The notes under the pieces are model-generated. The model was not told the DNA's origin and searched no databases. It saw nothing but the letters and a program-made list of their open reading frames with translations. From Paracoccaceae bacterium (GTDB taxonomy: Bacteria > Pseudomonadota > Alphaproteobacteria > Rhodobacterales > Rhodobacteraceae): DNA of 64,000 nucleotides. Position numbers and translations under genes: made by a program. Of this stretch, positions 1 through 64,000 are shown one piece after another; positions within the stretch are counted from its first letter, which is position 1; each line of letters opens with the position of its first letter. The DNA is taken from NCBI GenBank assembly GCA_021648025.1, contig JAKITO010000014.1:1-64000 (forward strand), read 5' to 3'.

Positions 1-80
1 AACCTCAGGTCAAACCATAGAAAATGCCGTTTTGTACACGCCTGTTGCGTGGGTCTGGCGGTTTTGGACAATGCGGATTC

Positions 81-106
81 GGCGGCGGGGTGAACCCCGC
101 CCTACG
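81..106 (+). repeat. Palindrome-CTACG repeat, copy 1
   Basis: An 8-bp perfect inverted repeat with a GA centre (GGCGGGGT-GA-ACCCCGCC, 84-101) is followed directly by CTACG. The whole 26-bp unit recurs exactly at 808-833. It lies just downstream of the dodecin stop codon. The architecture resembles REP-type intergenic palindromes; that class assignment is inference. Confidence 0.7.
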
Positions 107-144
107 GCTTGCCGCCTTGGTCGTGCCGGTGTTCGGTTTGGTGG

Positions 145-354
145 TCAGTCTTCGAACTTGAACGACACTTTCAGTTTGGTCCGATAGGCCTTGACCTTGC
201 CGTCTTCGATGACGAGGTCCTGCGACGTCACTTCGGCAATGCGCAGTTCGCGCAGCGATTTCCCGGCACGCTCGACCGCAACGGCTGCGGCCCGATCCCA
301 GGATTCGCTGCTGGTTCCGACCAGTTCGATAATTTTGTAGACGCTGTCACCCAT
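145..354 (-). CDS. Dodecin (flavin-binding protein)
   Basis: 69-residue protein beginning MGDSVYKI and ending SFKFED, the normal length for dodecins, small dodecameric cytoplasmic proteins that bind and buffer flavins. The segment SSESWDRA carries Trp19, the residue that stacks on the isoalloxazine ring in this family, and the beta-strand pattern (KVYRTKLKVSF-like) at the C-terminus fits. The ATG at 354 is chosen because AAGGAGA lies at the right distance upstream; longer in-frame starts would add a sequence unlike dodecin. It is a single gene, facing away from the DUF2442 gene. Confidence 0.93.
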   Translation of the reverse strand: MGDSVYKIIELVGTSSESWDRAAAVAVERAGKSLRELRIAEVTSQDLVIEDGKVKAYRTKLKVSFKFED

Positions 355-448
355 GGTTCTTTCTCCTTGTTGATTGGCGATGGGGTAGTGTGCGCGCAGG
401 GAGTGAGTTGGGCAAGGGGGGAATGATGCCAGCCTCGGGGATGCGCGG

Positions 449-472
449 GTAGGATGCGTGATTTCACGCACC
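449..472 (-). repeat. Palindrome-CTACG repeat, diverged copy 2
   Basis: Read on the minus strand this is GGTGCGTG, a 4-base loop, CACGCA and then TCCTAC. It has the same design as the copies at 81, 487 and 808 but opposite orientation and a slightly decayed stem. It sits in the dodecin-DUF2442 divergent interval. Confidence 0.5.
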
Positions 473-486
473 AATGGTGATGGGAT

Positions 487-511
487 GGTGCGTGCGAGCA
501 CGCACCCTACG
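487..511 (+). repeat. Palindrome-CTACG repeat, copy 3
   Basis: A 9-bp perfect inverted repeat with a GA centre (GGTGCGTGC-GA-GCACGCACC, 487-506) is followed by CTACG. The stem sequence differs from copies 1 and 4, but the centre and the trailing pentamer are conserved. It lies 50 bp upstream of the DUF2442 start and 15 bp from copy 2, which points the other way. Confidence 0.65.
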
Positions 512-560
512 CTTGCTTTAATTGTGGCCGAGCGGTCGGATGAGATAACGGAGGCATGGC

Positions 561-851
561 ATGGACATTTCGGCTGAGAAGGTCCGGTTTGACGACGATA
601 CAATGTGGGTGGCCCTGTCGGACGGGCGCACCATTGGGGTGCCGCTGGCGTGGTTTCCCCGGCTGATGCGTGCCAGCCCTGCCGAACGTGAAACGGTTGA
701 GATCAGCCCGTTTGGGTTGCATTGGCCGGATGTGGACGAGGATATTTCGGTTGCCGGGTTGCTGGCGGGTAAGGGTGATGGGGTCGGAGGCGGCTTGAAC
801 GTGCGGGGGCGGCGGGGTGAACCCCGCCCTACGCTTACTGCGGGGGAGTGA
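561..851 (+). CDS. DUF2442 domain protein with repeat-derived tail
   Basis: 96 residues. The first ~70 match the DUF2442 pattern: MWVALSDGRTIGVPLAWFPRL followed by an EISPFGLHWPDVDEDISV segment. DUF2442 proteins are small and often paired with DUF4160 proteins in toxin-antitoxin-like modules; no DUF4160 partner is visible here, so no role is assigned. GGAGG precedes the ATG at 561. The last ~14 residues (RGRRGEPRPTL...) are encoded by palindrome repeat copy 4, so the native C-terminus has been replaced or extended by repeat DNA. The gene stops 6 bp before the convergent gene at 858. Confidence 0.8.
   Translation: MDISAEKVRFDDDTMWVALSDGRTIGVPLAWFPRLMRASPAERETVEISPFGLHWPDVDEDISVAGLLAGKGDGVGGGLNVRGRRGEPRPTLTAGE
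808..833 (+). repeat. Palindrome-CTACG repeat, copy 4 (inside CDS)
   Basis: Exact 26-bp duplicate of copy 1 (stem 811-828, then CTACG 829-833). It lies within the 3' end of the DUF2442 reading frame and supplies its terminal codons. Confidence 0.7.
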
Positions 852-857
852 GGGGGG

Positions 858-1319
858 TTAAATCGTTATCTCAACGCGGTTTTCGCGACCAGTGCCTGAC
901 GGATCGTCCCATTTGATCAGCAGCCATTCCTTAGATGGTGATTGCATGTGAACAAACGCCATAAGTTCCACACTCTGCCCGTGTTCCATTCGAGTCATTG
1001 GGAAAACCCGATCAACATCGCTTTGGCTGATGATCTGGTTTTGATCATCCAGAATAACATTGACGTTTTGGGCGACAGCCGGTCCTTGGTTGTAAACTTT
1101 GAGTTTCCATGTTTTCCTATCAAGCTTGTAGAGGCGGGCAGAAATGGCCGCTGTTTTTTCCTTCTTGTGGGCCTTTTTAGCTTCTTCAATCTGAATCCGA
1201 ATTAGCTCTACCTCCCGGCGTGTAAGGTTGCTTTGAGAGCGGTGGGTTCTGAAGGAAAGGTAGAAAGATGCACCAGCTATCAGAACAGCTATGATAGAAA
1301 GGGAATCTGTAATACTCAT
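858..1319 (-). CDS. Hypothetical single-pass membrane protein
   Basis: 153 residues from the ATG at 1319, preferred over an in-frame GTG at 1328 because AGGTGG sits just upstream. An N-terminal hydrophobic helix (about residues 6-24, SLSIIAVLIAGASFYLSF) is followed by a charged, coiled-coil-like stretch (about 28-60, rich in E/K/R) and a C-terminal beta-rich domain of about 90 residues. I recognise no family. The start lies 9 bp past the stop of the upstream zinc-ribbon gene, so the two are almost certainly one transcript. Base composition is more AT-rich than the flanking genes, which hints at horizontal acquisition. Confidence 0.7.
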   Translation of the reverse strand: MSITDSLSIIAVLIAGASFYLSFRTHRSQSNLTRREVELIRIQIEEAKKAHKKEKTAAISARLYKLDRKTWKLKVYNQGPAVAQNVNVILDDQNQIISQSDVDRVFPMTRMEHGQSVELMAFVHMQSPSKEWLLIKWDDPSGTGRENRVEITI

Positions 1320-1328
1320 ACCACCCAC

Positions 1329-1571
1329 CTACTTAAAGATTTTTCGGAATTTTTTGGTGATGTCCACAAGTATATCCTCTTTTGCCTCATCAATTGCGCG
1401 TGAAATGGTTTCGCTGTTCATATCCATGATCTCCTGATGATTGAATTTGGATTTACATCCAGCGCACGAATATGTTCTTTGGTCATCAGGCAGTTCAAGA
1501 TCAAACTCGAACTCCGCCGACGCACACGTTGGGCAAATTAACGAGATGCTTCTTGAGTAGTCTTTTTCCAC
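1329..1571 (-). CDS. Hypothetical zinc-ribbon protein
   Basis: 80 residues with two CxxC knuckles (CPTC near residue 13 and CAGC near 36) spaced as in a zinc ribbon, followed by a charged helix ending KKFRKIFK. It starts with GTG at 1571; GGAAGAGG is the nearest ribosome-binding candidate. It is the first gene of a two-gene unit with the membrane protein at 858-1319. No specific family recognised. The short, AT-rich pair between the DUF2442 gene and uvrB looks accessory. Confidence 0.65.
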   Translation of the reverse strand: MEKDYSRSISLICPTCASAEFEFDLELPDDQRTYSCAGCKSKFNHQEIMDMNSETISRAIDEAKEDILVDITKKFRKIFK

Positions 1572-1700
1572 TGGAACAGTCCTCTTCCCTTTTTTACTCT
1601 TAGAATACTAAAACTTAATCGGATACTCATCCAGCCTAGAGGCATATAAGGGCAGAGCCTGACCCACTCCATTAGCGGGTGCCAGTCATCATGCCAGAAG

Positions 1701-3878
1701 TCAGCGTTTCCGCCGCCGCCCCCTCTGCCCCCTTTCCCCCGGTCTCCCCGCCGTAGACCTCCCGCGCGATTTCACCGCTGCCTCCGACGCCTTCTCAACC
1801 GCGTATTGCCGTGCTAGCGGATCGTCCGAGACCAGCAAATCAACTGACTCCAACCGCCGGACCTCATCGCGCAATCGGGCCGCTTCTTCGAACTCAAGGT
1901 TCTCGGCGGCTTTGCGCATGTCGGTTCGCAGCCCTTCCAGCACCGTTTGCAAATTGGCGCCGTATAGAGGTTTGTCGATCTTGGCGGTGACGCGCGACTG
2001 GTCCGTGTCGCCTTTGTAAAGCCCCGACAGGATATCGCTGACGTTCTTTTTCACTGTCTCGGGCGTAATATTGTGCTTCTCGTTATACGCCTTCTGCTTC
2101 ACGCGGCGGCGGTCGGTTTCGGCCAAGGCGCGCTCCATTGAACCGGTGATGCGGTCGGCGTACATGATGACGCGGCCTTCGACGTTGCGGGCGGCCCGGC
2201 CGATGGTTTGGATCAGCGAGGTTTCGGAGCGCAGGAAACCTTCTTTGTCGGCGTCCAGAATGGCCACCAAGCCGCATTCGGGGATGTCGAGGCCTTCGCG
2301 TAGCAGGTTGATGCCAATCAGCACGTCGAACGCGCCAAGCCGCAAATCGCGCAGGATTTCGATGCGTTCCAGGGTGTCGATGTCAGAGTGCATATAGCGC
2401 ACCTTGATGCCCTGTTCATGCATGTATTCGGTCAGATCCTCGGCCATGCGTTTGGTCAGGGTGGTGACCAGGGTGCGAAAGCCATCGTTGGCGACCTTGC
2501 GCACTTCGTCCAGCAAATCGTCGACCTGCATTTCCACCGGGCGGATTTCGATGGCCGGGTCCAGAAGGCCAGTGGGGCGGATCACCTGTTCGGTGAAGAC
2601 GCCGCCGGTTTGTTCGATTTCCCATTTTGAAGGCGTGGCCGAGACGAACACCGATTGTGGGCGCATGGCGTCCCATTCTTCGAACTTCAAAGGTCGGTTG
2701 TCCATGCAGGACGGCAGGCGGAAGCCATGTTCGGACAGGGTGAGTTTGCGGCGGTAGTCGCCTTTGTACATGCCGCCGATCTGGGGGACGGACACGTGGG
2801 ATTCATCGGCAAAGACGATGGCATTGTCGGGGATGAACTCGAACAGGGTGGGGGGTGGTTCGCCGGGCGCGCGGCCCGTGAGGTAACGGGAATAGTTTTC
2901 GATGCCGTTGCACACGCCAGTTGCTTCGAGCATTTCAAGGTCGAAGTTGGTGCGCTGTTCAAGGCGTTGGGCCTCGAGCAATTTGCCGTCGTTCACCAGT
3001 TGGTCGAGCCGTTGGCGCAACTCTTTTTTGATCGAAATGATGGCCTGCTGCATGGTTGGTTTCGGGGTGACATAGTGAGAGTTGGCATAGATGCGGATTT
3101 GTTCGAAATTATCGGTCTTTTCGCCGGTCAGGGGGTCGAATTCGGTGATGCTCTCCAGTTCTTCGCCGAAGAATGACAGACGCCAGGCGCGGTCTTCCAG
3201 ATGCGCCGGAAAGATTTCAAGGGAATCGCCGCGCACCCGGAATGAACCGCGCTGAAACGCCGCATCGTTGCGTTTGTATTGCTGGGCCACCAGGTCGGCC
3301 ATGACCAGGCGCTGGTCGTATTCTTTGCCGACTTTCAGGTCCTGGGTCATCGCGCCATAAGTTTCGACGCTGCCGATGCCGTAGATGCACGAGACGGACG
3401 CGACGATGATCACGTCGTCACGTTCCAGTAAGGCCCGGGTGGCAGAATGGCGCATCCGGTCGATCTGTTGGTTTATCTGGCTTTCTTTTTCGATGTAGGT
3501 GTCTGAGCGGGCGACATAAGCTTCGGGCGTGTAGTAGTCGTAGAATGACACGAAATATTCGACGGCGTTGTCGGGGAAGAAGCCTTTGAATTCGCCGTAT
3601 AACTGGGCGGCGAGGGTTTTATTGGGGGCCAGGATGATCGCCGGGCGCTGGGTTCCTTCGATCACCTTGGCCATCGTAAAGGTCTTGCCGGTGCCGGTCG
3701 CGCCCAGCAAAACCTGATCCTGTTCGCCCGCATCAATGCCCTGAACCAGTTCGGCAATCGCGGTGGGTTGGTCGCCGGCCGGGGTGAACTCGGTTTCCAT
3801 CCGAAACGGTATGCCGCCTTGCAGTTTGGGCCGAGGTCCTTGGTTTTTGGGGGTATCGGCAACGCTGGCATGATCCAT
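1701..3878 (-). CDS. uvrB: Excinuclease ABC subunit B
   Basis: 725 residues, within the normal UvrB range. UvrB is the damage-verification helicase of nucleotide excision repair; it receives DNA from UvrA and recruits UvrC. Seen: Walker A in [12 protein letters not shown] (57-68), the tyrosine-rich beta-hairpin ([20 protein letters not shown]), the DESH Walker B, the SATP helicase motif, and a C-terminal UVR domain ([18 protein letters not shown]) that contacts UvrC. The ATG at 3878 has AGGAG upstream. The C-terminus ends in a basic Arg/Lys/Gly tail. The 71-bp gap to the P450 gene upstream does not contain the direct-repeat LexA box (GTTC-N7-GTTC) known in alphaproteobacteria. Confidence 0.98.
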
Positions 3879-3949
3879 GAAGGTAACTCCTGATACCTGC
3901 CAAAGATGGCAGATAAATTACGAACGGCAAGCCCCGAGGTCAGAGATGT

Positions 3950-5158
3950 TCAGATCCGAACAGGCAAGTGATTGTAGCCACGAAAACGGGCCAGTCCCAT
4001 TATTTCGGCTGGTCCGGCAGACCGCAGGTTTGGAAATCGCTGTACCAGTTTTCCGGTGGCGATGCGGCCTTCGATACGCGACAGGCTGGCCCCCAGGCAA
4101 ACATGGATGCCAGTAATAAAGGCCAGATGTTTGTTGGGTTTTCGGCCAATATCAACCTTGTCCGGTTGGTCAAAGATGGCCGGGTCGCGGTTGGCGGCGG
4201 CAATTGACGTGTGGATATAGGTGCCTTTGGGCAAGGTCACTTCGCCCAGGGTTATTTCCTCGGTCGTCAGGCGGTTGCCGATTTGCAGCGGGCTTTCGAC
4301 GCGCAGAAATTCCTCGACCGCCGTGGTGATCAGATCCGGGTTGTCGATAAGTCGGCGATGCTGGTCCGGGGCGCCAAGCAGAATGGCCGTGGAATTGCCA
4401 ACCAGGCTGGTGGTTGTTTCATGCCCCGCGTTCAAAAGGAAAATGCAGTTCTGGCGCAATTCCTCATCGTTCAGGCGACGGCCATCCACCTCACCGAAGA
4501 TCAGTGATTCCAGCACTTCGCCCTGCCCCCCCCTGTCCGGGTTATTTCGGCGGTGGGCAATCAGGTCATCCAGTAGCTCGCCAAATTCGGCAACGGCCCG
4601 GTCGCCCGCATCCAGCCTTTCCTGTGGCACAACAGGGTCAAGCGCCCCCAGGATCGCCAGTGAATAGCCACGCAGCGCGTGGCGGTGTTGTTCCGGCACG
4701 CCAAGCATGTACGAGATCAATTCAGTTGGCAGTTGCATGGCAAATTCGGAAATGAAATCAAACTCGCCCAGGTCCTCTAACCGGTCCAGCAACCGGTCAA
4801 CGATGTCACCAATCAGCGGCTCCAGTTCGGCCAGCTTACGCGGCGTAAAGGCCGATGCCAGAAGTTTGCGCACCACGGTATGATACGGTGGGTCATTGAA
4901 GATCAGGCTTGTGGTGTGATGTGTCAACAGTGGTCCAGGGCCGAATTTCTTGCTGAATTCGCGCTTTTTGTCGGAACTCATCGCCTGGCTTTGATAGACT
5001 TGGCGCACATCCGCGTACCGTGTGAGATAGACCGAACCGTCGGGGTTGCGATGTACCGGATCGTAGGTTCTGAGCGCGTTCAAAGTTGGATGCGGGTTTT
5101 CTATGAAGCTGCGGTCAATTGCATTCAGATCAAAGCGCTTTGCAATTTGTAAAGTCAT
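3950..5158 (-). CDS. Cytochrome P450
   Basis: 402 residues from the ATG at 5158 (a GTG six bases upstream is an alternative; neither has a strong ribosome-binding site). It is a soluble bacterial class I P450. Seen: the I-helix oxygen-activation motif AGHETT, the K-helix ExxR (EEFLR), and the heme-thiolate loop FITGIHVCLGA with the ligand Cys at about residue 354. There is no membrane anchor. Substrate is unknown and no ferredoxin or ferredoxin reductase gene is adjacent, so redox partners must come from elsewhere. It is transcribed in the same direction as uvrB, 71 bp ahead of it. Confidence 0.95.
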   Translation of the reverse strand: MTLQIAKRFDLNAIDRSFIENPHPTLNALRTYDPVHRNPDGSVYLTRYADVRQVYQSQAMSSDKKREFSKKFGPGPLLTHHTTSLIFNDPPYHTVVRKLLASAFTPRKLAELEPLIGDIVDRLLDRLEDLGEFDFISEFAMQLPTELISYMLGVPEQHRHALRGYSLAILGALDPVVPQERLDAGDRAVAEFGELLDDLIAHRRNNPDRGGQGEVLESLIFGEVDGRRLNDEELRQNCIFLLNAGHETTTSLVGNSTAILLGAPDQHRRLIDNPDLITTAVEEFLRVESPLQIGNRLTTEEITLGEVTLPKGTYIHTSIAAANRDPAIFDQPDKVDIGRKPNKHLAFITGIHVCLGASLSRIEGRIATGKLVQRFPNLRSAGPAEIMGLARFRGYNHLPVRI

Positions 5159-5430
5159 TGTCACGCCAGATATTGTTGCATGGAATGGTTAACCACCTGA
5201 GCATAAGTCGTGAAAGGTAAGGGAGCAACAAGCATTTGGCCCGGTTAATATGCCAATACCGGATCAGACAGGTCTGGCTGGCAATAAACTTCAGGCACCA
5301 ATTGCGGTTCCCTACAAGTCTAAAGAGCAGGCAACTGACTGCATTCAGACAATTGCACGGTATTTTTGCCTTGCGGGGTGTCGTTTGGCTGCCCATATAT
5401 GAAATAGATGAATCGCCAGGGAGACAAGGC

Positions 5431-5742
5431 ATGCGCGCGCGTATTTTCAAGCCAGCCAGAAATGCCATGACATCGGGAATGGCCAAAACCCGCCGGTGGG
5501 TGCTGGCCTATGCGCCTGTGTCTGCACGCGAGGTTGATCCGCTGATGGGCTGGACTTCGTCAGATGACACACAAAGCCAGGTCCGCCTGAGCTTTGACAG
5601 TAAGGAGGCGGCGCTGGAATATGCCGCTGCCCGCAGTATCGACGCAGAGGTGTTTGAGCCCAAGCAGCGCAAGGTAAATATTCGCCCCGGCGGGTATGGC
5701 GACAACTTTGCCACCAACCGGCGTGAGGCATGGACCCACTGA
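5431..5742 (+). CDS. NDUFS4-like complex I accessory subunit
   Basis: 103 residues from the ATG at 5431, which has AGGGAGA upstream; earlier in-frame starts are not supported. It matches the ETC complex I NDUFS4/18-kDa subunit family: [16 protein letters not shown] at the N-terminus, the WVLAY strand, the [11 protein letters not shown] motif, and a C-terminal [11 protein letters not shown] segment. In alphaproteobacteria this protein binds the peripheral arm of NADH:ubiquinone oxidoreductase. It overlaps the start of the broken GNAT gene by 13 bp, so the two were probably co-transcribed with tRNA-Arg downstream. Confidence 0.92.
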
Positions 5743-6229
5743 GCGATATTTCGATCCGGCTGGCCGATCCGGGCAAAACAGCGATACGCCGGTTGATCAA
5801 AGCGCATGTTGCGCATTCCCGGGACTCGTCGCCACCAACCTCCGATCACACTTATGACGTCAGGCGCTGAGTGCGCCGGATATCCGGCTTTGGGTGGTGT
5901 CGTCGAAAAGTATCGGGGTTGTCGCCTGCGGCGCGCTGAAATCCCTGCCGGATGGCACGACAGAAGTGAAATCGGTCCATGTTGACGCCTTGGCACGTGG
6001 GCGCGGCCTGGCGCGGGTGCTTATGGTGCATCTGGTTGGGACTGCCAAAAGCGATGGATATTCCGCACTGGTTCTGGAAACCGGAACAATGGATGAATAC
6101 AGCGCAGCGCGCGGCCTTTATGAGGCTTTGGGGTTTGTCTATTGCGACCCGATCTTTGGATATGGTCCGGCCTCAAACAGCGCATTTATGCGCTTACCCC
6201 TTGATCCCGCCAATCTTAGCCCGCAATAA
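5730..6229 (+). pseudogene. GNAT acetyltransferase, frameshifted
   Basis: The frame starting at 5730 encodes a GNAT N-terminus (SIRLADPGKTAIRRLIKAH) and runs to TGA soon after 5861. The rest of the domain continues in another frame from about 5863: VVACGALKSL, the acetyl-CoA loop RGRGLARVLM, and ARGLYEALGF. Inserting one base near 5861-5862 (GACGTC-AGGCG, where GTCGAGGCG would be expected) restores a single ~165-residue reading frame through DVEALSAPDIRLWVV. It is either a genuine one-base deletion or an assembly error. Its start overlaps the complex I gene by 13 bp. Confidence 0.8.
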
Positions 6230-6239
6230 AGGCCCATCC

Positions 6240-6316
6240 GGTCCCGTAGCTCAACTGGATAGAGCACCTGACTTCTAATCAGGGGGTTGGGGGTTCGAGT
6301 CCTCCCGGGATCGCCA
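6240..6316 (+). tRNA. tRNA-Arg (UCU anticodon)
   Basis: The cloverleaf can be drawn by hand. Acceptor GGTCCCG (6240-6246) pairs with CGGGATC (6306-6312) with one G-U pair. D-arm GCTC/GAGC, anticodon stem CCTGA/TCAGG, loop CTTCTAA with anticodon TCT at 6274-6276. T-arm around GGTTCGAGTCC, discriminator G, and CCA encoded at 6314-6316. It reads AGA codons. Confidence 0.96.
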
Positions 6317-6473
6317 ATCAACAGAGTTTCTGACGGCCATCATCTTACACAGCTTTGACTGGTTGGTGTTGACGACGGGCAGATGTCTGTTGAAAAACCT
6401 TGATAATTCAGAATTGTGCTTTAAGCATGAAGTAATAATAGACCAAATGAACATATCCAGGGGAGGATACTTG

Positions 6474-7655
6474 ATGAAACGACTGATAACTGCGGCATTG
6501 GCCGCGACGATGCTGACCGCACCGTCATTTGCGGCTGAGGTCAAGATCGGCTTTGTCACCACATTGACCACCGGCGCTGCCGTGATCGGCAACGACATGC
6601 AAAAGGCGGTTGATCTGGCGATCGAGCATATGGGCGGCAAGATGGGTGATCTTGACGTCAACCTGATCTATGCCGATGACGGGTTCAAGCCCGAGACCGG
6701 CAAGCAGGCAACTGATAAGCTGGTCAAACAGGACAATGTTGATTTTGTCACCGGCTTTATCTGGAGCCACGTTTTGCTGGCCTCGCGCAAATCGGTGCTG
6801 GACGCGGGAAAATTCCTGATCTCGACCAATGCAGGGCCAAGCCCGGTGGCCGGTAAGCTGTGCCATAAGAATTTCTTTTCCACCTCCTGGCAGAATGATC
6901 AGACGCCAATGGCTATGGGCGAAGTTCTGAACCAGCAAGGCGTGAAGTCGCTTTATATCATGGCCCCCAACTATGCCGCGGGCAAGAATATGGTGGCCGG
7001 TGTCGAACGAACCTTCAAGGGTGAAATTCTGGGACGTGACCTGACCAAATGGGGCGCAGACGCCCAGCTTGATTTCTCGGCAGAACTGGCCAAGGCCAAG
7101 GCATCGGGCGCAGAAGGTTTGTTTGTGTTCTATCCCGGCAAGGCTGGCGGTGCGTTCATCAAGCAATATCAGCAGGCCGGCCTGCGTGATACCATGCCGC
7201 TGTATACTGTTTTCACGGTTGACGGGCTAAGCATCCCGAAACTTCAGGCCGCAAATTTTGAGGCGGTTCTGGGGTCGCGCACCACGGGGCATTGGGCACC
7301 GTCGATGGACAATCCACAGAACAACCGGTTTGTCGCGGATTTCAAGGCAAAGCATGGCACTTATCCGTCAAACTATGCGGCGCAATCATATGACGCGATG
7401 TTCCTGATCAAATCAGCTGTCGAAGCCGTTGGCGGAGATCTGAGCGACATGGACGCGATGCGCGCAGCTTTGAAGGCGGCCAACTACGAATCGGTTCGTG
7501 GCCCATACACCTATGGCAACAACCACATGCCAGTCCAGAATTTTTACCTGCAAGAGATCGTCAAAGATGCAGATGGAATCTGGTACAAAAAGAATGTCGC
7601 CACGGTTTATGAGAACCACGTGGATCCATATGCTTCCGAATGTTCGATGAACTAA
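6474..7655 (+). CDS. LIV-type ABC transporter substrate-binding protein
   Basis: 393 residues from the ATG at 6474, with GGGGAGG upstream. A signal peptide spans about residues 1-21 (cleavage after PSFAA). The mature protein is a periplasmic type I binding protein of the Peripla_BP_6 / HAAT (branched-chain amino acid type) class, opening EVKIGFVTTLTTGAAVIGND. It is the first gene of livJHMGF-like order followed closely by tetronate catabolic genes, so the ligand is more likely a C4 sugar acid than an amino acid; that is inference from context. A strong hairpin follows the stop codon. Confidence 0.93.
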   Translation: MKRLITAALAATMLTAPSFAAEVKIGFVTTLTTGAAVIGNDMQKAVDLAIEHMGGKMGDLDVNLIYADDGFKPETGKQATDKLVKQDNVDFVTGFIWSHVLLASRKSVLDAGKFLISTNAGPSPVAGKLCHKNFFSTSWQNDQTPMAMGEVLNQQGVKSLYIMAPNYAAGKNMVAGVERTFKGEILGRDLTKWGADAQLDFSAELAKAKASGAEGLFVFYPGKAGGAFIKQYQQAGLRDTMPLYTVFTVDGLSIPKLQAANFEAVLGSRTTGHWAPSMDNPQNNRFVADFKAKHGTYPSNYAAQSYDAMFLIKSAVEAVGGDLSDMDAMRAALKAANYESVRGPYTYGNNHMPVQNFYLQEIVKDADGIWYKKNVATVYENHVDPYASECSMN

Positions 7656-7675
7656 GGCTGCGCTAACTTTACCCA

Positions 7676-7706
7676 GATTTGGCCGGGAAATGCCCCCGGC
7701 CAAATC
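7676..7706 (+). promoter_or_regulatory. Intercistronic stem-loop after binding-protein gene
   Basis: A 12-bp perfect stem (GATTTGGCCGGG / CCCGGCCAAATC) with a 7-base loop starts 21 bp after the stop codon of the binding protein gene. There is no U-tract. Such hairpins commonly protect the 3' end of a highly expressed binding-protein message from degradation or cause partial termination. The ATG at 7690 lies in the loop, which argues against it as the permease start. Confidence 0.75.
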
Positions 7707-7731
7707 CGCGAAGATTACCGGAAATATTCAC

Positions 7732-8655
7732 TTGGATTATACACTCCTGTTCATTCAGATGCTCAACGGCGTGCAGTTGGGGTTATTGCTATTCCTGGTT
7801 GCCTCTGGCCTGACGCTGGTGTTTGGCATCCTCGATTTTGTCAATCTGGCGCATGGGTCGATCTATATGATCGGTGCGTTTATCGGTGCGTCGCTGACGT
7901 TCATTACCGGAAATTTCCTATTGGCGGTGCTGATCGCCTTGCCGATCACCGGGCTGGTCGGATTTCTGATCGAGCGCCTGGTGGCCCGCACGCTTTATAC
8001 CCGTAATCACCTTGATCATGTGTTGGGCACCTTCGGGCTGATCCTTGTTCTGGACACCAGTGCACATCTGATCTGGGGCCCGGAAGGCATTGCCGTACCG
8101 CTGCCTGCATGGCTTGATGGGCGCGTTGAACTGTTCGAAGGGGTTGTAGTGCCAACCTTCCGGTTGTTGATCATTGGCACCGGGTTGGCGGTTGCCGCCG
8201 GGCTGTACTGGCTGGTCAACTTTACCAAGCTGGGGATGCTGATCCGGGCGGGCGCGTCTAACCGCACCATGGTTTCAGCGCTGGGTATCGACATTTCGAC
8301 CCTCTTCGCTTTGGTCTTTGCCTTGGGTGCAATGCTGGCCGGTCTGGCCGGCATGCTGATTTCGCCGATCACAGAAGCGTCGATTTCCATGGGTGGTGAA
8401 ATCATCATCACCGCATTTGTGGTGATCATCGTCGGCGGTATCGGTTCGATGAAAGGCGCGTTTATCGCGGCTATCGTCATCGGCTTGATCGACACGCTGG
8501 GCCGATCGTTTCTGGACGACATGTTCCAATTGTTCATGTCGCCGCAAGCTGCCGAAACCTCAGCCCCCGCCGTGTCTGCCATGCTGATCTATATCATCAT
8601 GGCCGTCATTCTTGCCTTCCGCCCGCAAGGGCTTTTCCCGCCAAAGGTGCGCTGA
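7732..8655 (+). CDS. LIV-type ABC permease (LivH-like)
   Basis: 307 residues if translation starts at the TTG at 7732 (LDYTLLFIQMLNGVQLG), which gives the compact N-terminus typical of LivH; a GGAAA lies about nine bases upstream. The longer ATG at 7690 falls in the loop of a stable hairpin. About eight hydrophobic segments and the conserved GLTLVFGILDFVNLAHG loop mark the membrane permease of a HAAT family importer. It acts as a heterodimer with the next gene and overlaps its ATG in TGATG. Confidence 0.92.
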   Translation: MDYTLLFIQMLNGVQLGLLLFLVASGLTLVFGILDFVNLAHGSIYMIGAFIGASLTFITGNFLLAVLIALPITGLVGFLIERLVARTLYTRNHLDHVLGTFGLILVLDTSAHLIWGPEGIAVPLPAWLDGRVELFEGVVVPTFRLLIIGTGLAVAAGLYWLVNFTKLGMLIRAGASNRTMVSALGIDISTLFALVFALGAMLAGLAGMLISPITEASISMGGEIIITAFVVIIVGGIGSMKGAFIAAIVIGLIDTLGRSFLDDMFQLFMSPQAAETSAPAVSAMLIYIIMAVILAFRPQGLFPPKVR

Positions 8656-9614
8656 TGAAACGAACCACGTGGGCTACCATCCTTTTCATGCTGGCTTTGG
8701 CCATCCTGCCACCTGTGTTCATGTGGACTGGCAATGCGTTCTACGTCGATCTGGCCACCCGGCTGGTGATCCTGGCCATTGCTGCTGTCAGCCTGAACCT
8801 GATCCTTGGCTTTGGCGGCATGGTCTCGTTCGGGCACGCCGCCTATATCGGCATCGGCGCTTATGCGGTCGGCATTCCGGTCTATTACGAAACTTACGGT
8901 GGGGCTGATGCCATCGCCTCATACGGCGGCGCCTTCCATATCCTGGTGGCGGTGGGTGTATCCGCCTTATTCGCGCTGCTGACCGGAGCGATTTGCCTGC
9001 GCACCAAAGGTGTCTATTTCATCATGATCACCATGGCGTTTGGGCAGATGATTTATTATCTGTTCATCTCGATTGAGGAATACGGCGCCGATGACGGGCT
9101 GGTGATTGATACCCGCTCGGAACTGCCTCTGGTCAGCCTTGATGACCCGCTTCAGCTGTACGCCATCGCCTATGTTGCCCTGGTGATCGCCATGCTGATG
9201 GTCCGCACCATCGTCAATTCCCGCTTTGGCATGGTCCTGCAAGGCGCGCGGGGCAACAACGAACGGTTGGTGACGCTGGGCTATAACACCTATCTTTATC
9301 GTCTTACCGCCTATGTCATATCCGGTGCAATGTGTGGCTTTGCCGGGGCATTGCTGGGCAATTTCACCACCTTCATATCACCCGACATGATGGGTTGGAG
9401 CCGGTCCGGCGAGTTGATGTTCATGGTCATCCTTGGCGGCAGCGCGACCATGTTGGGGCCGGTTCTGGGGTCGGCCGTGTTCATCCTGATGGAGGAAATC
9501 CTGTCGTCGATCACCATCTACTGGCACCTGCCGTTTGGCCTGATGCTGATGGGTGTGGTGTTGTTTGCCCGTGGTGGTCTGATGGGGTTGATCAAAGGCA
9601 AGGGGGACAAATGA
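8655..9614 (+). CDS. LIV-type ABC permease (LivM-like)
   Basis: 319 residues, second membrane subunit of the importer. About eight to nine hydrophobic helices; conserved LNLILGFGGMVSFGHAA loop near residues 53-69 and the cytoplasmic coupling region GNNERLVTLGYN. The ATG overlaps the preceding TGA by one base, indicating translational coupling with the LivH-like gene. Confidence 0.94.
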   Translation: MKRTTWATILFMLALAILPPVFMWTGNAFYVDLATRLVILAIAAVSLNLILGFGGMVSFGHAAYIGIGAYAVGIPVYYETYGGADAIASYGGAFHILVAVGVSALFALLTGAICLRTKGVYFIMITMAFGQMIYYLFISIEEYGADDGLVIDTRSELPLVSLDDPLQLYAIAYVALVIAMLMVRTIVNSRFGMVLQGARGNNERLVTLGYNTYLYRLTAYVISGAMCGFAGALLGNFTTFISPDMMGWSRSGELMFMVILGGSATMLGPVLGSAVFILMEEILSSITIYWHLPFGLMLMGVVLFARGGLMGLIKGKGDK

Positions 9615-9615
9615 C

Positions 9616-10359
9616 ATGAGCGCCCTTTTGAAGATAAGTAACCTTTGCAAAAGCTTTGGCGGGGTGACGGCCACGGATAATGTCAACCTGGAGGTTGAAC
9701 CAGGCGAGTTACACGCCATCATTGGCCCCAACGGGGCCGGCAAGACCACGCTGATCTCGCAACTGTCCGGGGCCTTGCCACCGGATTCCGGCAAGATCAC
9801 CTTCAAAGGCATGGACATCACCAACCGCCCGGCCCACGCCCGTGCGCGCCTTGGCATTACCCGGTCGTTTCAGATCACTTCGCTGGTGATGGACATGTCG
9901 GTGCTGGATAACGTGGCCCTTGCAGTTCAGGCCCGTCAGGGCCATTCGTTCCGTTTTCTGAAACCCGCCCGCTCGATCCGGGCCTTGCGGGACGAGGCCC
10001 TGGATATGCTGGGCCGGGTCGGTCTTGAGGCCCGAGCAGAGCAACCAACCGTTGCCTTGTCACACGGCGAACACCGGCAGATGGAGATTGCCATTGCACT
10101 GGCCACCGGCGCCGATCTGATGCTTTTGGATGAGCCGATGGCGGGGCTGGGCCCGCAGGAAAGCGTCGCCATGATCGAGTTCCTGAAGGGGCTCAAGGGT
10201 GAACGAACCATCCTGCTGATCGAACACGACATGGATGCGGTGTTTGCCCTGGCCGACCGGATAACCGTGTTGGTCTATGGCCGCATCATTGCCACCGGAA
10301 ACCCGGATGAAATCCGTGGCAATGATGACGTGCGTCATGCCTATTTGGGCGAGGAATAA
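9616..10359 (+). CDS. LIV-type ABC ATPase (LivG-like)
   Basis: 247-residue ATP-binding subunit. Walker A GPNGAGKTT (37-45), a variant signature LSHGEHRQ (the common form is LSxGxQ/E), Walker B LMLLDEPMAGL and the switch His in IEHDM are all present. It begins one base after the permease stop codon. It powers import together with the LivF-like ATPase encoded next. Confidence 0.95.
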   Translation: MSALLKISNLCKSFGGVTATDNVNLEVEPGELHAIIGPNGAGKTTLISQLSGALPPDSGKITFKGMDITNRPAHARARLGITRSFQITSLVMDMSVLDNVALAVQARQGHSFRFLKPARSIRALRDEALDMLGRVGLEARAEQPTVALSHGEHRQMEIAIALATGADLMLLDEPMAGLGPQESVAMIEFLKGLKGERTILLIEHDMDAVFALADRITVLVYGRIIATGNPDEIRGNDDVRHAYLGEE

Positions 10360-10362
10360 GGG

Positions 10363-11064
10363 ATGCTGACGATCAAGAACCTGACGGCGCATTACGGCTC
10401 GTCGCAAGCTTTGTTCGGGGTTGATCTGGACGTCGGCACCGGGCAGGTCGCCACCCTTCTGGGCCGCAATGGCATGGGCAAGACCACCACCATCAGCGCG
10501 ATCATGGGGATCATCGCGGCCAGCAGCGGGTCGGCTGAGTTTGATGGCCAGGAACTGGTGGGTCGTGCGTCGTTCAAGATCGCCAACCTTGGGCTGGGAC
10601 TGGTGCCGGAAGGGCGTCAGATATTCCCCAACCTGTCGACGCGCGAAAACCTGATTGCCACGGCCAGCAATCATTTAGGCGTGGCTGACCCCTGGACAGT
10701 CGACAAGGTCTATGAGCTTTTCCCCGTACTAAAGGGGCGCCATACGGCAATGGGCAACCTGTTGTCGGGCGGTGAACAGCAGATGCTGGCAATTGGCCGA
10801 GCCCTGATGACCAATCCGAAACTGTTGATCCTGGATGAGGCGACCGAAGGATTGGCCCCGTTGGTGCGGCAAAAGATATGGGCGGCGATCAATCAAATCA
10901 AGCAGCAGGATATTTCGATCCTTGTGGTTGACAAAAACCTCAAGGACTTGCTGAAAATCGCCGATGTCAACTATATCATTGAGCGGGGAAAGATCGTCTG
11001 GAACGGCACATCGGACGAATTGCGTGCCGACCGCGAGACATTGCATCGCTACTTGGGTATATAG
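10363..11064 (+). CDS. LIV-type ABC ATPase (LivF-like)
   Basis: 233-residue second ATPase. Walker A GRNGMGKTT (34-42), signature LSGGEQQ, Walker B LLILDEATEGL. The switch segment reads VVDKNL rather than the VEQN usual in LivF, a variant also found in some HAAT paralogues. It starts 3 bp after the LivG-like gene and ends 6 bp before otnK, tying the importer to tetronate catabolism. Confidence 0.95.
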   Translation: MLTIKNLTAHYGSSQALFGVDLDVGTGQVATLLGRNGMGKTTTISAIMGIIAASSGSAEFDGQELVGRASFKIANLGLGLVPEGRQIFPNLSTRENLIATASNHLGVADPWTVDKVYELFPVLKGRHTAMGNLLSGGEQQMLAIGRALMTNPKLLILDEATEGLAPLVRQKIWAAINQIKQQDISILVVDKNLKDLLKIADVNYIIERGKIVWNGTSDELRADRETLHRYLGI

Positions 11065-11070
11065 CCCGAC

Positions 11071-12342
11071 ATGTCCCAAACAATCCTTGGCTGCATCGCC
11101 GATGATTACACCGGCGCCACCGATCTTGCTTCGATGCTGGCGCGCAGCGGTGTGCCGGTATCATTGCGGATGGGGGTTCCGGGAAAGAACGCCGGGGCGG
11201 GTTCTGCCATCGAAGTCATTGCTTTGAAGTGCCGCAATGCACCAGTTGCCGAGGCTGTGGATGAATGCCTGGAAGCTCTTGGATGGTTGCAGGCCGCGGG
11301 TGCCACGCGGTTCTTCTGGAAATATTGCTCGACCTTTGACAGCACCGCGCAGGGCAATATCGGCCCGGTGGCCGAGGCTCTGATGCGGCAGTTGGGTGCG
11401 GGCCAAACCATTTATTGCCCGGCATTTCCAGAGAACGGGCGGTCGGTTTTCATGGGGTATCTGTTTGTCGGGTCCCAGCCTTTGAGTGAAAGCCCGATGA
11501 AGGATCATCCTTTGACCCCGATGCGTGACAGCAACCTGATGCGCCTGCTAAGCCCGCAGATCAAAGGCGAGGTTGGGCTTGCCAATCGTCTGACCGTGGC
11601 GCAAGGGCCAGATGCCCTGCGCGCGCACCTAGGCGAACTGCGCAAGAACGGCGTGGCCCATGTCGTGGTTGACGCCGTATCGGACGATGACCTGAAATCC
11701 ATCGCCGAAGCCTGCCACGACATGTCCCTGATCACCGGCGGCAGCGCCGTCGCAATGGGCCTGCCCGACCTTTACCGCCGCGAGGGGCTTTTGTCAGCGA
11801 AGGCGCAAAGCGCCGGAGTGCCGAAAGTGGCGGCAGGTAATATTGTCCTGTCCGGTAGTTGCTCTGCGATGACACAGCAACAGGTAACTGCATACCTGAA
11901 GGGCGCCGAAGGCTACCGCCTTGACCCGCTGGTGATCGCCCGGCAGGGCCTTGACCATGCCCGCAACTGGCTGCGCCAGCAGCCCCCGGAGGGGGCAAAG
12001 ATCATCTATGCCACGGCTGACCCGGAAACCGTTCGCGCCGCGCAGGCGGCGCTTGGGGCTGACGCCGCAGGCGCGTTGATCGAAAACGCGCTGACAGAAC
12101 TGGCGCAGGATGCCTTAGCCATGGGCATCCGCCGGTTTGTGATCGCCGGAGGCGAGACATCCGGGGCGATCACGCAAGGGCTGGGGGTGAACCGGATGAC
12201 AATCGGGCATGAGATTGCACCGGGGGTGCCTTGGATGTTCAGCCAATCAAGTGGGGAAAACATCGCTCTGGCCCTGAAATCCGGCAACTTTGGCGCCACT
12301 GATTTCTTTGCCAAAGCCCTGAGCAGGTCAGATAACCCATGA
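11071..12342 (+). CDS. otnK: 3-oxo-tetronate kinase
   Basis: 423 residues of the four-carbon acid sugar kinase (DUF1537) family. The N-terminal motif GCIADDYTGATDLA (7-20) and the PAFPENGRSVFMGYLFV segment are diagnostic; the C-terminal nucleotide-binding half carries VIAGGETSGAI. OtnK phosphorylates 3-oxo-tetronate (3-dehydro-threonate/erythronate) at O4 using ATP. It lies in operon with otnC (4-bp ATGA overlap) and otnI, and directly behind the ABC importer. The kinase looks intact. Confidence 0.93.
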   Translation: MSQTILGCIADDYTGATDLASMLARSGVPVSLRMGVPGKNAGAGSAIEVIALKCRNAPVAEAVDECLEALGWLQAAGATRFFWKYCSTFDSTAQGNIGPVAEALMRQLGAGQTIYCPAFPENGRSVFMGYLFVGSQPLSESPMKDHPLTPMRDSNLMRLLSPQIKGEVGLANRLTVAQGPDALRAHLGELRKNGVAHVVVDAVSDDDLKSIAEACHDMSLITGGSAVAMGLPDLYRREGLLSAKAQSAGVPKVAAGNIVLSGSCSAMTQQQVTAYLKGAEGYRLDPLVIARQGLDHARNWLRQQPPEGAKIIYATADPETVRAAQAALGADAAGALIENALTELAQDALAMGIRRFVIAGGETSGAITQGLGVNRMTIGHEIAPGVPWMFSQSSGENIALALKSGNFGATDFFAKALSRSDNP

Positions 12343-12992
12343 GCGAAGAGGCAACCCTGCGAGATCAGATATGCCTTATGGCCAAGTCCCTGTATGATCG
12401 CGGGCTGACTGCGGGTGCCAGCGGCAATATTTCGGCCCGCCTGTCGGACGGGCGCATCATTGTCACCCCCACAGGCAGTTGTTTTGGTCGGCTTGACCCT
12501 GCCCGCCTGTCGCTGTGCGACGCAAATATGACCCTGTTGGAAGGTGACCCGCCAACCAAGGAAACCCCACTTCACCAGGCTTTCTATGAAACCCGCGGGG
12601 CCACCACCGGGGCGGTGGTTCACCTGCATTCCTGCCACTCGGTGGCCCTGTCGGTGCTGCCGGATACTGACCCTGACAACATGCTGCCTGCCCTCACTGC
12701 TTATGGTGTGATGCGTCTGGGAAAGGTCAAACTGCTGCCCTATTTCATGCCCGGAGATGTGGCCATGGGCGACGCCATTCGCGGGCTGGCGGGCAAGCGC
12801 AGCGCGGTTGTTCTGGCCCATCACGGGCCGGTTGTGGCAGGTAAAGACCTTGAAGCGGCGGTTTACGCGGTTGAGGAACTTGAAGAGACGGCAAAACTGG
12901 CACTGATGACAAGGGGGCTTAATCCGACGCTGTTGAACGACGCTCAGATTAACGGGTTGGTGACAAAATTCGGCGTGCAGTGGGATGATTGA
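12339..12992 (+). CDS. otnC: 3-oxo-tetronate 4-phosphate decarboxylase
   Basis: 217 residues of the class II aldolase/adducin family. Zinc ligands are visible in VVHLHSCH (His95, His97) and in LAHHGPVVAG (about His161-162), and the acid/base Glu is probably in KETPLHQ. In the tetronate pathway OtnC decarboxylates 3-oxo-tetronate 4-phosphate to dihydroxyacetone phosphate. The gene overlaps otnK by 4 bp and is followed after 3 bp by otnI. Confidence 0.92.
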   Translation: MSEEATLRDQICLMAKSLYDRGLTAGASGNISARLSDGRIIVTPTGSCFGRLDPARLSLCDANMTLLEGDPPTKETPLHQAFYETRGATTGAVVHLHSCHSVALSVLPDTDPDNMLPALTAYGVMRLGKVKLLPYFMPGDVAMGDAIRGLAGKRSAVVLAHHGPVVAGKDLEAAVYAVEELEETAKLALMTRGLNPTLLNDAQINGLVTKFGVQWDD

Positions 12993-12995
12993 GGA

Positions 12996-13748
12996 ATGAC
13001 TGAATTCTCGGCCAACCTTGGCTTTCTCTGGACCGAGCTTTCCCTGCCGGACGCCATCCGCGCCGCCGCCCGCGCCGGGTTTTGTGCCGTTGAATGCCAT
13101 TGGCCGTATGATACGCCTGCCGCTGATGTTTCTGCTGCGCTGAACAAAACCGGCCTTTCGATGCTGGGGCTTAATACCATTCGCGGCAATGCCGGCGATA
13201 ACGGTCTGGCGGCTTTGACGGGACGACAGGACGAGGCCCGCGCCGCCATTGATCAGGCGCTGGAATACGCCGTGGCGACAGGCGCAAAGGCGGTGCATGT
13301 GATGGCCGGCATTGCGCAGGGTGACGACGCACACGAGACGTTCATCGACAACCTGCGCCATGCTTGCGCCCAGGCCCGCCCGGATGGCATTATGATCCTG
13401 ATCGAGCCGTTGAATGCCTACGACGCACCGGGCTATTTCCTGCAAACCTCGGCCCAGGCGCTGGGTATCATATCGCAGGTAAACGCGCCGGAACTGAAGC
13501 TGATGTTCGATTGTTATCATATCCAGATCATGGAGGGCGATCTGACCCGAAGGTTGCAGAATTGCCTGCCGGTGATCGGTCATATCCAGTTTGCGTCAGT
13601 GCCCGAACGAGGTGATCCCTCGAAGGGTGAAATCAACTATCGCCATATTTTTGCGCAGATTGCCCAAATGGGATACGCTGCACCACTTGGGGCGGAATAC
13701 AAGCCGGATGGGCCGACGGAACCAACCCTTGGTTGGTTGAACTGGTAA
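12996..13748 (+). CDS. otnI: 2-oxo-tetronate isomerase
   Basis: 250-residue TIM barrel of the hydroxypyruvate isomerase (Hyi/OtnI) family. Seen: the opening FSANLGFLWTELSLPDAI, the Glu in ILIEPLNAYDAPGYF, the MFDCYHIQIMEG metal-binding segment and GAEYKPDG near the end. It interconverts 2-oxo- and 3-oxo-tetronate, so it needs a dehydrogenase upstream in the pathway to make 2-oxo-tetronate. That dehydrogenase gene, immediately downstream, is broken. Confidence 0.92.
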   Translation: MTEFSANLGFLWTELSLPDAIRAAARAGFCAVECHWPYDTPAADVSAALNKTGLSMLGLNTIRGNAGDNGLAALTGRQDEARAAIDQALEYAVATGAKAVHVMAGIAQGDDAHETFIDNLRHACAQARPDGIMILIEPLNAYDAPGYFLQTSAQALGIISQVNAPELKLMFDCYHIQIMEGDLTRRLQNCLPVIGHIQFASVPERGDPSKGEINYRHIFAQIAQMGYAAPLGAEYKPDGPTEPTLGWLNW

Positions 13749-13767
13749 ACTGAAGACTGGAATGGAC

Positions 13768-14180
13768 ATGCAGAATGTCGCTGGAAAAGCCGCCGTCATC
13801 GGATTGGTTCCATGGGGCTTGGGTGCATATTGCTGCCGCCTGCGAAGCCATGGCGCTGGCGGCAAAGGTGGGGCTTGATCTTGACGCAGTTTACGAAGTC
13901 ATTTTCGGTTCGGCCGACAATTAATGGATGTTTGAAGACCGGGTTCCGCATATTCTTGAGGGCGACTATACTCCTCTCAGTTTGGTTGAAATATTCGCCA
14001 AGGATCTGGGGATTGTTCAGGACATTGCCCGCGCCAACCATTACCCCGCCCCCCTAAATGCCGCTGGGTTGCAGATGTACCTTGCAGCCGCGGGTGCTGG
14101 GATGGGCAAAGACGACAATGCCTCGTTTGCACGGATTTATGCCCAACTGTCGGGGGCACAATTGTCGGCGACGCACAGTA
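13768..14180 (+). pseudogene. ltnD: L-threonate dehydrogenase remnant (internal deletion, stop)
   Basis: The frame from the ATG at 13768 gives MQNVAGKAAVIGL, the start of a beta-hydroxyacid dehydrogenase Rossmann fold, and then loses the family. From about 13815 a different frame carries the family's C-terminal helical domain: VHIAAACEAMALAAKVGLDLDAVYEV, then an in-frame TAA at 13922, then WMFEDRVPHIL and TPLSLVEIFAKDLGIV to about 14180. Some 150 or more codons of the middle (dinucleotide and catalytic regions) are gone. Position right after otnI and the sequence identify it as the LtnD-type threonate/tetronate 2-dehydrogenase. It cannot make an active enzyme. Confidence 0.85.
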
Positions 14181-14185
14181 GCCGG

Positions 14186-14668
14186 TCAAGCCGGTGGATG
14201 TTTGGCAGGGCCTTCAATCCGTGCCAGATAACAATTGTTGCGGGAAGACCGGACATGGATATAGGAAATTTCCGGGTTGTCGAATATCGTCTTCACCCGG
14301 TCTGCCATTTTGGACGGTTCAACAATTGTTCCGGTGCCGTAAACGATCCTGTCATTGCGGCAGTAACCTTTGATCAGATAGTCGGGCGAGGTGGTCAGCA
14401 CGTCGGGCAAGGCCTGACCGCCGCCACGTTCACAAGGATCGGCGCACAGAAATATCGGCCCGGTTTCGGCGTAAGGGTGCAGATCGGGAAATGGACGATA
14501 GGCCAGTATCAGCATTTCTTCTCCCTTTGGAACCTGGCGCAGGCAATGGCGGCAAGGGTTGCCACCCCCGTCAGATATCGCGCGCTCGGGCGTGGCACCG
14601 TAGGCATCTGGCTGGCCATCCTGAAAGGCCCGTACAATTGGGGTTGGCAGGGCTGTGAACGTCATCAT
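14186..14668 (-). CDS. DUF1203 domain protein
   Basis: 160 residues. The pattern CRHCLRQVPKGEEMLILAYRPF, followed by GPIFLCADPCERG and YCRNDRIVYGTG, fits the DUF1203 family, whose function is not known to me. Several conserved Cys residues suggest metal binding or a structural role. It is convergent with the ltnD remnant and its 3' end abuts the decayed region. The start at 14668 has GGAGAAA just upstream on the minus strand. Confidence 0.85.
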   Translation of the reverse strand: MMTFTALPTPIVRAFQDGQPDAYGATPERAISDGGGNPCRHCLRQVPKGEEMLILAYRPFPDLHPYAETGPIFLCADPCERGGGQALPDVLTTSPDYLIKGYCRNDRIVYGTGTIVEPSKMADRVKTIFDNPEISYIHVRSSRNNCYLARIEGPAKHPPA

Positions 14669-14772
14669 GGGGTTTCTCCTTTGAGGTTTGATCTGCGACT
14701 GGAATGGCGCAAAGGAGATCGCCGTTCGACCCGTTTCATGCTGATTTTTCCGGACTGGGCGGGGTGATGGAA

Positions 14773-15477
14773 TTACCCCTGTCGACGAAATGTCAGGTAA
14801 TGCGGCACCCGCCCTTCGCGCAATGCCTTTTGTTCATAGCGCGTCGACAGCCAGTCATCCCAGGGATCACGCCAATCACATGGTCGCGTCGCCAGCCATT
14901 CGAACCCGGCCTTTGGCACTTCTTCCAGTGCCTGGCGGACATAATCGGGAATATCTGTGGCGATCCTTAGAATCGCGCCGGGTTTCAGAACCCCGGCCAA
15001 GGGGCGCAAATGTTCCTGCGTCACAAACCGGCGGCGATGGTGGCGTTTTTTTGGCCAGGGGTCCGGGTAAAGCAGAAAGGCACGGGCCACGGATGCGGGC
15101 GGCAGCACATCCATCAAATCGCGGGCGTCTCCGGGGTACACGGCCAGGTTATCCACGCGCGCGCGCCGGATTTTACCCAAAAGCATCGCCACCCCGTTGA
15201 TATATGGCTCGGCGCCGATAATGCCGACGTCAGGGTTCGTGGCCGCAAGGTGCACCAGATGTTCACCGCCGCCAAAGCCAATTTCAAGCCAGACGTCACG
15301 CCCGCCAAACAGCGCCCTGAGGTCCAAAGGATTGCGGTACGGGTTTTCGCCCCATCCCACAGCACCCGGCGACAGATCGGCAAGATCTTCGGCCAGGTAG
15401 GTCTTTTGGGACGCCTTCAGGGACTTTCCCTTAAAGCGGCCATAAAAGTTGCGGTGGGGGCGGATGGGTGTGGTCAT
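14773..15477 (-). CDS. trmB: tRNA (guanine-N7-)-methyltransferase
   Basis: 234 residues from the ATG at 15477 (MTTPIRPHRNFYGRFKGK). It methylates G46 in the tRNA variable loop using SAM. Seen: WLEIGFGGGEHL, the SAM-binding glycine loop, and the TrmB hallmark YPDPWPKKRHHRRR; the C-terminal TRYEQKALREGR segment is also typical. The reading frame stays open upstream into the remains of a sterol desaturase gene, giving an apparent 411-residue fusion; the normal TrmB length and start argue against a real fusion. The ribosome-binding site is weak. Confidence 0.95.
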   Translation of the reverse strand: MTTPIRPHRNFYGRFKGKSLKASQKTYLAEDLADLSPGAVGWGENPYRNPLDLRALFGGRDVWLEIGFGGGEHLVHLAATNPDVGIIGAEPYINGVAMLLGKIRRARVDNLAVYPGDARDLMDVLPPASVARAFLLYPDPWPKKRHHRRRFVTQEHLRPLAGVLKPGAILRIATDIPDYVRQALEEVPKAGFEWLATRPCDWRDPWDDWLSTRYEQKALREGRVPHYLTFRRQG

Positions 15478-15540
15478 AGCGCGCGGTGCATAACGTGAGT
15501 GGGCGGTAAGAGCAACCACTTGCACACATGATTCAATCCT

Positions 15541-16156
15541 TCCCGGCTGCCACCCCGGGCGACCAAAGACAAAGCCCAGCGCGTGCCTGAAACTGCCAGA
15601 CCGCCAGACATCCCGGCCTATCTGGGTAAACTCATGCGTATTGATCACCAATGGGTTGCTGGTGCCCAATTGCCGGGTCAGCCCGTACACCACCTTTTCC
15701 TGTTCAGCCTGATAGGCGCCAAACAGCCGGTCCCACAAGATCAGAATGCCGCCGTCATTACGATCAAGATATTTGCGGTTCGACCCGTGATGCACCGCGT
15801 GAATGGCCCACAAAGTACACACCTCATGTTCCCACCTGTGCATCCAGTAATAGGTAAAATCGGCCACCAGGATGGCCAGCGCCCAGGACCACCACGTCAG
15901 GGGGATTGCCAAAGGTGTCAGGCTTTCGGCCCCGAACAGACACAAACACCAACCCATAGATCGTCCATTCCAACAACAGGTTACCGATACCGATGGCGAA
16001 TTTGGCAAGGCTTTCGCGCGCGCCGCTTCGTTGTTTGGTGATCAGATCCCAAGCGGTTTCCGACACGATCAGCACCAGAAGGAATGCGCCGACAAGTTCA
16101 ATCACTTCAAATGTACCACCAAGAGCTTCAAATCTGAGTTCAACCCCATCCATCAT
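15541..16156 (-). pseudogene. Sterol desaturase family, deleted and frameshifted
   Basis: The N-terminus (ELVGAFLLVLIVSETAWDL..., frame starting at 16156) continues in another frame after about 15940: TPLAIPLTWWSW, DFTYYWMHRWEHE, then AIHAVHHGSNRKYLDRN and GGILILWDRLFGAY. Intact members have two separate boxes, an early HAVHHSS and a late HRVHHGSNRKYLDRN, some 65-75 residues apart. Here they are fused at 15781-15801, so the segment between them is lost. With a frameshift as well, the gene is dead. It is divergent from tetR. Confidence 0.82.
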
Positions 16157-16304
16157 TGCGATCCTGTTTCAACTGGTGTCGGCACCAGATTAATCAACCA
16201 CACGGACCACTGGGGATTGCATGGGGCAACATTGCTGCCGCCTTTGGCCGGATGCGCATGTTTTGCATTTTCATGGGTTTCATTTATCTCTAATTTTAAT
16301 ACAA

Positions 16305-16324
16305 GCGAATGAACGTTCGTTCGC
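16305..16324 (+). promoter_or_regulatory. TetR-type palindromic operator
   Basis: A 20-bp near-perfect palindrome, GCGAATGAACGTTCGTTCGC (one mismatched pair), centred on AACGTT, 40 bp upstream of the tetR ATG and between it and the divergent desaturase remnant. GAACGTTC-type palindromes are typical AcrR/TetR operators. It probably serves autoregulation and once controlled the desaturase. Confidence 0.75.
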
Positions 16325-16364
16325 AATATGTCGCCACACGCCATCGCATTGCAAGAGGTCCAAA

Positions 16365-16949
16365 ATGAAAAACCCACCAAAGGCCAAAACCAACCGGGAT
16401 GCGATTGTCGAGGCGGCACTAGCGGGGTTCATCAAAAACGGGTTCCACCAGACTGGTATCCGGGACATTGCCAACCGGGCAGGGGTCAGCCTTGGCAATC
16501 TTTACAATCACTTTTCGGGCAAAGATGCGTTGATCGTGGAAATCGCCCGGATCGAGGCGCAAGATATTGACCACATGCTGGCCGCCCTGCCCAAGACCCA
16601 TTCGCCCATGGACGCCCTTTGCGCCTTGGCCAAGGCCATTCTGCAACAACACAGCATCCCTGAAAACGCGGTCCTGACGGCTGACCTCACCTCTGAGGCC
16701 ATGCGCAACCCGGTTGTTGCTGAGGTTTTTGCCACCAACGGCGCGCGGATTGACGCCGCACTGACCGCGCTGATCCGGGACGGTATCGAACGGGGTGAAA
16801 TGGCGCCACCTGTGCCGGTTGCAGATTGCGTTGCCCTGATCCATGACACGGCCCAATCCTCGGGGGTTAGGGCCGCGTTTGAAGGCAAAAAATCCGTCGG
16901 GGCAGGGATCAAGGCGCTTGACGCTATGATCCGCCGATTGCTGGCTTGA
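16365..16949 (+). CDS. TetR/AcrR family regulator
   Basis: 194 residues from the ATG at 16365 with AAGAGG upstream; the in-frame extension to 16221 crosses the operator and is not coding. The N-terminal HTH is clear: RDAIVEAALAGFIKNGF, then TGIRDIANRAGVSLGNLYNHF. The C-terminal ligand domain begins near residue 60 and is helical; ligand unknown. The palindrome at 16305-16324 is its likely operator. The divergent sterol-desaturase target is now a pseudogene, so the remaining regulon may be the downstream GMC oxidoreductase or unlinked genes. Confidence 0.93.
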   Translation: MKNPPKAKTNRDAIVEAALAGFIKNGFHQTGIRDIANRAGVSLGNLYNHFSGKDALIVEIARIEAQDIDHMLAALPKTHSPMDALCALAKAILQQHSIPENAVLTADLTSEAMRNPVVAEVFATNGARIDAALTALIRDGIERGEMAPPVPVADCVALIHDTAQSSGVRAAFEGKKSVGAGIKALDAMIRRLLA

Positions 16950-17052
16950 GTCGCCGCAAATCACACCCTCCCGCCAAACAGTGCGGCCAAAAGGGCCACA
17001 AACAAAAATCCCATATTGATCTGACGCTTGATTCGATAGAAAGCTACTGGCG

Positions 17053-18648
17053 ATGGCGTGGGATTATATCATTGTTGGCGCAGGCAGCGCAGGTTGCATT
17101 CTGGCCAAACGGCTAAGTGAGGCCGGGCACAGGGTTTTGCTGCTCGAGGCTGGCGGCCGCGACAACTATCATTGGGTGCATATCCCGATGGGGTATCTTT
17201 ATTGCATCGGCAACCCGCGAACCGACTGGATGTTTCGCACAGCGGATGAACCCGGCCTGAATGGCCGATCATTGCTGTATCCGCGTGGCAAGTTGTTGGG
17301 TGGCTGTTCGTCGATCAACGGCATGTTGTATCTGCGCGGGCAGGCGGCGGATTACGATGGCTGGCGACAGATGGGCCTTGCGGGTTGGGGCTGGGACGAT
17401 GTGCTGCCCTATTTCAAACGCTCTGAGGATTATGTCGAAGGCGCGTCCGACATGCACGGGGAAGGTGGCGAATGGCGGGTGGAAAACCAGCGCCTGCATT
17501 GGGATGTGCTGGATCACTGGATGATGGCGGCAACCGCCTGGGGATTGCCTGAGGTCACGGATTTCAACACCGGCAATAACGAAGGCGTTGGGTATTTCCG
17601 GGTCAACCAAAGGAATGGCTGGCGGATCAACACGGCCAAGGCGTTTTTGCGCACCACGACCGGTGAACACCTTTTGGTCGAAACCCAGGCCCATACGACT
17701 CGTGTCCTGATCGACGATGGCCGCGCTGTCGGTGTGGAATATATTCAGAACGGCGAGGCCAAAACCGCCCATGCGCGCGGCGAAGTCATCCTGTCCGCCG
17801 GCGCCATCGGCAGCCCGCATATCCTGCAACTTTCAGGGCTGGGTCCGGCGGATCTGCTGCAACGCCACGGCATTGAGACCATTCGCGATATCCCCGGCAT
17901 TGGTGCCAATCTGCAAGACCATCTGCAATTGCGCTGTGCCTGGCGGCTAAGTGGCGCAAAAACCCTTAACACTCTGGCCAACTCGCTTTGGGGAAAGGCA
18001 AAGATCGCGCTGGAATATGCCGCGTTCCGGTCTGGCCCGATGTCGATGGCACCCAGCCAGTTGGGCGCTTTTTCAAAATCCCGCCCGGACCTTGCCACGC
18101 CGGACCTGGAATATCATGTCCAGCCCCTGACGCTTGAGGCCTTTGGCCAGCCGCTTGATAGTTTCCCCGGCCTTACCGCCAGCGTCTGCAATCTGCGCCC
18201 GCAAAGCCGGGGGTCGGTTACCCTGACGTCGCCCAACCCGGTGGATGCGCCCTGCATCGCCCCAAATTATCTGAGCACCGAAGGCGACCGGCAGGTTGCC
18301 GTCGCCGCAATTCGACAGGCCCGCGCCATCATGGCGCAATCGCCGATGCGCCGATATGCCCCGGACGAGATGAAACCCGGCATCAATTCCGACCGCGAGG
18401 CCGATCTGATCCGCGCCGCCGGCGACATTGGCACGACGATCTTTCATCCCACCTGCACGGTTCGAATGGGTGCGGATGATGCCCCTTTGGATGCGCAATT
18501 GCGGCTGCGCGGGGTGGATGGGTTGCGGGTGGTCGATGCCAGCGTGATGCCGGTGATCACCAGCGGCAACACCAATGCGCCAACCATGATGATCGCCGAA
18601 AAGGCGGCGGATATGATACTGGCCCAAAATACTGGCCCCGACACCTGA
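17053..18648 (+). CDS. GMC family FAD-dependent oxidoreductase
   Basis: 531 residues of the glucose-methanol-choline family, choline/alcohol dehydrogenase branch. Rossmann FAD motif IIVGAGSAGC (6-15), LLLEAGG, GMC signature 1 in PRGKLLGGCSSINGMLYLRG, signature 2 in ILSAGAIGSPHILQLSG, and the C-terminal catalytic pair region FHPTCTVRMG and TSGNTNAPTMMIAEKAAD. It oxidises a primary alcohol, but the substrate cannot be read from sequence. It lies 103 bp downstream of tetR on the same strand, and no betaine aldehyde dehydrogenase is adjacent. Confidence 0.93.
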   Translation: MAWDYIIVGAGSAGCILAKRLSEAGHRVLLLEAGGRDNYHWVHIPMGYLYCIGNPRTDWMFRTADEPGLNGRSLLYPRGKLLGGCSSINGMLYLRGQAADYDGWRQMGLAGWGWDDVLPYFKRSEDYVEGASDMHGEGGEWRVENQRLHWDVLDHWMMAATAWGLPEVTDFNTGNNEGVGYFRVNQRNGWRINTAKAFLRTTTGEHLLVETQAHTTRVLIDDGRAVGVEYIQNGEAKTAHARGEVILSAGAIGSPHILQLSGLGPADLLQRHGIETIRDIPGIGANLQDHLQLRCAWRLSGAKTLNTLANSLWGKAKIALEYAAFRSGPMSMAPSQLGAFSKSRPDLATPDLEYHVQPLTLEAFGQPLDSFPGLTASVCNLRPQSRGSVTLTSPNPVDAPCIAPNYLSTEGDRQVAVAAIRQARAIMAQSPMRRYAPDEMKPGINSDREADLIRAAGDIGTTIFHPTCTVRMGADDAPLDAQLRLRGVDGLRVVDASVMPVITSGNTNAPTMMIAEKAADMILAQNTGPDT

Positions 18649-18777
18649 TTTCCTCTGATCGAACTGAAACGAACTGCGCAAGCATGTCGCAGTCACCGCC
18701 ATAGCGCTTGACTTTGCGCCGTCCTCTGGCGGTGATGGTTGCAGCGCGAAGAACTGAACATCCAAAGAGGTCAACAC

Positions 18778-19575
18778 ATGACAAAAGCACCCAAAATCAA
18801 AAACAGCGCTTACGAAAAAGAACTGGCCCGGATGCAGATCGAACTGGTCAAGCTTCAGGAATGGGTCAAACAGACCGGCCACAAGGTGGCAATCGTCTTT
18901 GAAGGCCGGGATGCGGCGGGCAAAGGGGGTACGATCAAGCGGATTACCGAGGCGCTGAATCCGCGTATCTGCCAGGTGGTCGCCCTTCCGGCCCCGACCG
19001 AGCGTCAGAAAACTCAGTGGTATTTCCAGCGCTATGTGCAACACCTGCCAGCCGCCGGCGAAATCGTGATCTTTGACCGCTCTTGGTACAACCGCGCCGG
19101 AGTCGAACGGGTGATGGGATTTTGCACCGAGACCGAATATCAGGAATTCATGCGCTCTTGTCCTGAGTTTGAACGGATGCTGGTACGTTCGGGCATCCAA
19201 CTGATCAAATACTGGTTCTCGGTCAGCGACGACGAACAGGAACGCCGGTTCCAGAAGCGCCTGACTGACCCGACCAAACGCTGGAAGCTAAGTCCGATGG
19301 ACCTTGAAAGCCGTAAGAAATGGGCTGAATATTCCCGTGCCAAAGACGATATGTTTGCCCATACCGACATCAAACAGGCGCCTTGGTGGGTGGTTAATTC
19401 CGATGTCAAGAAACACGCGCGGATCAACTGTATCGGCCACCTGCTGTCACTGATCCCCTACGAAGACCTGACCCCGGATCTGATTGAACTGGACGAACGC
19501 CCGGCCCAGGGTGGCTATGTGCGCCCGCCGATGGAAGACCAGACATTTGTGCCGGATTTGCACGCCACCCTCTGA
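18778..19575 (+). CDS. ppk2: Polyphosphate kinase 2
   Basis: 265 residues from the ATG at 18778, which has AAAGAGG upstream. It transfers phosphate between polyphosphate and nucleoside diphosphates. Seen: Walker A in FEGRDAAGKGG (41-51), the lid and substrate motif FDRSWYNRAGVERVMGF, and the PWWVVNSDVKKHARIN segment. Length and the single domain fit class I PPK2, used to make GTP/ATP from polyphosphate. It is a single gene, convergent with the orphan protein at 19601. Confidence 0.94.
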   Translation: MTKAPKIKNSAYEKELARMQIELVKLQEWVKQTGHKVAIVFEGRDAAGKGGTIKRITEALNPRICQVVALPAPTERQKTQWYFQRYVQHLPAAGEIVIFDRSWYNRAGVERVMGFCTETEYQEFMRSCPEFERMLVRSGIQLIKYWFSVSDDEQERRFQKRLTDPTKRWKLSPMDLESRKKWAEYSRAKDDMFAHTDIKQAPWWVVNSDVKKHARINCIGHLLSLIPYEDLTPDLIELDERPAQGGYVRPPMEDQTFVPDLHATL

Positions 19576-19600
19576 CGGGAAAACGCCCCAATCAACCGCC

Positions 19601-20524
19601 TCACCAAATCCGTTTGCGCACCTCCATAGCCTCTTTCACCTGCATCAGAAAATGTTTGATCGCCGCCTTGACTTCATCGGGGTCGGCATCGTCGTGAAGT
19701 CTGACCGGGTTGTTGCCCATTTTCCCCAATGAACTGTCAAAAGGGTCGTGTCCGGTTTCCTTCGTGATCGGCACAGCCCCCTCCTTGGCCACCGTGACGC
19801 GCTTGTCCAGATCAACCACCAGTTGGGCAATTTTCGGATCTTCCAGCGTTTGCAGACGCGATCTTTGGGCCGCCAGAGATGCCTCTTCGGGAACCGTATA
19901 TTTCACGATCTGGCTAAAGTTCTGGGTGATGTTGCGGGCCTTTTTGAATATGGTGTCATTGTAGTTTTCCGGTGTGGGATCCTTGAGAACCGTCTGCGCC
20001 CAGGCGATTCCTTCCTTGCAGGTCTTGTCGATTCCCTCGGCTACGGTTTTCAGCGTCATATAGGTTACTTTGACCCCACCGGAAACTTCCTTGATAGTGG
20101 CTTCGCGACAGGCATACATCTTGGCCTGATCGCTGACGATCGCCGCCACAATGGCGTCAAGTTCACTGCGCAGAATTTTCAGGTCGCGGTAAATGACGGA
20201 CTCTTCCTTGCCAAATTCATCCTTCTCTCTTTTGACCGCCGCCAGAATGTCCGCCATATAAGACACCCCAGAAGTTTTTACGGCACTCACCGCTTTGTTG
20301 ATCTTGACAATTTTCTTGTCGGAAACCGGGTCCAGCATGCTGTCGGGGATCAGCTTGTCCACGACTTTCAGCAATGATTGCACCCCGGACGTTTTTCCGC
20401 GGGCCTTGGTAAAAAGCCCCTTTTTGGTGACTTTGGGTTTCTTGCCACCCGTCGCCGCTTCAAACTTTAGTTTTGCGGCTTTCCAGCGCCCGGCATAGTC
20501 AGACATAACAACATCCAAATCCAT
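19601..20524 (-). CDS. Orphan 307-residue hypothetical protein
   Basis: 307 residues, lysine- and alanine-rich and predicted almost wholly helical by eye, with no signal peptide or membrane span. The first ~70 residues are very basic (GGKKPKVTKKGLFTKARGK), then come amphipathic helices and a more acidic C-terminus (HDDADPDEVKAAIKHF). I recognise no family. Two starts are possible, ATG at 20524 or ATG at 20506 (MSDYAGRWKAAKLK); neither has a convincing ribosome-binding site. A perfect 16-bp palindrome lies 24 bp upstream. It stands alone between ppk2 and rpsU. Confidence 0.7.
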   Translation of the reverse strand: MDLDVVMSDYAGRWKAAKLKFEAATGGKKPKVTKKGLFTKARGKTSGVQSLLKVVDKLIPDSMLDPVSDKKIVKINKAVSAVKTSGVSYMADILAAVKREKDEFGKEESVIYRDLKILRSELDAIVAAIVSDQAKMYACREATIKEVSGGVKVTYMTLKTVAEGIDKTCKEGIAWAQTVLKDPTPENYNDTIFKKARNITQNFSQIVKYTVPEEASLAAQRSRLQTLEDPKIAQLVVDLDKRVTVAKEGAVPITKETGHDPFDSSLGKMGNNPVRLHDDADPDEVKAAIKHFLMQVKEAMEVRKRIW

Positions 20525-20547
20525 TTTAGTTCATTGATGAAAACTGT

Positions 20548-20563
20548 GACATGGAAACATGTC
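20548..20563 (-). promoter_or_regulatory. Palindrome upstream of orphan gene
   Basis: GACATG-GAAA-CATGTC, a perfect 6-bp inverted repeat around GAAA, about 24 bp before the orphan protein's first ATG. It could be an operator or, in RNA, a hairpin with a stable tetraloop in the leader. Which one is undecided. Confidence 0.45.
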
Positions 20564-20632
20564 TGACACAAAGTGAAAAGTGTCGCCTTGTTGGAAAACG
20601 CCCCGGACCGCGCGATTGCAAAACCGATCACC

Positions 20633-20669
20633 CAAAACGACAAACCCCCGCGGCAAAGCCTCGGGGGTC
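20633..20669 (-). terminator. Rho-independent terminator of rpsU
   Basis: On the minus strand, ACCCCCGAGGC and GCCGCGGGGGT form a GC-rich stem with a short loop (20644-20669), followed by TTGTCGTTTT. It starts 37 bp after the rpsU stop codon. Confidence 0.8.
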
Positions 20670-20705
20670 ATCAATTTTCATGTCGGAAATACGCCGAAGG
20701 ATGAT

Positions 20706-20912
20706 TTACATCATGCCTTCGCGCTGCGCCTTTTTACGCGCCAGTTTACGGGCACGACGAATCGCTTCCGCTTTCTCACGCGCGCGTTTTTCGGACGGTT
20801 TTTCGAAATGCTGCTTAAGCTTCATCTCACGAAAAACGCCCTCACGCTGGAGCTTTTTCTTCAGGGCACGAAGCGCCTGATCGACGTTGTTGTCACGAAC
20901 ACTAACCTGCAT
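20706..20912 (-). CDS. rpsU: 30S ribosomal protein S21
   Basis: 68 residues, highly basic. It opens [20 protein letters not shown] and includes [16 protein letters not shown], a clear bS21 match, with an Arg/Lys-rich C-terminal helix. S21 binds the 30S platform near the anti-Shine-Dalgarno end of 16S rRNA and aids initiation. AAGGTGG precedes the ATG at 20912. It is monocistronic with its own terminator. Confidence 0.97.
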
Positions 20913-21014
20913 GTGGTTTTCACCACCTTTCTAAGTTGAGTTGCAAGGATTTGCAGGAAATTGTCCTATACCAAAGCAATGTGGCTTTGTCCAGCCTTGC
21001 GGCACAACCAACCC

Positions 21015-21662
21015 CTAACGCACCGGCGTGAAAACCGCGTCCCGCATCCGACAGTCACGGATAACATCGCGACCGCAAGGCACCGGTTTCAGATCACGCG
21101 AAAGGCACAGGCGCGCCTCTTGAATGTGGCCCTGTTTGCAGGTGATGGTCACCATTTCCGGCCCCCAGGTTGGATTTGCTTTCAAAAATGCGTCTTCCAC
21201 CACGGATGCGGGCAGTTTCACCGTCCGGTCCAACCGGCGAAACACTGGCGGGCGGATCACAGTTTCATAAGCCTGACGCGACAGGGCGAAATAATCCCTG
21301 GCCGATAACCCCGAACACACCCCATGCTTTTTCCACTGATGCCAGGCCAGACCGGATGTGCCCATGATATCGGCCATCTCTGCCGTCATGCTGCGCGACG
21401 GCGCGGGCTTAACACTTTGGCAATACGACGGAAACCCCCGATGATACTGCGGCCACAGCCCGTGCAATATCCAGCCATGATCATGGCGCGCCTCGCATTG
21501 GTCGGATTTGCGGGCATCGCCTTCTATTGCGCACCAGTTTGGTGACCAGCTAAGGGACAGAACGTAATAGTCGAACACGCCCGGTTTTCCGTCTTTGGCC
21601 ATTGCGGCCATTGCAGCCAGGGCTGCCAGCGCGCCTAACATCCCGATAATCAGCCAGCGCAT
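21015..21662 (-). CDS. Ribonuclease T2 family protein, secreted
   Basis: 215 residues with a signal peptide (hydrophobic 3-22, AMAK boundary). The CAS I motif HGLWPQY (His67) is intact. CAS II reads AWHQWKKHG (107-114), so His108, Lys112 and His113 are present, but the usual Glu after the first His is Gln109. Several Cys residues could form disulfides. RNase T2 enzymes cleave RNA through 2',3'-cyclic phosphates in the periplasm or outside the cell. Gln for Glu may lower activity or be a lineage trait; I cannot tell from one sequence. Confidence 0.9.
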   Translation of the reverse strand: MRWLIIGMLGALAALAAMAAMAKDGKPGVFDYYVLSLSWSPNWCAIEGDARKSDQCEARHDHGWILHGLWPQYHRGFPSYCQSVKPAPSRSMTAEMADIMGTSGLAWHQWKKHGVCSGLSARDYFALSRQAYETVIRPPVFRRLDRTVKLPASVVEDAFLKANPTWGPEMVTITCKQGHIQEARLCLSRDLKPVPCGRDVIRDCRMRDAVFTPVR

Positions 21663-21814
21663 TCGCCTCTTTCCTTATTGTTCATGCCCCACTATATACG
21701 CCGCAAGTTCCCCGACAACGGAAACCCGCCCTGAGAGCCAGGGTCGCCTGGCAAACAAGCCAGGCACCGGGAAAGGTTTGCATGGGGTGTGGATTGAAAA
21801 CAGGAGACAAACAC

Positions 21815-22609
21815 ATGGCACAACCGATTATGGCCAAAGCAACCGCCGTGTGGCTGGTGGATAATACAACAATCAGCTTCAGACAGATTGCCGAATTCGT
21901 TGGCATGCACGAATTGGAAGTGCAGGGCATCGCCGATGGCGATGTGGCGGCCGGGGTCAAAGGTTTTGACCCGCTGACCAACAACCAGTTGACCCAGGAT
22001 GAGATTGACGCGGCCCAGTCCAGTGTCACCCATAAACTGAAGCTGAAATTCTATGCCGCCGCCCAAGGCGAGGAAAAGCGCCGTGGCCCGCGTTATACAC
22101 CATTGTCGAAACGTCAGGACCGTCCGGCATCTATCCTGTGGCTGGTCAAATTTCACCCGGAACTGACCGACGGCCAGATATCCAAACTGGTCGGCACCAC
22201 CAAACCGACCATTCAGGCGATCCGCGAGCGGACCCATTGGAACATCTCGAACATCCAGCCGATTGACCCGGTGGCACTGGGTCTGTGCAAACAAACCGAA
22301 CTGGATGCGATTGTACAAAAAGCCGCCGCTAAAAAGGCCGCTGAGGGCGACGTGATGAGCGATGATGAACGGCGCAAGCTGGTCAGCACCGAGCAATCTC
22401 TGGGCATGCCGGCCGAGCCAAAAGTTCCGGCCGCGATCGAAGGGCTTGAGACCTTTACCCTTGGCGGCGTGGTTGATGACGACGACGAAGAAGAAGATCA
22501 CAGCGATATCACCGACGCCGATAGCTTTTTCAATCTGCCCGACGATGGTGATGATTCCGAGAACAAAGATGAGGACGAAAGTAAGGACGACGACCAGCCC
22601 CGCGTCTGA
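21815..22609 (+). CDS. trcR: TrcR-type cell-cycle transcriptional regulator (DUF1013)
   Basis: 264 residues from the ATG at 21815 with AGGAGA upstream. The first ~170 residues are the conserved DUF1013 core: TAVWLVDNTTISFRQIAEF, PLSKRQDRPASILWLVKF, and DGQISKLVGTTKPTIQAIR, which reads like a helix-turn-helix. After about residue 200 the protein becomes extremely acidic (runs of Asp and Glu up to DDDQPRV). DUF1013 proteins are known as alphaproteobacterial cell-cycle regulators. It stands alone with a hairpin terminator behind it. Confidence 0.88.
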   Translation: MAQPIMAKATAVWLVDNTTISFRQIAEFVGMHELEVQGIADGDVAAGVKGFDPLTNNQLTQDEIDAAQSSVTHKLKLKFYAAAQGEEKRRGPRYTPLSKRQDRPASILWLVKFHPELTDGQISKLVGTTKPTIQAIRERTHWNISNIQPIDPVALGLCKQTELDAIVQKAAAKKAAEGDVMSDDERRKLVSTEQSLGMPAEPKVPAAIEGLETFTLGGVVDDDDEEEDHSDITDADSFFNLPDDGDDSENKDEDESKDDDQPRV

Positions 22610-22633
22610 GCCTGGTCACGATTACCATATCTA

Positions 22634-22654
22634 CGGCGGCCCAAGGGGCCGTCG
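22634..22654 (+). terminator. Hairpin terminator after trcR
   Basis: A 9-bp stem CGGCGGCCC / GGGCCGTCG (one G-T pair) with an AAG loop, 24 bp after the trcR stop. It is followed by ATTCTG, so the U-tract is poor and termination may be partial. Confidence 0.55.
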
Positions 22655-22719
22655 ATTCTGACCGCAGAAATACCCGTCTTTTCAATCGCCAAAGAAATGC
22701 CGCAAGGTCCGCGCGCTGA

Positions 22720-23331
22720 TCAGATATCTTTTCGCGCGTTCAAAGCCGCACTGATTGTGCCGTCATCCAGGTAATCCAATTCACCGCCCACCGGCACACC
22801 CTGGGCCAATGTGGTCAGGCGCACCCGTCCGCCAAGTTGATCGGCAATGTAATGCGACGTGGTTTGCCCGTCGATTGTCACATTCAGGGCAAGGATGACT
22901 TCGGTAATATCCTCATCCGCGACCCGTTCAATCAGCTTTGGGATCCGCAACTCTTGCGGGCCGATTGAATCCAACGCCGACAGGGTTCCCCCCAGCACAT
23001 GATAGCGGCCTTTGAATACCCCCGATCTCTCCATCGCCCATAAATCCGCCACATCCTCGACCACGCAAAGCTCGCCGTTGGCGCGCTTGTCGCTGGCGCA
23101 GATGTCGCAGATTTCAAGGGTGCCGACATTGCCGCAATTCAGGCATTCCCGCGCGGTTTCGGCCACCACCTGCATCACATCCGCCAGCGGTGTCAGCAAC
23201 AAGGCGCGTTTGCGGATCAGGTGCAAAACCGCACGACGTGCTGATCTCGGGCCAAGACCGGGAAGTTTGGCCATCAGTTCAATCAGGTTGTCTATGTCAC
23301 GGGTCGAGTTCAAATTGTCGGTACTTTCCAA
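22720..23331 (-). CDS. recR: Recombination protein RecR
   Basis: About 200 residues. RecR, with RecO and RecF, loads RecA at gaps. Seen: the HhH segment [20 protein letters not shown], the C4 zinc finger [16 protein letters not shown], and the Toprim region with [12 protein letters not shown] and [11 protein letters not shown]. The start is uncertain: the TTG at 23331 gives 203 residues, while the TTG at 23313, with GGAAAG upstream, gives an N-terminus closer to relatives. It follows ybaB by about 32 bp, the usual ybaB-recR pair; dnaX, often upstream, is absent. Confidence 0.95.
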
Positions 23332-23363
23332 ATCTCGGGCGACCGCCTGCCGCCATTCTTCAA

Positions 23364-23708
23364 TCAGAATGGCAGCTTCATATCCGCAGGCAGTCCCATA
23401 CCTTCGGTCAGCTTGCCCATTTCGGCCTGCGCGCGCTCTGTGGCTTTGGCTTGTGCATCTTTGATCGCCGCCAGGATCAGGTCTTCGACCACTTCCTTGT
23501 CGTCGCCGTTAAAGATCGACGGATCAATATCCAGTGATTTCAACTCACCTTTGGCCGTACAGGTGGCTTTGACCAACCCGGCCCCGGATTCACCGGTGAC
23601 AATGACGTTTGCCATGTCTTCCTGCATCGCCGCCATCTTGGTCTGCATTTCCTGTGCGGCTTTCATCATCTTGGCCATATCGCCAAGACCGCCTAGTCCT
23701 TTAAGCAT
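23364..23708 (-). CDS. ybaB: YbaB/EbfC nucleoid-associated protein
   Basis: 114 residues from the ATG at 23708, with AGGGAGA upstream; the longer open frame to 23900 is intergenic. Pattern: [21 protein letters not shown] coiled-coil N-terminus, [23 protein letters not shown] strands, then the helix [17 protein letters not shown]. Family members are dimeric DNA-binding proteins linked to recR. It is divergent from smc with a ~230-bp gap. Confidence 0.95.
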
Positions 23709-23938
23709 CGGGGTCTCCCTGGGTTCGGTTCGGTTTGTTTGATACGCGTCGTGCGCGACGGTCACAAGGGGCAGGTGACTGGTTTGGAACGGCTTTGAAT
23801 TGGGTTTTTTCGAAAGAATTCCCAATATGTTGTGGATAACCGGGTCATTTTGACCAGATAAAGCGGTAAAGCGTTGACTTGATACAGTCCGAACCGGCAC
23901 ATTTCAGGTCAGGCAAGAATCAGAAACAGGCGGCTGCA

Positions 23939-26900
23939 TTGCGGTTCTCAAAACTCAGACTGACCGGCTTTAAGAGCTTTGTTGATCCGACTGATCTGAT
24001 CATCCACGATGGTCTGACGGGTGTGGTTGGTCCCAATGGCTGTGGTAAATCCAACCTGCTTGAGGCGCTGCGCTGGGTGATGGGTGAAAACCGGCCGACC
24101 GCGATGCGCGGCGGCGGCATGGAGGATGTGATCTTTGCCGGGGCCGCAACCCGGCCTGCGCGTAATTTCGCCGAGGTCAGCCTGCAAATTGACAACACCG
24201 AGCGGCTGGCCCCGTCGGGATTCAACGAGGCCGATACCCTGGACATTGTGCGCCGTATCACCCGCGATGTGGGCAGTGCGTATAAGGTCAATAGCCGCGA
24301 TGCCCGGGCGCGCGACGTGCAGATGTTGTTTGCCGATGCTTCGACCGGCGCGCATTCGCAGGCGTTGGTCCGCCAAGGGCAGATTGCCGAGCTGATCAAT
24401 GCCAAACCCAAGGCACGGCGGCGGATTCTTGAGGAAGCGGCCGGTATTTCCGGGCTGTATCAACGCCGTCACGAGGCCGAGTTGAAACTGAACGGCGCCG
24501 AGACCAATCTGGGCCGGGTTGATGATGTGCTGGAACAATTGGCGGCGCAATTGGCGCAATTGGCCCGCCAGGCCAAGCAGGCGGCGCGGTATCGTGAAAT
24601 TGGCGAGTTGCTGCGCCAAGCCGAAGGCATGCTGCTTTTCCGGCGCTGGAAAGAGGCGGATGAGGCGCGGGCGGCAGCCGAAGATGTGTTGCGCGCAAAA
24701 ACGGTTGAGGCCTCGGGGGCCGAGGCCAATGCACGCGAGGCGGCCAAGCAGCGTTTGAAGGCGGAAGAGGCGTTGCCGCCTTTGCGCGAGGAAGAGGCGA
24801 TTGCGGCGGCGGTTCTGCAACGCCTGACCGTTGAACGCGATACCCTGGCTGATCAAGAGGCGCGGGCCCGTCAGGCGATTGAGGTTCTTAGCGGGCGCAT
24901 TGGCCAATTGGGTAATGATATCGAACGTGAGACCGGGTTGAACCGTGACGCGGGCGAAACCATCGAACGGCTGGACTGGGAGGCGACAGAGCTTGCCAAG
25001 GCAAGCGAAGGGCATCAGGCCAAGCTGGACGATGCTGCGGAACAGGCGCGCCGCGCGGCGACAGTTTTGCAAGACCGCGAAGGGCATTTGTCGCAAGTGA
25101 CCGAGGATGTGGCACGGCTGGCGGCGCGACATCAATCAGCGCAACGTCTGTTGGAGGACAGCCGCAAGATGCTGGCCCGTTCGCAAGGCGAGGCGGACAA
25201 GGCGCAAAGTGCGGTGCAGGTTTCGCATCAGACCGTAAACAAGGCGGCGACGGATTTTGAGGCGGCCAAGGGCGCAGAACTGAAGGCCGTTCAGGCGGCT
25301 GAGCAGGCCGAGGTTGATCTGGCGGCGGCGGATGAGGCCCGCACAGATACCCAGGCGCGCGAGGCTGAGGCCCGGGCGCAAAGGTCCGAAGCCGAAGGCG
25401 AGGCCGGGGCATTGCGGGCCGAGATGGCGGCATTGGCGCGACTGGTGGCGCGCGACGGCGCCGAGGGCGGTCAGGTGCTGGACCAGATGAAGGTAATGGC
25501 GGGGTATGAAAAGGCGCTGGGCGCTGCTTTGGCCGATGATCTGCGCGCGCCATTGGTAACGGCAGACGGACCGTCGGGATGGGTGCCGGTGCCGGGGTAC
25601 GACAGCGATCAGGCGTTGCCTAAGGGCGTGACCCCGCTGGATATGTTTGTCTCGGGGCCAGGGGTTTTGGCGCGTCGCATTGCCCAGATCGGGTTGGTTG
25701 ACGGGGACGTGGGCAACGGATTGCAGGCATCGCTGTTGCCGGGCCAAAGATTGGTTTCGATTGAGGGCGACCTGTGGCGCTGGGACGGCTATCGCGCCTG
25801 GGCCGAAGATGCCCCAAGTGCGGCGGCGTTGCGGTTGGAACAGTTGAACCGGCTTGAGGCGCTAAAGCAGGAAATGGAGCGGGTAGGCGCACGGGCCGAA
25901 GGGGCCAAAGGCGCGCATGAATTGCTGTCGCGTCAATTGGTTGAGGTCAGCGAGGCCGACAAGGCCGCCCGGCTGGCACGTCGCCAGGCCGATCAGCAGA
26001 TGGCGGATGCGGCACGGGCACTAAGCCGGGCCGAGGCCGAGCGGAACCTGTCTCAAGGTCGGCTTGAAAATTTGAAACTGGCGGTAAACCGACACCTTGA
26101 GGATGCCATGTCGGCGCGCAAACAACTGTCCGAGGCTGAACAGGGGTTGGGTGATCTGGATGATCTGGACAATGTTCGGGGCGAAGTTGAGGACATCAAG
26201 CACACGGTTGAAGCCGCGCGGATAACCATGTTGACACATCGGTCTTCGCATGACGAATTGCGCCGAGAAGGCGAGGCGCGCACCAAGCGGTCTCAGCAAG
26301 TGACCAAAGAACTGAGCGGCTGGCGGCACCGGTTGGAAACGGCCGAAACCCGCATTGGCGAACTTGCGGGGCGAAAAACCGCTGCTGAGGGTGAACTGAG
26401 CGCAGCGAAGGCCATTCCCAACCAGATATCGACTCAGCGAGCAGAGCTCGCGCAGACAATCACCAAAGCCGAGGCGCGCAGCGCCGAGGCCACCGATCAA
26501 CTGAGCCAAGGCGAAGCCGCGCAGCGAACTGCGGTTCAGAATGAACGCGACGCAGAGCGTCTGGCCTCGGAGTCGCGCGAAGCGCGCGCCGGAGCACAGG
26601 CGCGCAGCGAAGCGGCGCGTGAGAGTGTGGCGCACGCCGCCGAGCGGATTGCCGAGGATCAGCAACTGACCCCGAACCAATTGCTGAACCAATTGGATGT
26701 CTCGCCGGACGATATGCCTGTGGCGCAAACACTTGAGGCCGAAGTCAACCGCCACAAGCGCCAGCGCGATGCGCTGGGCGCGGTGAACCTGCGCGCCGAA
26801 GAAGATGCCAAGGACGTGCGCGAGGAGCATGACACTTTGGCGCGCGAAAAGAACGATCTGATGGAGGCGATCCAGACGCTGCGCAGCGGCATTTCCGGGC

Positions 26901-27394
26901 TGAACCGCGAAGGCCGCGAGCGGCTTTTGACTGCGTTTGAACAGGTCAACATCAATTTTGCCCTGCTGTTCACCCATCTGTTTGGCGGTGGAGAGGCCAA
27001 TCTGGTGATGGTTGAGAGCGACGACCCACTTGAAGCCGGGCTTGAGATCATGTGCCAGCCGCCGGGCAAGAAACTCAGCACGCTGTCGCTGCTGAGTGGT
27101 GGCGAACAGACGTTGACTGCCCTGGCGCTGATCTTTGGCGTGTTCCTTGCCAACCCGGCACCGATTTGTGTGCTCGACGAGGTGGACGCGCCTTTGGATG
27201 ACGCCAATGTCACGCGGTTTTGTGACCTGTTGGATGAAATGTGTCGTCAGACCGATACGCGGTTTTTGATCATTACCCACCACGCGGTGACGATGGCCCG
27301 AATGGACCGCCTGTTTGGCGTGACGATGGCCGAACAGGGGGTGTCGCAACTGGTGTCGGTTGACCTGAGAAAGGCCGAAATGATGGTGGCATAG
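23939..27394 (+). CDS. smc: Chromosome segregation protein SMC
   Basis: 1151 residues if started at the TTG at 23939 (LRFSKLRLTGFKSF), which aligns with the usual SMC N-terminus and has AGGCGG upstream; longer starts add an unrelated leader. Walker A GPNGCGKSNL (31-40) at the N-terminus; long coiled coils; hinge near residues 520-640 (GYEKALGAALADDLRAPLV); a second coil; then signature LSGGEQTLTALAL and Walker B VLDEVDAPLDDAN at the C-terminus. It is the condensin-type motor for chromosome folding. scpA and scpB are not in this window. Confidence 0.97.
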   Translation: MRFSKLRLTGFKSFVDPTDLIIHDGLTGVVGPNGCGKSNLLEALRWVMGENRPTAMRGGGMEDVIFAGAATRPARNFAEVSLQIDNTERLAPSGFNEADTLDIVRRITRDVGSAYKVNSRDARARDVQMLFADASTGAHSQALVRQGQIAELINAKPKARRRILEEAAGISGLYQRRHEAELKLNGAETNLGRVDDVLEQLAAQLAQLARQAKQAARYREIGELLRQAEGMLLFRRWKEADEARAAAEDVLRAKTVEASGAEANAREAAKQRLKAEEALPPLREEEAIAAAVLQRLTVERDTLADQEARARQAIEVLSGRIGQLGNDIERETGLNRDAGETIERLDWEATELAKASEGHQAKLDDAAEQARRAATVLQDREGHLSQVTEDVARLAARHQSAQRLLEDSRKMLARSQGEADKAQSAVQVSHQTVNKAATDFEAAKGAELKAVQAAEQAEVDLAAADEARTDTQAREAEARAQRSEAEGEAGALRAEMAALARLVARDGAEGGQVLDQMKVMAGYEKALGAALADDLRAPLVTADGPSGWVPVPGYDSDQALPKGVTPLDMFVSGPGVLARRIAQIGLVDGDVGNGLQASLLPGQRLVSIEGDLWRWDGYRAWAEDAPSAAALRLEQLNRLEALKQEMERVGARAEGAKGAHELLSRQLVEVSEADKAARLARRQADQQMADAARALSRAEAERNLSQGRLENLKLAVNRHLEDAMSARKQLSEAEQGLGDLDDLDNVRGEVEDIKHTVEAARITMLTHRSSHDELRREGEARTKRSQQVTKELSGWRHRLETAETRIGELAGRKTAAEGELSAAKAIPNQISTQRAELAQTITKAEARSAEATDQLSQGEAAQRTAVQNERDAERLASESREARAGAQARSEAARESVAHAAERIAEDQQLTPNQLLNQLDVSPDDMPVAQTLEAEVNRHKRQRDALGAVNLRAEEDAKDVREEHDTLAREKNDLMEAIQTLRSGISGLNREGRERLLTAFEQVNINFALLFTHLFGGGEANLVMVESDDPLEAGLEIMCQPPGKKLSTLSLLSGGEQTLTALALIFGVFLANPAPICVLDEVDAPLDDANVTRFCDLLDEMCRQTDTRFLIITHHAVTMARMDRLFGVTMAEQGVSQLVSVDLRKAEMMVA

Positions 27395-27643
27395 CTGCCA
27401 ACTGGTCACATACGCGTTTGTTCGGCTGGCAAAACGACGAGTGTCACGGATTTGGTATCGACCGACCACGATGATATCGATTTTGCCGCATTGGCCGGTC
27501 CGGGCATCCCGGTGATAAACATGCGCAATGCCATCGCCGCGCGGGGTCTGCCAATGGGCAATATCACCAAAGCCTGACGGCTTAGGCTTGTGCAGCGGAC
27601 AATGTCGTTTTAGCCTGACGTCATCTAAAACTGGAGATTTACC
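27395..27643 (+). other. Intergenic, open frame after smc
   Basis: The smc frame stays open past its TAG for 60 codons to TGA at 27575-27577, with protein-like composition (DHDDIDFAALAGPGIPVINM). No good start codon or ribosome-binding site is seen and I recognise no family. It may be a gene remnant or chance. The rest of the interval holds only the ybjN ribosome-binding site. Confidence 0.3.
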
Positions 27644-28111
27644 ATGAAAGTACTTTCAGCTGCCGCATTGGCCGCAACATTCCTGTTTCCGCAATTGGGC
27701 CAGGCCGAGCAAGTTATCGGCAAAGACCCTGAAAGCCTGGCGCGTTTCTTTGACGCCGAAGGGATGGAGTTTTCCCTGGGCACGGACGATGTTGGCGACC
27801 CAAAGATCAAGGTGGATTATTATGGCACGTCAGTGCCGATCTATTTCTACGGCTGTCGTGATAATTCCCGATGCACCGAGATTCAGCTGTTTTCCGGCTA
27901 TAAGACCGAAGGCGGCGTACGGATATCCAAAATCAACGAATGGAACGCCAACAACCGCTTTGCCCGCGCCTATATCACGGATGGCGGAAGCGTGCGGATC
28001 GAGCATGATATCTTTCTTGGCAGTTCCGGCCTGAGTGGTGATGACTTTGCCGCCATGATGGGGCTGTGGGTGACAAAGGTTCAGGAATTTGAAGAGTTTA
28101 TCGACTGGTAA
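27644..28111 (+). CDS. Secreted YbjN domain protein
   Basis: 155 residues with a signal peptide (MKVLSAAALAATFLFPQLGQA, cleavage near residue 21). The mature part fits the YbjN fold: IGKDPESLARFFDAEG, the strand pair DPKIKVDYYGTSVPIYFYG, KINEWNANNRFARAYI, and a C-terminal helix WVTKVQEFEEFIDW. YbjN-like proteins resemble type III secretion chaperones, but secreted versions have no established role. GGAGA precedes the ATG. Two Cys (GCRDNSRC) could form a disulfide in the periplasm. Confidence 0.85.
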   Translation: MKVLSAAALAATFLFPQLGQAEQVIGKDPESLARFFDAEGMEFSLGTDDVGDPKIKVDYYGTSVPIYFYGCRDNSRCTEIQLFSGYKTEGGVRISKINEWNANNRFARAYITDGGSVRIEHDIFLGSSGLSGDDFAAMMGLWVTKVQEFEEFIDW

Positions 28112-28210
28112 ACAAAGCGTTCGGCGGAGAGCGGAAGTTTAACAAATTCCAAATAAAATCACCCTGATTGTAACGAACCGCAAGCCTTTGCGGTGACTGG
28201 AGGTGATAAC

Positions 28211-28366
28211 CTGAGAAATGGAACTTACTTTAAGTGGATGGTGGTTCTGTCGGCTGGAACATTGGTCGTTGCCATCATCCGTCTTTTGATCGGCCTCTAT
28301 CGGCCTCTAAGGTCAAGAAAGAGAGCCGCGCAGTGTTCACAGCTCTGCGCGGCAGTTTTTCGGTGA
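28211..28366 (+). CDS. Candidate small membrane protein (CTG or ATG start)
   Basis: 51 codons if CTG at 28211 is used. A nine-base Shine-Dalgarno match (GGAGGTGAT, 28199-28207) sits seven bases from it. The peptide has one hydrophobic helix (MVVLSAGTLVVAIIRLLIGL) followed by a basic cluster RPLRSRKR, as in a C-in single-span protein. Alternatives: GTG at 28193 or ATG at 28238 in the same frame. The terminator at 28325 overlaps its last codons, which weakens the case. No homology recognised. Confidence 0.35.
   Translation: MRNGTYFKWMVVLSAGTLVVAIIRLLIGLYRPLRSRKRAAQCSQLCAAVFR
28325..28360 (+). terminator. Rho-independent terminator
   Basis: Perfect 9-bp stem GCCGCGCAG / CTGCGCGGC, 11-base loop, then AGTTTTT. 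It faces the plus strand and ends transcription from ybjN and the candidate small ORF before the convergent transglycosylase gene. Confidence 0.85.
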
Positions 28367-28440
28367 TAACACTGAGAAACCTACCTCAACACCAGTAATC
28401 TACCACATTCCCTAACAATTCGTAGACACGGCAATCCGAT

Positions 28441-29622
28441 TTACAGACGTTTCAGCAACTCTGCCGTCGGCCAGGCATCCGCAGGCATGCCCAGTCGCGC
28501 CTGTTCAGCCTGAACCGCCAGCCGGGTGCGCGCGCCAAGTATGCCATCGACCTTGCCCACATCATGCCCGCGCGCTTGCAGTTTCTTCTGTAGCTGTTTC
28601 ATCTGCGCCCCGTTTAGCCCCACATCAGGATTCCCGGCGTTATAAACGGCGGAACCTTCCAGCCGGTTGGCAAAATAAGCGGCTGTCAAAACATAGACAA
28701 AACTTTGGTTCCATTCAAAGTACACCTTGAAATTGGGGTAGGCGATAAAGGCCGGGCCTTTGCGCCCCTGTGGCAGAATAATTGATGCCTGCAACCCGGA
28801 GGCACCCAGCGACCCGTTACGCGCCTTGACGCCTTGCCTGGCCCAATCGCCAACCTTTTGGCTGTGGGCGGGGCCGGTTTGCGACCAGTCGAGGCCTTTG
28901 GGCACAATCACTTCCTGCAACCAGGGTTCGCTGGCACGCCAGCCAAGTTCCGACAACATTTTGGCCCCGGACATCAGGGCGTCGGGGGCTGAGGTTTTCA
29001 GGCTGACCTTGCCATCGCCATCGCCGTCCACGCCATTTTCCAGAATATCGCGCGGCAGCATCTGCACCATGCCAATTTCACCCGCCCAGGCGCCGGTGGT
29101 ACGGTTCGGGTCGAAATTGCCAAGTTCATAAAGCGACAAGGCGGCAAAAATATGTGGCCGGAACAGGTTGGGGCGGCGACAATCATGCGACAGGGTGACA
29201 AGCGCGTTCAGGGTGTTGAAATTGCCCTGAAAGCCGCCGTAGTCGGTTTCAAACGCCCAGAACGCCAGCAAAACGCCGCGGGACACGCCATACTGCGCCT
29301 CGATCCGGGCAAAAATGGCGTCAAATTTGCGCGACATCTTTTTGCCCTTGTCGATGCGGTTTTGCGAGATCAGACGCCGGGAAAAGTCGATGAACGGTTT
29401 TTGGAACACGCCTTGGGAGCGGTCGGCCTTGATGACGGCGGGGTCTTTTTTGACGCTTTGAAAGAAGGCGTTGACCTGGGCCGGGGCGTGGCCGACGCTT
29501 ACGGCTTCGGACTTCAGGCCTTTGACAAAACCTGAGAACGAGCCGCCGCACGAGGTGTTTGACTGGGCGTATAACGGAGTGGAAAAGACCAGCAAGGCTG
29601 CGAGAGTTGGGAAAAGGCGCAT
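28441..29622 (-). CDS. Lytic murein transglycosylase (MltB type)
   Basis: 393 residues. Signal peptide 1-19 (PLYAQ boundary); no lipobox, so it is soluble periplasmic. The SLT_2 domain carries the catalytic Glu125 in AFWAFETDYGGF, an EF-hand-like loop DGDGDGKVS and the substrate-cleft segment GEIGMVQMLPRDIL. The C-terminal ~60 residues (QMKQLQKKLQARGHDVGKVDGILG...) are a PG_binding_1 domain. It cleaves peptidoglycan to 1,6-anhydro-muropeptides. It lies 27 bp beyond the end of cobD on the same strand. Confidence 0.94.
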   Translation of the reverse strand: MRLFPTLAALLVFSTPLYAQSNTSCGGSFSGFVKGLKSEAVSVGHAPAQVNAFFQSVKKDPAVIKADRSQGVFQKPFIDFSRRLISQNRIDKGKKMSRKFDAIFARIEAQYGVSRGVLLAFWAFETDYGGFQGNFNTLNALVTLSHDCRRPNLFRPHIFAALSLYELGNFDPNRTTGAWAGEIGMVQMLPRDILENGVDGDGDGKVSLKTSAPDALMSGAKMLSELGWRASEPWLQEVIVPKGLDWSQTGPAHSQKVGDWARQGVKARNGSLGASGLQASIILPQGRKGPAFIAYPNFKVYFEWNQSFVYVLTAAYFANRLEGSAVYNAGNPDVGLNGAQMKQLQKKLQARGHDVGKVDGILGARTRLAVQAEQARLGMPADAWPTAELLKRL

Positions 29623-29649
29623 GAATGAATATCCTGAAATTGATAGTGG

Positions 29650-30558
29650 TCAGAGTAACGTTTGAGCAGTAGCGAAAGCAATGGCAACAATAAGGGCCAA
29701 ACCCCAGGCTTTCCAGAGCATGTTTACCGCGTCGTCAATATCCTCAGGGCCGCTGTCCTGGCGGGCTGTGCCATTGACCCACGCCAATTGTTGCATCTTG
29801 CCGTCATAACTGCGCGGGCCGGCCAGGGCGACGTTCAGGGCCCGCGCCATCGCTGCCTCGGGCCAACCGGCATTGGGCGAGCGGTGGGAACGGGCATCGG
29901 CGGCAATGGCAGGCCAGTCATGCATCTGGCCAGACAGGGCGGCAATTATCAGGCCGGTCAGACGGGAGGGGACCAGGTTTAGCAGGTCGTCAAACCGGGC
30001 CGAGGCCCACCCAAATTCAGCATAACGGGCGGTGCGGTAGCCGATCATGCTGTCGGCGGTGTTGATCATTTTGTAGATCAACAGCCCCGGCAGCCCGGCG
30101 ATGGCAAACCAGAACAGCGGGGCGATAACCCCGTCACCGAGGTTTTCCGAAGCGCTCTCAATGGCGGCGCGGGTCACTTGGCTTGTGGTCATATTGCTGC
30201 AATCGCGACTGACAATATGGGCAACCGTTTGACGGCCTTCAGGCAAAGACCGGCGCAGGGCATCTGCGACGGCGCTGACATGGTCGACCAGGGACCGCTG
30301 GGCAATCATTATCGCCGCACAAAGGACTTCGGCAACCGGGCCCAATTGGGTCAGGCCCCATCCCAGCAACAAGGCCGCCGCGACGAGCAGTAACACCAGC
30401 ATCACGCCTTTGGAACGCAGGAACGCGCCGGTGTTCAAGGAGTTGTCCAGCCAGTTGATCATACGGCCCATGACAACGGCCGGATGCGGGATGCGCGACC
30501 AGAGCCACGACGGCTCGCCCAATGTTGCGTCTAAAAGCATGGCCAGAACAAGGATCAT
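29650..30558 (-). CDS. cobD: Adenosylcobinamide-phosphate synthase CobD/CbiB
   Basis: 302 residues. This is the membrane enzyme that attaches the aminopropanol (phosphate) arm to adenosylcobyric acid in B12 synthesis. Seen: [26 protein letters not shown] at the start, the [27 protein letters not shown] core, [32 protein letters not shown], and four to five hydrophobic helices. No other cob gene is nearby, so it is separated from the main cobalamin cluster. The ATG at 30558 lacks a strong ribosome-binding site. Confidence 0.95.
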
Positions 30559-30702
30559 TTAACAGGCAGCAATTCGGAGAAAGTGTGGGAAAAGCATTGG
30601 CGGTCCTTTGAATGCCCGGTATCTGCCTTAAAACCGGTATCAGGCGGAAAATTGCCGGACAAGCAAGTATTCCAATATCGGGCGGTTTGCCTTAGGATTT
30701 CG

Positions 30703-30717
30703 TTAAGACGTTATTAA
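30703..30717 (+). promoter_or_regulatory. CtrA binding site
   Basis: TTAA-GACGTTA-TTAA, an exact match to the full CtrA consensus TTAA-N7-TTAA, 73 bp before the ATG of the receiver gene at 30791. No other perfect match was noticed in the window. CtrA in Rhodobacterales controls motility, gene transfer agent and c-di-GMP functions, so the gene downstream is a candidate regulon member. Confidence 0.8.
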
Positions 30718-30790
30718 TATCTTCTTCACATCACTTGGTGTTAGGGGATTGGCGCAATCAGAACCAAGGGGACGTGCCGGGTATCGTGAT

Positions 30791-31153
30791 ATGAATGTCT
30801 TGATTGTAGAAAGTAAACCAGAGCTGGGATCGCTTTGGCAGCGGCATCTGGAAAGGATGGGCGCTTTGGTGACCCTGGTCCAGAGCCAGGATGAAGCGAC
30901 CCTTGCCTTATGCAACGAGGATTATTGTATCATGGTTCTTGATCTGGTGCTGGACGAAGGCAGCGCCCTGGCCGTCGCAGATTTCGCCAGTTACCGCAGG
31001 CCAGACACGCGGGTGATCTTTGTCACCAACACCAGCTTTTTCTCGGACGGATCAATTTTTGCCCATAGCTCAAACGCTTGCGCATATGTGCAAAGCGCCA
31101 CGCCGCCTGAAGATCTGGCAGCTATGGTCGAACATTACGCGTCTACGCCCTAA
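30791..31153 (+). CDS. Single-domain response regulator, degenerate receiver
   Basis: 120 residues, just one receiver fold: MNVLIVESKP, then MVLDLVLDEGS with the phosphoacceptor Asp51, and VIFVTNTS. The usual acidic pair after the first strand is Glu7-Ser8, and the conserved Lys of the last loop (YLxKP type) is replaced in AYVQSATPPED by Ser102. Phosphorylation or switching is therefore probably altered. No output domain, so it acts by protein contact. A CtrA box precedes it. It overlaps the convergent GST gene by 4 bp at the stop codons. Confidence 0.85.
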   Translation: MNVLIVESKPELGSLWQRHLERMGALVTLVQSQDEATLALCNEDYCIMVLDLVLDEGSALAVADFASYRRPDTRVIFVTNTSFFSDGSIFAHSSNACAYVQSATPPEDLAAMVEHYASTP

Positions 31154-32124
31154 CCCCGCCCATGCGGTTCGTGGTAGTCAAGGACCGGGTTAACCGGAAT
31201 GATCCGGTGTGGGTTAATATTGTCATGGCTAAAGTAATAATGCCGTACGATGTGCAGCATCCCAACACTTTTGGCGACACCTGGCCATTGATAAAGTTCA
31301 CGGGTAAAGCCCCAAAGGTTGGGGTAATCAACCAACCGCCTGCGGTTGCATTTGAAATGCAGGTGATAGACCGGATCAAACCGGATCAGGGTGGTGAACA
31401 GCCGCCAATCGGCCTCGGTGATTTGGTCGCCCATAAGATAGCGACAGGTCGCCAGATGTGATTCGAGCCAGTCGAGGCTGTCAAACAGCGGCCCCACGGC
31501 GGCATCATAAGCACCTTGGGTAGTGGAAAATCCGCACTTATAGACACCATTGTTGACGGTATCGTAGATCCGGGAATTTATTTTTTCTATTTCGCTACGC
31601 AGTTCGGCGGGCCAATAATCGTCTGAATTGCCGGTCAGCCCGTCAAAGGCGGAATTGAACATGCGGATGATTTCCGAACTTTCATTGGATACGATGGTGC
31701 CTTGCGCCTTGTCCCAAAGGATCGGCACCGTCACACGGCCACTGAAACCCGGATCAGCGCGGGTATAGATCTGGTGGGCGAACTCTGACCCAAACAGGGC
31801 ATCGCCGGTGGCCCCGTGGTCGTCCGTTTCAAATGTCCAGCCGTTCAAGAGCATATCCGGGTGCACAACCGAGACGTCGATTATGTCGCCCAGCCCCTTG
31901 AGTACACGAAAGATCAGTGCCCGGTGCGCCCAGGGACAGGCAAGGCTGACATACAAATGATAACGCCCCGGTTCCGCCTTGAACCCACCCACACCACTTG
32001 GCCCGGCAGCACCTTCGGCGGTGATCCAGTTGCGAAACTGCGCATCGGCCCGTTTGAATGCCCCACCGGTAGATTTGGTTTCATACCATGTGTCGTGCCA
32101 TTTGCCGTCAATCAACAATCCCAT
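31150..32124 (-). CDS. yqjG: Glutathionyl-hydroquinone reductase
   Basis: 324 residues from the ATG at 32124, with AAGGAGACC upstream; the in-frame extension to 32253 is not needed. It is an Xi-class glutathione S-transferase. The thioredoxin-like domain has the catalytic Cys63 in LACPWAHR; further hallmarks are SNESSEIIRMFN, YKCGFSTTQGAYD and GDQITEADWRLFTTLIRFD. These enzymes reduce glutathionyl-hydroquinones to hydroquinones in the cytoplasm, linking to aromatic or quinone metabolism. It is monocistronic. Confidence 0.95.
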   Translation of the reverse strand: MGLLIDGKWHDTWYETKSTGGAFKRADAQFRNWITAEGAAGPSGVGGFKAEPGRYHLYVSLACPWAHRALIFRVLKGLGDIIDVSVVHPDMLLNGWTFETDDHGATGDALFGSEFAHQIYTRADPGFSGRVTVPILWDKAQGTIVSNESSEIIRMFNSAFDGLTGNSDDYWPAELRSEIEKINSRIYDTVNNGVYKCGFSTTQGAYDAAVGPLFDSLDWLESHLATCRYLMGDQITEADWRLFTTLIRFDPVYHLHFKCNRRRLVDYPNLWGFTRELYQWPGVAKSVGMLHIVRHYYFSHDNINPHRIIPVNPVLDYHEPHGRG

Positions 32125-32347
32125 CGGGGTCTCCTTTTTGCGCATGAGCCCACCATAAGCGAAATTGCCAAAACCCCCATGACTGTTGGCGCACAACCTG
32201 TCTGCACGGGTACACAACCAAAGGAAAAGTAATGTGCTACCTTTGCGCAACAAATTTGGGTTAGAGTGGGCAGAGCTGAACCAGAGGCTTGATTCTCGTC
32301 TGCTGCGGTTCAGTGTGAAGGTCTAGTTTCAGGAAATAGCTGCTGTC

Positions 32348-32692
32348 ATGTCTACTTATATGTCCAAAGAGGTCCGCGAGGGCCTGAAAGCTGCGCAGAT
32401 TGCTGCGTTGAAGAAAGCCAGCCGTTTGCGGGTGTTGGTGGGGGAGCAATATGTCCCGGTGCTGCGCCTTTGGAAAGACGGCTTTGCGGTCGAGGCCGAG
32501 AATGCCCCGGTGATGCGCGGGTTGGTCGATATCTATGATGGCGGGCGTCACATCTATCAGTGCCTGATTGTCGCGTCCGAGCTGGATGCAGGCGAGATGT
32601 GTTACGAATTCAAACGCAACACCAGCGCGCAGGACCACGCCCCGCTTGATTTCTATCGCGAGATCGAAGCGCCGGTTGGGTTGCTGGAATAA
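32348..32692 (+). CDS. Conserved hypothetical protein
   Basis: 114 residues, soluble. After a helical N-terminus (VREGLKAAQIAALKKASRL) it is mostly beta: RVLVGEQYVPVLRLW, GFAVEAENAPVMRGLVDIYDGG, HIYQCLIVASE, and a last helix-strand MCYEFKRNT. The strand pattern is reminiscent of a PilZ-like barrel, but the PilZ c-di-GMP motifs (RxxxR, DxSxxG) are not visible, so I do not assign it. It is convergent with the aminotransferase gene, 16 bp apart. Confidence 0.75.
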   Translation: MSTYMSKEVREGLKAAQIAALKKASRLRVLVGEQYVPVLRLWKDGFAVEAENAPVMRGLVDIYDGGRHIYQCLIVASELDAGEMCYEFKRNTSAQDHAPLDFYREIEAPVGLLE

Positions 32693-32708
32693 CCTAACGC
32701 CGGCAGTG

Positions 32709-33881
32709 TTACTGTAGATCGCCAAAAGCCGATGTCAGGCGCTTGCACGCCTCGGCCACTCGTGACGCCTGAGTGCCGAAATTGAACCGTAAGAACATCT
32801 CGCCTCCGGTCCCGAATGTGCCGCCGTGGTTCACGGCAATCCTGGCCGTTTTCTCGACCCGAGAAGTGAATTCTTCCGGCGTCATCCCGGTGTCCGAGAA
32901 ATCGACCCAAGCCAGAAAGGTTGATTCTAAAGGCATCGAAGACAGTCCGGGAATGCCGTCTATGGCCTGATCCAGCATCTGCCGGTTGCGGTCAAGATAG
33001 GCCATCTGCGCATCCACCCATTCCGCCCCTTCCGGTGAATAGGCCGCCATTGCCGCGAACTGGCCAAAGGTGTTTCCTGCCACCGCCAGCGCCGCCATCC
33101 GCGCGCCAAACTGCGCCCGCAAGGCATCGTCTTCGATGATCACATTGCCGTTGTGCAGCCCGGCAATGTTGAATGTCTTGGAGGGTGCCGTCAGAATGAT
33201 GGTCCGGTCCACAACCGAGCGGTCGGCCTCGGTCATCGGGAGATGTTTGTGGCCTTTGAAAACCAGATCGTGATGAATTTCGTCCGAGATCAGTTTCAGG
33301 TCGTGTCGCTTGCAGAAATCACCCAACCCCTGCAATTCGGCGCGGGTCCAGACACGGCCACCCGGGTTGTGGGGCGAACACAGGATAACCATGCTTTCAT
33401 TGCCGGTCATCTGCGCATCATAGGCATCGAAATCCATTTCATAGCGGCCATCGTTATTGACCAGAGGGCATTCAACCACCTGCCGCCCAGCGGCGCGGAT
33501 CACCTTGGCAAAGACGTGATAGACCGGGGTGAACAGGACAATGCCATCGTCTGGTTTGGTAAAGGCATCAAGGCACAGGCCAACCGCATTGATCAATCCG
33601 GTGGTGGTGAAAATCCAATCCGGGTCCACCTGCCAGTCATGCCGGGTTTTCATCCACCAGGCAATTGCCGCATGCAGGTCTTTTTGCGGCGCGACATAGC
33701 CAAAGATGCCATGGTCAACCAACCCTTGCATCTTGTCCAGAACCACCTGAGGCGGGCGGAAATCCGTATCTGCAACCCACATCGCCAAGCCATCTTCGGC
33801 AGGCACGCCATAGATGTTTTCCATCATGTCCCATTTGGCGCAACTCGTGCCAAAGCGGTCTATAATCGTGTCAAAGTTCAT
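32709..33881 (-). CDS. PatB/MalY family PLP aminotransferase
   Basis: 390 residues from the ATG at 33881 (MNFDTIIDRFGTSCAKWD), with GGGGAAA upstream. It is a fold-type I PLP enzyme: FTTTGLINAV, CSPHNPGGRVWT, ISDEIHHDLVF, and the cofactor Lys235 in TAPSKTFNIAGLHNGN. The PatB/MalY branch includes cystathionine beta-lyases (C-S lyases) that release homocysteine or thiols; the exact substrate is open. It is divergent from def. Confidence 0.92.
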   Translation of the reverse strand: MNFDTIIDRFGTSCAKWDMMENIYGVPAEDGLAMWVADTDFRPPQVVLDKMQGLVDHGIFGYVAPQKDLHAAIAWWMKTRHDWQVDPDWIFTTTGLINAVGLCLDAFTKPDDGIVLFTPVYHVFAKVIRAAGRQVVECPLVNNDGRYEMDFDAYDAQMTGNESMVILCSPHNPGGRVWTRAELQGLGDFCKRHDLKLISDEIHHDLVFKGHKHLPMTEADRSVVDRTIILTAPSKTFNIAGLHNGNVIIEDDALRAQFGARMAALAVAGNTFGQFAAMAAYSPEGAEWVDAQMAYLDRNRQMLDQAIDGIPGLSSMPLESTFLAWVDFSDTGMTPEEFTSRVEKTARIAVNHGGTFGTGGEMFLRFNFGTQASRVAEACKRLTSAFGDLQ

Positions 33882-34005
33882 GGTTTTCCCCGGATTAGTT
33901 TGCGGGCAGGCTAACGACAAATTCATCGGGTGCAAGGGCAGGCGTTGCCCCGGCCAAGGATATCGCCTAAATGCGAGGGCAACGCGACAATTGATGCCGG
34001 TAAAG

Positions 34006-34524
34006 ATGAAACGCAACATCCTGATTCACCCAGATCCCCGCCTGAAAAAGACCTGCGCCCCGGTTGATGACCTGTCGGATGCGTTGCGGTCTTTGGCCGA
34101 TGATATGCTTGAAACCATGTATGACGCGCCTGGTATCGGGCTGGCGGCGCCTCAGGTCGGGGTTCTGTCGCGGCTGATCGTGTTGGATTGCATCAAGGAA
34201 GAAGGGGCGCCGCCACAGCCGATGGCGATGTTCAACCCTATGGTCATTGCCACCTCGGACGAGACCAGCACCTATGACGAAGGGTGCCTGTCGATCCCGG
34301 AACAATACGGCGAAGTCACCCGGCCCGCCGAGGTTGAAGTGGCCTGGATTGACCGGGATGGCAAAGCCCGGCAACAGGTGTTTGACAAGCTGTGGGCGAC
34401 TTGCGTTCAGCATGAAATTGATCATCTGGATGGCAAGCTGTTCATTGACTATCTCAGGCCGCTGAGACGTCAGATGATCACCCGCAAGATGCAGAAACTG
34501 AAACGCGAAATGGCGCGGGGCTGA
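34006..34524 (+). CDS. def: Peptide deformylase
   Basis: 172 residues from the ATG at 34006 (MKRNILIHPDPRLKK); an ATG four codons upstream is also possible. It removes the formyl group from nascent N-termini. All three family motifs are intact: GIGLAAPQ (motif 1), EGCLSIP with metal ligand Cys94, and QHEIDHLDG with His136, catalytic Glu137 and His140. It heads an operon with a second def-like gene (2-bp gap) and fmt, so formylation and deformylation are encoded together. Confidence 0.96.
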   Translation: MKRNILIHPDPRLKKTCAPVDDLSDALRSLADDMLETMYDAPGIGLAAPQVGVLSRLIVLDCIKEEGAPPQPMAMFNPMVIATSDETSTYDEGCLSIPEQYGEVTRPAEVEVAWIDRDGKARQQVFDKLWATCVQHEIDHLDGKLFIDYLRPLRRQMITRKMQKLKREMARG

Positions 34525-34526
34525 AC

Positions 34527-35030
34527 GTGGCTGCGCGCGCCATTCTGATGTGGCCGGACAAACGGTTGCGCGCCGTTGCCGCCCCGGTAGACAAGATCAC
34601 CGATGATATCCGCGCTATCTGGACCGATATGATCGACACGATGGAGGCCATGCCCGGCGTCGGCCTTGGCGCGCCTCAGATCGGGGTGATGTTGCGGTTG
34701 GCGGTGGTTGATGGGTCTAAGGAACGGGGGCGGGCCGTGCGGATGGCCAATCCGGAAATCCTGCATGCGTCGGTCGAATTGCGCGAGCATAATGAGGCCA
34801 GCCCCTGTCTGCCCGGTTTCTCGGCCTTGATCAAACGTCCAAGGGCAGTGACGGTCCGCTATCTTGACGAAGCCGGGGTGATCAACCGGCGTGACTTTGT
34901 CGGGCTTGAGGCAACCAGCGTACAACATCAGATCGACCATCTGAACGGGCGAATGTACTTCGACAACCTGTCGAAGATAAAGCGCGACATGCTGCTGCGC
35001 CGTGCCCGCAAGGCGGGGCTAAAGCGATGA
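34527..35030 (+). CDS. Deformylase-like paralogue, catalytic Glu replaced
   Basis: 167 residues (GTG start), clearly homologous to the preceding def. Motif 1 is GVGLGAPQ (second Ala to Gly), motif 2 is SPCLPGF instead of EGCLSxP (Cys94 kept), and motif 3 is QHQIDHLNG: metal ligands His134 and His138 remain but the catalytic Glu is Gln135 (codon CAG). It should bind metal but deformylate poorly or not at all. It is retained between def and fmt, overlapping fmt by 4 bp, so it is probably translated and has some other or regulatory role. Confidence 0.9.
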
Positions 35031-35932
35031 GAGTGGTATTCATGGGCACCCCGGAATTTTCGGTGCCGGTGCTGGAGGCATTGGTGGCGGCAGGCCATGA
35101 CATCGCCGCCGTCTATTGCCAGCCCCCCCGGCCTGCCGGGCGCGGCAAAAAACCCCGCCCCTCGCCGGTGCAGGCAAAAGCCGAAGGTCTGAACCTGACC
35201 GTTTGCCATCCAACGTCCCTGAAGGCCCCGCAGGCGATTGAAGCGTTCGCGAGGCTTGAAGCGGACATTGCCGTGGTGGTCGCTTACGGCCTGATCCTGC
35301 CGCAGGCCATTCTTGATGCCCCCCGCCGGGGATGCCTGAATATCCACGCCAGCGAATTGCCCCGCTGGCGCGGAGCGGCCCCGATCCACCGCGCCATCAT
35401 GGCGGGTGATAAAACCACCGGCATCTGCATCATGCAGATGGAGGCGGGGCTGGACACCGGTCCGGTTCTGTTACAGGTGACAACGCCGATTGGCGCCGGT
35501 GAAACCACTGGCGGATTACATGACCGGCTGTCAATTATCGGGGCGGCACTGATTGTTGAGGCGCTGGAAAACCTCGATGGTCTGACACCCAAGGTGCAAC
35601 CGGAATTGGGCGTGACCTATGCGTCCAAGATCGACAAAGACGAAGCAAAGATTGACTGGACCCGGCCCGCACAGGACATCGACCGGCAAATCCGCGGGCT
35701 GTCGCCCTTTCCCGGTGCGTGGTGTATGATCAACGATCAACGGGTCAAGCTGCTGGGATCGCAACTGGTGGATCAATCGGGACCACCAGGTGTGGCGCTG
35801 GACAATGATCTGACGGTGGCATGCGGCACTGGCGCGGTAAGGCTGACCCGCCTGCAACGGGCTGGCAAAGGGGCGCAGGATCAGGTTACATTCCTGCGTG
35901 GTTGGCCCGTGCCGAAAGGCACACAGCTTTAA
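35027..35932 (+). CDS. fmt: Methionyl-tRNA formyltransferase
   Basis: 301 residues. It formylates initiator Met-tRNA using 10-formyl-THF. Seen: [31 protein letters not shown], the catalytic-core [20 protein letters not shown], and [11 protein letters not shown]; the C-terminal tRNA-binding OB domain starts near residue 205. ATGA overlap with the deformylase-like gene. The next gene has a strong AAGGAGG straight after the fmt stop and is probably co-transcribed. Confidence 0.97.
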
Positions 35933-35942
35933 GGAGGCGGAA

Positions 35943-36182
35943 ATGTTCCCCACCATCATGGGCACCGTGGTGATTGCCGGTATCGTTGGCTACGCTGCCG
36001 AGAAATCCCGGTTTACCAGCAATGGTTATCTGCAATCCATCATCATCTGCGTCGGCGGCGCGTTCCTGTTTTATTTCGTGCGCCTGATGTTTGGCATCGG
36101 CTTTGGGTCTGCGGGGCTGAACGCCATTGTGTCATCGGTTGGTGCGTTGGTTATCGTGCCGTTTCATTGGCGCAAGAAATAG
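35943..36182 (+). CDS. Small membrane protein, YeaQ-like
   Basis: 79 residues from the ATG at 35943, preceded by AAGGAGG. Three hydrophobic segments with glycine-rich turns (IMGTVVIAGIVGYAAEK, LQSIIICVGGAFLFYFV, LNAIVSSVGALVIVPF) and a basic end HWRKK. The layout resembles the GlsB/YeaQ/YmgE (transglycosylase-associated) family, as does its neighbour, but the match is weaker. It lies 10 bp after fmt and 9 bp before the next small membrane gene. Confidence 0.75.
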   Translation: MFPTIMGTVVIAGIVGYAAEKSRFTSNGYLQSIIICVGGAFLFYFVRLMFGIGFGSAGLNAIVSSVGALVIVPFHWRKK

Positions 36183-36191
36183 GAGTTTCTT

Positions 36192-36428
36192 ATGGGTATC
36201 ATCGCATTGATCATCATCGGGGCTGCGGCCGGGTATCTGGCCACCAGGTTCATGAAAATCAAAGCCAACATGGTCACCACCATTGCCATCGGCATTGGCG
36301 GCGCGTTGATCGGCGGGTTGATCCTGCGCGGGTTATTGACGGTGATGGGCTGGATGTCAGGATTTGTCGGCGCGGTTCTGGGGGCAATGTTGCTGATCTG
36401 GCTGTGGCAGACCTATGGGCGCAAGTGA
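36192..36428 (+). CDS. GlsB/YeaQ/YmgE family membrane protein
   Basis: 78 residues with AGGAG before the ATG. The family's glycine-rich fold is clear: GIIALIIIGAAAGYLATRFM, a short cytoplasmic loop, TIAIGIGGALIGGLIL, and a last helix GFVGAVLGAMLLIWLWQ. These proteins are linked to general stress responses; no biochemical role is firmly known. It sits in tandem with the similar protein at 35943, suggesting a duplicated pair. Confidence 0.85.
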   Translation: MGIIALIIIGAAAGYLATRFMKIKANMVTTIAIGIGGALIGGLILRGLLTVMGWMSGFVGAVLGAMLLIWLWQTYGRK

Positions 36429-36515
36429 ACGCACAGTAAACCAGTTTGCCTTTGTTATTCCCGGGCTTTGGGCCTAAAAGAGTATCTCTGACAACAGCAT
36501 CTGGAATTACCTGAC

Positions 36516-37190
36516 ATGAATCTGCTCGGAACTTTTATCAAACCGATGCACAAGGAAGGCATCCGGTTTGTGGCGATCTTTGCGGCAATAACGCTGGTGC
36601 TGTTCTGGATTGCGTCCTTTCTGGGCTGGATCGGCGTGGTCCTGACCATCTGGTGCTATTATTTCTTTCGCGACCCGGAACGGGTGACGCCATCGCGCGA
36701 CGGTCTGGTGATCAGCCCGGCGGACGGGGTGATATCGCTGATTGAACCGGCGGTGCCGCCTGCCGAACTGGGCATGCCGGACCAGGCATTGACCCGCATC
36801 AGCGTATTCATGAGCGTGTTTGACTGCCACGTGAACCGGGTGCCGATAGCGGGCGAAGTCACTGCAATTGCCTATCGTCCGGGCAAATTTCTGAGTGCCG
36901 AGCTGGACAAGGCCAGCGACGACAACGAACGTAATTCACTGCGGATCAAAATGCAGGATGGCCGCGATCTGGCAGTGGTGCAGATCGCCGGGCTGGTGGC
37001 ACGGCGCATCGTTTGTTTCATCAAGCCGGGTGTGATGATGGGCACGGGCGAACGGTTTGGGTTGATCCGCTTTGGCTCTCGGCTTGATGTGTATCTGCCT
37101 GACGGGGTTGAGCCGCTGGTGAGTGTTGGCCAGACGATGATTGCCGGTGAGACGGTGCTGGCGAAGGTGGACAGCGGAGCAGCGGGCTGA
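36516..37190 (+). CDS. psd: Phosphatidylserine decarboxylase
   Basis: 224 residues, the short (archaeal-type, PSD-A) form. It makes phosphatidylethanolamine at the membrane. Two N-terminal hydrophobic helices (about 18-50) precede [12 protein letters not shown] and [18 protein letters not shown]. The self-cleavage site is RFGSRLDVY with Gly187-Ser188, where Ser becomes the pyruvoyl group. It is coupled to pssA, which makes its substrate (3-bp gap). Confidence 0.95.
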
Positions 37191-37193
37191 CCC

Positions 37194-37943
37194 ATGAGCA
37201 AACCTGTCCAACGCGCCAAATCCGAGTTTGCGATATTTCAGCTGTTGCCGAACATGCTGACAATCGGCGCGATCTGTGCCGGTCTGACGGCCATTCGTTT
37301 CGGGGTGCAGGGGCATTACCTGCTGGCGGTGCAGCTTATTCTGGTGGCAAGCGTGCTGGATGCTTTGGACGGGCGGTTGGCAAGGCTGCTGGGGGCCGAC
37401 AGCAAAATGGGGGCCGAACTGGATTCACTGGCGGATTTTCTGAACTTTGGCGTGGCTCCGGCGTTGATCGTGTTTTTCTGGGCCTTGCAGGATGTGCGCG
37501 GGGCAGGCTGGATTGCGGCACTGGTCTATGCGGTGTGCTGTGTGGTGCGGCTGGCGCGGTTCAACGTGGCCGGCAAGTCCGAGGAAGCCGAAGAAGCCAC
37601 GGGCGAGTTTTTTGTTGGTGTGCCAGCCCCGGCAGGGGCGTTGCTGGTGATGTTGCCGATGTACCTGTCGTTTGCGTTTGACGATGCAAGGTTGCTGCCA
37701 TCAGTGGTGAACGGCGTGTATGTGGTGGTGATCGGCCTGTTGATGATCAGCCATATTCCCACCTGGTCGTTCAAGACGATCCGCATATCACGGGGTAATG
37801 TTAAGTTTTTTCTGGTGGGGTTTGCATTTGTGGCAGCCGCGTTCTGGACCTTTGCATGGATCACCTTGTCGTTGTTCTGTTTTGCCTATGCGGCGATGGT
37901 TGTGAGGGCGTGGTTCACCCATCGCAAGTCACTGAAGGGTTGA
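37194..37943 (+). CDS. pssA: CDP-diacylglycerol-serine O-phosphatidyltransferase
   Basis: 249 residues. The CDP-alcohol phosphatidyltransferase motif spans 56-81: DALDGRLARLLG, then KMGAELDSLAD. About seven hydrophobic helices. It forms phosphatidylserine from CDP-diacylglycerol and serine in the inner membrane, feeding psd immediately upstream. A strong hairpin ends the transcript just after the stop codon. Confidence 0.96.
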   Translation: MSKPVQRAKSEFAIFQLLPNMLTIGAICAGLTAIRFGVQGHYLLAVQLILVASVLDALDGRLARLLGADSKMGAELDSLADFLNFGVAPALIVFFWALQDVRGAGWIAALVYAVCCVVRLARFNVAGKSEEAEEATGEFFVGVPAPAGALLVMLPMYLSFAFDDARLLPSVVNGVYVVVIGLLMISHIPTWSFKTIRISRGNVKFFLVGFAFVAAAFWTFAWITLSLFCFAYAAMVVRAWFTHRKSLKG

Positions 37944-37956
37944 GGGGCCGCTCATC

Positions 37957-37980
37957 AAGCCCCAAAAGGGGGCTTTCTTC
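37957..37980 (+). terminator. Terminator between pssA and rnhA
   Basis: AGCCCC-CAAAA-type stem (37958-37963 with 37969-37974) followed by TTCTTC. The reverse strand also reads as a hairpin, so it may serve both convergent genes. Confidence 0.75.
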
Positions 37981-37985
37981 GCGGG

Positions 37986-38435
37986 TTACTTGAACGGCTG
38001 CATGCCCGCGCGCGCCAATTCGTCAGCCAGTTCGTTTTCTTCGTGGCCGGCGTGGCCCTTGACCCATTCAAATGTGACGCTGTGACGAGCCTGAGCCAAA
38101 TCCAGACGTTGCCAGAGTTCGACGTTTTTCACCGGCTTTTTTGCCGAGGTTTTCCAGCCATTGCGCTTCCAGCTGTGAATCCAGGAGGTGACGCCGTTTT
38201 TGACATAAGCACTGTCGGTGACAATGGTGATGGTTGACGCACGCTCCAACACTTCCAATGCGCGGATCGCCGCCATTAGTTCCATCCGATTGTTGGTTGT
38301 ATCCGCCTCGCCGCCTTTGAGTTCGCGCTGTTTGACGATTTTCCCACCGTCCATCGCCCGCATCAAAACGCCCCAGCCACCGGGGCCGGGATTGCCCGAA
38401 CAGGCACCATCGGTATATGCGAACAGCTCAGCCAT
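37986..38435 (-). CDS. rnhA: Ribonuclease HI
   Basis: 149 residues from the ATG at 38435 ([17 protein letters not shown]). The catalytic carboxylates are visible in YTDGACSG (Asp9), NRMELMAAI (Glu), VTDSAYV (Asp) and ENELADELA (Asp), with the flexible-loop His in GHAGHEE. It cleaves RNA in RNA-DNA hybrids and removes primers. Its start overlaps the end of the methyltransferase gene by 8 bp, indicating translational coupling. Confidence 0.97.
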
Positions 38436-39021
38436 GGGCCAGTATCGCCACATAATCAGACATTTCGCCGTCCAGACCTTTGGAGCGGCCAAAGAGGTGG
38501 TGAAAATTATTGAACCCGGCTTGGGTCAGGTGGCTGTCCAGTTCTTTGGTCGTGTAATAGGTGTAAAGTCGCCCGATTGAATCGCGCACCTCACCGGTGC
38601 CCAGTTTCATCCCGATATAGAATGCTCCGCCCGGTTTCAGGGCCTTGTGCAGGGCCGCAAGGTGATCGGGGAAATCTGCGCGTGGTGCGTGCAGCAGGCA
38701 GAAGCTGGCCCAGATACCGTCGTAAATGTTGTGGCCCGAGATGTTGCTGAACAGGGCTTGAAAGGCGTTGACGCCGGGGTGGCGGGCGGCCAAAGCCACC
38801 ATTTCGCCCGAAGCATCGCTGGCGTCTACCGTCAGCCCGGCCTGCGCCATCATTGCCGCCGATGCGCCGGGGCCACAGCCCAGATCCAGCACATGACCGC
38901 CGGGCAGGCAGGCCTGGATAAAGCCGGGCAATTGGGCCTCGGACGAATTATCCTTGACGTTGACGGCGGCATATTCAGCGGCGCGCGCGTCATAGACGCG
39001 GATGGTTTGGGGATCTGGCAT
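38428..39021 (-). CDS. Class I SAM-dependent methyltransferase
   Basis: 197 residues. SAM motif [17 protein letters not shown] (about 45-60), motif [13 protein letters not shown], and the post-motif [14 protein letters not shown]. Substrate unknown; small-molecule type. It lies between a LysE exporter and rnhA on the minus strand and overlaps rnhA by 8 bp. Confidence 0.9.
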
Positions 39022-39035
39022 GTCGGGTCTCGTGA

Positions 39036-39650
39036 TCAGGCGCGCTCAACCGCCAGGCGGGCGGCCAGGCCGGCAAAGATCGCGGCAAATCCACGATTGA
39101 GCCAGTGCATCGCCGTTTCGCTTTCGATCAGCCAGCGGCGGGCGGTGGCAGCAAATACGCCGTAAAACACGAAGACGCCAAAGGTGACACCCATGAACAG
39201 GCTGCCAAGTGCGATCATTTCCAACGTTGCGGTTGCCGGGTTGCCCGACAGGAATGGCGGTAATAGGGCCAGAAAGAACAGCGAGAGCTTGGGGTTAAGG
39301 ATGTTGATAAGCGCCCCGCGGCGGGCGATGCGAAGGCCCGAAAGGGTCGAGGTTTCGGTGCCGACCGACAAGGCGCCGCCAGTTTTCAGCATCTGCCAGG
39401 CCAGATAAAGCAAATAGGCGACCCCGGCGAATTTGACGATCTGAAACAACAAGGCCGAGGTGTGCAGCAATGCGGCCAGCCCAAGGGTTGCGGCCAAAAG
39501 GTGTGGCACGATGCCAATGGTACAGCCCACAGCGGCCCAGATTGCGGCGGTGCGACCCCGGCCCAACCCGGTGGCCAAGGTGTAGATAACGCCGGTGCCC
39601 GGGGCGAGGACCACAACCAATGTGGTAAGAAGAAACTGGGCTGACAGCAT
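39036..39650 (-). CDS. LysE/RhtB family exporter
   Basis: 204 residues with about six hydrophobic helices. Family signs: the N-terminal VVVLAPGTGVIYTLATGLGRG (normally a PGP motif; here APGTG) and ALINILNPKLSLFFLALLP. It exports amino acids or derivatives across the inner membrane; substrate not predictable. It starts 11 bp after ispH on the same strand and is followed by the methyltransferase gene. Confidence 0.9.
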   Translation of the reverse strand: MLSAQFLLTTLVVVLAPGTGVIYTLATGLGRGRTAAIWAAVGCTIGIVPHLLAATLGLAALLHTSALLFQIVKFAGVAYLLYLAWQMLKTGGALSVGTETSTLSGLRIARRGALINILNPKLSLFFLALLPPFLSGNPATATLEMIALGSLFMGVTFGVFVFYGVFAATARRWLIESETAMHWLNRGFAAIFAGLAARLAVERA

Positions 39651-39661
39651 ATTTCGGTCCT

Positions 39662-40612
39662 TTAAGCGGGCTGGCGCAAAACGCGCGGTACTTTGAATTC
39701 GACGTTCTCAACGGCAGTTTCGACCATTTCGACCTGCACGTCAAACCGTGCGCGAAACGCATCAATGACTTCGGTGACCAGCAGTTCAGGCGCCGAGGCC
39801 CCGGCGGTGATACCGATGCTGCTGATGCCCGTCAACGCCCGCCAGTCAATGTCGGTGGCGCGTTGCACCAGTTGCGAATATGCGCAGCCAGCCCGGGTTC
39901 CGACCTCGACCAGACGGCGGGAATTGGACGAATTGGGCGCGCCGACGATCAGCATGGCGTCAACCTTTGGGGCGATGGCGCGCACCGCTGCCTGCCGGTT
40001 GGTGGTGGCGTAACAGATGTCTTCCTTGTGCGGGCTGACAATTGCCGGGAAACGGGATTTGAGGGCGGCGATGATATCGGCGGTATCGTCGACACTCAGG
40101 GTGGTCTGGGTGACAAAGGCGATTGCGCCGGGGTCACGGACCGCGATGGTATTGGCATCATCGGTGGTTTCCACCAACAACACGTCGCCGTCCGGTAACT
40201 GCCCCATGGTGCCAATGGTTTCCGGGTGACCCTTGTGGCCGATCATGATGACCTGCAACCCGTTGTCGGCGTGGCGCTGGGCCTCGATATGCACCTTGCT
40301 GACCAACGGACAGGTGGCATCGACAAAGATCATGCGACGACGTGTGGCCTCGGCCGGGACTGATTTTGGTACACCGTGCGCCGAGAATATCACCGGGCGG
40401 TCGCTGGGGACGTCGCTTAATTCTTCGACAAACACCGCACCCTTGGCCTTGAGGCCGTCAACGACAAATTTGTTGTGCACAATTTCGTGGCGCACATAAA
40501 CCGGCGCGCCCCATTTGGTCAGCGCCATTTCGACAATCTTGATGGCCCGGTCCACGCCCGCGCAAAACCCGCGCGGGGCGGCAAGATAGATGGTCAGCGG
40601 CGGGATGGGCAT
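39662..40612 (-). CDS. ispH: 4-hydroxy-3-methylbut-2-enyl diphosphate reductase
   Basis: 316 residues from the ATG at 40612, with AAGGAG upstream; the in-frame leader to 40774 is non-coding. It is the last step of the MEP isoprenoid pathway, forming IPP and DMAPP. The three [4Fe-4S] cysteines sit in [12 protein letters not shown] (Cys17), [11 protein letters not shown] and [11 protein letters not shown]; also GHPETIG with the catalytic Glu, and [11 protein letters not shown]. It is head gene of ispH - lysE - methyltransferase - rnhA. Confidence 0.97.
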
Positions 40613-40766
40613 GTCGCGGGCTCCTTCACGAGGGATGGGGTAAGGGTTTGCGAGGCATTGGTCCAGAGATATACGTGAGCGACGCTCTGTCACACCGGGC
40701 TGGCTGGACCTTCCAGCGGGGGAAGCTGCAAAGACGGCTAGTGAACGTTGCATTGGGAGCTTGCAA

Positions 40767-41225
40767 ATGAACAAAGTTTTGATTGGCTTGGTATTGGCGG
40801 GTGGCCTGGTGGCTTTCGGTTGGGCCTACTGGCCTGAACCGCAGGCTGGGCAGCCTTATCAGGACGCTGGTATTACCACGCAAGGGCGTGAAATTTACGC
40901 CGCGAATTGCGCCAGTTGTCACGGAGCGGACCTGCAAGGCGAACCAGACTGGCGCAGACAGGACGAAGACGGGTTTTTACCCGCCCCGCCGCATGATCAG
41001 TCGGGCCATACCTGGCATCACCCGGATACTTTACTGATCCGGATCACCCGTGACGGGACCGAAGCCGTGGTTGGTGGCAGCTATCGCAGTCGGATGATCG
41101 GTTTTGGCGATATCCTTGCGGAAGACGAAATAATTGCCGTTCTGGCCTATATAAAAAGCACCTGGCCCGAACAGGTAATCGCACAGCACAACAAGATCAA
41201 CACAGACGCTGAGTTGTCGAACTGA
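40767..41225 (+). CDS. Membrane-anchored c-type cytochrome
   Basis: 152 residues from the ATG at 40767 with GGGAGC upstream (a TTG two codons earlier is less likely). The N-terminal helix (about 4-21) is an uncleaved anchor or signal. One heme site CASCH (Cys48, Cys51, His52); the distal Met is probably in [14 protein letters not shown]. The linker [24 protein letters not shown] resembles cytochromes with an extended loop. A periplasmic electron carrier; the partner is unknown. It is divergent from ispH. Confidence 0.9.
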
Positions 41226-41233
41226 GTGGGTAA

Positions 41234-41267
41234 ATCCGGGGGCCGACGAGTGGTCCGGCCCCCGGAT
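41234..41267 (+). terminator. Convergent stem-loop terminator
   Basis: Perfect 12-bp stem ATCCGGGGGCCG / CGGCCCCCGGAT with a 10-base loop between the cytochrome c gene and the convergent NYN gene. No clear U-tract on either side; its position suggests bidirectional termination. Confidence 0.7.
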
Positions 41268-41281
41268 AGATTACTGATAAC

Positions 41282-41908
41282 TTACTGTCCGCTGGCCAGT
41301 GAAACGCTGGAAGTGGGTGTGGTGGTGTGCGGTTCACTGTCGCGGTGATCATGGGGTTCACGTGGCTCAATCGGCATTTCGCGCGGCGGGCGACCAATCA
41401 CATCCTTCAATTCATCCAGTTCGATGAAATTGTCGGCCTGACGGCGCAAGTCGTCCGAGATCATCGGCGGCTGGCTGCGGATGGTGGAAACCACTGAAAC
41501 CCGCACGCCCTGACGCTGAAGGCTGGCCACCAGCGGGCGGAAATCGCCATCGCCGGAAAACAGCACGATATGGTCAACCCGCGGCGCCAGTTCCATGGCG
41601 TCCACGGCCAGTTCGATGTCCATGTTGCCTTTGACTTTCCGACGCCCCATGCTGTCGGTGTATTCTTTGGCCGGTTTGGTGACCATGGTGAAGCCGTTGT
41701 AATGCAGCCAGTCAACCAGGGGTCTGATGGGCGAATATTCATCATTTTCAAGCAAAGCAGTGTAATAAAAGGCGCGCAACATCTTGCCGCGGCGCATAAA
41801 TTCCTGACGCAATAACTTGTAATCGATATCAAATCCCAATGCCTTTGCGGCGGCATAGAGATTCGAACCGTCGATGAACAGCGCGAGCCGTTCGTCTTTG
41901 TAAAACAT
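41282..41908 (-). CDS. NYN domain (LabA/DUF88) protein
   Basis: 208 residues. The PIN-like NYN nuclease fold shows conserved acidic sites: LALFIDGSNLYAAAK (Asp14), VKGNMDIELAVDAME and VLFSGDGDFRPLV. The C-terminal ~35 residues are low-complexity (Pro, His, Thr, Ser). NYN proteins are predicted RNases; the role here is unknown. ATG at 41908 with GGAAGGAC upstream. Its divergent neighbour is folK. Confidence 0.92.
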   Translation of the reverse strand: MFYKDERLALFIDGSNLYAAAKALGFDIDYKLLRQEFMRRGKMLRAFYYTALLENDEYSPIRPLVDWLHYNGFTMVTKPAKEYTDSMGRRKVKGNMDIELAVDAMELAPRVDHIVLFSGDGDFRPLVASLQRQGVRVSVVSTIRSQPPMISDDLRRQADNFIELDELKDVIGRPPREMPIEPREPHDHRDSEPHTTTPTSSVSLASGQ

Positions 41909-42053
41909 TGGTAGTGTCCTTCCGGTAGGCCGCCTTGCCTTGGTTATCAGTGGTGTTCCGTGAGTGAATGCTTAAATTAGCGAAGCGGTATGGCCAAAAT
42001 AGGTGTTTTAGGATGTACCGCAAGTGTAGCCTTGTCTGAAAAATGGGTCAATC

Positions 42054-42623
42054 ATGACGCGAGTCCATTCAAACGCCTTTATCGCTCTGGGCGGAAACCT
42101 GCCTTCGGAGGTGGGAAAACCTGCGAAAACGCTAACGTATGCTATTAAAAACATGTGTGATGCGGGCTTGACCTTACGCAGCGTCAGCCGGTTTTTCAGG
42201 ACGCCAAGCTTCCCTGACGGAACCGCTCCGGAATATGTGAATGCGGCAATCTGCATCAGCAGTAATCAATCTGCGGCTGAAATCCTGCAAATATTACACC
42301 GGATTGAGCACCGATTCGGGCGGGTTCGCGTCCAACGGTGGGGGATGCGGACGTTGGATCTGGATTTGTTGGCCGTCGATCAAGAGGTTCTGCCGGACCA
42401 TGAAGCGTTCCGGGTCTGGTGCGACCTGCCCCGGTCAGGGCAAACATGGGCTGCACCGGATCAATTGATCCTGCCGCATCCGCGAATGCAGGACCGGGCG
42501 TTTGTGTTGTTGCCACTGTTGGATATCGCACCCGATTGGGTGCATCCGGTGCTGGGGCAGAGTGTTCGTGAGATGTGCAGGCATCTGTTAGCGGCAGATG
42601 TTGAAACGGTTCGCGCAATCTGA
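42054..42623 (+). CDS. folK: HPPK (2-amino-4-hydroxy-6-hydroxymethyldihydropteridine pyrophosphokinase)
   Basis: 189 residues. It pyrophosphorylates 6-hydroxymethyl-dihydropterin in folate synthesis. Seen: AFIALGGNLPSEVGKP, EYVNAAICI, EHRFGRVRVQRWGMRTLDLDLL with the Mg-binding DLD, and LPHPRMQDRAFVLLPL. The ribosome-binding site is poor. It is followed by rpoZ on the same strand. The DHPS and DHNA genes are not adjacent. Confidence 0.93.
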   Translation: MTRVHSNAFIALGGNLPSEVGKPAKTLTYAIKNMCDAGLTLRSVSRFFRTPSFPDGTAPEYVNAAICISSNQSAAEILQILHRIEHRFGRVRVQRWGMRTLDLDLLAVDQEVLPDHEAFRVWCDLPRSGQTWAAPDQLILPHPRMQDRAFVLLPLLDIAPDWVHPVLGQSVREMCRHLLAADVETVRAI

Positions 42624-42716
42624 CGCGGGAAAATGACATTTCACCGCTTGTCAATCCGGGGATTCGCCATTACATAACCGGCCTCTGGACCCATTTTCAT
42701 TTTTGGAGTGCGCCAT

Positions 42717-43070
42717 ATGGCCCGCGTGACGGTTGAAGACTGTGTTGACAAGGTACCGAACCGGTTTGAACTGGTGATGTTGGCGGCCCACCGGGCACGC
42801 GAGATTGCCGCCGGTGCACCAATCACTGTTGACCGCGACAACGACAAGAACCCGGTTGTGTCGCTGCGCGAGATTGCCGAGGAAACCCAAAGTGCAGATG
42901 ACCTGCGCGAGCGGTTGATCGAAAGCAATCAGAACCAGATCGAAGTGGATGAGCCTGAGGAAGATTCGATGGCCCTGTTGATGGGTGGTGAATCCGACAA
43001 GCCGGTTGAGGACGATATGTCCGAAGAAAAACTGTTGCGCGCGCTGATGGAAGCGCAAGGACAGGGTTAA
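42717..43070 (+). CDS. rpoZ: RNA polymerase omega subunit
   Basis: 117 residues from the ATG at 42717 with TTGGAG upstream (an in-frame ATG 9 bases earlier is not needed). Core: [30 protein letters not shown], then [10 protein letters not shown]. Omega binds beta-prime and helps form the ppGpp site. The acidic C-terminal half is common in alphaproteobacteria. It sits 24 bp upstream of the ppGpp synthetase gene, the conserved rpoZ-spoT pairing. Confidence 0.96.
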
Positions 43071-43094
43071 CCAACCTTCCATGGTGGCAATCAG

Positions 43095-45227
43095 ATGATT
43101 TCAGTCGAAGATCTGATTGCTTTGGTTGGCATCTACAACCCAAAGACCAATACTGACAAGATTGCCACCGCCTATGCCTATGGCAAGGAGATGCACGAGG
43201 GCCAGTTCCGTATATCGGGAGAGCCCTATTTCTCGCATCCCGTCGCGGTGGCTGCGATTCTGACCGAGCAGCGGCTGGATGATGCGACCATCATAACCGC
43301 CCTGTTGCACGACACGATCGAGGACACCAAGGCGTCATACGGCGAAGTGGAAAAGCGCTTTGGTGCCGAGGTGGCAGGGTTGGTTGACGGGGTCACCAAG
43401 CTGACCAACCTGCAATTGTCCAGCACCGAGACAAAACAGGCCGAAAACTTTCGCAAGCTGTTCATGGCGATGTCCAAGGACCTGCGGGTGATTCTGGTCA
43501 AGCTGTCGGACCGGTTGCACAATATGCGCACGATCAAATCAATGTCGCCCGACAAGCAGGTGCAAAAGGCCCGCGAAACGATGGATATCTATGCGCCACT
43601 TGCCGGGCGCATGGGCATGCAATGGATGCGCGATGAGCTTGAGGATATATCGTTCCGCATCCTCAACCCCGAAGGGCGTCAATCGATCATCCGCCGCTTT
43701 ATCACCCTGCAACGCGAAACCGGCGATGTGATCCACCGGATCACCGGCGACATGCGCAGTGAATTGGAAAAGGCCGGGGTCGAGGCCGAAGTATTTGGCC
43801 GCGCGAAAAAGCCGTTTTCGATCTGGCGTAAGATGCAGGAAAAGGATCAGGGTTTTTCGCGGCTGTCGGATATCTATGGTTTTCGCATCATCACCGACAA
43901 CGAAGAAGATTGTTACCGCACTCTGGGCGCGATCCACCAACGTTGGCGCGCGGTGCCGGGGCGGTTCAAGGATTATATCTCTCAGCCCAAAAGCAACGGC
44001 TACCGCTCGATCCATACGACTGTGTCAGGGCGGGATGGCAAGCGGGTTGAGGTGCAGATACGCACACGCCAAATGCATGATGTGGCTGAAACCGGCGTCG
44101 CCGCGCATTGGTCTTATCGCGATGGCGTAAGATCGAATAACCCGTTTGCGGTTGATCCGGTCAAGTGGATTTCCGGGCTGTCAGAACAGTTTGACGACGA
44201 AGAAAACCACGAGGATTTTCTGGAAGCCGTAAAACTGGAAATGTACTCGGACCAGGTATTCTGTTTTTCCCCCAAGGGCGATGTTGTCAAACTGCCCCGT
44301 GGTGCGACACCAATTGACTATGCCTATTCGATCCATACCCGCATTGGTTCTGCTTGCGTTGGGGCCAAGGTGGACGGCATCCGCGTGCCGCTTTGGACCC
44401 GGCTGAAAAATGGCCAGTCGGTTGAGATCATTACCGCCGAAGGTCAGACACCACAGGTAAGCTGGCTGGACATCGCCACCACCGGCAAAGCCCGCACCGC
44501 CATTCGGCGTGCCCTGCGCGAGGTGGACCGGGAACGGTTCATCAAACTGGGCTGTGAACTGGCCCGGTCAGCGTTTGAACATGTCGGGCGCAAGGCCACC
44601 GACAAAGTGATGGCCACCGCCGCCAAGAACATGCGCCTGGCCAGTGGCGACGAAATTCTGGCGCGCCTGGGCAGTGCCGAACTTACCGCGCATGACGTGG
44701 TTCAGGCGGTTTACCCGGATCTGGCCCCGGAAAAAGGCGACCAGATCCCGATGTTGCATGCGGTGATTGGTCTGGACCCCGGCCAGTCGTTTGATCGCGC
44801 GCCTTGTTGTCAGCCCTTGCCGGGGGAACGCATCGTCGGCATCACCTATCGCGGCAAAGGTGTGGTGGTGCATGCCATTGATTGCGATCGTCTGATCACC
44901 TACGAAGAACAGCCCGAGCGCTGGGTCGATCTGCGCTGGCACAGTGGCACCCACCCGCCGGCTTACGGTGCGACACTTGATCTGACCATTGGCAATGACG
45001 CGGGCGTGCTGGGGCGCATTTGCACATTGATCGGCGAGAAGAAGGCGAACATAAGTAACCTTGAAATTGTCGACAGAAAACCAGATTTTTACCGCTTGAT
45101 GGTCAATGTTGAGTTGCGTGATGTGGAACAATTGCATTCCCTGATGCTGACCCTTGAAGCTGACACTGACGTGGCCGCCACCGAACGGTTTCGCGAGAAG
45201 GTCAAAAAAGGGGTAATGACCGGCTAA
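43095..45227 (+). CDS. rsh: Bifunctional (p)ppGpp synthetase/hydrolase (Rsh)
   Basis: 710 residues, full RelA/SpoT layout. The HD hydrolase domain has GEPYFSHPVAVAAIL and the intact ALLHDTIEDT, so hydrolysis should work. The synthetase domain has SDIYGFRIITDNEEDCY and the PKSNGYRSIHTTV loop. Then the TGS domain (near 390-450, PRGATPIDYAYSIHT) and a C-terminal ACT domain (ANISNLEIVDRKPDFY). It is the main stringent-response enzyme. ATG at 43095, close behind rpoZ. Confidence 0.97.
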   Translation: MISVEDLIALVGIYNPKTNTDKIATAYAYGKEMHEGQFRISGEPYFSHPVAVAAILTEQRLDDATIITALLHDTIEDTKASYGEVEKRFGAEVAGLVDGVTKLTNLQLSSTETKQAENFRKLFMAMSKDLRVILVKLSDRLHNMRTIKSMSPDKQVQKARETMDIYAPLAGRMGMQWMRDELEDISFRILNPEGRQSIIRRFITLQRETGDVIHRITGDMRSELEKAGVEAEVFGRAKKPFSIWRKMQEKDQGFSRLSDIYGFRIITDNEEDCYRTLGAIHQRWRAVPGRFKDYISQPKSNGYRSIHTTVSGRDGKRVEVQIRTRQMHDVAETGVAAHWSYRDGVRSNNPFAVDPVKWISGLSEQFDDEENHEDFLEAVKLEMYSDQVFCFSPKGDVVKLPRGATPIDYAYSIHTRIGSACVGAKVDGIRVPLWTRLKNGQSVEIITAEGQTPQVSWLDIATTGKARTAIRRALREVDRERFIKLGCELARSAFEHVGRKATDKVMATAAKNMRLASGDEILARLGSAELTAHDVVQAVYPDLAPEKGDQIPMLHAVIGLDPGQSFDRAPCCQPLPGERIVGITYRGKGVVVHAIDCDRLITYEEQPERWVDLRWHSGTHPPAYGATLDLTIGNDAGVLGRICTLIGEKKANISNLEIVDRKPDFYRLMVNVELRDVEQLHSLMLTLEADTDVAATERFREKVKKGVMTG

Positions 45228-45260
45228 CCCCCGGCAAACGACAGGAAAAGGACGACTTCG

Positions 45261-45905
45261 TTGGTATTCAAACGCCGCGACCCAAGGTCACTGTTGCGCG
45301 CGACCGGAGAATTCCTCTGGCCGCGCGGCGGTTGGGGACGCGCGTATCTGTATATCAAACACCGCATTCGCCGCCTGCCTGATTCGCCCGAACGTATCGC
45401 GCGCGGCATCTGGGCCGGGGTGTTCACCACATTCACGCCATTTTATACCGTTCATTTTCTGGTCGCATTTTTGATTGCGCGGTCCATGCGCGCCAATATT
45501 CTGGCCGCCTTGATGGCCACCTTCTTTGGCAATCCGCTGACCTATGTGCCGATTGGAGTGGTGTCGCTCAAAACCGGGCACTTCCTGTTGGGGACCGAAT
45601 TTGACGAAGGGACGCATCGGTCGTTCCTGGGTAAGTTCATTGATGCCGGCGATGATCTGAAAAGTAACTTCATCGCCCTGTTCACCGGTAAAGACCCGGA
45701 TTGGCACGGACTCGAAGTATTCTTTCGCGAGGTGTTTCACCCCTATCTGGTTGGTGGGTTGATCCCCGGGGCGATCACGGCGACGATCTTTTACTACATT
45801 TCCCTCACCTTCATCCGCGCCTATCAGAAACGCCGCCGCAAGCGCATCAAGGCCAAGTTCGAAGCGATCCGCAAAAAAGCGGCACAAGAGACCGACACCG
45901 GTTAA
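45261..45905 (+). CDS. DUF2062 membrane protein
   Basis: 214 residues from a TTG start (MVFKRRDPRSLLR) with AAAGGA upstream. It shows the DUF2062 pattern PERIARGIWAGVFTTFTPFYTVHFLVA and FFGNPLTYVPIGVVSLKTG, two to three membrane helices and a very basic C-terminal helix (QKRRRKRIKAKFE). Function unknown. It regularly follows the ppGpp synthetase gene in this lineage, 33 bp away here. Confidence 0.92.
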   Translation: MVFKRRDPRSLLRATGEFLWPRGGWGRAYLYIKHRIRRLPDSPERIARGIWAGVFTTFTPFYTVHFLVAFLIARSMRANILAALMATFFGNPLTYVPIGVVSLKTGHFLLGTEFDEGTHRSFLGKFIDAGDDLKSNFIALFTGKDPDWHGLEVFFREVFHPYLVGGLIPGAITATIFYYISLTFIRAYQKRRRKRIKAKFEAIRKKAAQETDTG

Positions 45906-45952
45906 ATTGCGCACGACAGCGGTTTCATTTTACCTTGAGGCATCCGGCATCG

Positions 45953-45979
45953 GAATTCGCCCACTCATGGGGTGAATTC
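45953..45979 (+). promoter_or_regulatory. Hairpin upstream of pdxJ
   Basis: GAATTCGCCC / GGGGTGAATTC forms a ~10-bp stem (one G-T pair) with a 7-base loop, 48 bp after the DUF2062 stop and 62 bp before pdxJ. There is no U-tract. It may be a weak terminator or an operator with palindromic GAATTC ends. Confidence 0.4.
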
Positions 45980-46041
45980 TGATTCAATGTTAACGGGAAA
46001 CGTCTTAGGGTCGGGGTGAACTGACACTTGGGATTCGTGAC

Positions 46042-46788
46042 ATGACTGACAAGCTTTTGCGCCTTGGGGTGAATATCGACCACGTAGCAACGGTGCGGAA
46101 CGCCCGCGGCGGCGACTATCCCAGCCCCCTGCGCGCAGCCAAATTGGCCGAAGACGCCGGTGCCGACGGCATAACCGCGCATCTGCGCGAGGATCGTCGC
46201 CATATCAGCGACGCCGATATCGACGGGCTGATGGAGATGCTGACGGTGCCGCTCAACTTTGAAATGGCCGCGACGGACGAAATGCAGGCAATTGCCCTGC
46301 GTCACAAACCGCACGCGGTCTGCATCGTGCCGGAAAAGCGCGAGGAACGCACCACCGAAGGCGGGCTGGAAGTGGCGCGCGAGGAAAACAAGCTGGCGCA
46401 TTTCATTGCGCCTTTGCGCGAGGCAGGGTGTCGCGTGTCAATCTTTATCGCCGCCGACATGCGACAGGTCGAGGCCGCGCACCGGATCGGTGCCGAGATT
46501 GTTGAACTGCACGCCGGGGCTTATTGCGACCTGTTCGCCGAAGGGCGGATAGAGGAAAGCAACGCCGAACTGGAACGTCTTCGCGAGATGTCGGCATACG
46601 GTCATTCACTGGGGCTTGAGGTGCATGTGGGCCACGGCATCACCTTTGACACGGTCAAACCCATCGCTGCATTCCCCGAGGTGATGGAGTTGAATATCGG
46701 CCATTTCATCATCGGCGAGGCGATTTTTATCGGCTTGAAACCGGCCATTGCCCAGATGCGCGCATTGATGGACGAGGCGCGGGCGTGA
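46042..46788 (+). CDS. pdxJ: Pyridoxine 5'-phosphate synthase
   Basis: 248 residues, a TIM barrel that condenses DXP with 3-amino-2-oxopropyl phosphate. Seen: LGVNIDHVATVRNARGG, GITAHLREDRRHI with the catalytic His and Arg, PLNFEMAAT, VCIVPEKREE, VELHAGAYCD, VHVGHGITFDTV and ELNIGHFIIGEA. It overlaps the next gene by 4 bp. First gene of the pdxJ-lysE-acpS-lepB-rnc-era-DUF1491 run. Confidence 0.97.
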   Translation: MTDKLLRLGVNIDHVATVRNARGGDYPSPLRAAKLAEDAGADGITAHLREDRRHISDADIDGLMEMLTVPLNFEMAATDEMQAIALRHKPHAVCIVPEKREERTTEGGLEVAREENKLAHFIAPLREAGCRVSIFIAADMRQVEAAHRIGAEIVELHAGAYCDLFAEGRIEESNAELERLREMSAYGHSLGLEVHVGHGITFDTVKPIAAFPEVMELNIGHFIIGEAIFIGLKPAIAQMRALMDEARA

Positions 46789-47405
46789 TCGACCTTGGCG
46801 CTCTGACCGCTATCGGCGTGGCATTTTTTGTGGTTGCCGCCTCGCCCGGGCCGGGCAATCTGGCCGGGGCGACGGTGGCGATGACCCATGGGCGGCGGGT
46901 CGGGCTGACCTTTGCCGCCGGGCTGGCAACCGGGCTGGCGTTCTGGGGGCTGGTGGCGGCGATGGGCATGGGCGCGATCCTGCAAAGTTCGGCCACGGCA
47001 TTGTTTGTTCTCAAGCTGGCGGGCGGGGTTTACCTGTTGTGGCTGGCGGCATTGTCGGCGCGATCGTCGTTGTCGCGAACCGCGCGCGCGGCAGTAATCG
47101 TAACCGGTGGGCGATGGTATGTTCGGGGGCTGCTTTTGAACCTTTCCAACCCCAAGGCGGTGCTGGCCTGGATGGCCGCGTTTTCGGTTGGGCTGGATCC
47201 GGCTAACGGCCCGGGCACACTGATTGCCGCCATGGTGTTGTGTTTTGCGATCACCGCATTGAATGCAACATTCTGGGCGGTGGCGTTTTCGTTCGGGGGG
47301 ATGATGCGGGCGTATCGTGCTGTAAGACGCCGGGTTGATGCGGTGGTTGCCGGTCTGTTTGCAATCGCCGGGTTTGGCCTGATCAGGTCGGCCTTTGCCC
47401 GATGA
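46785..47405 (+). CDS. LysE family exporter
   Basis: 206 residues (GTG start overlapping pdxJ by 4 bp). It has six hydrophobic helices, the family motif [16 protein letters not shown] near residue 19, and [18 protein letters not shown]. It is a second, distinct LysE/RhtB paralogue in the window (see 39036). Overlap with pdxJ and with acpS (4 bp each) shows tight coupling in a housekeeping operon; why an exporter belongs there is unclear. Confidence 0.9.
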
Positions 47406-47821
47406 TCCTGGGCATCGGCACCGATCTGGCGAACATTGACCGTATCCAAGGCACGCTGGACCGCTTTGGCGACCGGTTCCGCAACCGCGTCTTCACCGAT
47501 ATCGAACAGCGTAAAGCCGAGCGGCGGCGCGACACCGCAGGCACCTATGCCAAACGCTGGGCCGCGAAAGAAGCCTGTTCCAAGGCGCTGGGCACCGGCC
47601 TGCGGATGGGGATCGCGTGGAAAGATATGGCCGTCAGCAATCTGAAAACCGGCCAGCCGGTGATGCAGGTCACCGGCTGGGCCGCTGAACGTCTGGCTGA
47701 CATGACGCCGCCGGGGTTTGAGGCAATCATTCACGTCACCCTGACCGACGATCACCCCTGGGCCCAGGCCTTTGTGGTGATCGAAGCGCGACCGCTGGCG
47801 GATGACGGCCCCGATAACTGA
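47402..47821 (+). CDS. acpS: Holo-[acyl-carrier-protein] synthase
   Basis: 139 residues. It transfers 4'-phosphopantetheine from CoA to ACP. The Mg-binding Asp is in [14 protein letters not shown] and the second motif [15 protein letters not shown] is intact; the C-terminal [19 protein letters not shown] strand pair is typical. It starts in ATGA overlap with the LysE gene. Confidence 0.96.
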
Positions 47822-47893
47822 CCGGTGACTTGACTTACCCGGCCCCGCCCCGCAAGTAGCGCGCTACAAGAATATCACGAACCGGAGGCATGC

Positions 47894-48730
47894 ATGGCCA
47901 GTGAAGCCAAAAAAGACGGTCCAATTGTTGAAACGATCAAGACCATCGTCTATGCCTTGCTGATTGCCGGTATCTTTCGCACGTTGTTTTTTCAACCGTT
48001 CTGGATTCCGTCCGGGTCGATGAAAGAAACCCTGTTGATCGGTGATTTCCTGTTTGTGAACAAGATGGCCTATGGTTATTCTTACGCCTCTTGTCCTGGC
48101 GTGTCCTTGCCGTTCGTTGGCATCAACGTGGACGCCGAAGACCTTTGTGGTTTTGCCAAAGGCAACAACAAACGCCTGTTCGCGGACCAACCCGAGCGCG
48201 GCGATGTTGTGGTGTTTCGCCACCCTGTATCCGGGCGTGATTACATCAAGCGCCTGATCGGCCTGCCCGGCGACAAGATACAGATGCTTGACGGTGTGTT
48301 GCAACTTAACGGCGCGCCGGTCCCCCTTGAGGTTGACGGCAACAACGAAGAACCTTATGCGCGCCAAGGCCCCGAAAGACGATATCCGGGGTGTGAAAAC
48401 GGACCCGTCGGCGAGGGCGGCACCTGCCTTAAGTCACGCCAGATCGAAACGCTGCCGGGTGGGGCGTCCTATGCGATCCTGAACATCCGTGACCAAGGAT
48501 CGGACCATACGGGTGTCTATTTCGTGCCCGAGGGGCATTATTTTTTCATGGGCGACAACCGCGACAATTCCAGCGACAGCCGAATTCCACAGAGCGCCGG
48601 CGGTGTGGGGTTTGTACCGTTTGAAAACCTGATTGGCCGGGCGGACCGGATCATGTTCTCGTCCTCCGGGGCGTCGATGTTGTATTTCTGGACCTGGCGC
48701 AGTGACCGGTATTTCCAGGGGATTAAGTGA
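47894..48730 (+). CDS. lepB: Signal peptidase I
   Basis: 278 residues. An N-terminal membrane helix (about 14-32) precedes the catalytic Ser42 in [11 protein letters not shown]; the general base Lys118 lies in [12 protein letters not shown]. The C-terminal box is [13 protein letters not shown]. It cleaves signal peptides on the periplasmic side of the inner membrane. Four Cys in the inserted region may form disulfides. It is coupled to rnc by ATG/GTG overlap. Confidence 0.97.
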
Positions 48731-49413
48731 AACTGTCATCCGACCTGCGCGCGTTCGAAACCCGGATTGGCCATTCATTCACCAATCCTGACCTGTTGAT
48801 CCGCGCGCTGACCCACGGGTCGATGTCTTCGCCTACCCGTAGTGATAATCAGCGGCTTGAGTTTCTTGGCGACCGGGTTTTGGGGTTGGTGATGGCAACC
48901 GCCCTTTTGGATCAGGACGCACAAGCAAGCGAGGGCCAGTTGGCGCCGCGCTTTAACGCCCTGGTCCGCAAAGAGACCTGTGCCGACGTGGCAAGAGAGA
49001 TTGATCTGGGCGCAGTGTTAAAACTGGGCCGCTCCGAGATGCTCTCGGGTGGGCGGCGCAAGCAGGCGTTGTTGGGGGATGCAATTGAGGCGGTGATCGC
49101 AGCGGTTTACCGCGACGCCGGGTTTGAAGCGGCTGATGCGTTGATCCGGCGCCTTTGGGGCGAGAGGATTACCTCAGTCGAGTCTGATGCGCGGGATGCC
49201 AAGACGGCGTTGCAGGAATGGGCGCAAGGGCGGGGGGAACGACCCCCGACTTATGTTGAGGTGGCCCGGACCGGCCCGGATCATGCCCCGGTTTTCACCA
49301 TTGCCGCACGGCTGCAAAATGGTAAAGAGGCACAGGCGACCGCCGGGTCGAAGCGACAGGCCGAACAGGCCGCTGCCAGCGTGTTGCTGGCGCAATTGGA
49401 GACATCGTCATGA
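48727..49413 (+). CDS. rnc: Ribonuclease III
   Basis: 228 residues from a GTG that overlaps the lepB stop. The catalytic signature [15 protein letters not shown] and the second site [16 protein letters not shown] are intact; a double-stranded RNA-binding domain fills the last ~75 residues ([18 protein letters not shown], then [14 protein letters not shown]). It processes rRNA and mRNA. It overlaps era by 4 bp. Confidence 0.97.
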
Positions 49414-50315
49414 AACGAGCGGGATTTGTTGCCCTGATCGGCGAGCCGAATGCGGGCAAGTCGACGCTGCTCAATCGTATGGTCGGGGCCAAGGTTTCGA
49501 TTGTCACCCACAAGGTTCAGACCACCCGCGCCCGCATTCGCGGTATCGCGATGACAGGCGAAACCCAGATCGTGTTTGTCGACACGCCGGGGCTGTTTCA
49601 GCCACGCCGCCGACTGGACCGGGCCATGGTGGCCGCGGCATGGGGCGGGGCGGCGGATGCGGATGTTGTGGTTTTACTGACCGAGGCGCATCGGGGTGTA
49701 ACCGAGGGCGTCGAGACAATCCTTGAAGGACTGGGCGATATTGCCAAGGGGCGCAAAGTGGCGCTGGCAATCAACAAGATTGACCGGGTCAGGCCTGAAG
49801 CGTTGCTGGGGCTGGCAGAGGATTTGAATGCCCGCTTCGGGTTTGCCGAAACGTTTATGATATCGGCCGAAAAAGGGCATGGGGTTGATGCCTTGCGTCA
49901 ATGGTTGGCCGGTGAATTGCCGGAGGGGCCGTGGCTTTACCCCGAGGATCAGATAGCTGATCTGCCGTTGCGAATGATTGCCGCCGAAATGACGCGGGAA
50001 AAGCTGACGCTGCGGCTGCATCAGGAATTGCCGTATCAGATGACGGTCGAAACCGAGAGTTGGGAAGAGCGCAAGGATGGAAGCGCGCGGATTGATCAGG
50101 TGATCTATGTGGTGCGCGACGGGCACAAGGGCATCGTTCTGGGCCACAAGGGTGAAACGATCAAGGCGGTGTCGCGGGCATCACGCGAGGAATTGAACGA
50201 GTTTCTGGGCCGCAAGGTGCATTTGTTCCTCAAGGTCAAAGTCCGGCCCAATTGGCTGGATGAGGCCGAGCGGTATTCGCAAATGGGGCTGAACTTCAAA
50301 GACGGGAACGCATGA
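49410..50315 (+). CDS. era: GTPase Era
   Basis: 301 residues. G1 [12 protein letters not shown]3 FVDTPGLF and G4 NKIDR are visible; the C-terminal KH domain has [19 protein letters not shown]. It binds the 3' end of 16S rRNA and assists 30S maturation. It overlaps rnc (4 bp) and the DUF1491 gene (4 bp). Confidence 0.97.
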
Positions 50316-50644
50316 CCCGGCTGGTCACGTCGTTCTGGGTTCAGGCCTATCTGATCCGTCTTCGGCAGATGGACATTCAAGGGTTTGTGGTTGCTCACGG
50401 CGATAACAACGCAGGCGCGGTTCTGGTCAAGCTCAATACGCTGAACGGGCAAGCCACGGCGATGCATCGCAGCTTTGATCTGGAAACCGGCGCCCGCCAA
50501 TGGATTGAACTGCTGGCCGGGGATGAGGCAGAGGTTGACCGCGCAATAGCGCGGCAGCGCGGTTTTGACAGCGATCTTTGGGTGATCGAAGTCGAGGATC
50601 GGCAAGGGCGACATTTACTGGATCAGGATGGTCTGTCCGAGTAG
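50312..50644 (+). CDS. DUF1491 protein
   Basis: 110 residues. DUF1491 pattern: [33 protein letters not shown], and RQRGFDSDLWVIEVEDRQGRHLLD. A small soluble protein of unknown function restricted largely to alphaproteobacteria. It overlaps era by 4 bp and is the last gene of the run before recO, from which it is separated by a minus-strand insert gene. Confidence 0.9.
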   Translation: MTRLVTSFWVQAYLIRLRQMDIQGFVVAHGDNNAGAVLVKLNTLNGQATAMHRSFDLETGARQWIELLAGDEAEVDRAIARQRGFDSDLWVIEVEDRQGRHLLDQDGLSE

Positions 50645-50675
50645 CAATGAATGGGCTGTTGCGACCCTTGGCTGG

Positions 50676-51092
50676 TCAAGTGGATTGTTCGTCGGTCATA
50701 CAGGGGCTTCCAAACTGGAACCCGGTGATCATTTCTTCGACGAAAACAAATACGACGGGACTTGTGCAATCATCTTCGGTTGATGCCAATCCCGACAATC
50801 GCAACTTGCCGTTTTTCCAGTTGATGTTATTAAATGAAATCTTGGTATAGACTTGGCTTCGTGAAAGCTGTGATTTCATGAGTTCAACAGGATACTCTTG
50901 CTGCAATTCTTCCGAGAACATGGCGTGTGCATCTGCGTATAGGTCTTGACCCACAAGTGAAACGAACTCTTTTGCGATTGCCCTTTCTTGCCTGCTGACA
51001 AAGGCCAAGACCGCAAAAAGAACTGCGATCAGGATGGCCAAGGCAGCGAGCGCTTTGAACAGCCAGCCAAATATCTGTTTGATAAATCTCAT
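50676..51092 (-). CDS. Hypothetical membrane-anchored protein
   Basis: 138 residues from the ATG at 51092 with GGAG ten bases upstream. One N-terminal membrane helix (about 8-32, [23 protein letters not shown]), then a periplasmic domain with helices ([21 protein letters not shown]) and beta-strands, with two Cys. I recognise no family. It is on the opposite strand inside the otherwise conserved era-DUF1491-recO order and is more AT-rich than its neighbours, so it looks inserted. Confidence 0.7.
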
Positions 51093-51222
51093 TTTAATAA
51101 TGCTCCGTAAAAAGTTGAAAGAACTATTGCAGGCTATGCAAATCAACGCAACCGGGCGCACCGGTTCCCCCATCAGACCGACATTGCCTTGCGCCGGGCC
51201 ATTGGTTGTGGAAAATGCGGGT

Positions 51223-51948
51223 ATGGAATGGCGCGACCAGGGCATCCTGCTCAAAAAGATCCGGCATGGTGAAACTGCCACGATCATCGAGGTATTTTGC
51301 GAACATCATGGTCGCCACGCCGGCATCGTGCGCGGCGGGGCCAGCCGAAAAATCGCGCCAGTTTTGCAGCCGGGCGCGCAGCTTGATCTGGTCTGGCGGG
51401 CGCGGCTTGAGGATCATCTTGGTAGCTACCTTGTGGAACCGATCCGCAGTCGGGCGGCGGCGGCGATGTCCGGGCGATTGGCACTGGCAGGGCTGAACGC
51501 GGTGACTGGAATCCTGGCGTTCTGTCTGCCCGAGCGCGAGGCGCATGGCGGGTTATACGCCAGAACTGAGGCGTTATTGGATTTGCTGGGGCAGAACGAA
51601 GTCTGGCCCCTGGCCTATCTGAAATGGGAATTGGCACTGCTTGAGGAAATGGGCTTTGGATTGGACCTGAGCAAATGTGCCGTTACCGGGCAGAGCGAGG
51701 GGTTGGTGTTTGTCTCACCCCGGACCGGAAGGGCTGTATCGGCCAAAGGTGCGGGTGAATGGGCCGACCGGATGCTGGACCTGCCACCTTGCCTGTTGGG
51801 GCTGGGACCTGCGCCGGATAGTGAGGTGCTGCTGGCGCTGAAAACAACCGGGCATTTCATGCACACCAAACTGGCCACCGTGTTGGCAGCCAAACCATTA
51901 CCACAGGTCCGAGCAAGGTTTGTTGAGGTTTTTGCAACTGATATTTAA
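51223..51948 (+). CDS. recO: DNA repair protein RecO
   Basis: 241 residues from the ATG at 51223 ([22 protein letters not shown]). It has the N-terminal OB fold and the [17 protein letters not shown]-like core. RecO anneals DNA and works with RecR in RecA loading. The zinc-finger cysteines of some RecO proteins are mostly absent here, as common in alphaproteobacteria. The open frame upstream to 51034 runs through the start region of the minus-strand gene and is not coding. Confidence 0.95.
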
Positions 51949-51976
51949 GAGGGGCGCGACCTCTTGCCAAAGGAAT

Positions 51977-51999
51977 GGTGCGTAGAAGCACAACCTATG
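51977..51999 (+). repeat. Degenerate palindrome-CTACG repeat
   Basis: GGTGCGT, AGAA, GCACAACC, then TATG: a decayed relative of the repeat at 487-511. It lies 28 bp after the recO stop. Confidence 0.35.
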
Positions 52000-52014
52000 G
52001 CGCAATCTTTACGT

Positions 52015-52120
52015 TAGAGCGAAACCAATCTAGTCGAACGCGCTGTAACGCATTGCACTGTGCAAACGCTGCCTCGGGCAGGGTTGAATTCTTGAATCCA
52101 CTTGGATTGATTTCGCTCTA
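52015..52120. repeat. 106-bp inverted-repeat element
   Basis: The ends are inverted repeats: TAGAGCGAAACCAATCTA at 52015-52032 and its near complement (16 of 18 match) at 52103-52120. The interior is non-coding and contains a second small hairpin, AATCCA-CT-TGGATT. Right end supplies the arsR stop codon (TAG). It resembles a small non-autonomous element (MITE-like) or a large palindromic unit. No transposase is nearby. Confidence 0.5.
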
Positions 52121-52462
52121 GGTGGGTTTTTCATTGCCGCAAAATAGCGAGTACAAAAGGCCGATCACCTGGGTAGTTTTGTCGTCAGACAACGAATAAT
52201 AGATCGTTTTGCCATCGCGCCGGGTGCTGACCAATCCTTCGTCGCGCAATCGCGCCAGCATCTGGCTGACAGCGGCTTGGCGCACGTTCAACATATCCTC
52301 AAGTTCGCCCACCGATTTTTCGCCAGTACCAAGGTGGCACAGGATCATCAGCCGCCCTTCATGCGCCAGCGTTTTAAGATAGGCAGCCGCATCCATTGCC
52401 TGAGATGCCATTTCGTCCGGCGAATTCGGCTTGGACTGAGCGTGCAGGTCGGTCTGTTTCAT
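52118..52462 (-). CDS. ArsR family regulator, BigR/SqrR-like thiol sensor
   Basis: 114 residues from the ATG at 52462. The winged HTH shows SVGELEDMLNVRQAAVSQMLARL and STRRDGKTIYYSL. Two cysteines lie in RLMILCHLG and YSLFCGN at positions 42 and 108, 66 apart, the same spacing as the persulfide-sensing pair of BigR (Cys42/Cys108) and SqrR (Cys41/Cys107). The classic ArsR metal motif ELCVCDL is absent. By family it would repress sulfide/persulfide or biofilm genes, but none is adjacent. Stop codon lies in a repeat end. Confidence 0.88.
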   Translation of the reverse strand: MKQTDLHAQSKPNSPDEMASQAMDAAAYLKTLAHEGRLMILCHLGTGEKSVGELEDMLNVRQAAVSQMLARLRDEGLVSTRRDGKTIYYSLSDDKTTQVIGLLYSLFCGNEKPT

Positions 52463-52540
52463 CTGTGCAGTCACCGGGTTTCACATCCTGAATTTCGCAT
52501 GCTTTCGAAGTGTGCCCATATTTGTCGGCTTTGTCACCCC

Positions 52541-53767
52541 TTAGCGGGGCGGCGCGCCACCCGAAAATGCGTTTGGTGCGCAATAGTCACATGCAGCTTC
52601 TTGCATTTCAAGATGTAGCCCCTGACCTTCGTACGGATTGGCGCGCGCCAGGGCCTCATCAACGTCAATGCCCAGACCGGGGGCGGTTGGCGGGGTGACA
52701 AAGCCGTTTTCAACTTTGATCGACGATTTGATCAGGGCTGAATGGAACGGGGTTTCGATGGTTTCAAGCATCAGGATATTGGGGATTGATGCCGCCAGAT
52801 GTACATTGGCGGCCCATTCCACCGGGCCGGCATAAAGATGTGGCGCTATTTGCACGTTATAGGCTTCGGCCATTGCGGCCACTTTCTTCATCTCCCAGAT
52901 ACCGCCCGCACGCCCCAAAGCCGGTTGCAGGATGGTGGCCGCCCCGGCCCGCAATACCGGGGCAAATTCGGCCTTGGTTGTCAGGCGCTCTCCGGTGGCG
53001 ATGGGGATGCGTACCGCGCGGGCGACTTTGGCCATGGCTTCGACATTATCAGGCGGCACCGGTTCTTCGAACCACAGAGGTGCAAATTCTTCCAGGGCCT
53101 GGCCCAATCGGATTGCCCCTGCGGTGCTGAACTGCCCATGGGTGCCGAACAACAGGTCAGCGCGATTTCCCACCGCTGCGCGGATGGCCGCGCAAATGGC
53201 CACCGACGTGGTGATGTCGCTCATCGCAGGCATGTGACCGCCGCGCATGGTGTAAGGGCCTGAGGGGTCAAATTTCACCGCTGTGAACCCGCGCGCGACC
53301 AGGTCGGTGGCGGCCTCGGCGTGGTCTTTGGGCGATGTCCAGAACGTTGCCATGTCATGATGTGGCAGAGGGTAAAGATAGGAATAGGCGCGAATGCGAT
53401 CATTCATCAACCCACCCATCAGCGCATAGACCGGGCGGTCCCGGTCTTTGCCAAGGATATCCCAACAGGCGATTTCCAACCCCGAAAATGCCCCCATGAC
53501 CGTCAGGTCGGGACGTTGGGTAAAGCCGGAAGAATAGGCGCGGCGAAACATCAGTTCGATGTTTTCGGGGTTTTCGTCCGCCATGTGGCGGTCAAACACA
53601 TCGCGAATCACATGCTGCATGGCGTCTGGCCCGACGGATGAGGCATAACATTCACCCCAGCCTACAATGCCGGTATCTGTGGTCAGCTTGACCAATAACC
53701 AGTACCGCCCGCCCCAGCCGGGGGGCGGAGGGGCGGTGACGATGATATCGAGATCAGTTAGCCTCAA
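52541..53767 (-). CDS. Enolase-superfamily dehydratase (MR/MLE, DgoD-like)
   Basis: 408 residues (TTG start at 53767). The capping domain begins LTDLDIIVTAPPPPGWGG; the barrel has the catalytic Lys in FTAVKFDPSGPY, metal ligands in LFGTHGQFS, WFEEPVPPDN and ATGERLTT, and QIAPHLYAGP with the second base His. Closest to acid-sugar dehydratases such as galactonate dehydratase; substrate is a guess. It sits downstream of an alcohol dehydrogenase and overlaps a DUF971 fragment by 14 bp. Confidence 0.9.
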   Translation of the reverse strand: MRLTDLDIIVTAPPPPGWGGRYWLLVKLTTDTGIVGWGECYASSVGPDAMQHVIRDVFDRHMADENPENIELMFRRAYSSGFTQRPDLTVMGAFSGLEIACWDILGKDRDRPVYALMGGLMNDRIRAYSYLYPLPHHDMATFWTSPKDHAEAATDLVARGFTAVKFDPSGPYTMRGGHMPAMSDITTSVAICAAIRAAVGNRADLLFGTHGQFSTAGAIRLGQALEEFAPLWFEEPVPPDNVEAMAKVARAVRIPIATGERLTTKAEFAPVLRAGAATILQPALGRAGGIWEMKKVAAMAEAYNVQIAPHLYAGPVEWAANVHLAASIPNILMLETIETPFHSALIKSSIKVENGFVTPPTAPGLGIDVDEALARANPYEGQGLHLEMQEAACDYCAPNAFSGGAPPR

Positions 53768-53900
53768 GTCGGGCCCTCAACATGCGCATGCAGTGGTTGC
53801 CGCCCAGCCAAATGGCGTGAAACCGCAGATCAGGTTGTCCCGGCTGATGCAGATACAACAAAGCCCCCGCGTCCAGAATGGATACAGAGATATTGGTCAT
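53754..53900 (-). pseudogene. DUF971-like N-terminal fragment
   Basis: 48 codons from the ATG at 53900, with AAAGGAA upstream. The sequence (LRFHAIWLGGNHCMRM) resembles the DUF971/GBBH-like N-terminal zinc domain of gamma-butyrobetaine-type dioxygenases, where RFHAIWLRDN is usual; the rest of that enzyme is missing. It overlaps the dehydratase start by 14 bp, so it may now act as a short upstream ORF coupling translation. Too short to be catalytic. Alternatively a genuine small protein. Confidence 0.55.
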
Positions 53901-53924
53901 GACGCGGTTTCCTTTATCAACGCG

Positions 53925-55010
53925 TTAAAAGACAATCACATTGCGTTTGGCGCTACCACTTTTGGTATCGGCAATCGCTTCGTTGATCTGATCCAGCCGC
54001 CAACGCCCGGAAATCAGCTCGTCCAGTTTCAAACGGCCCTGTTGATAAAGGTCGATCAACCAGGGAATATCCCGCTGGATTACCGAATCGCCCATTTTGG
54101 TGCCGATCATTCCCTGACTCAGAGCCCCAAGGATCATCGGCTCGTACTGAGCCTGATCGCCGGCATGTGGCAGCCCGACTATGATTACCTTGCCGCCCGG
54201 CGCCAGGTAGCGAGGTGCCTGGCTATAGGCAGGGATTGTACCAACGGTGACCAGAACCGCATCCGCGCCACGCCCTCCCAGGGCTTTGTACGCGGCTTTC
54301 CATGGGGCCTTGTCGGTGGCCAGAACGCCATGCGTCGCGCCAAAGCTCTTGGCGATTTCCAGTTTTTCTTCGGTCATGTCCACGGCCACGATACGACGCG
54401 CGCCAGCAATGCGCGCGCCCTGAATGGCGTTCAGCCCGACACCGCCGGCACCGATCACGACCACATCCTGACCAGCCCGCAGCCCGGCCGTGTTGACCAC
54501 AGCACCAACACCGGTAATCACGCCGCACGACAAAAGACAGGCCACGTCTTTTGAGATACTGTCCGGGATCTTCACGATCTGACTTTGGTCAACCACCACC
54601 TTTTCGGCGAATGCACCACAGGCCAGTGATTGCTCCAACGGTCCGCCATCAGCAGTACGAATTGGGCCCTTTAATCCGTCAATCGGAATATCACAGATCG
54701 TAGGCTTGCCTTGGGCGCAATTGGGGCAGGTGCCACAGGCACGGATAAGGGTGACGACAACGCTGTCGCCTTCGGCAAAACCGTTTACGCCTGCCCCGAC
54801 TGCGGAAATCACGCCAGCGGCCTCGTGGCCGTAAACCGCCGGCAGATTGCCGCCCCAGCCTCCTTCACCGTAGTGAATATCCGAATGACAGATCGCAACA
54901 GCCTTAAGCGTTACCTCGACCTGACCCATATCGGGGGAGGCAAGCTGAATGTCCTCAATCACCAGGGGTGCCCCGAATTCATGGCACACGGCGGCTTTGA
55001 TGATTTGCAT
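53925..55010 (-). CDS. Zn-dependent alcohol dehydrogenase
   Basis: 361 residues from the ATG at 55010 with AGGAGA upstream. Medium-chain dehydrogenase: catalytic zinc Cys in AICHSDIHYGEG and GHEAAG; structural zinc four-Cys loop in CGTCPNCAQGKPTIC; NAD motif VVIGAGGVGLNAI with Asp in AVDMTEE (NAD preferred). Resembles the class III-like alcohol dehydrogenases. Substrate unknown; probably oxidises the alcohol handled with the dehydratase downstream. Confidence 0.93.
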   Translation of the reverse strand: MQIIKAAVCHEFGAPLVIEDIQLASPDMGQVEVTLKAVAICHSDIHYGEGGWGGNLPAVYGHEAAGVISAVGAGVNGFAEGDSVVVTLIRACGTCPNCAQGKPTICDIPIDGLKGPIRTADGGPLEQSLACGAFAEKVVVDQSQIVKIPDSISKDVACLLSCGVITGVGAVVNTAGLRAGQDVVVIGAGGVGLNAIQGARIAGARRIVAVDMTEEKLEIAKSFGATHGVLATDKAPWKAAYKALGGRGADAVLVTVGTIPAYSQAPRYLAPGGKVIIVGLPHAGDQAQYEPMILGALSQGMIGTKMGDSVIQRDIPWLIDLYQQGRLKLDELISGRWRLDQINEAIADTKSGSAKRNVIVF

Positions 55011-55094
55011 TGAAAGATCTCCTGTCAACTTGGGTTCAAGGTGATCGAGGAAGTTTTGGATGGCAAGGCAATTTGCGTCAAACTCATGTCGCGA

Positions 55095-56300
55095 TCAAAC
55101 ATTCTTATCCTTTGGATAGCAGCGATTGAACACCACCAGCCCAACTATGATCAGCACCATTGAAACGATGAACGGTGCCCCCGGCAAGTAGTATGACGTG
55201 CCTTCCCGGCTAAAGACGGCAAACACCGAGGCCATCATCAGCGGCGAGACGATCATCGACAAGGCGTGCACCGAAGCCAAAACCCCCTGCAACTCGCCTT
55301 GCGCATTGTCGTCCACCATTCTTGACATGATCCCCTGCAAGGCTGGCGACACCACCGCCCCCAGTGCCGAAATCGGCGTCATTATCAAAGCCACGGTCCC
55401 GCTTGAGATAACCGCCAGGACGCCAAAAGCACCCAAATCGACAAGATGGCCCCAGATCACGGTCCGCCGCTCTCCGAACCAGCGCAATGCAAAGCGAATC
55501 GCCACCCCCTGAACCAGTGCCATTGAGATGCCGAATATGGCCAGCGACACACCGATAAGTTGCGGCGTCCAGCCAAATCTTTCCTGGGTGAAATAAGACC
55601 AGATCGCCGGATAAACATAAAGCGCGACTGAATAGAGGAAATAGACCAGCATCAAAGGCTTGATACCCGGCAGCCGGGCAATTGCACGGAACGATGCAAA
55701 CGGGTTGGCGCGGCCCCAGGTGAATGGGCGGCGGGTTTTATCCGTTACAGTTTCGCCCATGACAAACCATCCAAGCGTGAAATTCAGCGCGGCAAGGATG
55801 GCGGCGCCGTAAAACGGCGCGCGGGTGCCATATTCGCCCAACAACCCGCCCACCAGTGGCCCCAGCACAAAGCCAATGCCAAACCCCGCACCCAAAAGGC
55901 CAAAGTTGGCCGCCTTGTCGGCGGGTTTTGAAATGTCGGCCATATAGGCATTGGCCGTGGCATGGGTGGCCGCGGTAATACCACCAACTATCCGTCCCAC
56001 CATTAGCAACCAGATTGACCCGGCCAGCGCCATCACCAGATAATCCAACGCCATGACAAACAGCGACACAAGGATCACCGGGCGCCGCCCAAAGCTGTCT
56101 GACAGATTGCCAATTATCGGCCCGAACAGGAACTGCATCACCGCAAAAACCGTGGCCAGAAGACCGCCCCACAAGGCGGCATCAGACAAGGTGCCGCCTT
56201 TTACCTCTTTTATCAGGTCAGGCATGATTGGCATAATCAAACCGATGCCCATGGCATCAAGCATCACTGTGAACAGCAGAAACAATACCGGCAGGCGCAT
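55095..56300 (-). CDS. MFS transporter, TetA-like
   Basis: 401 residues from the ATG at 56300 with about twelve hydrophobic helices. It begins RLPVLFLLFTVMLDAMGIGLIMP and carries MFS motif A GNLSDSFGRRPVIL, in the arrangement of the Tet(A)/drug:H+ antiporter-1 group. It begins 2 bp after pcaB, so it is co-transcribed with protocatechuate-branch genes; export of an aromatic compound or drug is possible, and tetracycline resistance should not be assumed. Confidence 0.9.
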   Translation of the reverse strand: MRLPVLFLLFTVMLDAMGIGLIMPIMPDLIKEVKGGTLSDAALWGGLLATVFAVMQFLFGPIIGNLSDSFGRRPVILVSLFVMALDYLVMALAGSIWLLMVGRIVGGITAATHATANAYMADISKPADKAANFGLLGAGFGIGFVLGPLVGGLLGEYGTRAPFYGAAILAALNFTLGWFVMGETVTDKTRRPFTWGRANPFASFRAIARLPGIKPLMLVYFLYSVALYVYPAIWSYFTQERFGWTPQLIGVSLAIFGISMALVQGVAIRFALRWFGERRTVIWGHLVDLGAFGVLAVISSGTVALIMTPISALGAVVSPALQGIMSRMVDDNAQGELQGVLASVHALSMIVSPLMMASVFAVFSREGTSYYLPGAPFIVSMVLIIVGLVVFNRCYPKDKNV

Positions 56301-56301
56301 T

Positions 56302-57642
56302 TTATTCCCGGTCACTTTCCAAGGCGGCAGCCTGGGCTGCAAATCCGCGCGCAGCCTTTGGTGCGTCACCCATCCGGTGCCTGACGTCAAACAACTCTGG
56401 GTCAACCCCGGGCCAATCCCGCCTTACCAGATCGCGCAAACGCATGTTGCTTTCCTGCGCCTCCCGGCACAGCTCTTTGACCACTGCCTGTGCCTCTGGT
56501 CGGCGCATTTGCGCCGCAAGCGCGAATGACAACGCCTCTGCGTGGATCATGTCCAACCCGGTCTCAAGCGCAGTTGCCATCCGATCGGGAACAGGTGATA
56601 TCACGCCGCATGCCTCGCGACCAATCTTTGCAGATGATGCCGCGCCCAACACAATTTGCGGCAAACACATCCATTCGCCAAACCATGCCGCCCCGTCCCG
56701 TTGAAACTGATGCACCGAACTGCCTTGTAACGCGCTGTTCAGGCCCACCGATTGGCGCGCCAGCGCCACCAGCGCCGAAGGCGCCACCGGATTTTGCTTT
56801 TGCGGCATCGTCGAAGACGCCCCCCGGTTGGCAAATGTCACTTCGCCCACACCGTTGGCGGTCAGTGCAATCAAATCCTCGCCCAGCTTGCCAAAGGCAA
56901 GCGTTGCCCTTGTCAGCCAATCCGCCAGCCGCAGGATTGCTGTGCGATCGTTGTGCCAACTGCGCCCCGGATCGCCAAGGCCAAGCGCGCGGGCCAGTGC
57001 TGCACGGGTAAGCGCTGCGTCCGGTCCCAAAGCGGCAGAGGTGCCGGAGGCTCCGGAAAGGGACACCAACAGGCAGTTATTGCGCAATCCGCCCAACTCA
57101 TTCAGCAGACCCGCCAAAGGCGCGCCCCATTCGGCCACCACACCGCCAAAGCTGGTCGGCGTGGCGTCCTGACCATAGGTGCGGGCGACCATCGGCAGGT
57201 CCGCATGGGTTTGCGCAAGTGTACCAAGGTCGGCAATTGCCGCGCGCATATCCGCCTCGATCAACACCAACGACTGGCGCAATCGCAGCATCAACCCGGT
57301 GTCGATAATATCCTGAGACGTCGCCCCCCAATGCACATATTGCGCATGCTCGGGCGCCTGCATTTCATTGCGAAATGCCGCCACCAGTGCCGGAACAGCC
57401 ACGCCATTCACACCGGTGGCCTGCGCCAACGCCCCCGGTTCGATCTGAACTTCAAGGCTGGCACGGTGAATGGCATTGCCGCTGTTTGCAGGAATAACAC
57501 CTTGTTCGCCCTGCGCCTTGGCCAATGCCCCCTCGACCAGCAACATGGCGCGAATGGCGGCGCTGTCAGTGAACAGGCGGCCCACCTCTCCGGTGGGAAA
57601 CAGGGCCGCATAAAGCGGGCTGTCAAATACTGATCCAGCCAT
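56302..57642 (-). CDS. pcaB: 3-carboxy-cis,cis-muconate cycloisomerase
   Basis: 446 residues of the fumarase/aspartase superfamily. Signature ASSTMPQKQNPVAPSALVAL; also HWGATSQDIIDTGLMLRL and LSGASGTSAALG. It closes 3-carboxy-muconate to 4-carboxymuconolactone in the protocatechuate branch of the beta-ketoadipate pathway. Flanked by pcaD (9-bp gap) and an MFS gene (1-bp gap). pcaH, pcaG and pcaC are not in this window. Confidence 0.92.
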   Translation of the reverse strand: MAGSVFDSPLYAALFPTGEVGRLFTDSAAIRAMLLVEGALAKAQGEQGVIPANSGNAIHRASLEVQIEPGALAQATGVNGVAVPALVAAFRNEMQAPEHAQYVHWGATSQDIIDTGLMLRLRQSLVLIEADMRAAIADLGTLAQTHADLPMVARTYGQDATPTSFGGVVAEWGAPLAGLLNELGGLRNNCLLVSLSGASGTSAALGPDAALTRAALARALGLGDPGRSWHNDRTAILRLADWLTRATLAFGKLGEDLIALTANGVGEVTFANRGASSTMPQKQNPVAPSALVALARQSVGLNSALQGSSVHQFQRDGAAWFGEWMCLPQIVLGAASSAKIGREACGVISPVPDRMATALETGLDMIHAEALSFALAAQMRRPEAQAVVKELCREAQESNMRLRDLVRRDWPGVDPELFDVRHRMGDAPKAARGFAAQAAALESDRE

Positions 57643-57651
57643 CAGACCTGC

Positions 57652-58440
57652 CTAAACATGGCCGGTTTCACGCAGAAAACCGTTCAGAATGGCGGCAAAA
57701 GCCTCGGGTTGTTCGACACAGGGCAGATGCCCGGCACCGCGCACCAATTCAAACTTTGATCCGGGCACCAGACCAGACGTCTCGCGCACCAGATCAGGCG
57801 GGGTTGATCCATCCTCACTGCCGGCAATGCCCAGAACCGGCAGGCGTAACTGACTGGTGGTGTTGACCAAATCGGTACCGGAAATGGCAGCACAGCACCC
57901 CGCATAACCCGCATTCGGCTGTCGGACCAACATGTTGCGCCAGATCGCCAGTTCTGGTGTTGCGCAAAAAGCGCTGGAAAACCACCGCTCCATCACCCCG
58001 TCGGCCAGTGCCCCGATCCCGTCGGCGTTAACCGCGGCGATGCGGGTATCCCACATATCCGGTGTGCCGATCTTGGCCCCGGTATTGGACAAAACCATCG
58101 CCCGGATCAGGTCCAGCCGCCGCGCCGCCAGCCCCTGGGCAATCATGCCGCCAATCGACAATCCGACAAACAGGCAGTCCTTGACCTCCAACAGATCCAG
58201 CAAGCCTTCAACGTCATCCACCAGATCGCTCATTGAATAGGGTGCCGGCGGCAAAGACGACAACCCATGCCCCCGCTTGTCATAGCGGATGATCCTAAGC
58301 CCCTTGGGCAATAACGGCAGGATCGCATCCCAAAGCCGCATATCAGTGCCCAGTGAGTTGGAGAACACCACAGGCGCCCCATCCGGGTCGCCGTCGATAC
58401 GATAGTGCAACTGGACCTTGCCCAGATCAGCCATAAGCAT
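57652..58440 (-). CDS. pcaD: 3-oxoadipate enol-lactonase
   Basis: 262 residues from the ATG at 58440, with GGAAGGG upstream. Alpha/beta hydrolase: oxyanion region FSNSLGTDMRLWD, nucleophile Ser in FVGLSIGGMIAQGLA, catalytic Asp near GSEDGSTPPDL and His in GAGHLPCVEQPEAF. It hydrolyses 3-oxoadipate enol-lactone to 3-oxoadipate. First gene of the pcaD-pcaB-MFS operon. Confidence 0.93.
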   Translation of the reverse strand: MLMADLGKVQLHYRIDGDPDGAPVVFSNSLGTDMRLWDAILPLLPKGLRIIRYDKRGHGLSSLPPAPYSMSDLVDDVEGLLDLLEVKDCLFVGLSIGGMIAQGLAARRLDLIRAMVLSNTGAKIGTPDMWDTRIAAVNADGIGALADGVMERWFSSAFCATPELAIWRNMLVRQPNAGYAGCCAAISGTDLVNTTSQLRLPVLGIAGSEDGSTPPDLVRETSGLVPGSKFELVRGAGHLPCVEQPEAFAAILNGFLRETGHV

Positions 58441-58520
58441 GTGAAGCCCTTCCAAACCGTTCAGTTCAGAATAGACACTTGTTGCCCATGGGGTAAAGGC
58501 GGACCTTGAGGCATTTCACC

Positions 58521-59717
58521 TTATCGGCGGCGCATTTGCATATGCGCCATGATCTGCCCATGATCCGACGCCAGCTTGTTATACGGCGCTTCCGGGTGGC
58601 TACCATCGGTCAGATGGTCGTTGAACACGCTGAAATACTCCATTTCACCAAATGCCTTGCTGTATTCAGGGTCAAAATGGCGCGACATGTAAATCTGGTC
58701 GATGCTTTCATAAACCCCGCCAAACGCCGAGGTGAACACTATGTCACGCAGGGATTTACGTACAAACATCTTTTCGGCTGACCGCAGGCGGACGGAATCC
58801 ACCGCTTCGGTGATCTGCTCATTTTCTTCCCGTGAATAGCGGTCATTGCCCGCCTTGGCATTATGGCGCAGCATCCAGGAATAGTTCTTGAACGGCACTT
58901 CGCCGGAAATGATCTCTGAACTCACCGCGTGTTCGCCATCGTTGAAATCACCCAGCACCATCACCGGGCGTCCCATGCCCAATTGTTCCAGAATGGCCCG
59001 GCGCAGCACCACCGCTTCGGCCATCCGGCGCAGGGCGGCCCGCAAGGGTCCGACGGCGCGGGCGGCCGGGTCGTAATTGACAAGGTCCGCCTCGGGCGCA
59101 AATTCCGCGCCCTCGGGGCGGATGAATTCACCCAGTTTCGACTTGAGATGACAGTTGAACACCGAAATCACCTGATCGCCCACCGGAATACGTGCCATGA
59201 TAATTGGGCGGGACAGGCGTTTAAGGGTGAAATGCCCGGCGTCCCCATCGCCCCCCAAAGCGGTCATGGGGATAACCAGGGGTTCGGGCAACTCCTGTAT
59301 GATGATGGGTGGCTCGGCAAAGCCAAGCCGGGACAGAAGCGCAAGGCCGGGTCGGCGGTGGCCCGGCTTGCCATCGTTAAGATTGGGCGCAAAGGCCAAG
59401 GCCGCTTCCGCATACGGGGTAAAAGCCAGCTTGCGGAAAATCGCCTTTTTGCGATAGCGTTTCGAACGGTCGGGGATGGCAGCATCGTTCAGGGCAATGC
59501 CCTGACGGTCGGTATCCTCGATCACATCACGCAGGGATTCCTCATCGAAAATCTCTTGAAACCCGACGATGTCGGCGTCCATGCTGTGCAACTGATCCGC
59601 CAGCCAATCGCGTTTCCAGGCGTATTCCTCGGGGGTGTATTTCATGAATTGATAATATTCGCGGTCAGCACCAATCAGGTTTTTGACGTTAAAGGATGCG
59701 ATGGTAAATCTGGTCAT
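58521..59717 (-). CDS. Endonuclease/exonuclease/phosphatase family protein
   Basis: 398 residues from the ATG at 59717. EEP fold: FTIASFNVKNLIG, DIVGFQEIFDEESLRDVI with the metal Glu, FNCHLKSKLGE, VMVLGDFNDGEHAVSS, and the C-terminal SDHGQIMAHM His. No secretion signal is visible. The substrate could be DNA, a nucleotide or a phospholipid. Third gene after the dehalogenase and the serine/threonine dehydratase (23-bp gap). Confidence 0.9.
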   Translation of the reverse strand: MTRFTIASFNVKNLIGADREYYQFMKYTPEEYAWKRDWLADQLHSMDADIVGFQEIFDEESLRDVIEDTDRQGIALNDAAIPDRSKRYRKKAIFRKLAFTPYAEAALAFAPNLNDGKPGHRRPGLALLSRLGFAEPPIIIQELPEPLVIPMTALGGDGDAGHFTLKRLSRPIIMARIPVGDQVISVFNCHLKSKLGEFIRPEGAEFAPEADLVNYDPAARAVGPLRAALRRMAEAVVLRRAILEQLGMGRPVMVLGDFNDGEHAVSSEIISGEVPFKNYSWMLRHNAKAGNDRYSREENEQITEAVDSVRLRSAEKMFVRKSLRDIVFTSAFGGVYESIDQIYMSRHFDPEYSKAFGEMEYFSVFNDHLTDGSHPEAPYNKLASDHGQIMAHMQMRRR

Positions 59718-59740
59718 TTTTCGAACCTTTTCAAAGGGTT

Positions 59741-60712
59741 TCACAGGATATCAAGGGCACGGGCAAAGATGTCAGGTTCAACATTGCCACCTGTAGCCAC
59801 AACAATCACCGTGTCTGCGTCGATCTGGGCGCCATGATAAAGTGCCGCCGCCAGTGATATCGCCCCACCCGGTTCGCAGACAATTTTCAATCTCAGAAAT
59901 GCCTGCGCCATGGCGCGCAGCGCGTCCGCCTCGGGCACGACAAGCCCGGAACCGCACAGGCGTTGCAGGATCGGAAAGGTTATTTCACCCGGGGATTGCG
60001 TCAGGATCGCATCGCAGATCGAACCCGAGGCGGCCGTGTTGCTTTCAATTTTCCCCGAGATCAGCGACCGGGCGACATCATCAAACCCAACCGGCTCACA
60101 GGTGCGCACCAACAGGCCCGGCGCGTGGCCTGCCAATGCCAGTGCCACGCCCGCGGTCAACCCACCGCCGCCGCAATTGACCAGAACTTCGGCCTGGGTG
60201 ATGCCCAACTCGGCGGCCTGGGCGGCAATCTCCAACCCAACTGTGCCTTGCCCGGCGATGACCAGTGGTTCGTCAAAGGGCTTGATCAGGGTCAGATTTC
60301 GTTGCCTGGACAGCTCCGCACCGATCAGCTCCCGGTCCTCGGTCGCACGATCATACAGCACCACTTCGGCCCCCAATGCGCGGGTATTGTCGATCTTCAA
60401 CTGCGGCGCATCCGATGGCATCACAATCACCGACGGCGCGCCATGTTCGGTCGCCGCACGGGCCACGCCTTGGGCGTGGTTGCCGCTGGAATAGGCGATA
60501 ACCCCGCGTTTTCGGGTGGCATCGTCCATCGCCGACAGGGCTGACCAACCGCCCCGCGCCTTGAAACTGCCGGTATGTTGCAGGCATTCCGGCTTTATCA
60601 GAATGCGCCGCCCGGCAACCGCGTCCAGAAACGGTGAACTAAGCAAAGGGGTGCGCCGGATGTGGCCATTCAGTCGCCTGGCGGCGTCTTCGATCATATC
60701 AAGGGTAGTCAT
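59741..60712 (-). CDS. Threonine/serine dehydratase, PLP-dependent
   Basis: 323 residues, fold-type II. Cofactor Lys in HTGSFKARGGWSAL; asparagine loop AYSSGNHAQGVARAA; phosphate-binding NCGGGGLTAGVALAL; and late PGGAISLAAALYHG. There is no C-terminal ACT domain, so it is the catabolic/racemase-like form rather than biosynthetic IlvA. EutB-like hydroxyectoine dehydratases are close relatives, but no ectoine genes are visible. Start overlaps the dehalogenase gene by 4 bp. Confidence 0.88.
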   Translation of the reverse strand: MTTLDMIEDAARRLNGHIRRTPLLSSPFLDAVAGRRILIKPECLQHTGSFKARGGWSALSAMDDATRKRGVIAYSSGNHAQGVARAATEHGAPSVIVMPSDAPQLKIDNTRALGAEVVLYDRATEDRELIGAELSRQRNLTLIKPFDEPLVIAGQGTVGLEIAAQAAELGITQAEVLVNCGGGGLTAGVALALAGHAPGLLVRTCEPVGFDDVARSLISGKIESNTAASGSICDAILTQSPGEITFPILQRLCGSGLVVPEADALRAMAQAFLRLKIVCEPGGAISLAAALYHGAQIDADTVIVVATGGNVEPDIFARALDIL

Positions 60713-61398
60713 TTCAGGCCCGCCAGTTCAGGGATATTCGTCAGATCGGATACCATATGCACCGGCACCCATGGCAGCCGGTCTGTCGGTTCGCCCGAAC
60801 GGTTGGCCCAGACGGTCTCAAAGCCATAACCGGTGGCCGCCGCCGCATCCCAGCCGTTGGACGACACGAACAGGACCTCGTCACGCGCACAGCCAAACCG
60901 CGCGCCCACCATGTCATACACGCGGTGGTGCGGTTTGAAGACGCCAATGCTTTGCACCGACAACGTATCGTCCAGAACCGCGCCAATCCCGGCCGATTTA
61001 ACAGCCCCCGCAAGCATATCAGGCGATCCGTTGGACAGGATTGCGGTTTGCATTCCACCTGCCTTAAGCGCGCTCAACATCTCAAATACTTCCGGATAGG
61101 CCTGCAATTGCCAGTAAAGATCCAACAGACGCCCCCGCAGGGCCGGGTCGCCATCCAAACCGGTCGCCTCCAACGCCCAGTCAAGACCGTTTTGCGTGAC
61201 CTCCCAGAAATCCGTATGCGCGTCCGTCAAGGCCCGCAGCCAGGTATATTGCAACTGTTTCAGCCGCCATTGATTGGCGACATCCGCCCAGCGATCTTTC
61301 AACGCCGGAAACTCGGGTTCCCGGGCGGCCTGACGCGCCGCGGCGGCGACATCGAACAAGGTGCCATAGGCGTCGAATATGCAGGTGGTGATGGTCAT
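60709..61398 (-). CDS. Haloacid dehalogenase type II
   Basis: 229 residues from the ATG at 61398 (TTCIFDAYGTLFDV). HAD motif I has the nucleophile Asp in FDAYGTLFD, motif II LSNGSPDML, motif III Lys in IGVFKPHHRVYD, and motif IV VSSNGWDAAAATGYGF, matching (S)-2-haloacid dehalogenases, including the SSNGWD loop that holds Ser, Asn and Asp. The real substrate may not be halogenated. Head of a three-gene unit with the dehydratase and EEP genes. Confidence 0.9.
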   Translation of the reverse strand: MTITTCIFDAYGTLFDVAAAARQAAREPEFPALKDRWADVANQWRLKQLQYTWLRALTDAHTDFWEVTQNGLDWALEATGLDGDPALRGRLLDLYWQLQAYPEVFEMLSALKAGGMQTAILSNGSPDMLAGAVKSAGIGAVLDDTLSVQSIGVFKPHHRVYDMVGARFGCARDEVLFVSSNGWDAAAATGYGFETVWANRSGEPTDRLPWVPVHMVSDLTNIPELAGLK

Positions 61399-61520
61399 GT
61401 CAGGCGCTTTCGATACAGTTTCCCGGGCGTAACCTCGCACAGGTGGACAGGATGGGAAAGATGCGCGACATAAAGGAAATATTGGGCCATGACCGCCCGT
61501 CAGGAAATTTGAGGTGACTG

Positions 61521-61955
61521 ATGAGTAAAGTAAAATCCGGCGATACCGTGCGGATCCATTATACCGGCACATTGCTGGATGGGACACAATTCGACAGCTC
61601 GCTTGAACGTGATCCACTGGAATTCACGGTCGGGTCCGGCCATGTTATTTCCGGCTTGGATGTGGCATTGCCCGGAATGATCACAGGCGAGAAAAAGACC
61701 GTCAAAGCACCTTGTCAGGAGGCTTATGGGCCGATTAACCCGGCCTTATGTCAGGCAGTTCCCCGCGATACAATCCCACCCGAGGTTGAGTTGCAACTGG
61801 GCATGCAATTGCAGATGCAAACCGAACAAGGCCAGGGTGTTCTGGTAAAAGTGGTAAGTTTTGATGAACAGGAAGTGACACTGGATGCCAATCACGCGCT
61901 GGCCGGGCTGGACCTGACGTTCAAGATTGAATTGGTGTCGTTTGATCCGATCTAA
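61521..61955 (+). CDS. FKBP-type peptidyl-prolyl isomerase (SlyD-like)
   Basis: 144 residues, with GAGGTGA upstream of the ATG. The FKBP core DTVRIHYTGTLLDGTQFDSS and GSGHVISGLDVALPGM is interrupted by an inserted flap domain (residues ~70-125) as in SlyD. The metal-binding His/Cys tail of E. coli SlyD is missing. A cytoplasmic folding catalyst. Single gene, divergent from the dehalogenase. Confidence 0.93.
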   Translation: MSKVKSGDTVRIHYTGTLLDGTQFDSSLERDPLEFTVGSGHVISGLDVALPGMITGEKKTVKAPCQEAYGPINPALCQAVPRDTIPPEVELQLGMQLQMQTEQGQGVLVKVVSFDEQEVTLDANHALAGLDLTFKIELVSFDPI

Positions 61956-62021
61956 AGCCAAACCAATCCCTGCCGCACCTTGCCACCTGAATGCTTGACG
62001 CTGATCAAACGTGGGTACGCT

Positions 62022-62390
62022 CTAATTGCCAGACACAATCCCAAAGCGGCGAACAGGAACGCTGTCTTTGGGCATGAACCCTCTGGCTCTGTCAAATATC
62101 CTGTTGAACGAACTGGATTGGGCTGAGGACGTACTTTTCCCCCCGTCTGGCGAAAAATTCAGAACTGGAACCGGATCTGTGATTTCACCATTGAAGCGGC
62201 CGGACAAATGTTCGGCCTTTTTGGCAATATGCGCTGAAACTTTCGGCTGGGATGCCAGAACAAGCGAGATCAACACTCCGCAGGTGCCAACCATTACCCA
62301 AATGGCCACACGTCGCATCCGCCACGGGCCTCGGGGTTCGGGTGGTAACGGTGCAGTACGCACGATTATTCTGGGGACATTATAAGCCAT
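62022..62390 (-). CDS. Hypothetical single-pass membrane protein
   Basis: 122 residues. A basic N-terminus (PRGPWRMRRVA) precedes one membrane helix (about 27-47, VAIWVMVGTCGVLISLVLA), then a Ser/Asp-rich soluble part. No family recognised. A plus-strand frame of similar length overlaps it (62026-62385), but only the minus frame has a membrane-protein pattern with positive-inside topology, so I prefer it. The ribosome-binding site is weak. Confidence 0.6.
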   Translation of the reverse strand: MAYNVPRIIVRTAPLPPEPRGPWRMRRVAIWVMVGTCGVLISLVLASQPKVSAHIAKKAEHLSGRFNGEITDPVPVLNFSPDGGKSTSSAQSSSFNRIFDRARGFMPKDSVPVRRFGIVSGN

Positions 62391-62453
62391 ATCGCAAACG
62401 TACCTGCCAACCGCGACGTGGTTACGGCGGGATTAAGGCACATTTTAGATAAA

Positions 62454-62472
62454 TACCCGAATAATTCGGGTA
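62454..62472 (-). terminator. Terminator of the fabB-fabI operon
   Basis: Palindrome TACCCGAAT-ATTCGGGTA with one central base. On the minus strand it is followed by TTTATCT, 24 bp past the fabI stop codon, in the position and form of an intrinsic terminator. Confidence 0.8.
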
Positions 62473-62495
62473 AATTACGTCAGGGTGTCGAAATT

Positions 62496-63287
62496 CTACA
62501 GGTTTTCCTTCTGCGGCATACCCAGAATGTGAAACCCGCCATCAACGCGAATAATTTCACCCGTGGTGCAGGCCCCGGCGTCCGAGGCAAGATAGACAGC
62601 AGTGCCGCCCACCGCCTCAAGCGTCGCATTGGCCCGCAGAGGCGTGTTTTGTTCGGTGTGTTTATAGGTCTTGCGCGCCCCGCCGATGGCCGCCCCTGCA
62701 AGGGTACGCATGGGACCAGGTGAGATGGCATTGACACGAATGCCTTCGGGGCCAAGGTCGTTGGCCAGATAGCGCGTGGTGGCTTCCAGTGCGGCTTTGG
62801 CGACGCCCATGACGTTGTAGTTGGGAATGACCCGGTTTGAGCCCTGGAACGTCAGGGTCAACATGGTGCCGCCGTTTTCAACCATCATCGGATGTGCCCG
62901 CCGCGCCACTTCGACAAAGGAATAGGCCGAGATGTCCATGGTGCGTTTGAAATTGTCGCGTGACGTGTCAAGGAACCGACCCGTAAGTTCCGACTTGTCG
63001 GAAAACGCAATCGCGTGCACCACAAAGTCGATGGTCGCCCAGCGCGCTGCCAATTGCTCAAACGCCGTGTCCAGCGACGCATCATCCGTCACATCCACAT
63101 CAACCATGAAATCCGACCCGACGCTGGCCGCCAAGGGTGCCAAACGCTTGCCAAACGCTTCGCCCTGATAGGTGAATGCCAGTTCGGCGCCTGCGCTGGC
63201 CATGGCGCGGGCAATGCCCCAGGCGATCGAGCGTTCGTTGGCCACGCCCATGATCAACCCGCGTTTGCCTTGCAATACATCCGACAT
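62496..63287 (-). CDS. fabI: Enoyl-[acyl-carrier-protein] reductase (NADH)
   Basis: 263 residues of the SDR-like FabI family. NADH site GLIMGVANERSIAWGIA; VHAIAFSDKSEL; the catalytic Tyr-x6-Lys in NYNVMGVAKAALE; and SPGPMRTLAGAAI. It performs the last reduction in each fatty acid elongation cycle and is the triclosan target. Follows fabB by 9 bp on the minus strand. Confidence 0.96.
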   Translation of the reverse strand: MSDVLQGKRGLIMGVANERSIAWGIARAMASAGAELAFTYQGEAFGKRLAPLAASVGSDFMVDVDVTDDASLDTAFEQLAARWATIDFVVHAIAFSDKSELTGRFLDTSRDNFKRTMDISAYSFVEVARRAHPMMVENGGTMLTLTFQGSNRVIPNYNVMGVAKAALEATTRYLANDLGPEGIRVNAISPGPMRTLAGAAIGGARKTYKHTEQNTPLRANATLEAVGGTAVYLASDAGACTTGEIIRVDGGFHILGMPQKENL

Positions 63288-63296
63288 TTTTGCGAC

Positions 63297-64000
63297 CTAC
63301 CCGTTGTACTTTGAAAGGATCATTGATCCATTGGTGCCGCCAAAGCCAAAGCTGTTGGTCATTACGCTGTCCAACCCGGCGTTATCGACATGCTCCACCG
63401 CAATCTCGGACGGGTCCAAAGCCGGGTCAAGCGTTTCAACATTGATCGAGCGGGTGATAAAATCGTTTTTCAGCATCAACAGCGAGAATATCGCCTCTAA
63501 CGCGCCGGCTGCGCCCTGCGCGTGGCCGGTCATCGACTTGGTTGAACTGATCGGTGGGGTGTTGCCCCCGTAAGATTCAATGGGGCCGAACACCCGGCGC
63601 ACCGCCTCGACCTCGCCCACATCCCCCACCGGAGTCGACGTGCCGTGGGCATTGATATACCCAACCTTGCGTCCTTCGGGCAGGGTGGACAGGGCCAGCC
63701 GCATCGCCCGCTCGCCGCCTTCGCCAGAGGGGGCCACCATATCGTGACCGTCGGATGTCGCGGCATAGCCGGTGATTTCGCCGTATATCTTGGCACCGCG
63801 CGCCAAGGCGTGCTGCAACTCCTCCAACACCACAATGCCGCCGCCGCCGGAAATCACAAACCCGTCGCGGTTGGCGTCAAAGGCGCGGCTGGCGGTTTCC
63901 GGCGCTTCGTTATATTTACTGCTCATCGCGCCCATGGCGTCGAACAGGCAGCTAAGGGTCCAGTCAAGTTCTTCGCCGCCACCGGCGAACATCACGTCCT
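63297..64000 (-). CDS. fabB: 3-oxoacyl-ACP synthase I (partial, 5' end outside)
   Basis: C-terminal ~234 residues; the start lies beyond the window. Catalytic His in [12 protein letters not shown] and the Lys in [17 protein letters not shown] mark a KAS I/II enzyme; the [11 protein letters not shown] segment is the FabB-like form. The active-site Cys should be just upstream of the visible part. Position directly before fabI fits the fabA-fabB-fabI unsaturated fatty acid operon of alphaproteobacteria; fabA would be outside the window. Confidence 0.93.

Follow-up and report, generated by a model that had tools for sequence, protein, structure and literature searches.

The window, that is, the whole stretch of 64,000 nucleotides of Paracoccaceae bacterium DNA analyzed here (contig JAKITO010000014.1), carries a short gene for a stand-alone receiver protein, preceded by an exact TTAA-N7-TTAA motif, the pattern generally understood as a CtrA box. 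The features of the locus are listed below; residue counts refer to the best 150 orthologues listed by the family search that is described further on.

30692..30706, forward strand: upstream near-box with one mismatch (TTAGGATTTCGTTAA), having a half-site in common with the exact box
30703..30717, forward strand: exact putative CtrA box TTAA-N7-TTAA (TTAAGACGTTATTAA), its position kept before orthologues
30714..30728, forward strand: downstream near-box with one mismatch (TTAATATCTTCTTCA), overlapping the exact box
30791..31153, forward strand: osp, whose 120-aa product is a single-domain pseudo-receiver predicted to inhibit CckA autophosphorylation and 53% identical to the protein of locus L291
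30941..30943, forward strand: codon of Asp51 (D in 122, N in 24, S in 3 and Q in 1 of the best 150 orthologues)
31037..31060, forward strand: residues 83-90, FFSDGSIF, of the beta4-alpha4 stretch, near-invariant in the best 150 orthologues
31133..31135, forward strand: codon of His115 (H in 125, Y in 24 and a gap in 1 of the best 150 orthologues)
32348-32692, forward strand: gene for a small conserved protein without a Pfam match, whose counterpart in L291 lies 111 bp after osp

The initial annotation had described an exact TTAA-N7-TTAA located 73 bp before a lone receiver of 120 residues, which keeps Asp51 and has Glu-Ser in place of the acidic pair and Ser102 in place of the lysine; the arrangement was confirmed from the sequence, as was each of the residues (Glu7-Ser8, Asp51, Ser102), and the protein also has His115. 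The list of open reading frames gives a longer, TTG-started frame of 134 aa (start 30749), but the ATG at 30791 is favored as the start, since the orthologues align from there and an ATG occupies the aligned start in 119 of the best 150. The canonical set of a phosphorylated receiver (acidic pair, Asp and Lys) is incomplete in the window protein, with E7-S8 and S102 at the respective places. Its score with Pfam Response_reg is 28.1 bits, below the cut-off of 30.2, so that "degenerate" is a fair label for this receiver. In its own genome the gene is the sole place matching its own sequence at E <= 0.001, and a search of plasmids for osp gave 21 records, all with less than 60% identity (best E 7e-6) and none at the level of an orthologue.

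Correspondence with osp of Cereibacter sphaeroides

Osp was described in 2022 as a 120-residue single-domain receiver of Cereibacter (Rhodobacter) sphaeroides (RSWS8N_09785), having D51 and devoid of the acidic pair and the lysine; according to the available text of that study, a CtrA-type site precedes the ATG of osp by 54 bp, and the gene is flanked by a TetR gene, which ends 243 bp upstream, and by another gene starting 111 bp downstream (PMC9430884). The survey of the same study reports the gene across Roseobacteraceae, with putative CtrA sites before osp in many of these species (PMC9430884). Osp, a small protein resembling a signalling receiver, is known from marine and photosynthetic bacteria of one group and shuts off the kinase that heads a pathway of motility and the cell cycle. 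The accessible portions of two other papers (PMC4046655; PMC8116508) contain nothing on osp.

Cereibacter is absent from our named loci, which are the best 80 of 544 relatives and belong mostly to Ruegeria. In one of the genomes (G078), PufL is 100% identical to the sequence that we take to be the reaction-centre L chain of C. sphaeroides. Because of this identity G078 is taken as C. sphaeroides, the species assignment thus being based on PufL together with the distances given in the available text of PMC9430884. In the osp locus of this genome (L291) the upstream frame ends at 1757, osp occupies 2001-2363 and the next gene starts at 2475, which corresponds to gaps of 243 bp upstream and 111 bp downstream; the last base of an exact box is at -54, and the encoded protein has 120 aa with D51 and H115. 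These distances and residues equal the values given in the accessible part of PMC9430884. The upstream frame of L291 has a weak TetR_N match (17.2 bits vs the cut-off of 24).

Over 116 aa, the proteins of the window and of L291 share 53% identity (pair E 3e-44). Downstream of osp both loci carry the small conserved gene, a patB-like aminotransferase gene and def, the small protein of the window being 50% identical to its L291 copy. Each of these neighbors occurs near osp in 71 of the 72 named loci with full flanks (within the best 80 of 544), a count of presence irrespective of gene order. The upstream neighbor differs, being cobD in the window and the TetR-like gene in L291, and a homologue of rnhA is close to osp in L291 and separated from it by about 7 kb in the window. 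Judged by its sequence and neighborhood, the window gene is identified as osp, an orthologue of the published regulator, and is predicted to follow the published regulatory logic.

The CtrA box and the CckA-ChpT-CtrA pathway

Taken alone, the box of the window is not above chance. It is the single exact TTAA-N7-TTAA in the 64-kb window, at a mean expectation of 0.21 and with at least one such motif occurring in 18 of 100 shuffles. Across the whole own genome of 3.46 Mb the exact pattern is rarer than its reversed-pattern control (22 vs 47 occurrences), and consequently a CtrA box by itself is weak evidence.

Its conservation was assessed in 296 genomes of the family, searched with an alignment of 18 orthologues as the query. 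At E <= 0.001 as many as 295 genomes match something, the weaker matches resembling generic receivers. The orthologue sample comprises the best 150 matches listed, all with E <= 7.3e-43 and each from a different genome, among them the own one. As weaker orthologues beyond the best 150 are uncounted, the counts apply to the better-conserved members of the family. Within 300 bp of the start, 54 of these orthologues have an exact box, 67 have one with a single mismatch and 29 have neither, whereas control stretches (n = 1103) gave 0 exact and 17 one-mismatch boxes. With the own genome excluded from the best 150 listed, the counts are 53/149 and 67/149, respectively, and the box begins 60-110 bp before the start in 49 of the 53 exact and 60 of the 67 one-mismatch cases. 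Among the named loci (best 80 of 544), 64 exact and 12 one-mismatch boxes were found within 300 bp of the start; of 1486 random stretches of 300 bp, 6 contained a box with at most one mismatch and none an exact one. The spacers of the 121 boxes from the best 150 orthologues lean towards the consensus CCATTTG, most strongly at the last position (G in 91/121). CtrA control would not be universal, since in 29 of the best 150 orthologues no box within 300 bp has fewer than two mismatches; the box is missing in 7 of the 28 orthologues without Asp51 and in 22 of the 122 with it (best 150), a comparison with too few independent pairs to point either way. It is the position conserved before orthologues that makes the window box convincing as a putative CtrA site. 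A lack of such conservation, named in the initial annotation as one part of what would speak against its proposal, did not occur, at most one mismatch being present in 121 of the best 150.

In the window's genus, two near-boxes flank and overlap the exact box in 11-bp steps (30692-30728 in the window). At the place of the upstream near-box, a one-mismatch box is found in three loci of the same genus (L002-L004), while at that of the downstream one a single mismatch is seen also in L002 and two mismatches in L003 and L004. Extra half-sites with at most one mismatch accompany the 121 boxes in 7/121 cases upstream and 23/121 downstream, against 55/1089 in a control with upstream-side offsets only; this test being weak, the triple array is described for the window and its genus only.

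The own genome encodes CtrA (433 bits vs the NCBIfam cut-off of 350), a CckA-like hybrid kinase (best match NCBIfam CckA, 539 bits vs the curated cut-off of 1000), a ChpT-like protein (best match NCBIfam ChpT, 88.5 vs 240 bits, also passing Pfam HPTransfase) and a flagellin. Residues 386-448 of CckA, its DHp segment, agree with those of G078 at 52 of 63 positions; in G078, one TGA is flagged inside the aligned stretch of the CckA match and a 786-aa open frame is read. There are 26 receiver places in the own genome, of which the frames shorter than 150 aa are osp and one other. The latter has best matches of PhoB/YycF type, with 84 bits for YycF in PDB and 61.8 bits for the DivK chain, below many others; the NCBIfam model DVU0259_DivK gives it 66 bits at a cut-off of 160 and ranks below 19 other models. 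With the other short receiver matching best the PhoB/YycF types, no DivK was seen among the 26 receiver places of this genome, whose completeness of about 91% leaves the absence of divK unproven.

CpdR is a single-domain receiver of the CckA-ChpT-CtrA pathway, and its NCBIfam model is the best NCBIfam match of the window protein. This match, together with the exact boxes not exceeding the control genome-wide, could be taken to point to an ordinary phosphorylatable single-domain regulator of the CpdR or DivK kind that happens to stand behind a chance CtrA box. Such a reading is extremely improbable, as the match of 29.7 bits remains far below the CpdR cut-off of 180 bits, the residues and neighbors of Osp are present, and the box is conserved with at most one mismatch before 121 of the best 150 orthologues. 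A CpdR or DivK identity was rejected on these grounds.

Position 51, conserved residues and the predicted fold

In C. sphaeroides, as stated in the available text of PMC9430884, CtrA activates osp in a negative feedback loop, and loss of osp leads to the CtrA system being on. Osp binds the transmitter domain of CckA and blocks its autophosphorylation, about half at an Osp molar ratio of 0.25 and nearly completely at a ratio of 1, leaving CckA dephosphorylation unchanged; the inhibition affects CckA and not PhoR (PMC9430884). The protein is unphosphorylated, and its D51N and D51A variants are active, while a spontaneous change of His115 to Asp causes loss of function and a change at L391 of CckA confers partial resistance to Osp; Osp protein levels do not track osp transcription (PMC9430884).

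Family counts were made on the best 150 matches listed, the window protein being counted once. The full phosphorylation set (acidic pair, Asp51 and Lys at 101 or 102) is found in 0 of these 150 orthologues, and L187, L190, L191 and 25 other loci encode Osp orthologues in which Asn, Ser or Gln naturally occupies position 51. The protein tree is poorly resolved; parsimony on it gives 25 changes at this position, but only 4 independent pairs lie on supported branches. A limited search of the literature on CckA, Osp and CtrA, in the texts available, revealed no natural loss of Asp51, and we do not claim that it is unpublished.

These data bear on the phosphate sink proposed in the initial annotation, i.e., a receiver draining phosphate from CckA or ChpT. 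Asp51 is indeed kept in the window protein and in 122 of the best 150 orthologues, but the former is devoid of the acidic pair and Lys, and N, S or Q replaces the aspartate in 28/150. Moreover, the accessible text of PMC9430884 describes the C. sphaeroides protein as unphosphorylated, functional as D51N and blocking autophosphorylation itself, so that a sink is highly unlikely and was rejected. The "constitutive adaptor" of the same annotation fared better in one respect: independence of phosphorylation agrees with the activity of D51N and D51A (PMC9430884, in the available text) and with the 28 of the best 150 orthologues without Asp51, whereas "adaptor" is better replaced by "kinase inhibitor".

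Trp16, Asp64 and Phe84 are present in 150 of the best 150 orthologues. Within FFSDGSIF the counts per residue, out of the same best 150, are F83 143, F84 150, S85 148, D86 149, G87 149, S88 146, I89 131 and F90 149. The structure predicted from 35 sequences has a receiver fold (mean pLDDT 89.9), in which the fourth helix comprises only residues 88-91; as the confidence is lowest (68) in block 81-90, the shape of this loop should be read cautiously. Ordinary receivers are the nearest solved folds to the predicted structure, and a PDB profile search with Osp gave generic receivers only (best E 5.2e-9). The near-invariance of Trp16, Asp64, Phe84 and FFSDGSIF suggests a binding surface, perhaps for CckA. 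Tentatively, and with rather less than even confidence, we propose that Osp may be a pure protein-protein inhibitor outside phospho-signalling, in which Asp51 would be dispensable and repeatedly lost, whereas Trp16 (alpha1), Asp64 (alpha3), the remodelled FFSDGSIF and the shortened alpha4 would form the surface holding CckA, possibly gripping its CA domain and thereby keeping ATP away from the histidine.

More distant Osp-like receivers with 33-36% identity were noticed in L019, L020 and G010:C6:20095-20427 and may represent a second subfamily. In the genomes of L019 and L020 these are the closest matches obtained, while G010 encodes a clear Osp as well; L020 retains an FSDG motif.

The proposed feedback loop and comparison with known regulators

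In the proposed mechanism, CtrA would bind the box at 30703-30717, separated by 73 bp from the osp start (ATG 30791), and activate transcription. The product, predicted to adopt a receiver fold, has neither the acidic pair that binds Mg nor the switch lysine, and is therefore not expected to be phosphorylated; it would bind the hybrid kinase CckA at its transmitter (DHp-CA) domain, blocking autophosphorylation and sparing dephosphorylation. With CckA autophosphorylation blocked, the phosphate flow via ChpT to CtrA would fall. This negative feedback loop may replace the DivK/DivL control in Rhodobacterales. Very probably, then, the window gene is osp, coding for a CtrA-activated, unphosphorylated CckA inhibitor in a feedback loop, and by analogy we infer that the findings made in C. 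sphaeroides (CtrA activation, CckA inhibition and independence of phosphorylation) hold in the organism of the window. A lone unphosphorylated receiver could also inhibit a kinase other than CckA, in the manner of FixT, which acts thus on the autophosphorylation of FixL (PMC9430884, in the available text); the orthology and the neighbors in common with Osp, along with the published inhibition of CckA and not PhoR, make this very improbable. That the gene is tied to CtrA and the CckA-ChpT-CtrA network, as the initial annotation had it, is supported by the box before most of the best 150 orthologues and by C. sphaeroides Osp, which is CtrA-activated and acts on CckA (PMC9430884, in the accessible part).

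The osp find is real but already explained by published work: for a lone "broken" receiver under CtrA in Rhodobacterales the role, that of a feedback brake on CckA, has already been worked out. Beyond the available text of PMC9430884, our analysis adds the natural variation at position 51 and the near-invariant Trp16, Asp64, Phe84 and FFSDGSIF. The conservation pattern of the family amounts to a short list of residues for testing the phosphate-free inhibition of a hybrid kinase, and the orthologues that naturally lack Asp51 could serve directly as test proteins.

Like Osp of C. sphaeroides, the window protein has 120 aa, D51 and H115, with no acidic pair and no Lys; in both cases a CtrA box lies upstream, downstream neighbors are shared and the genome encodes CckA-, ChpT- and CtrA-like proteins. 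The two differ in sequence (53% identity) and in the box-ATG gap (73 bp in the window vs 53 bp); in the window, osp is separated from the small conserved gene by a glutathione transferase-like gene, and upstream of osp there is cobD, not a TetR-like gene. By its description, Osp is likened to FixT, the inhibitor of FixL, as a lone unphosphorylated receiver blocking kinase autophosphorylation (PMC9430884, in the available text), but its kinase is a different one, CckA instead of FixL. The window protein is set apart from CpdR by its score (29.7 bits vs the 180-bit cut-off). As in Caulobacter with DivK (and DivL), CckA is under the negative control of a single-domain receiver; DivK, however, acts phosphorylated and via DivL, whereas Osp acts directly and unphosphorylated (PMC9430884, in the part available).
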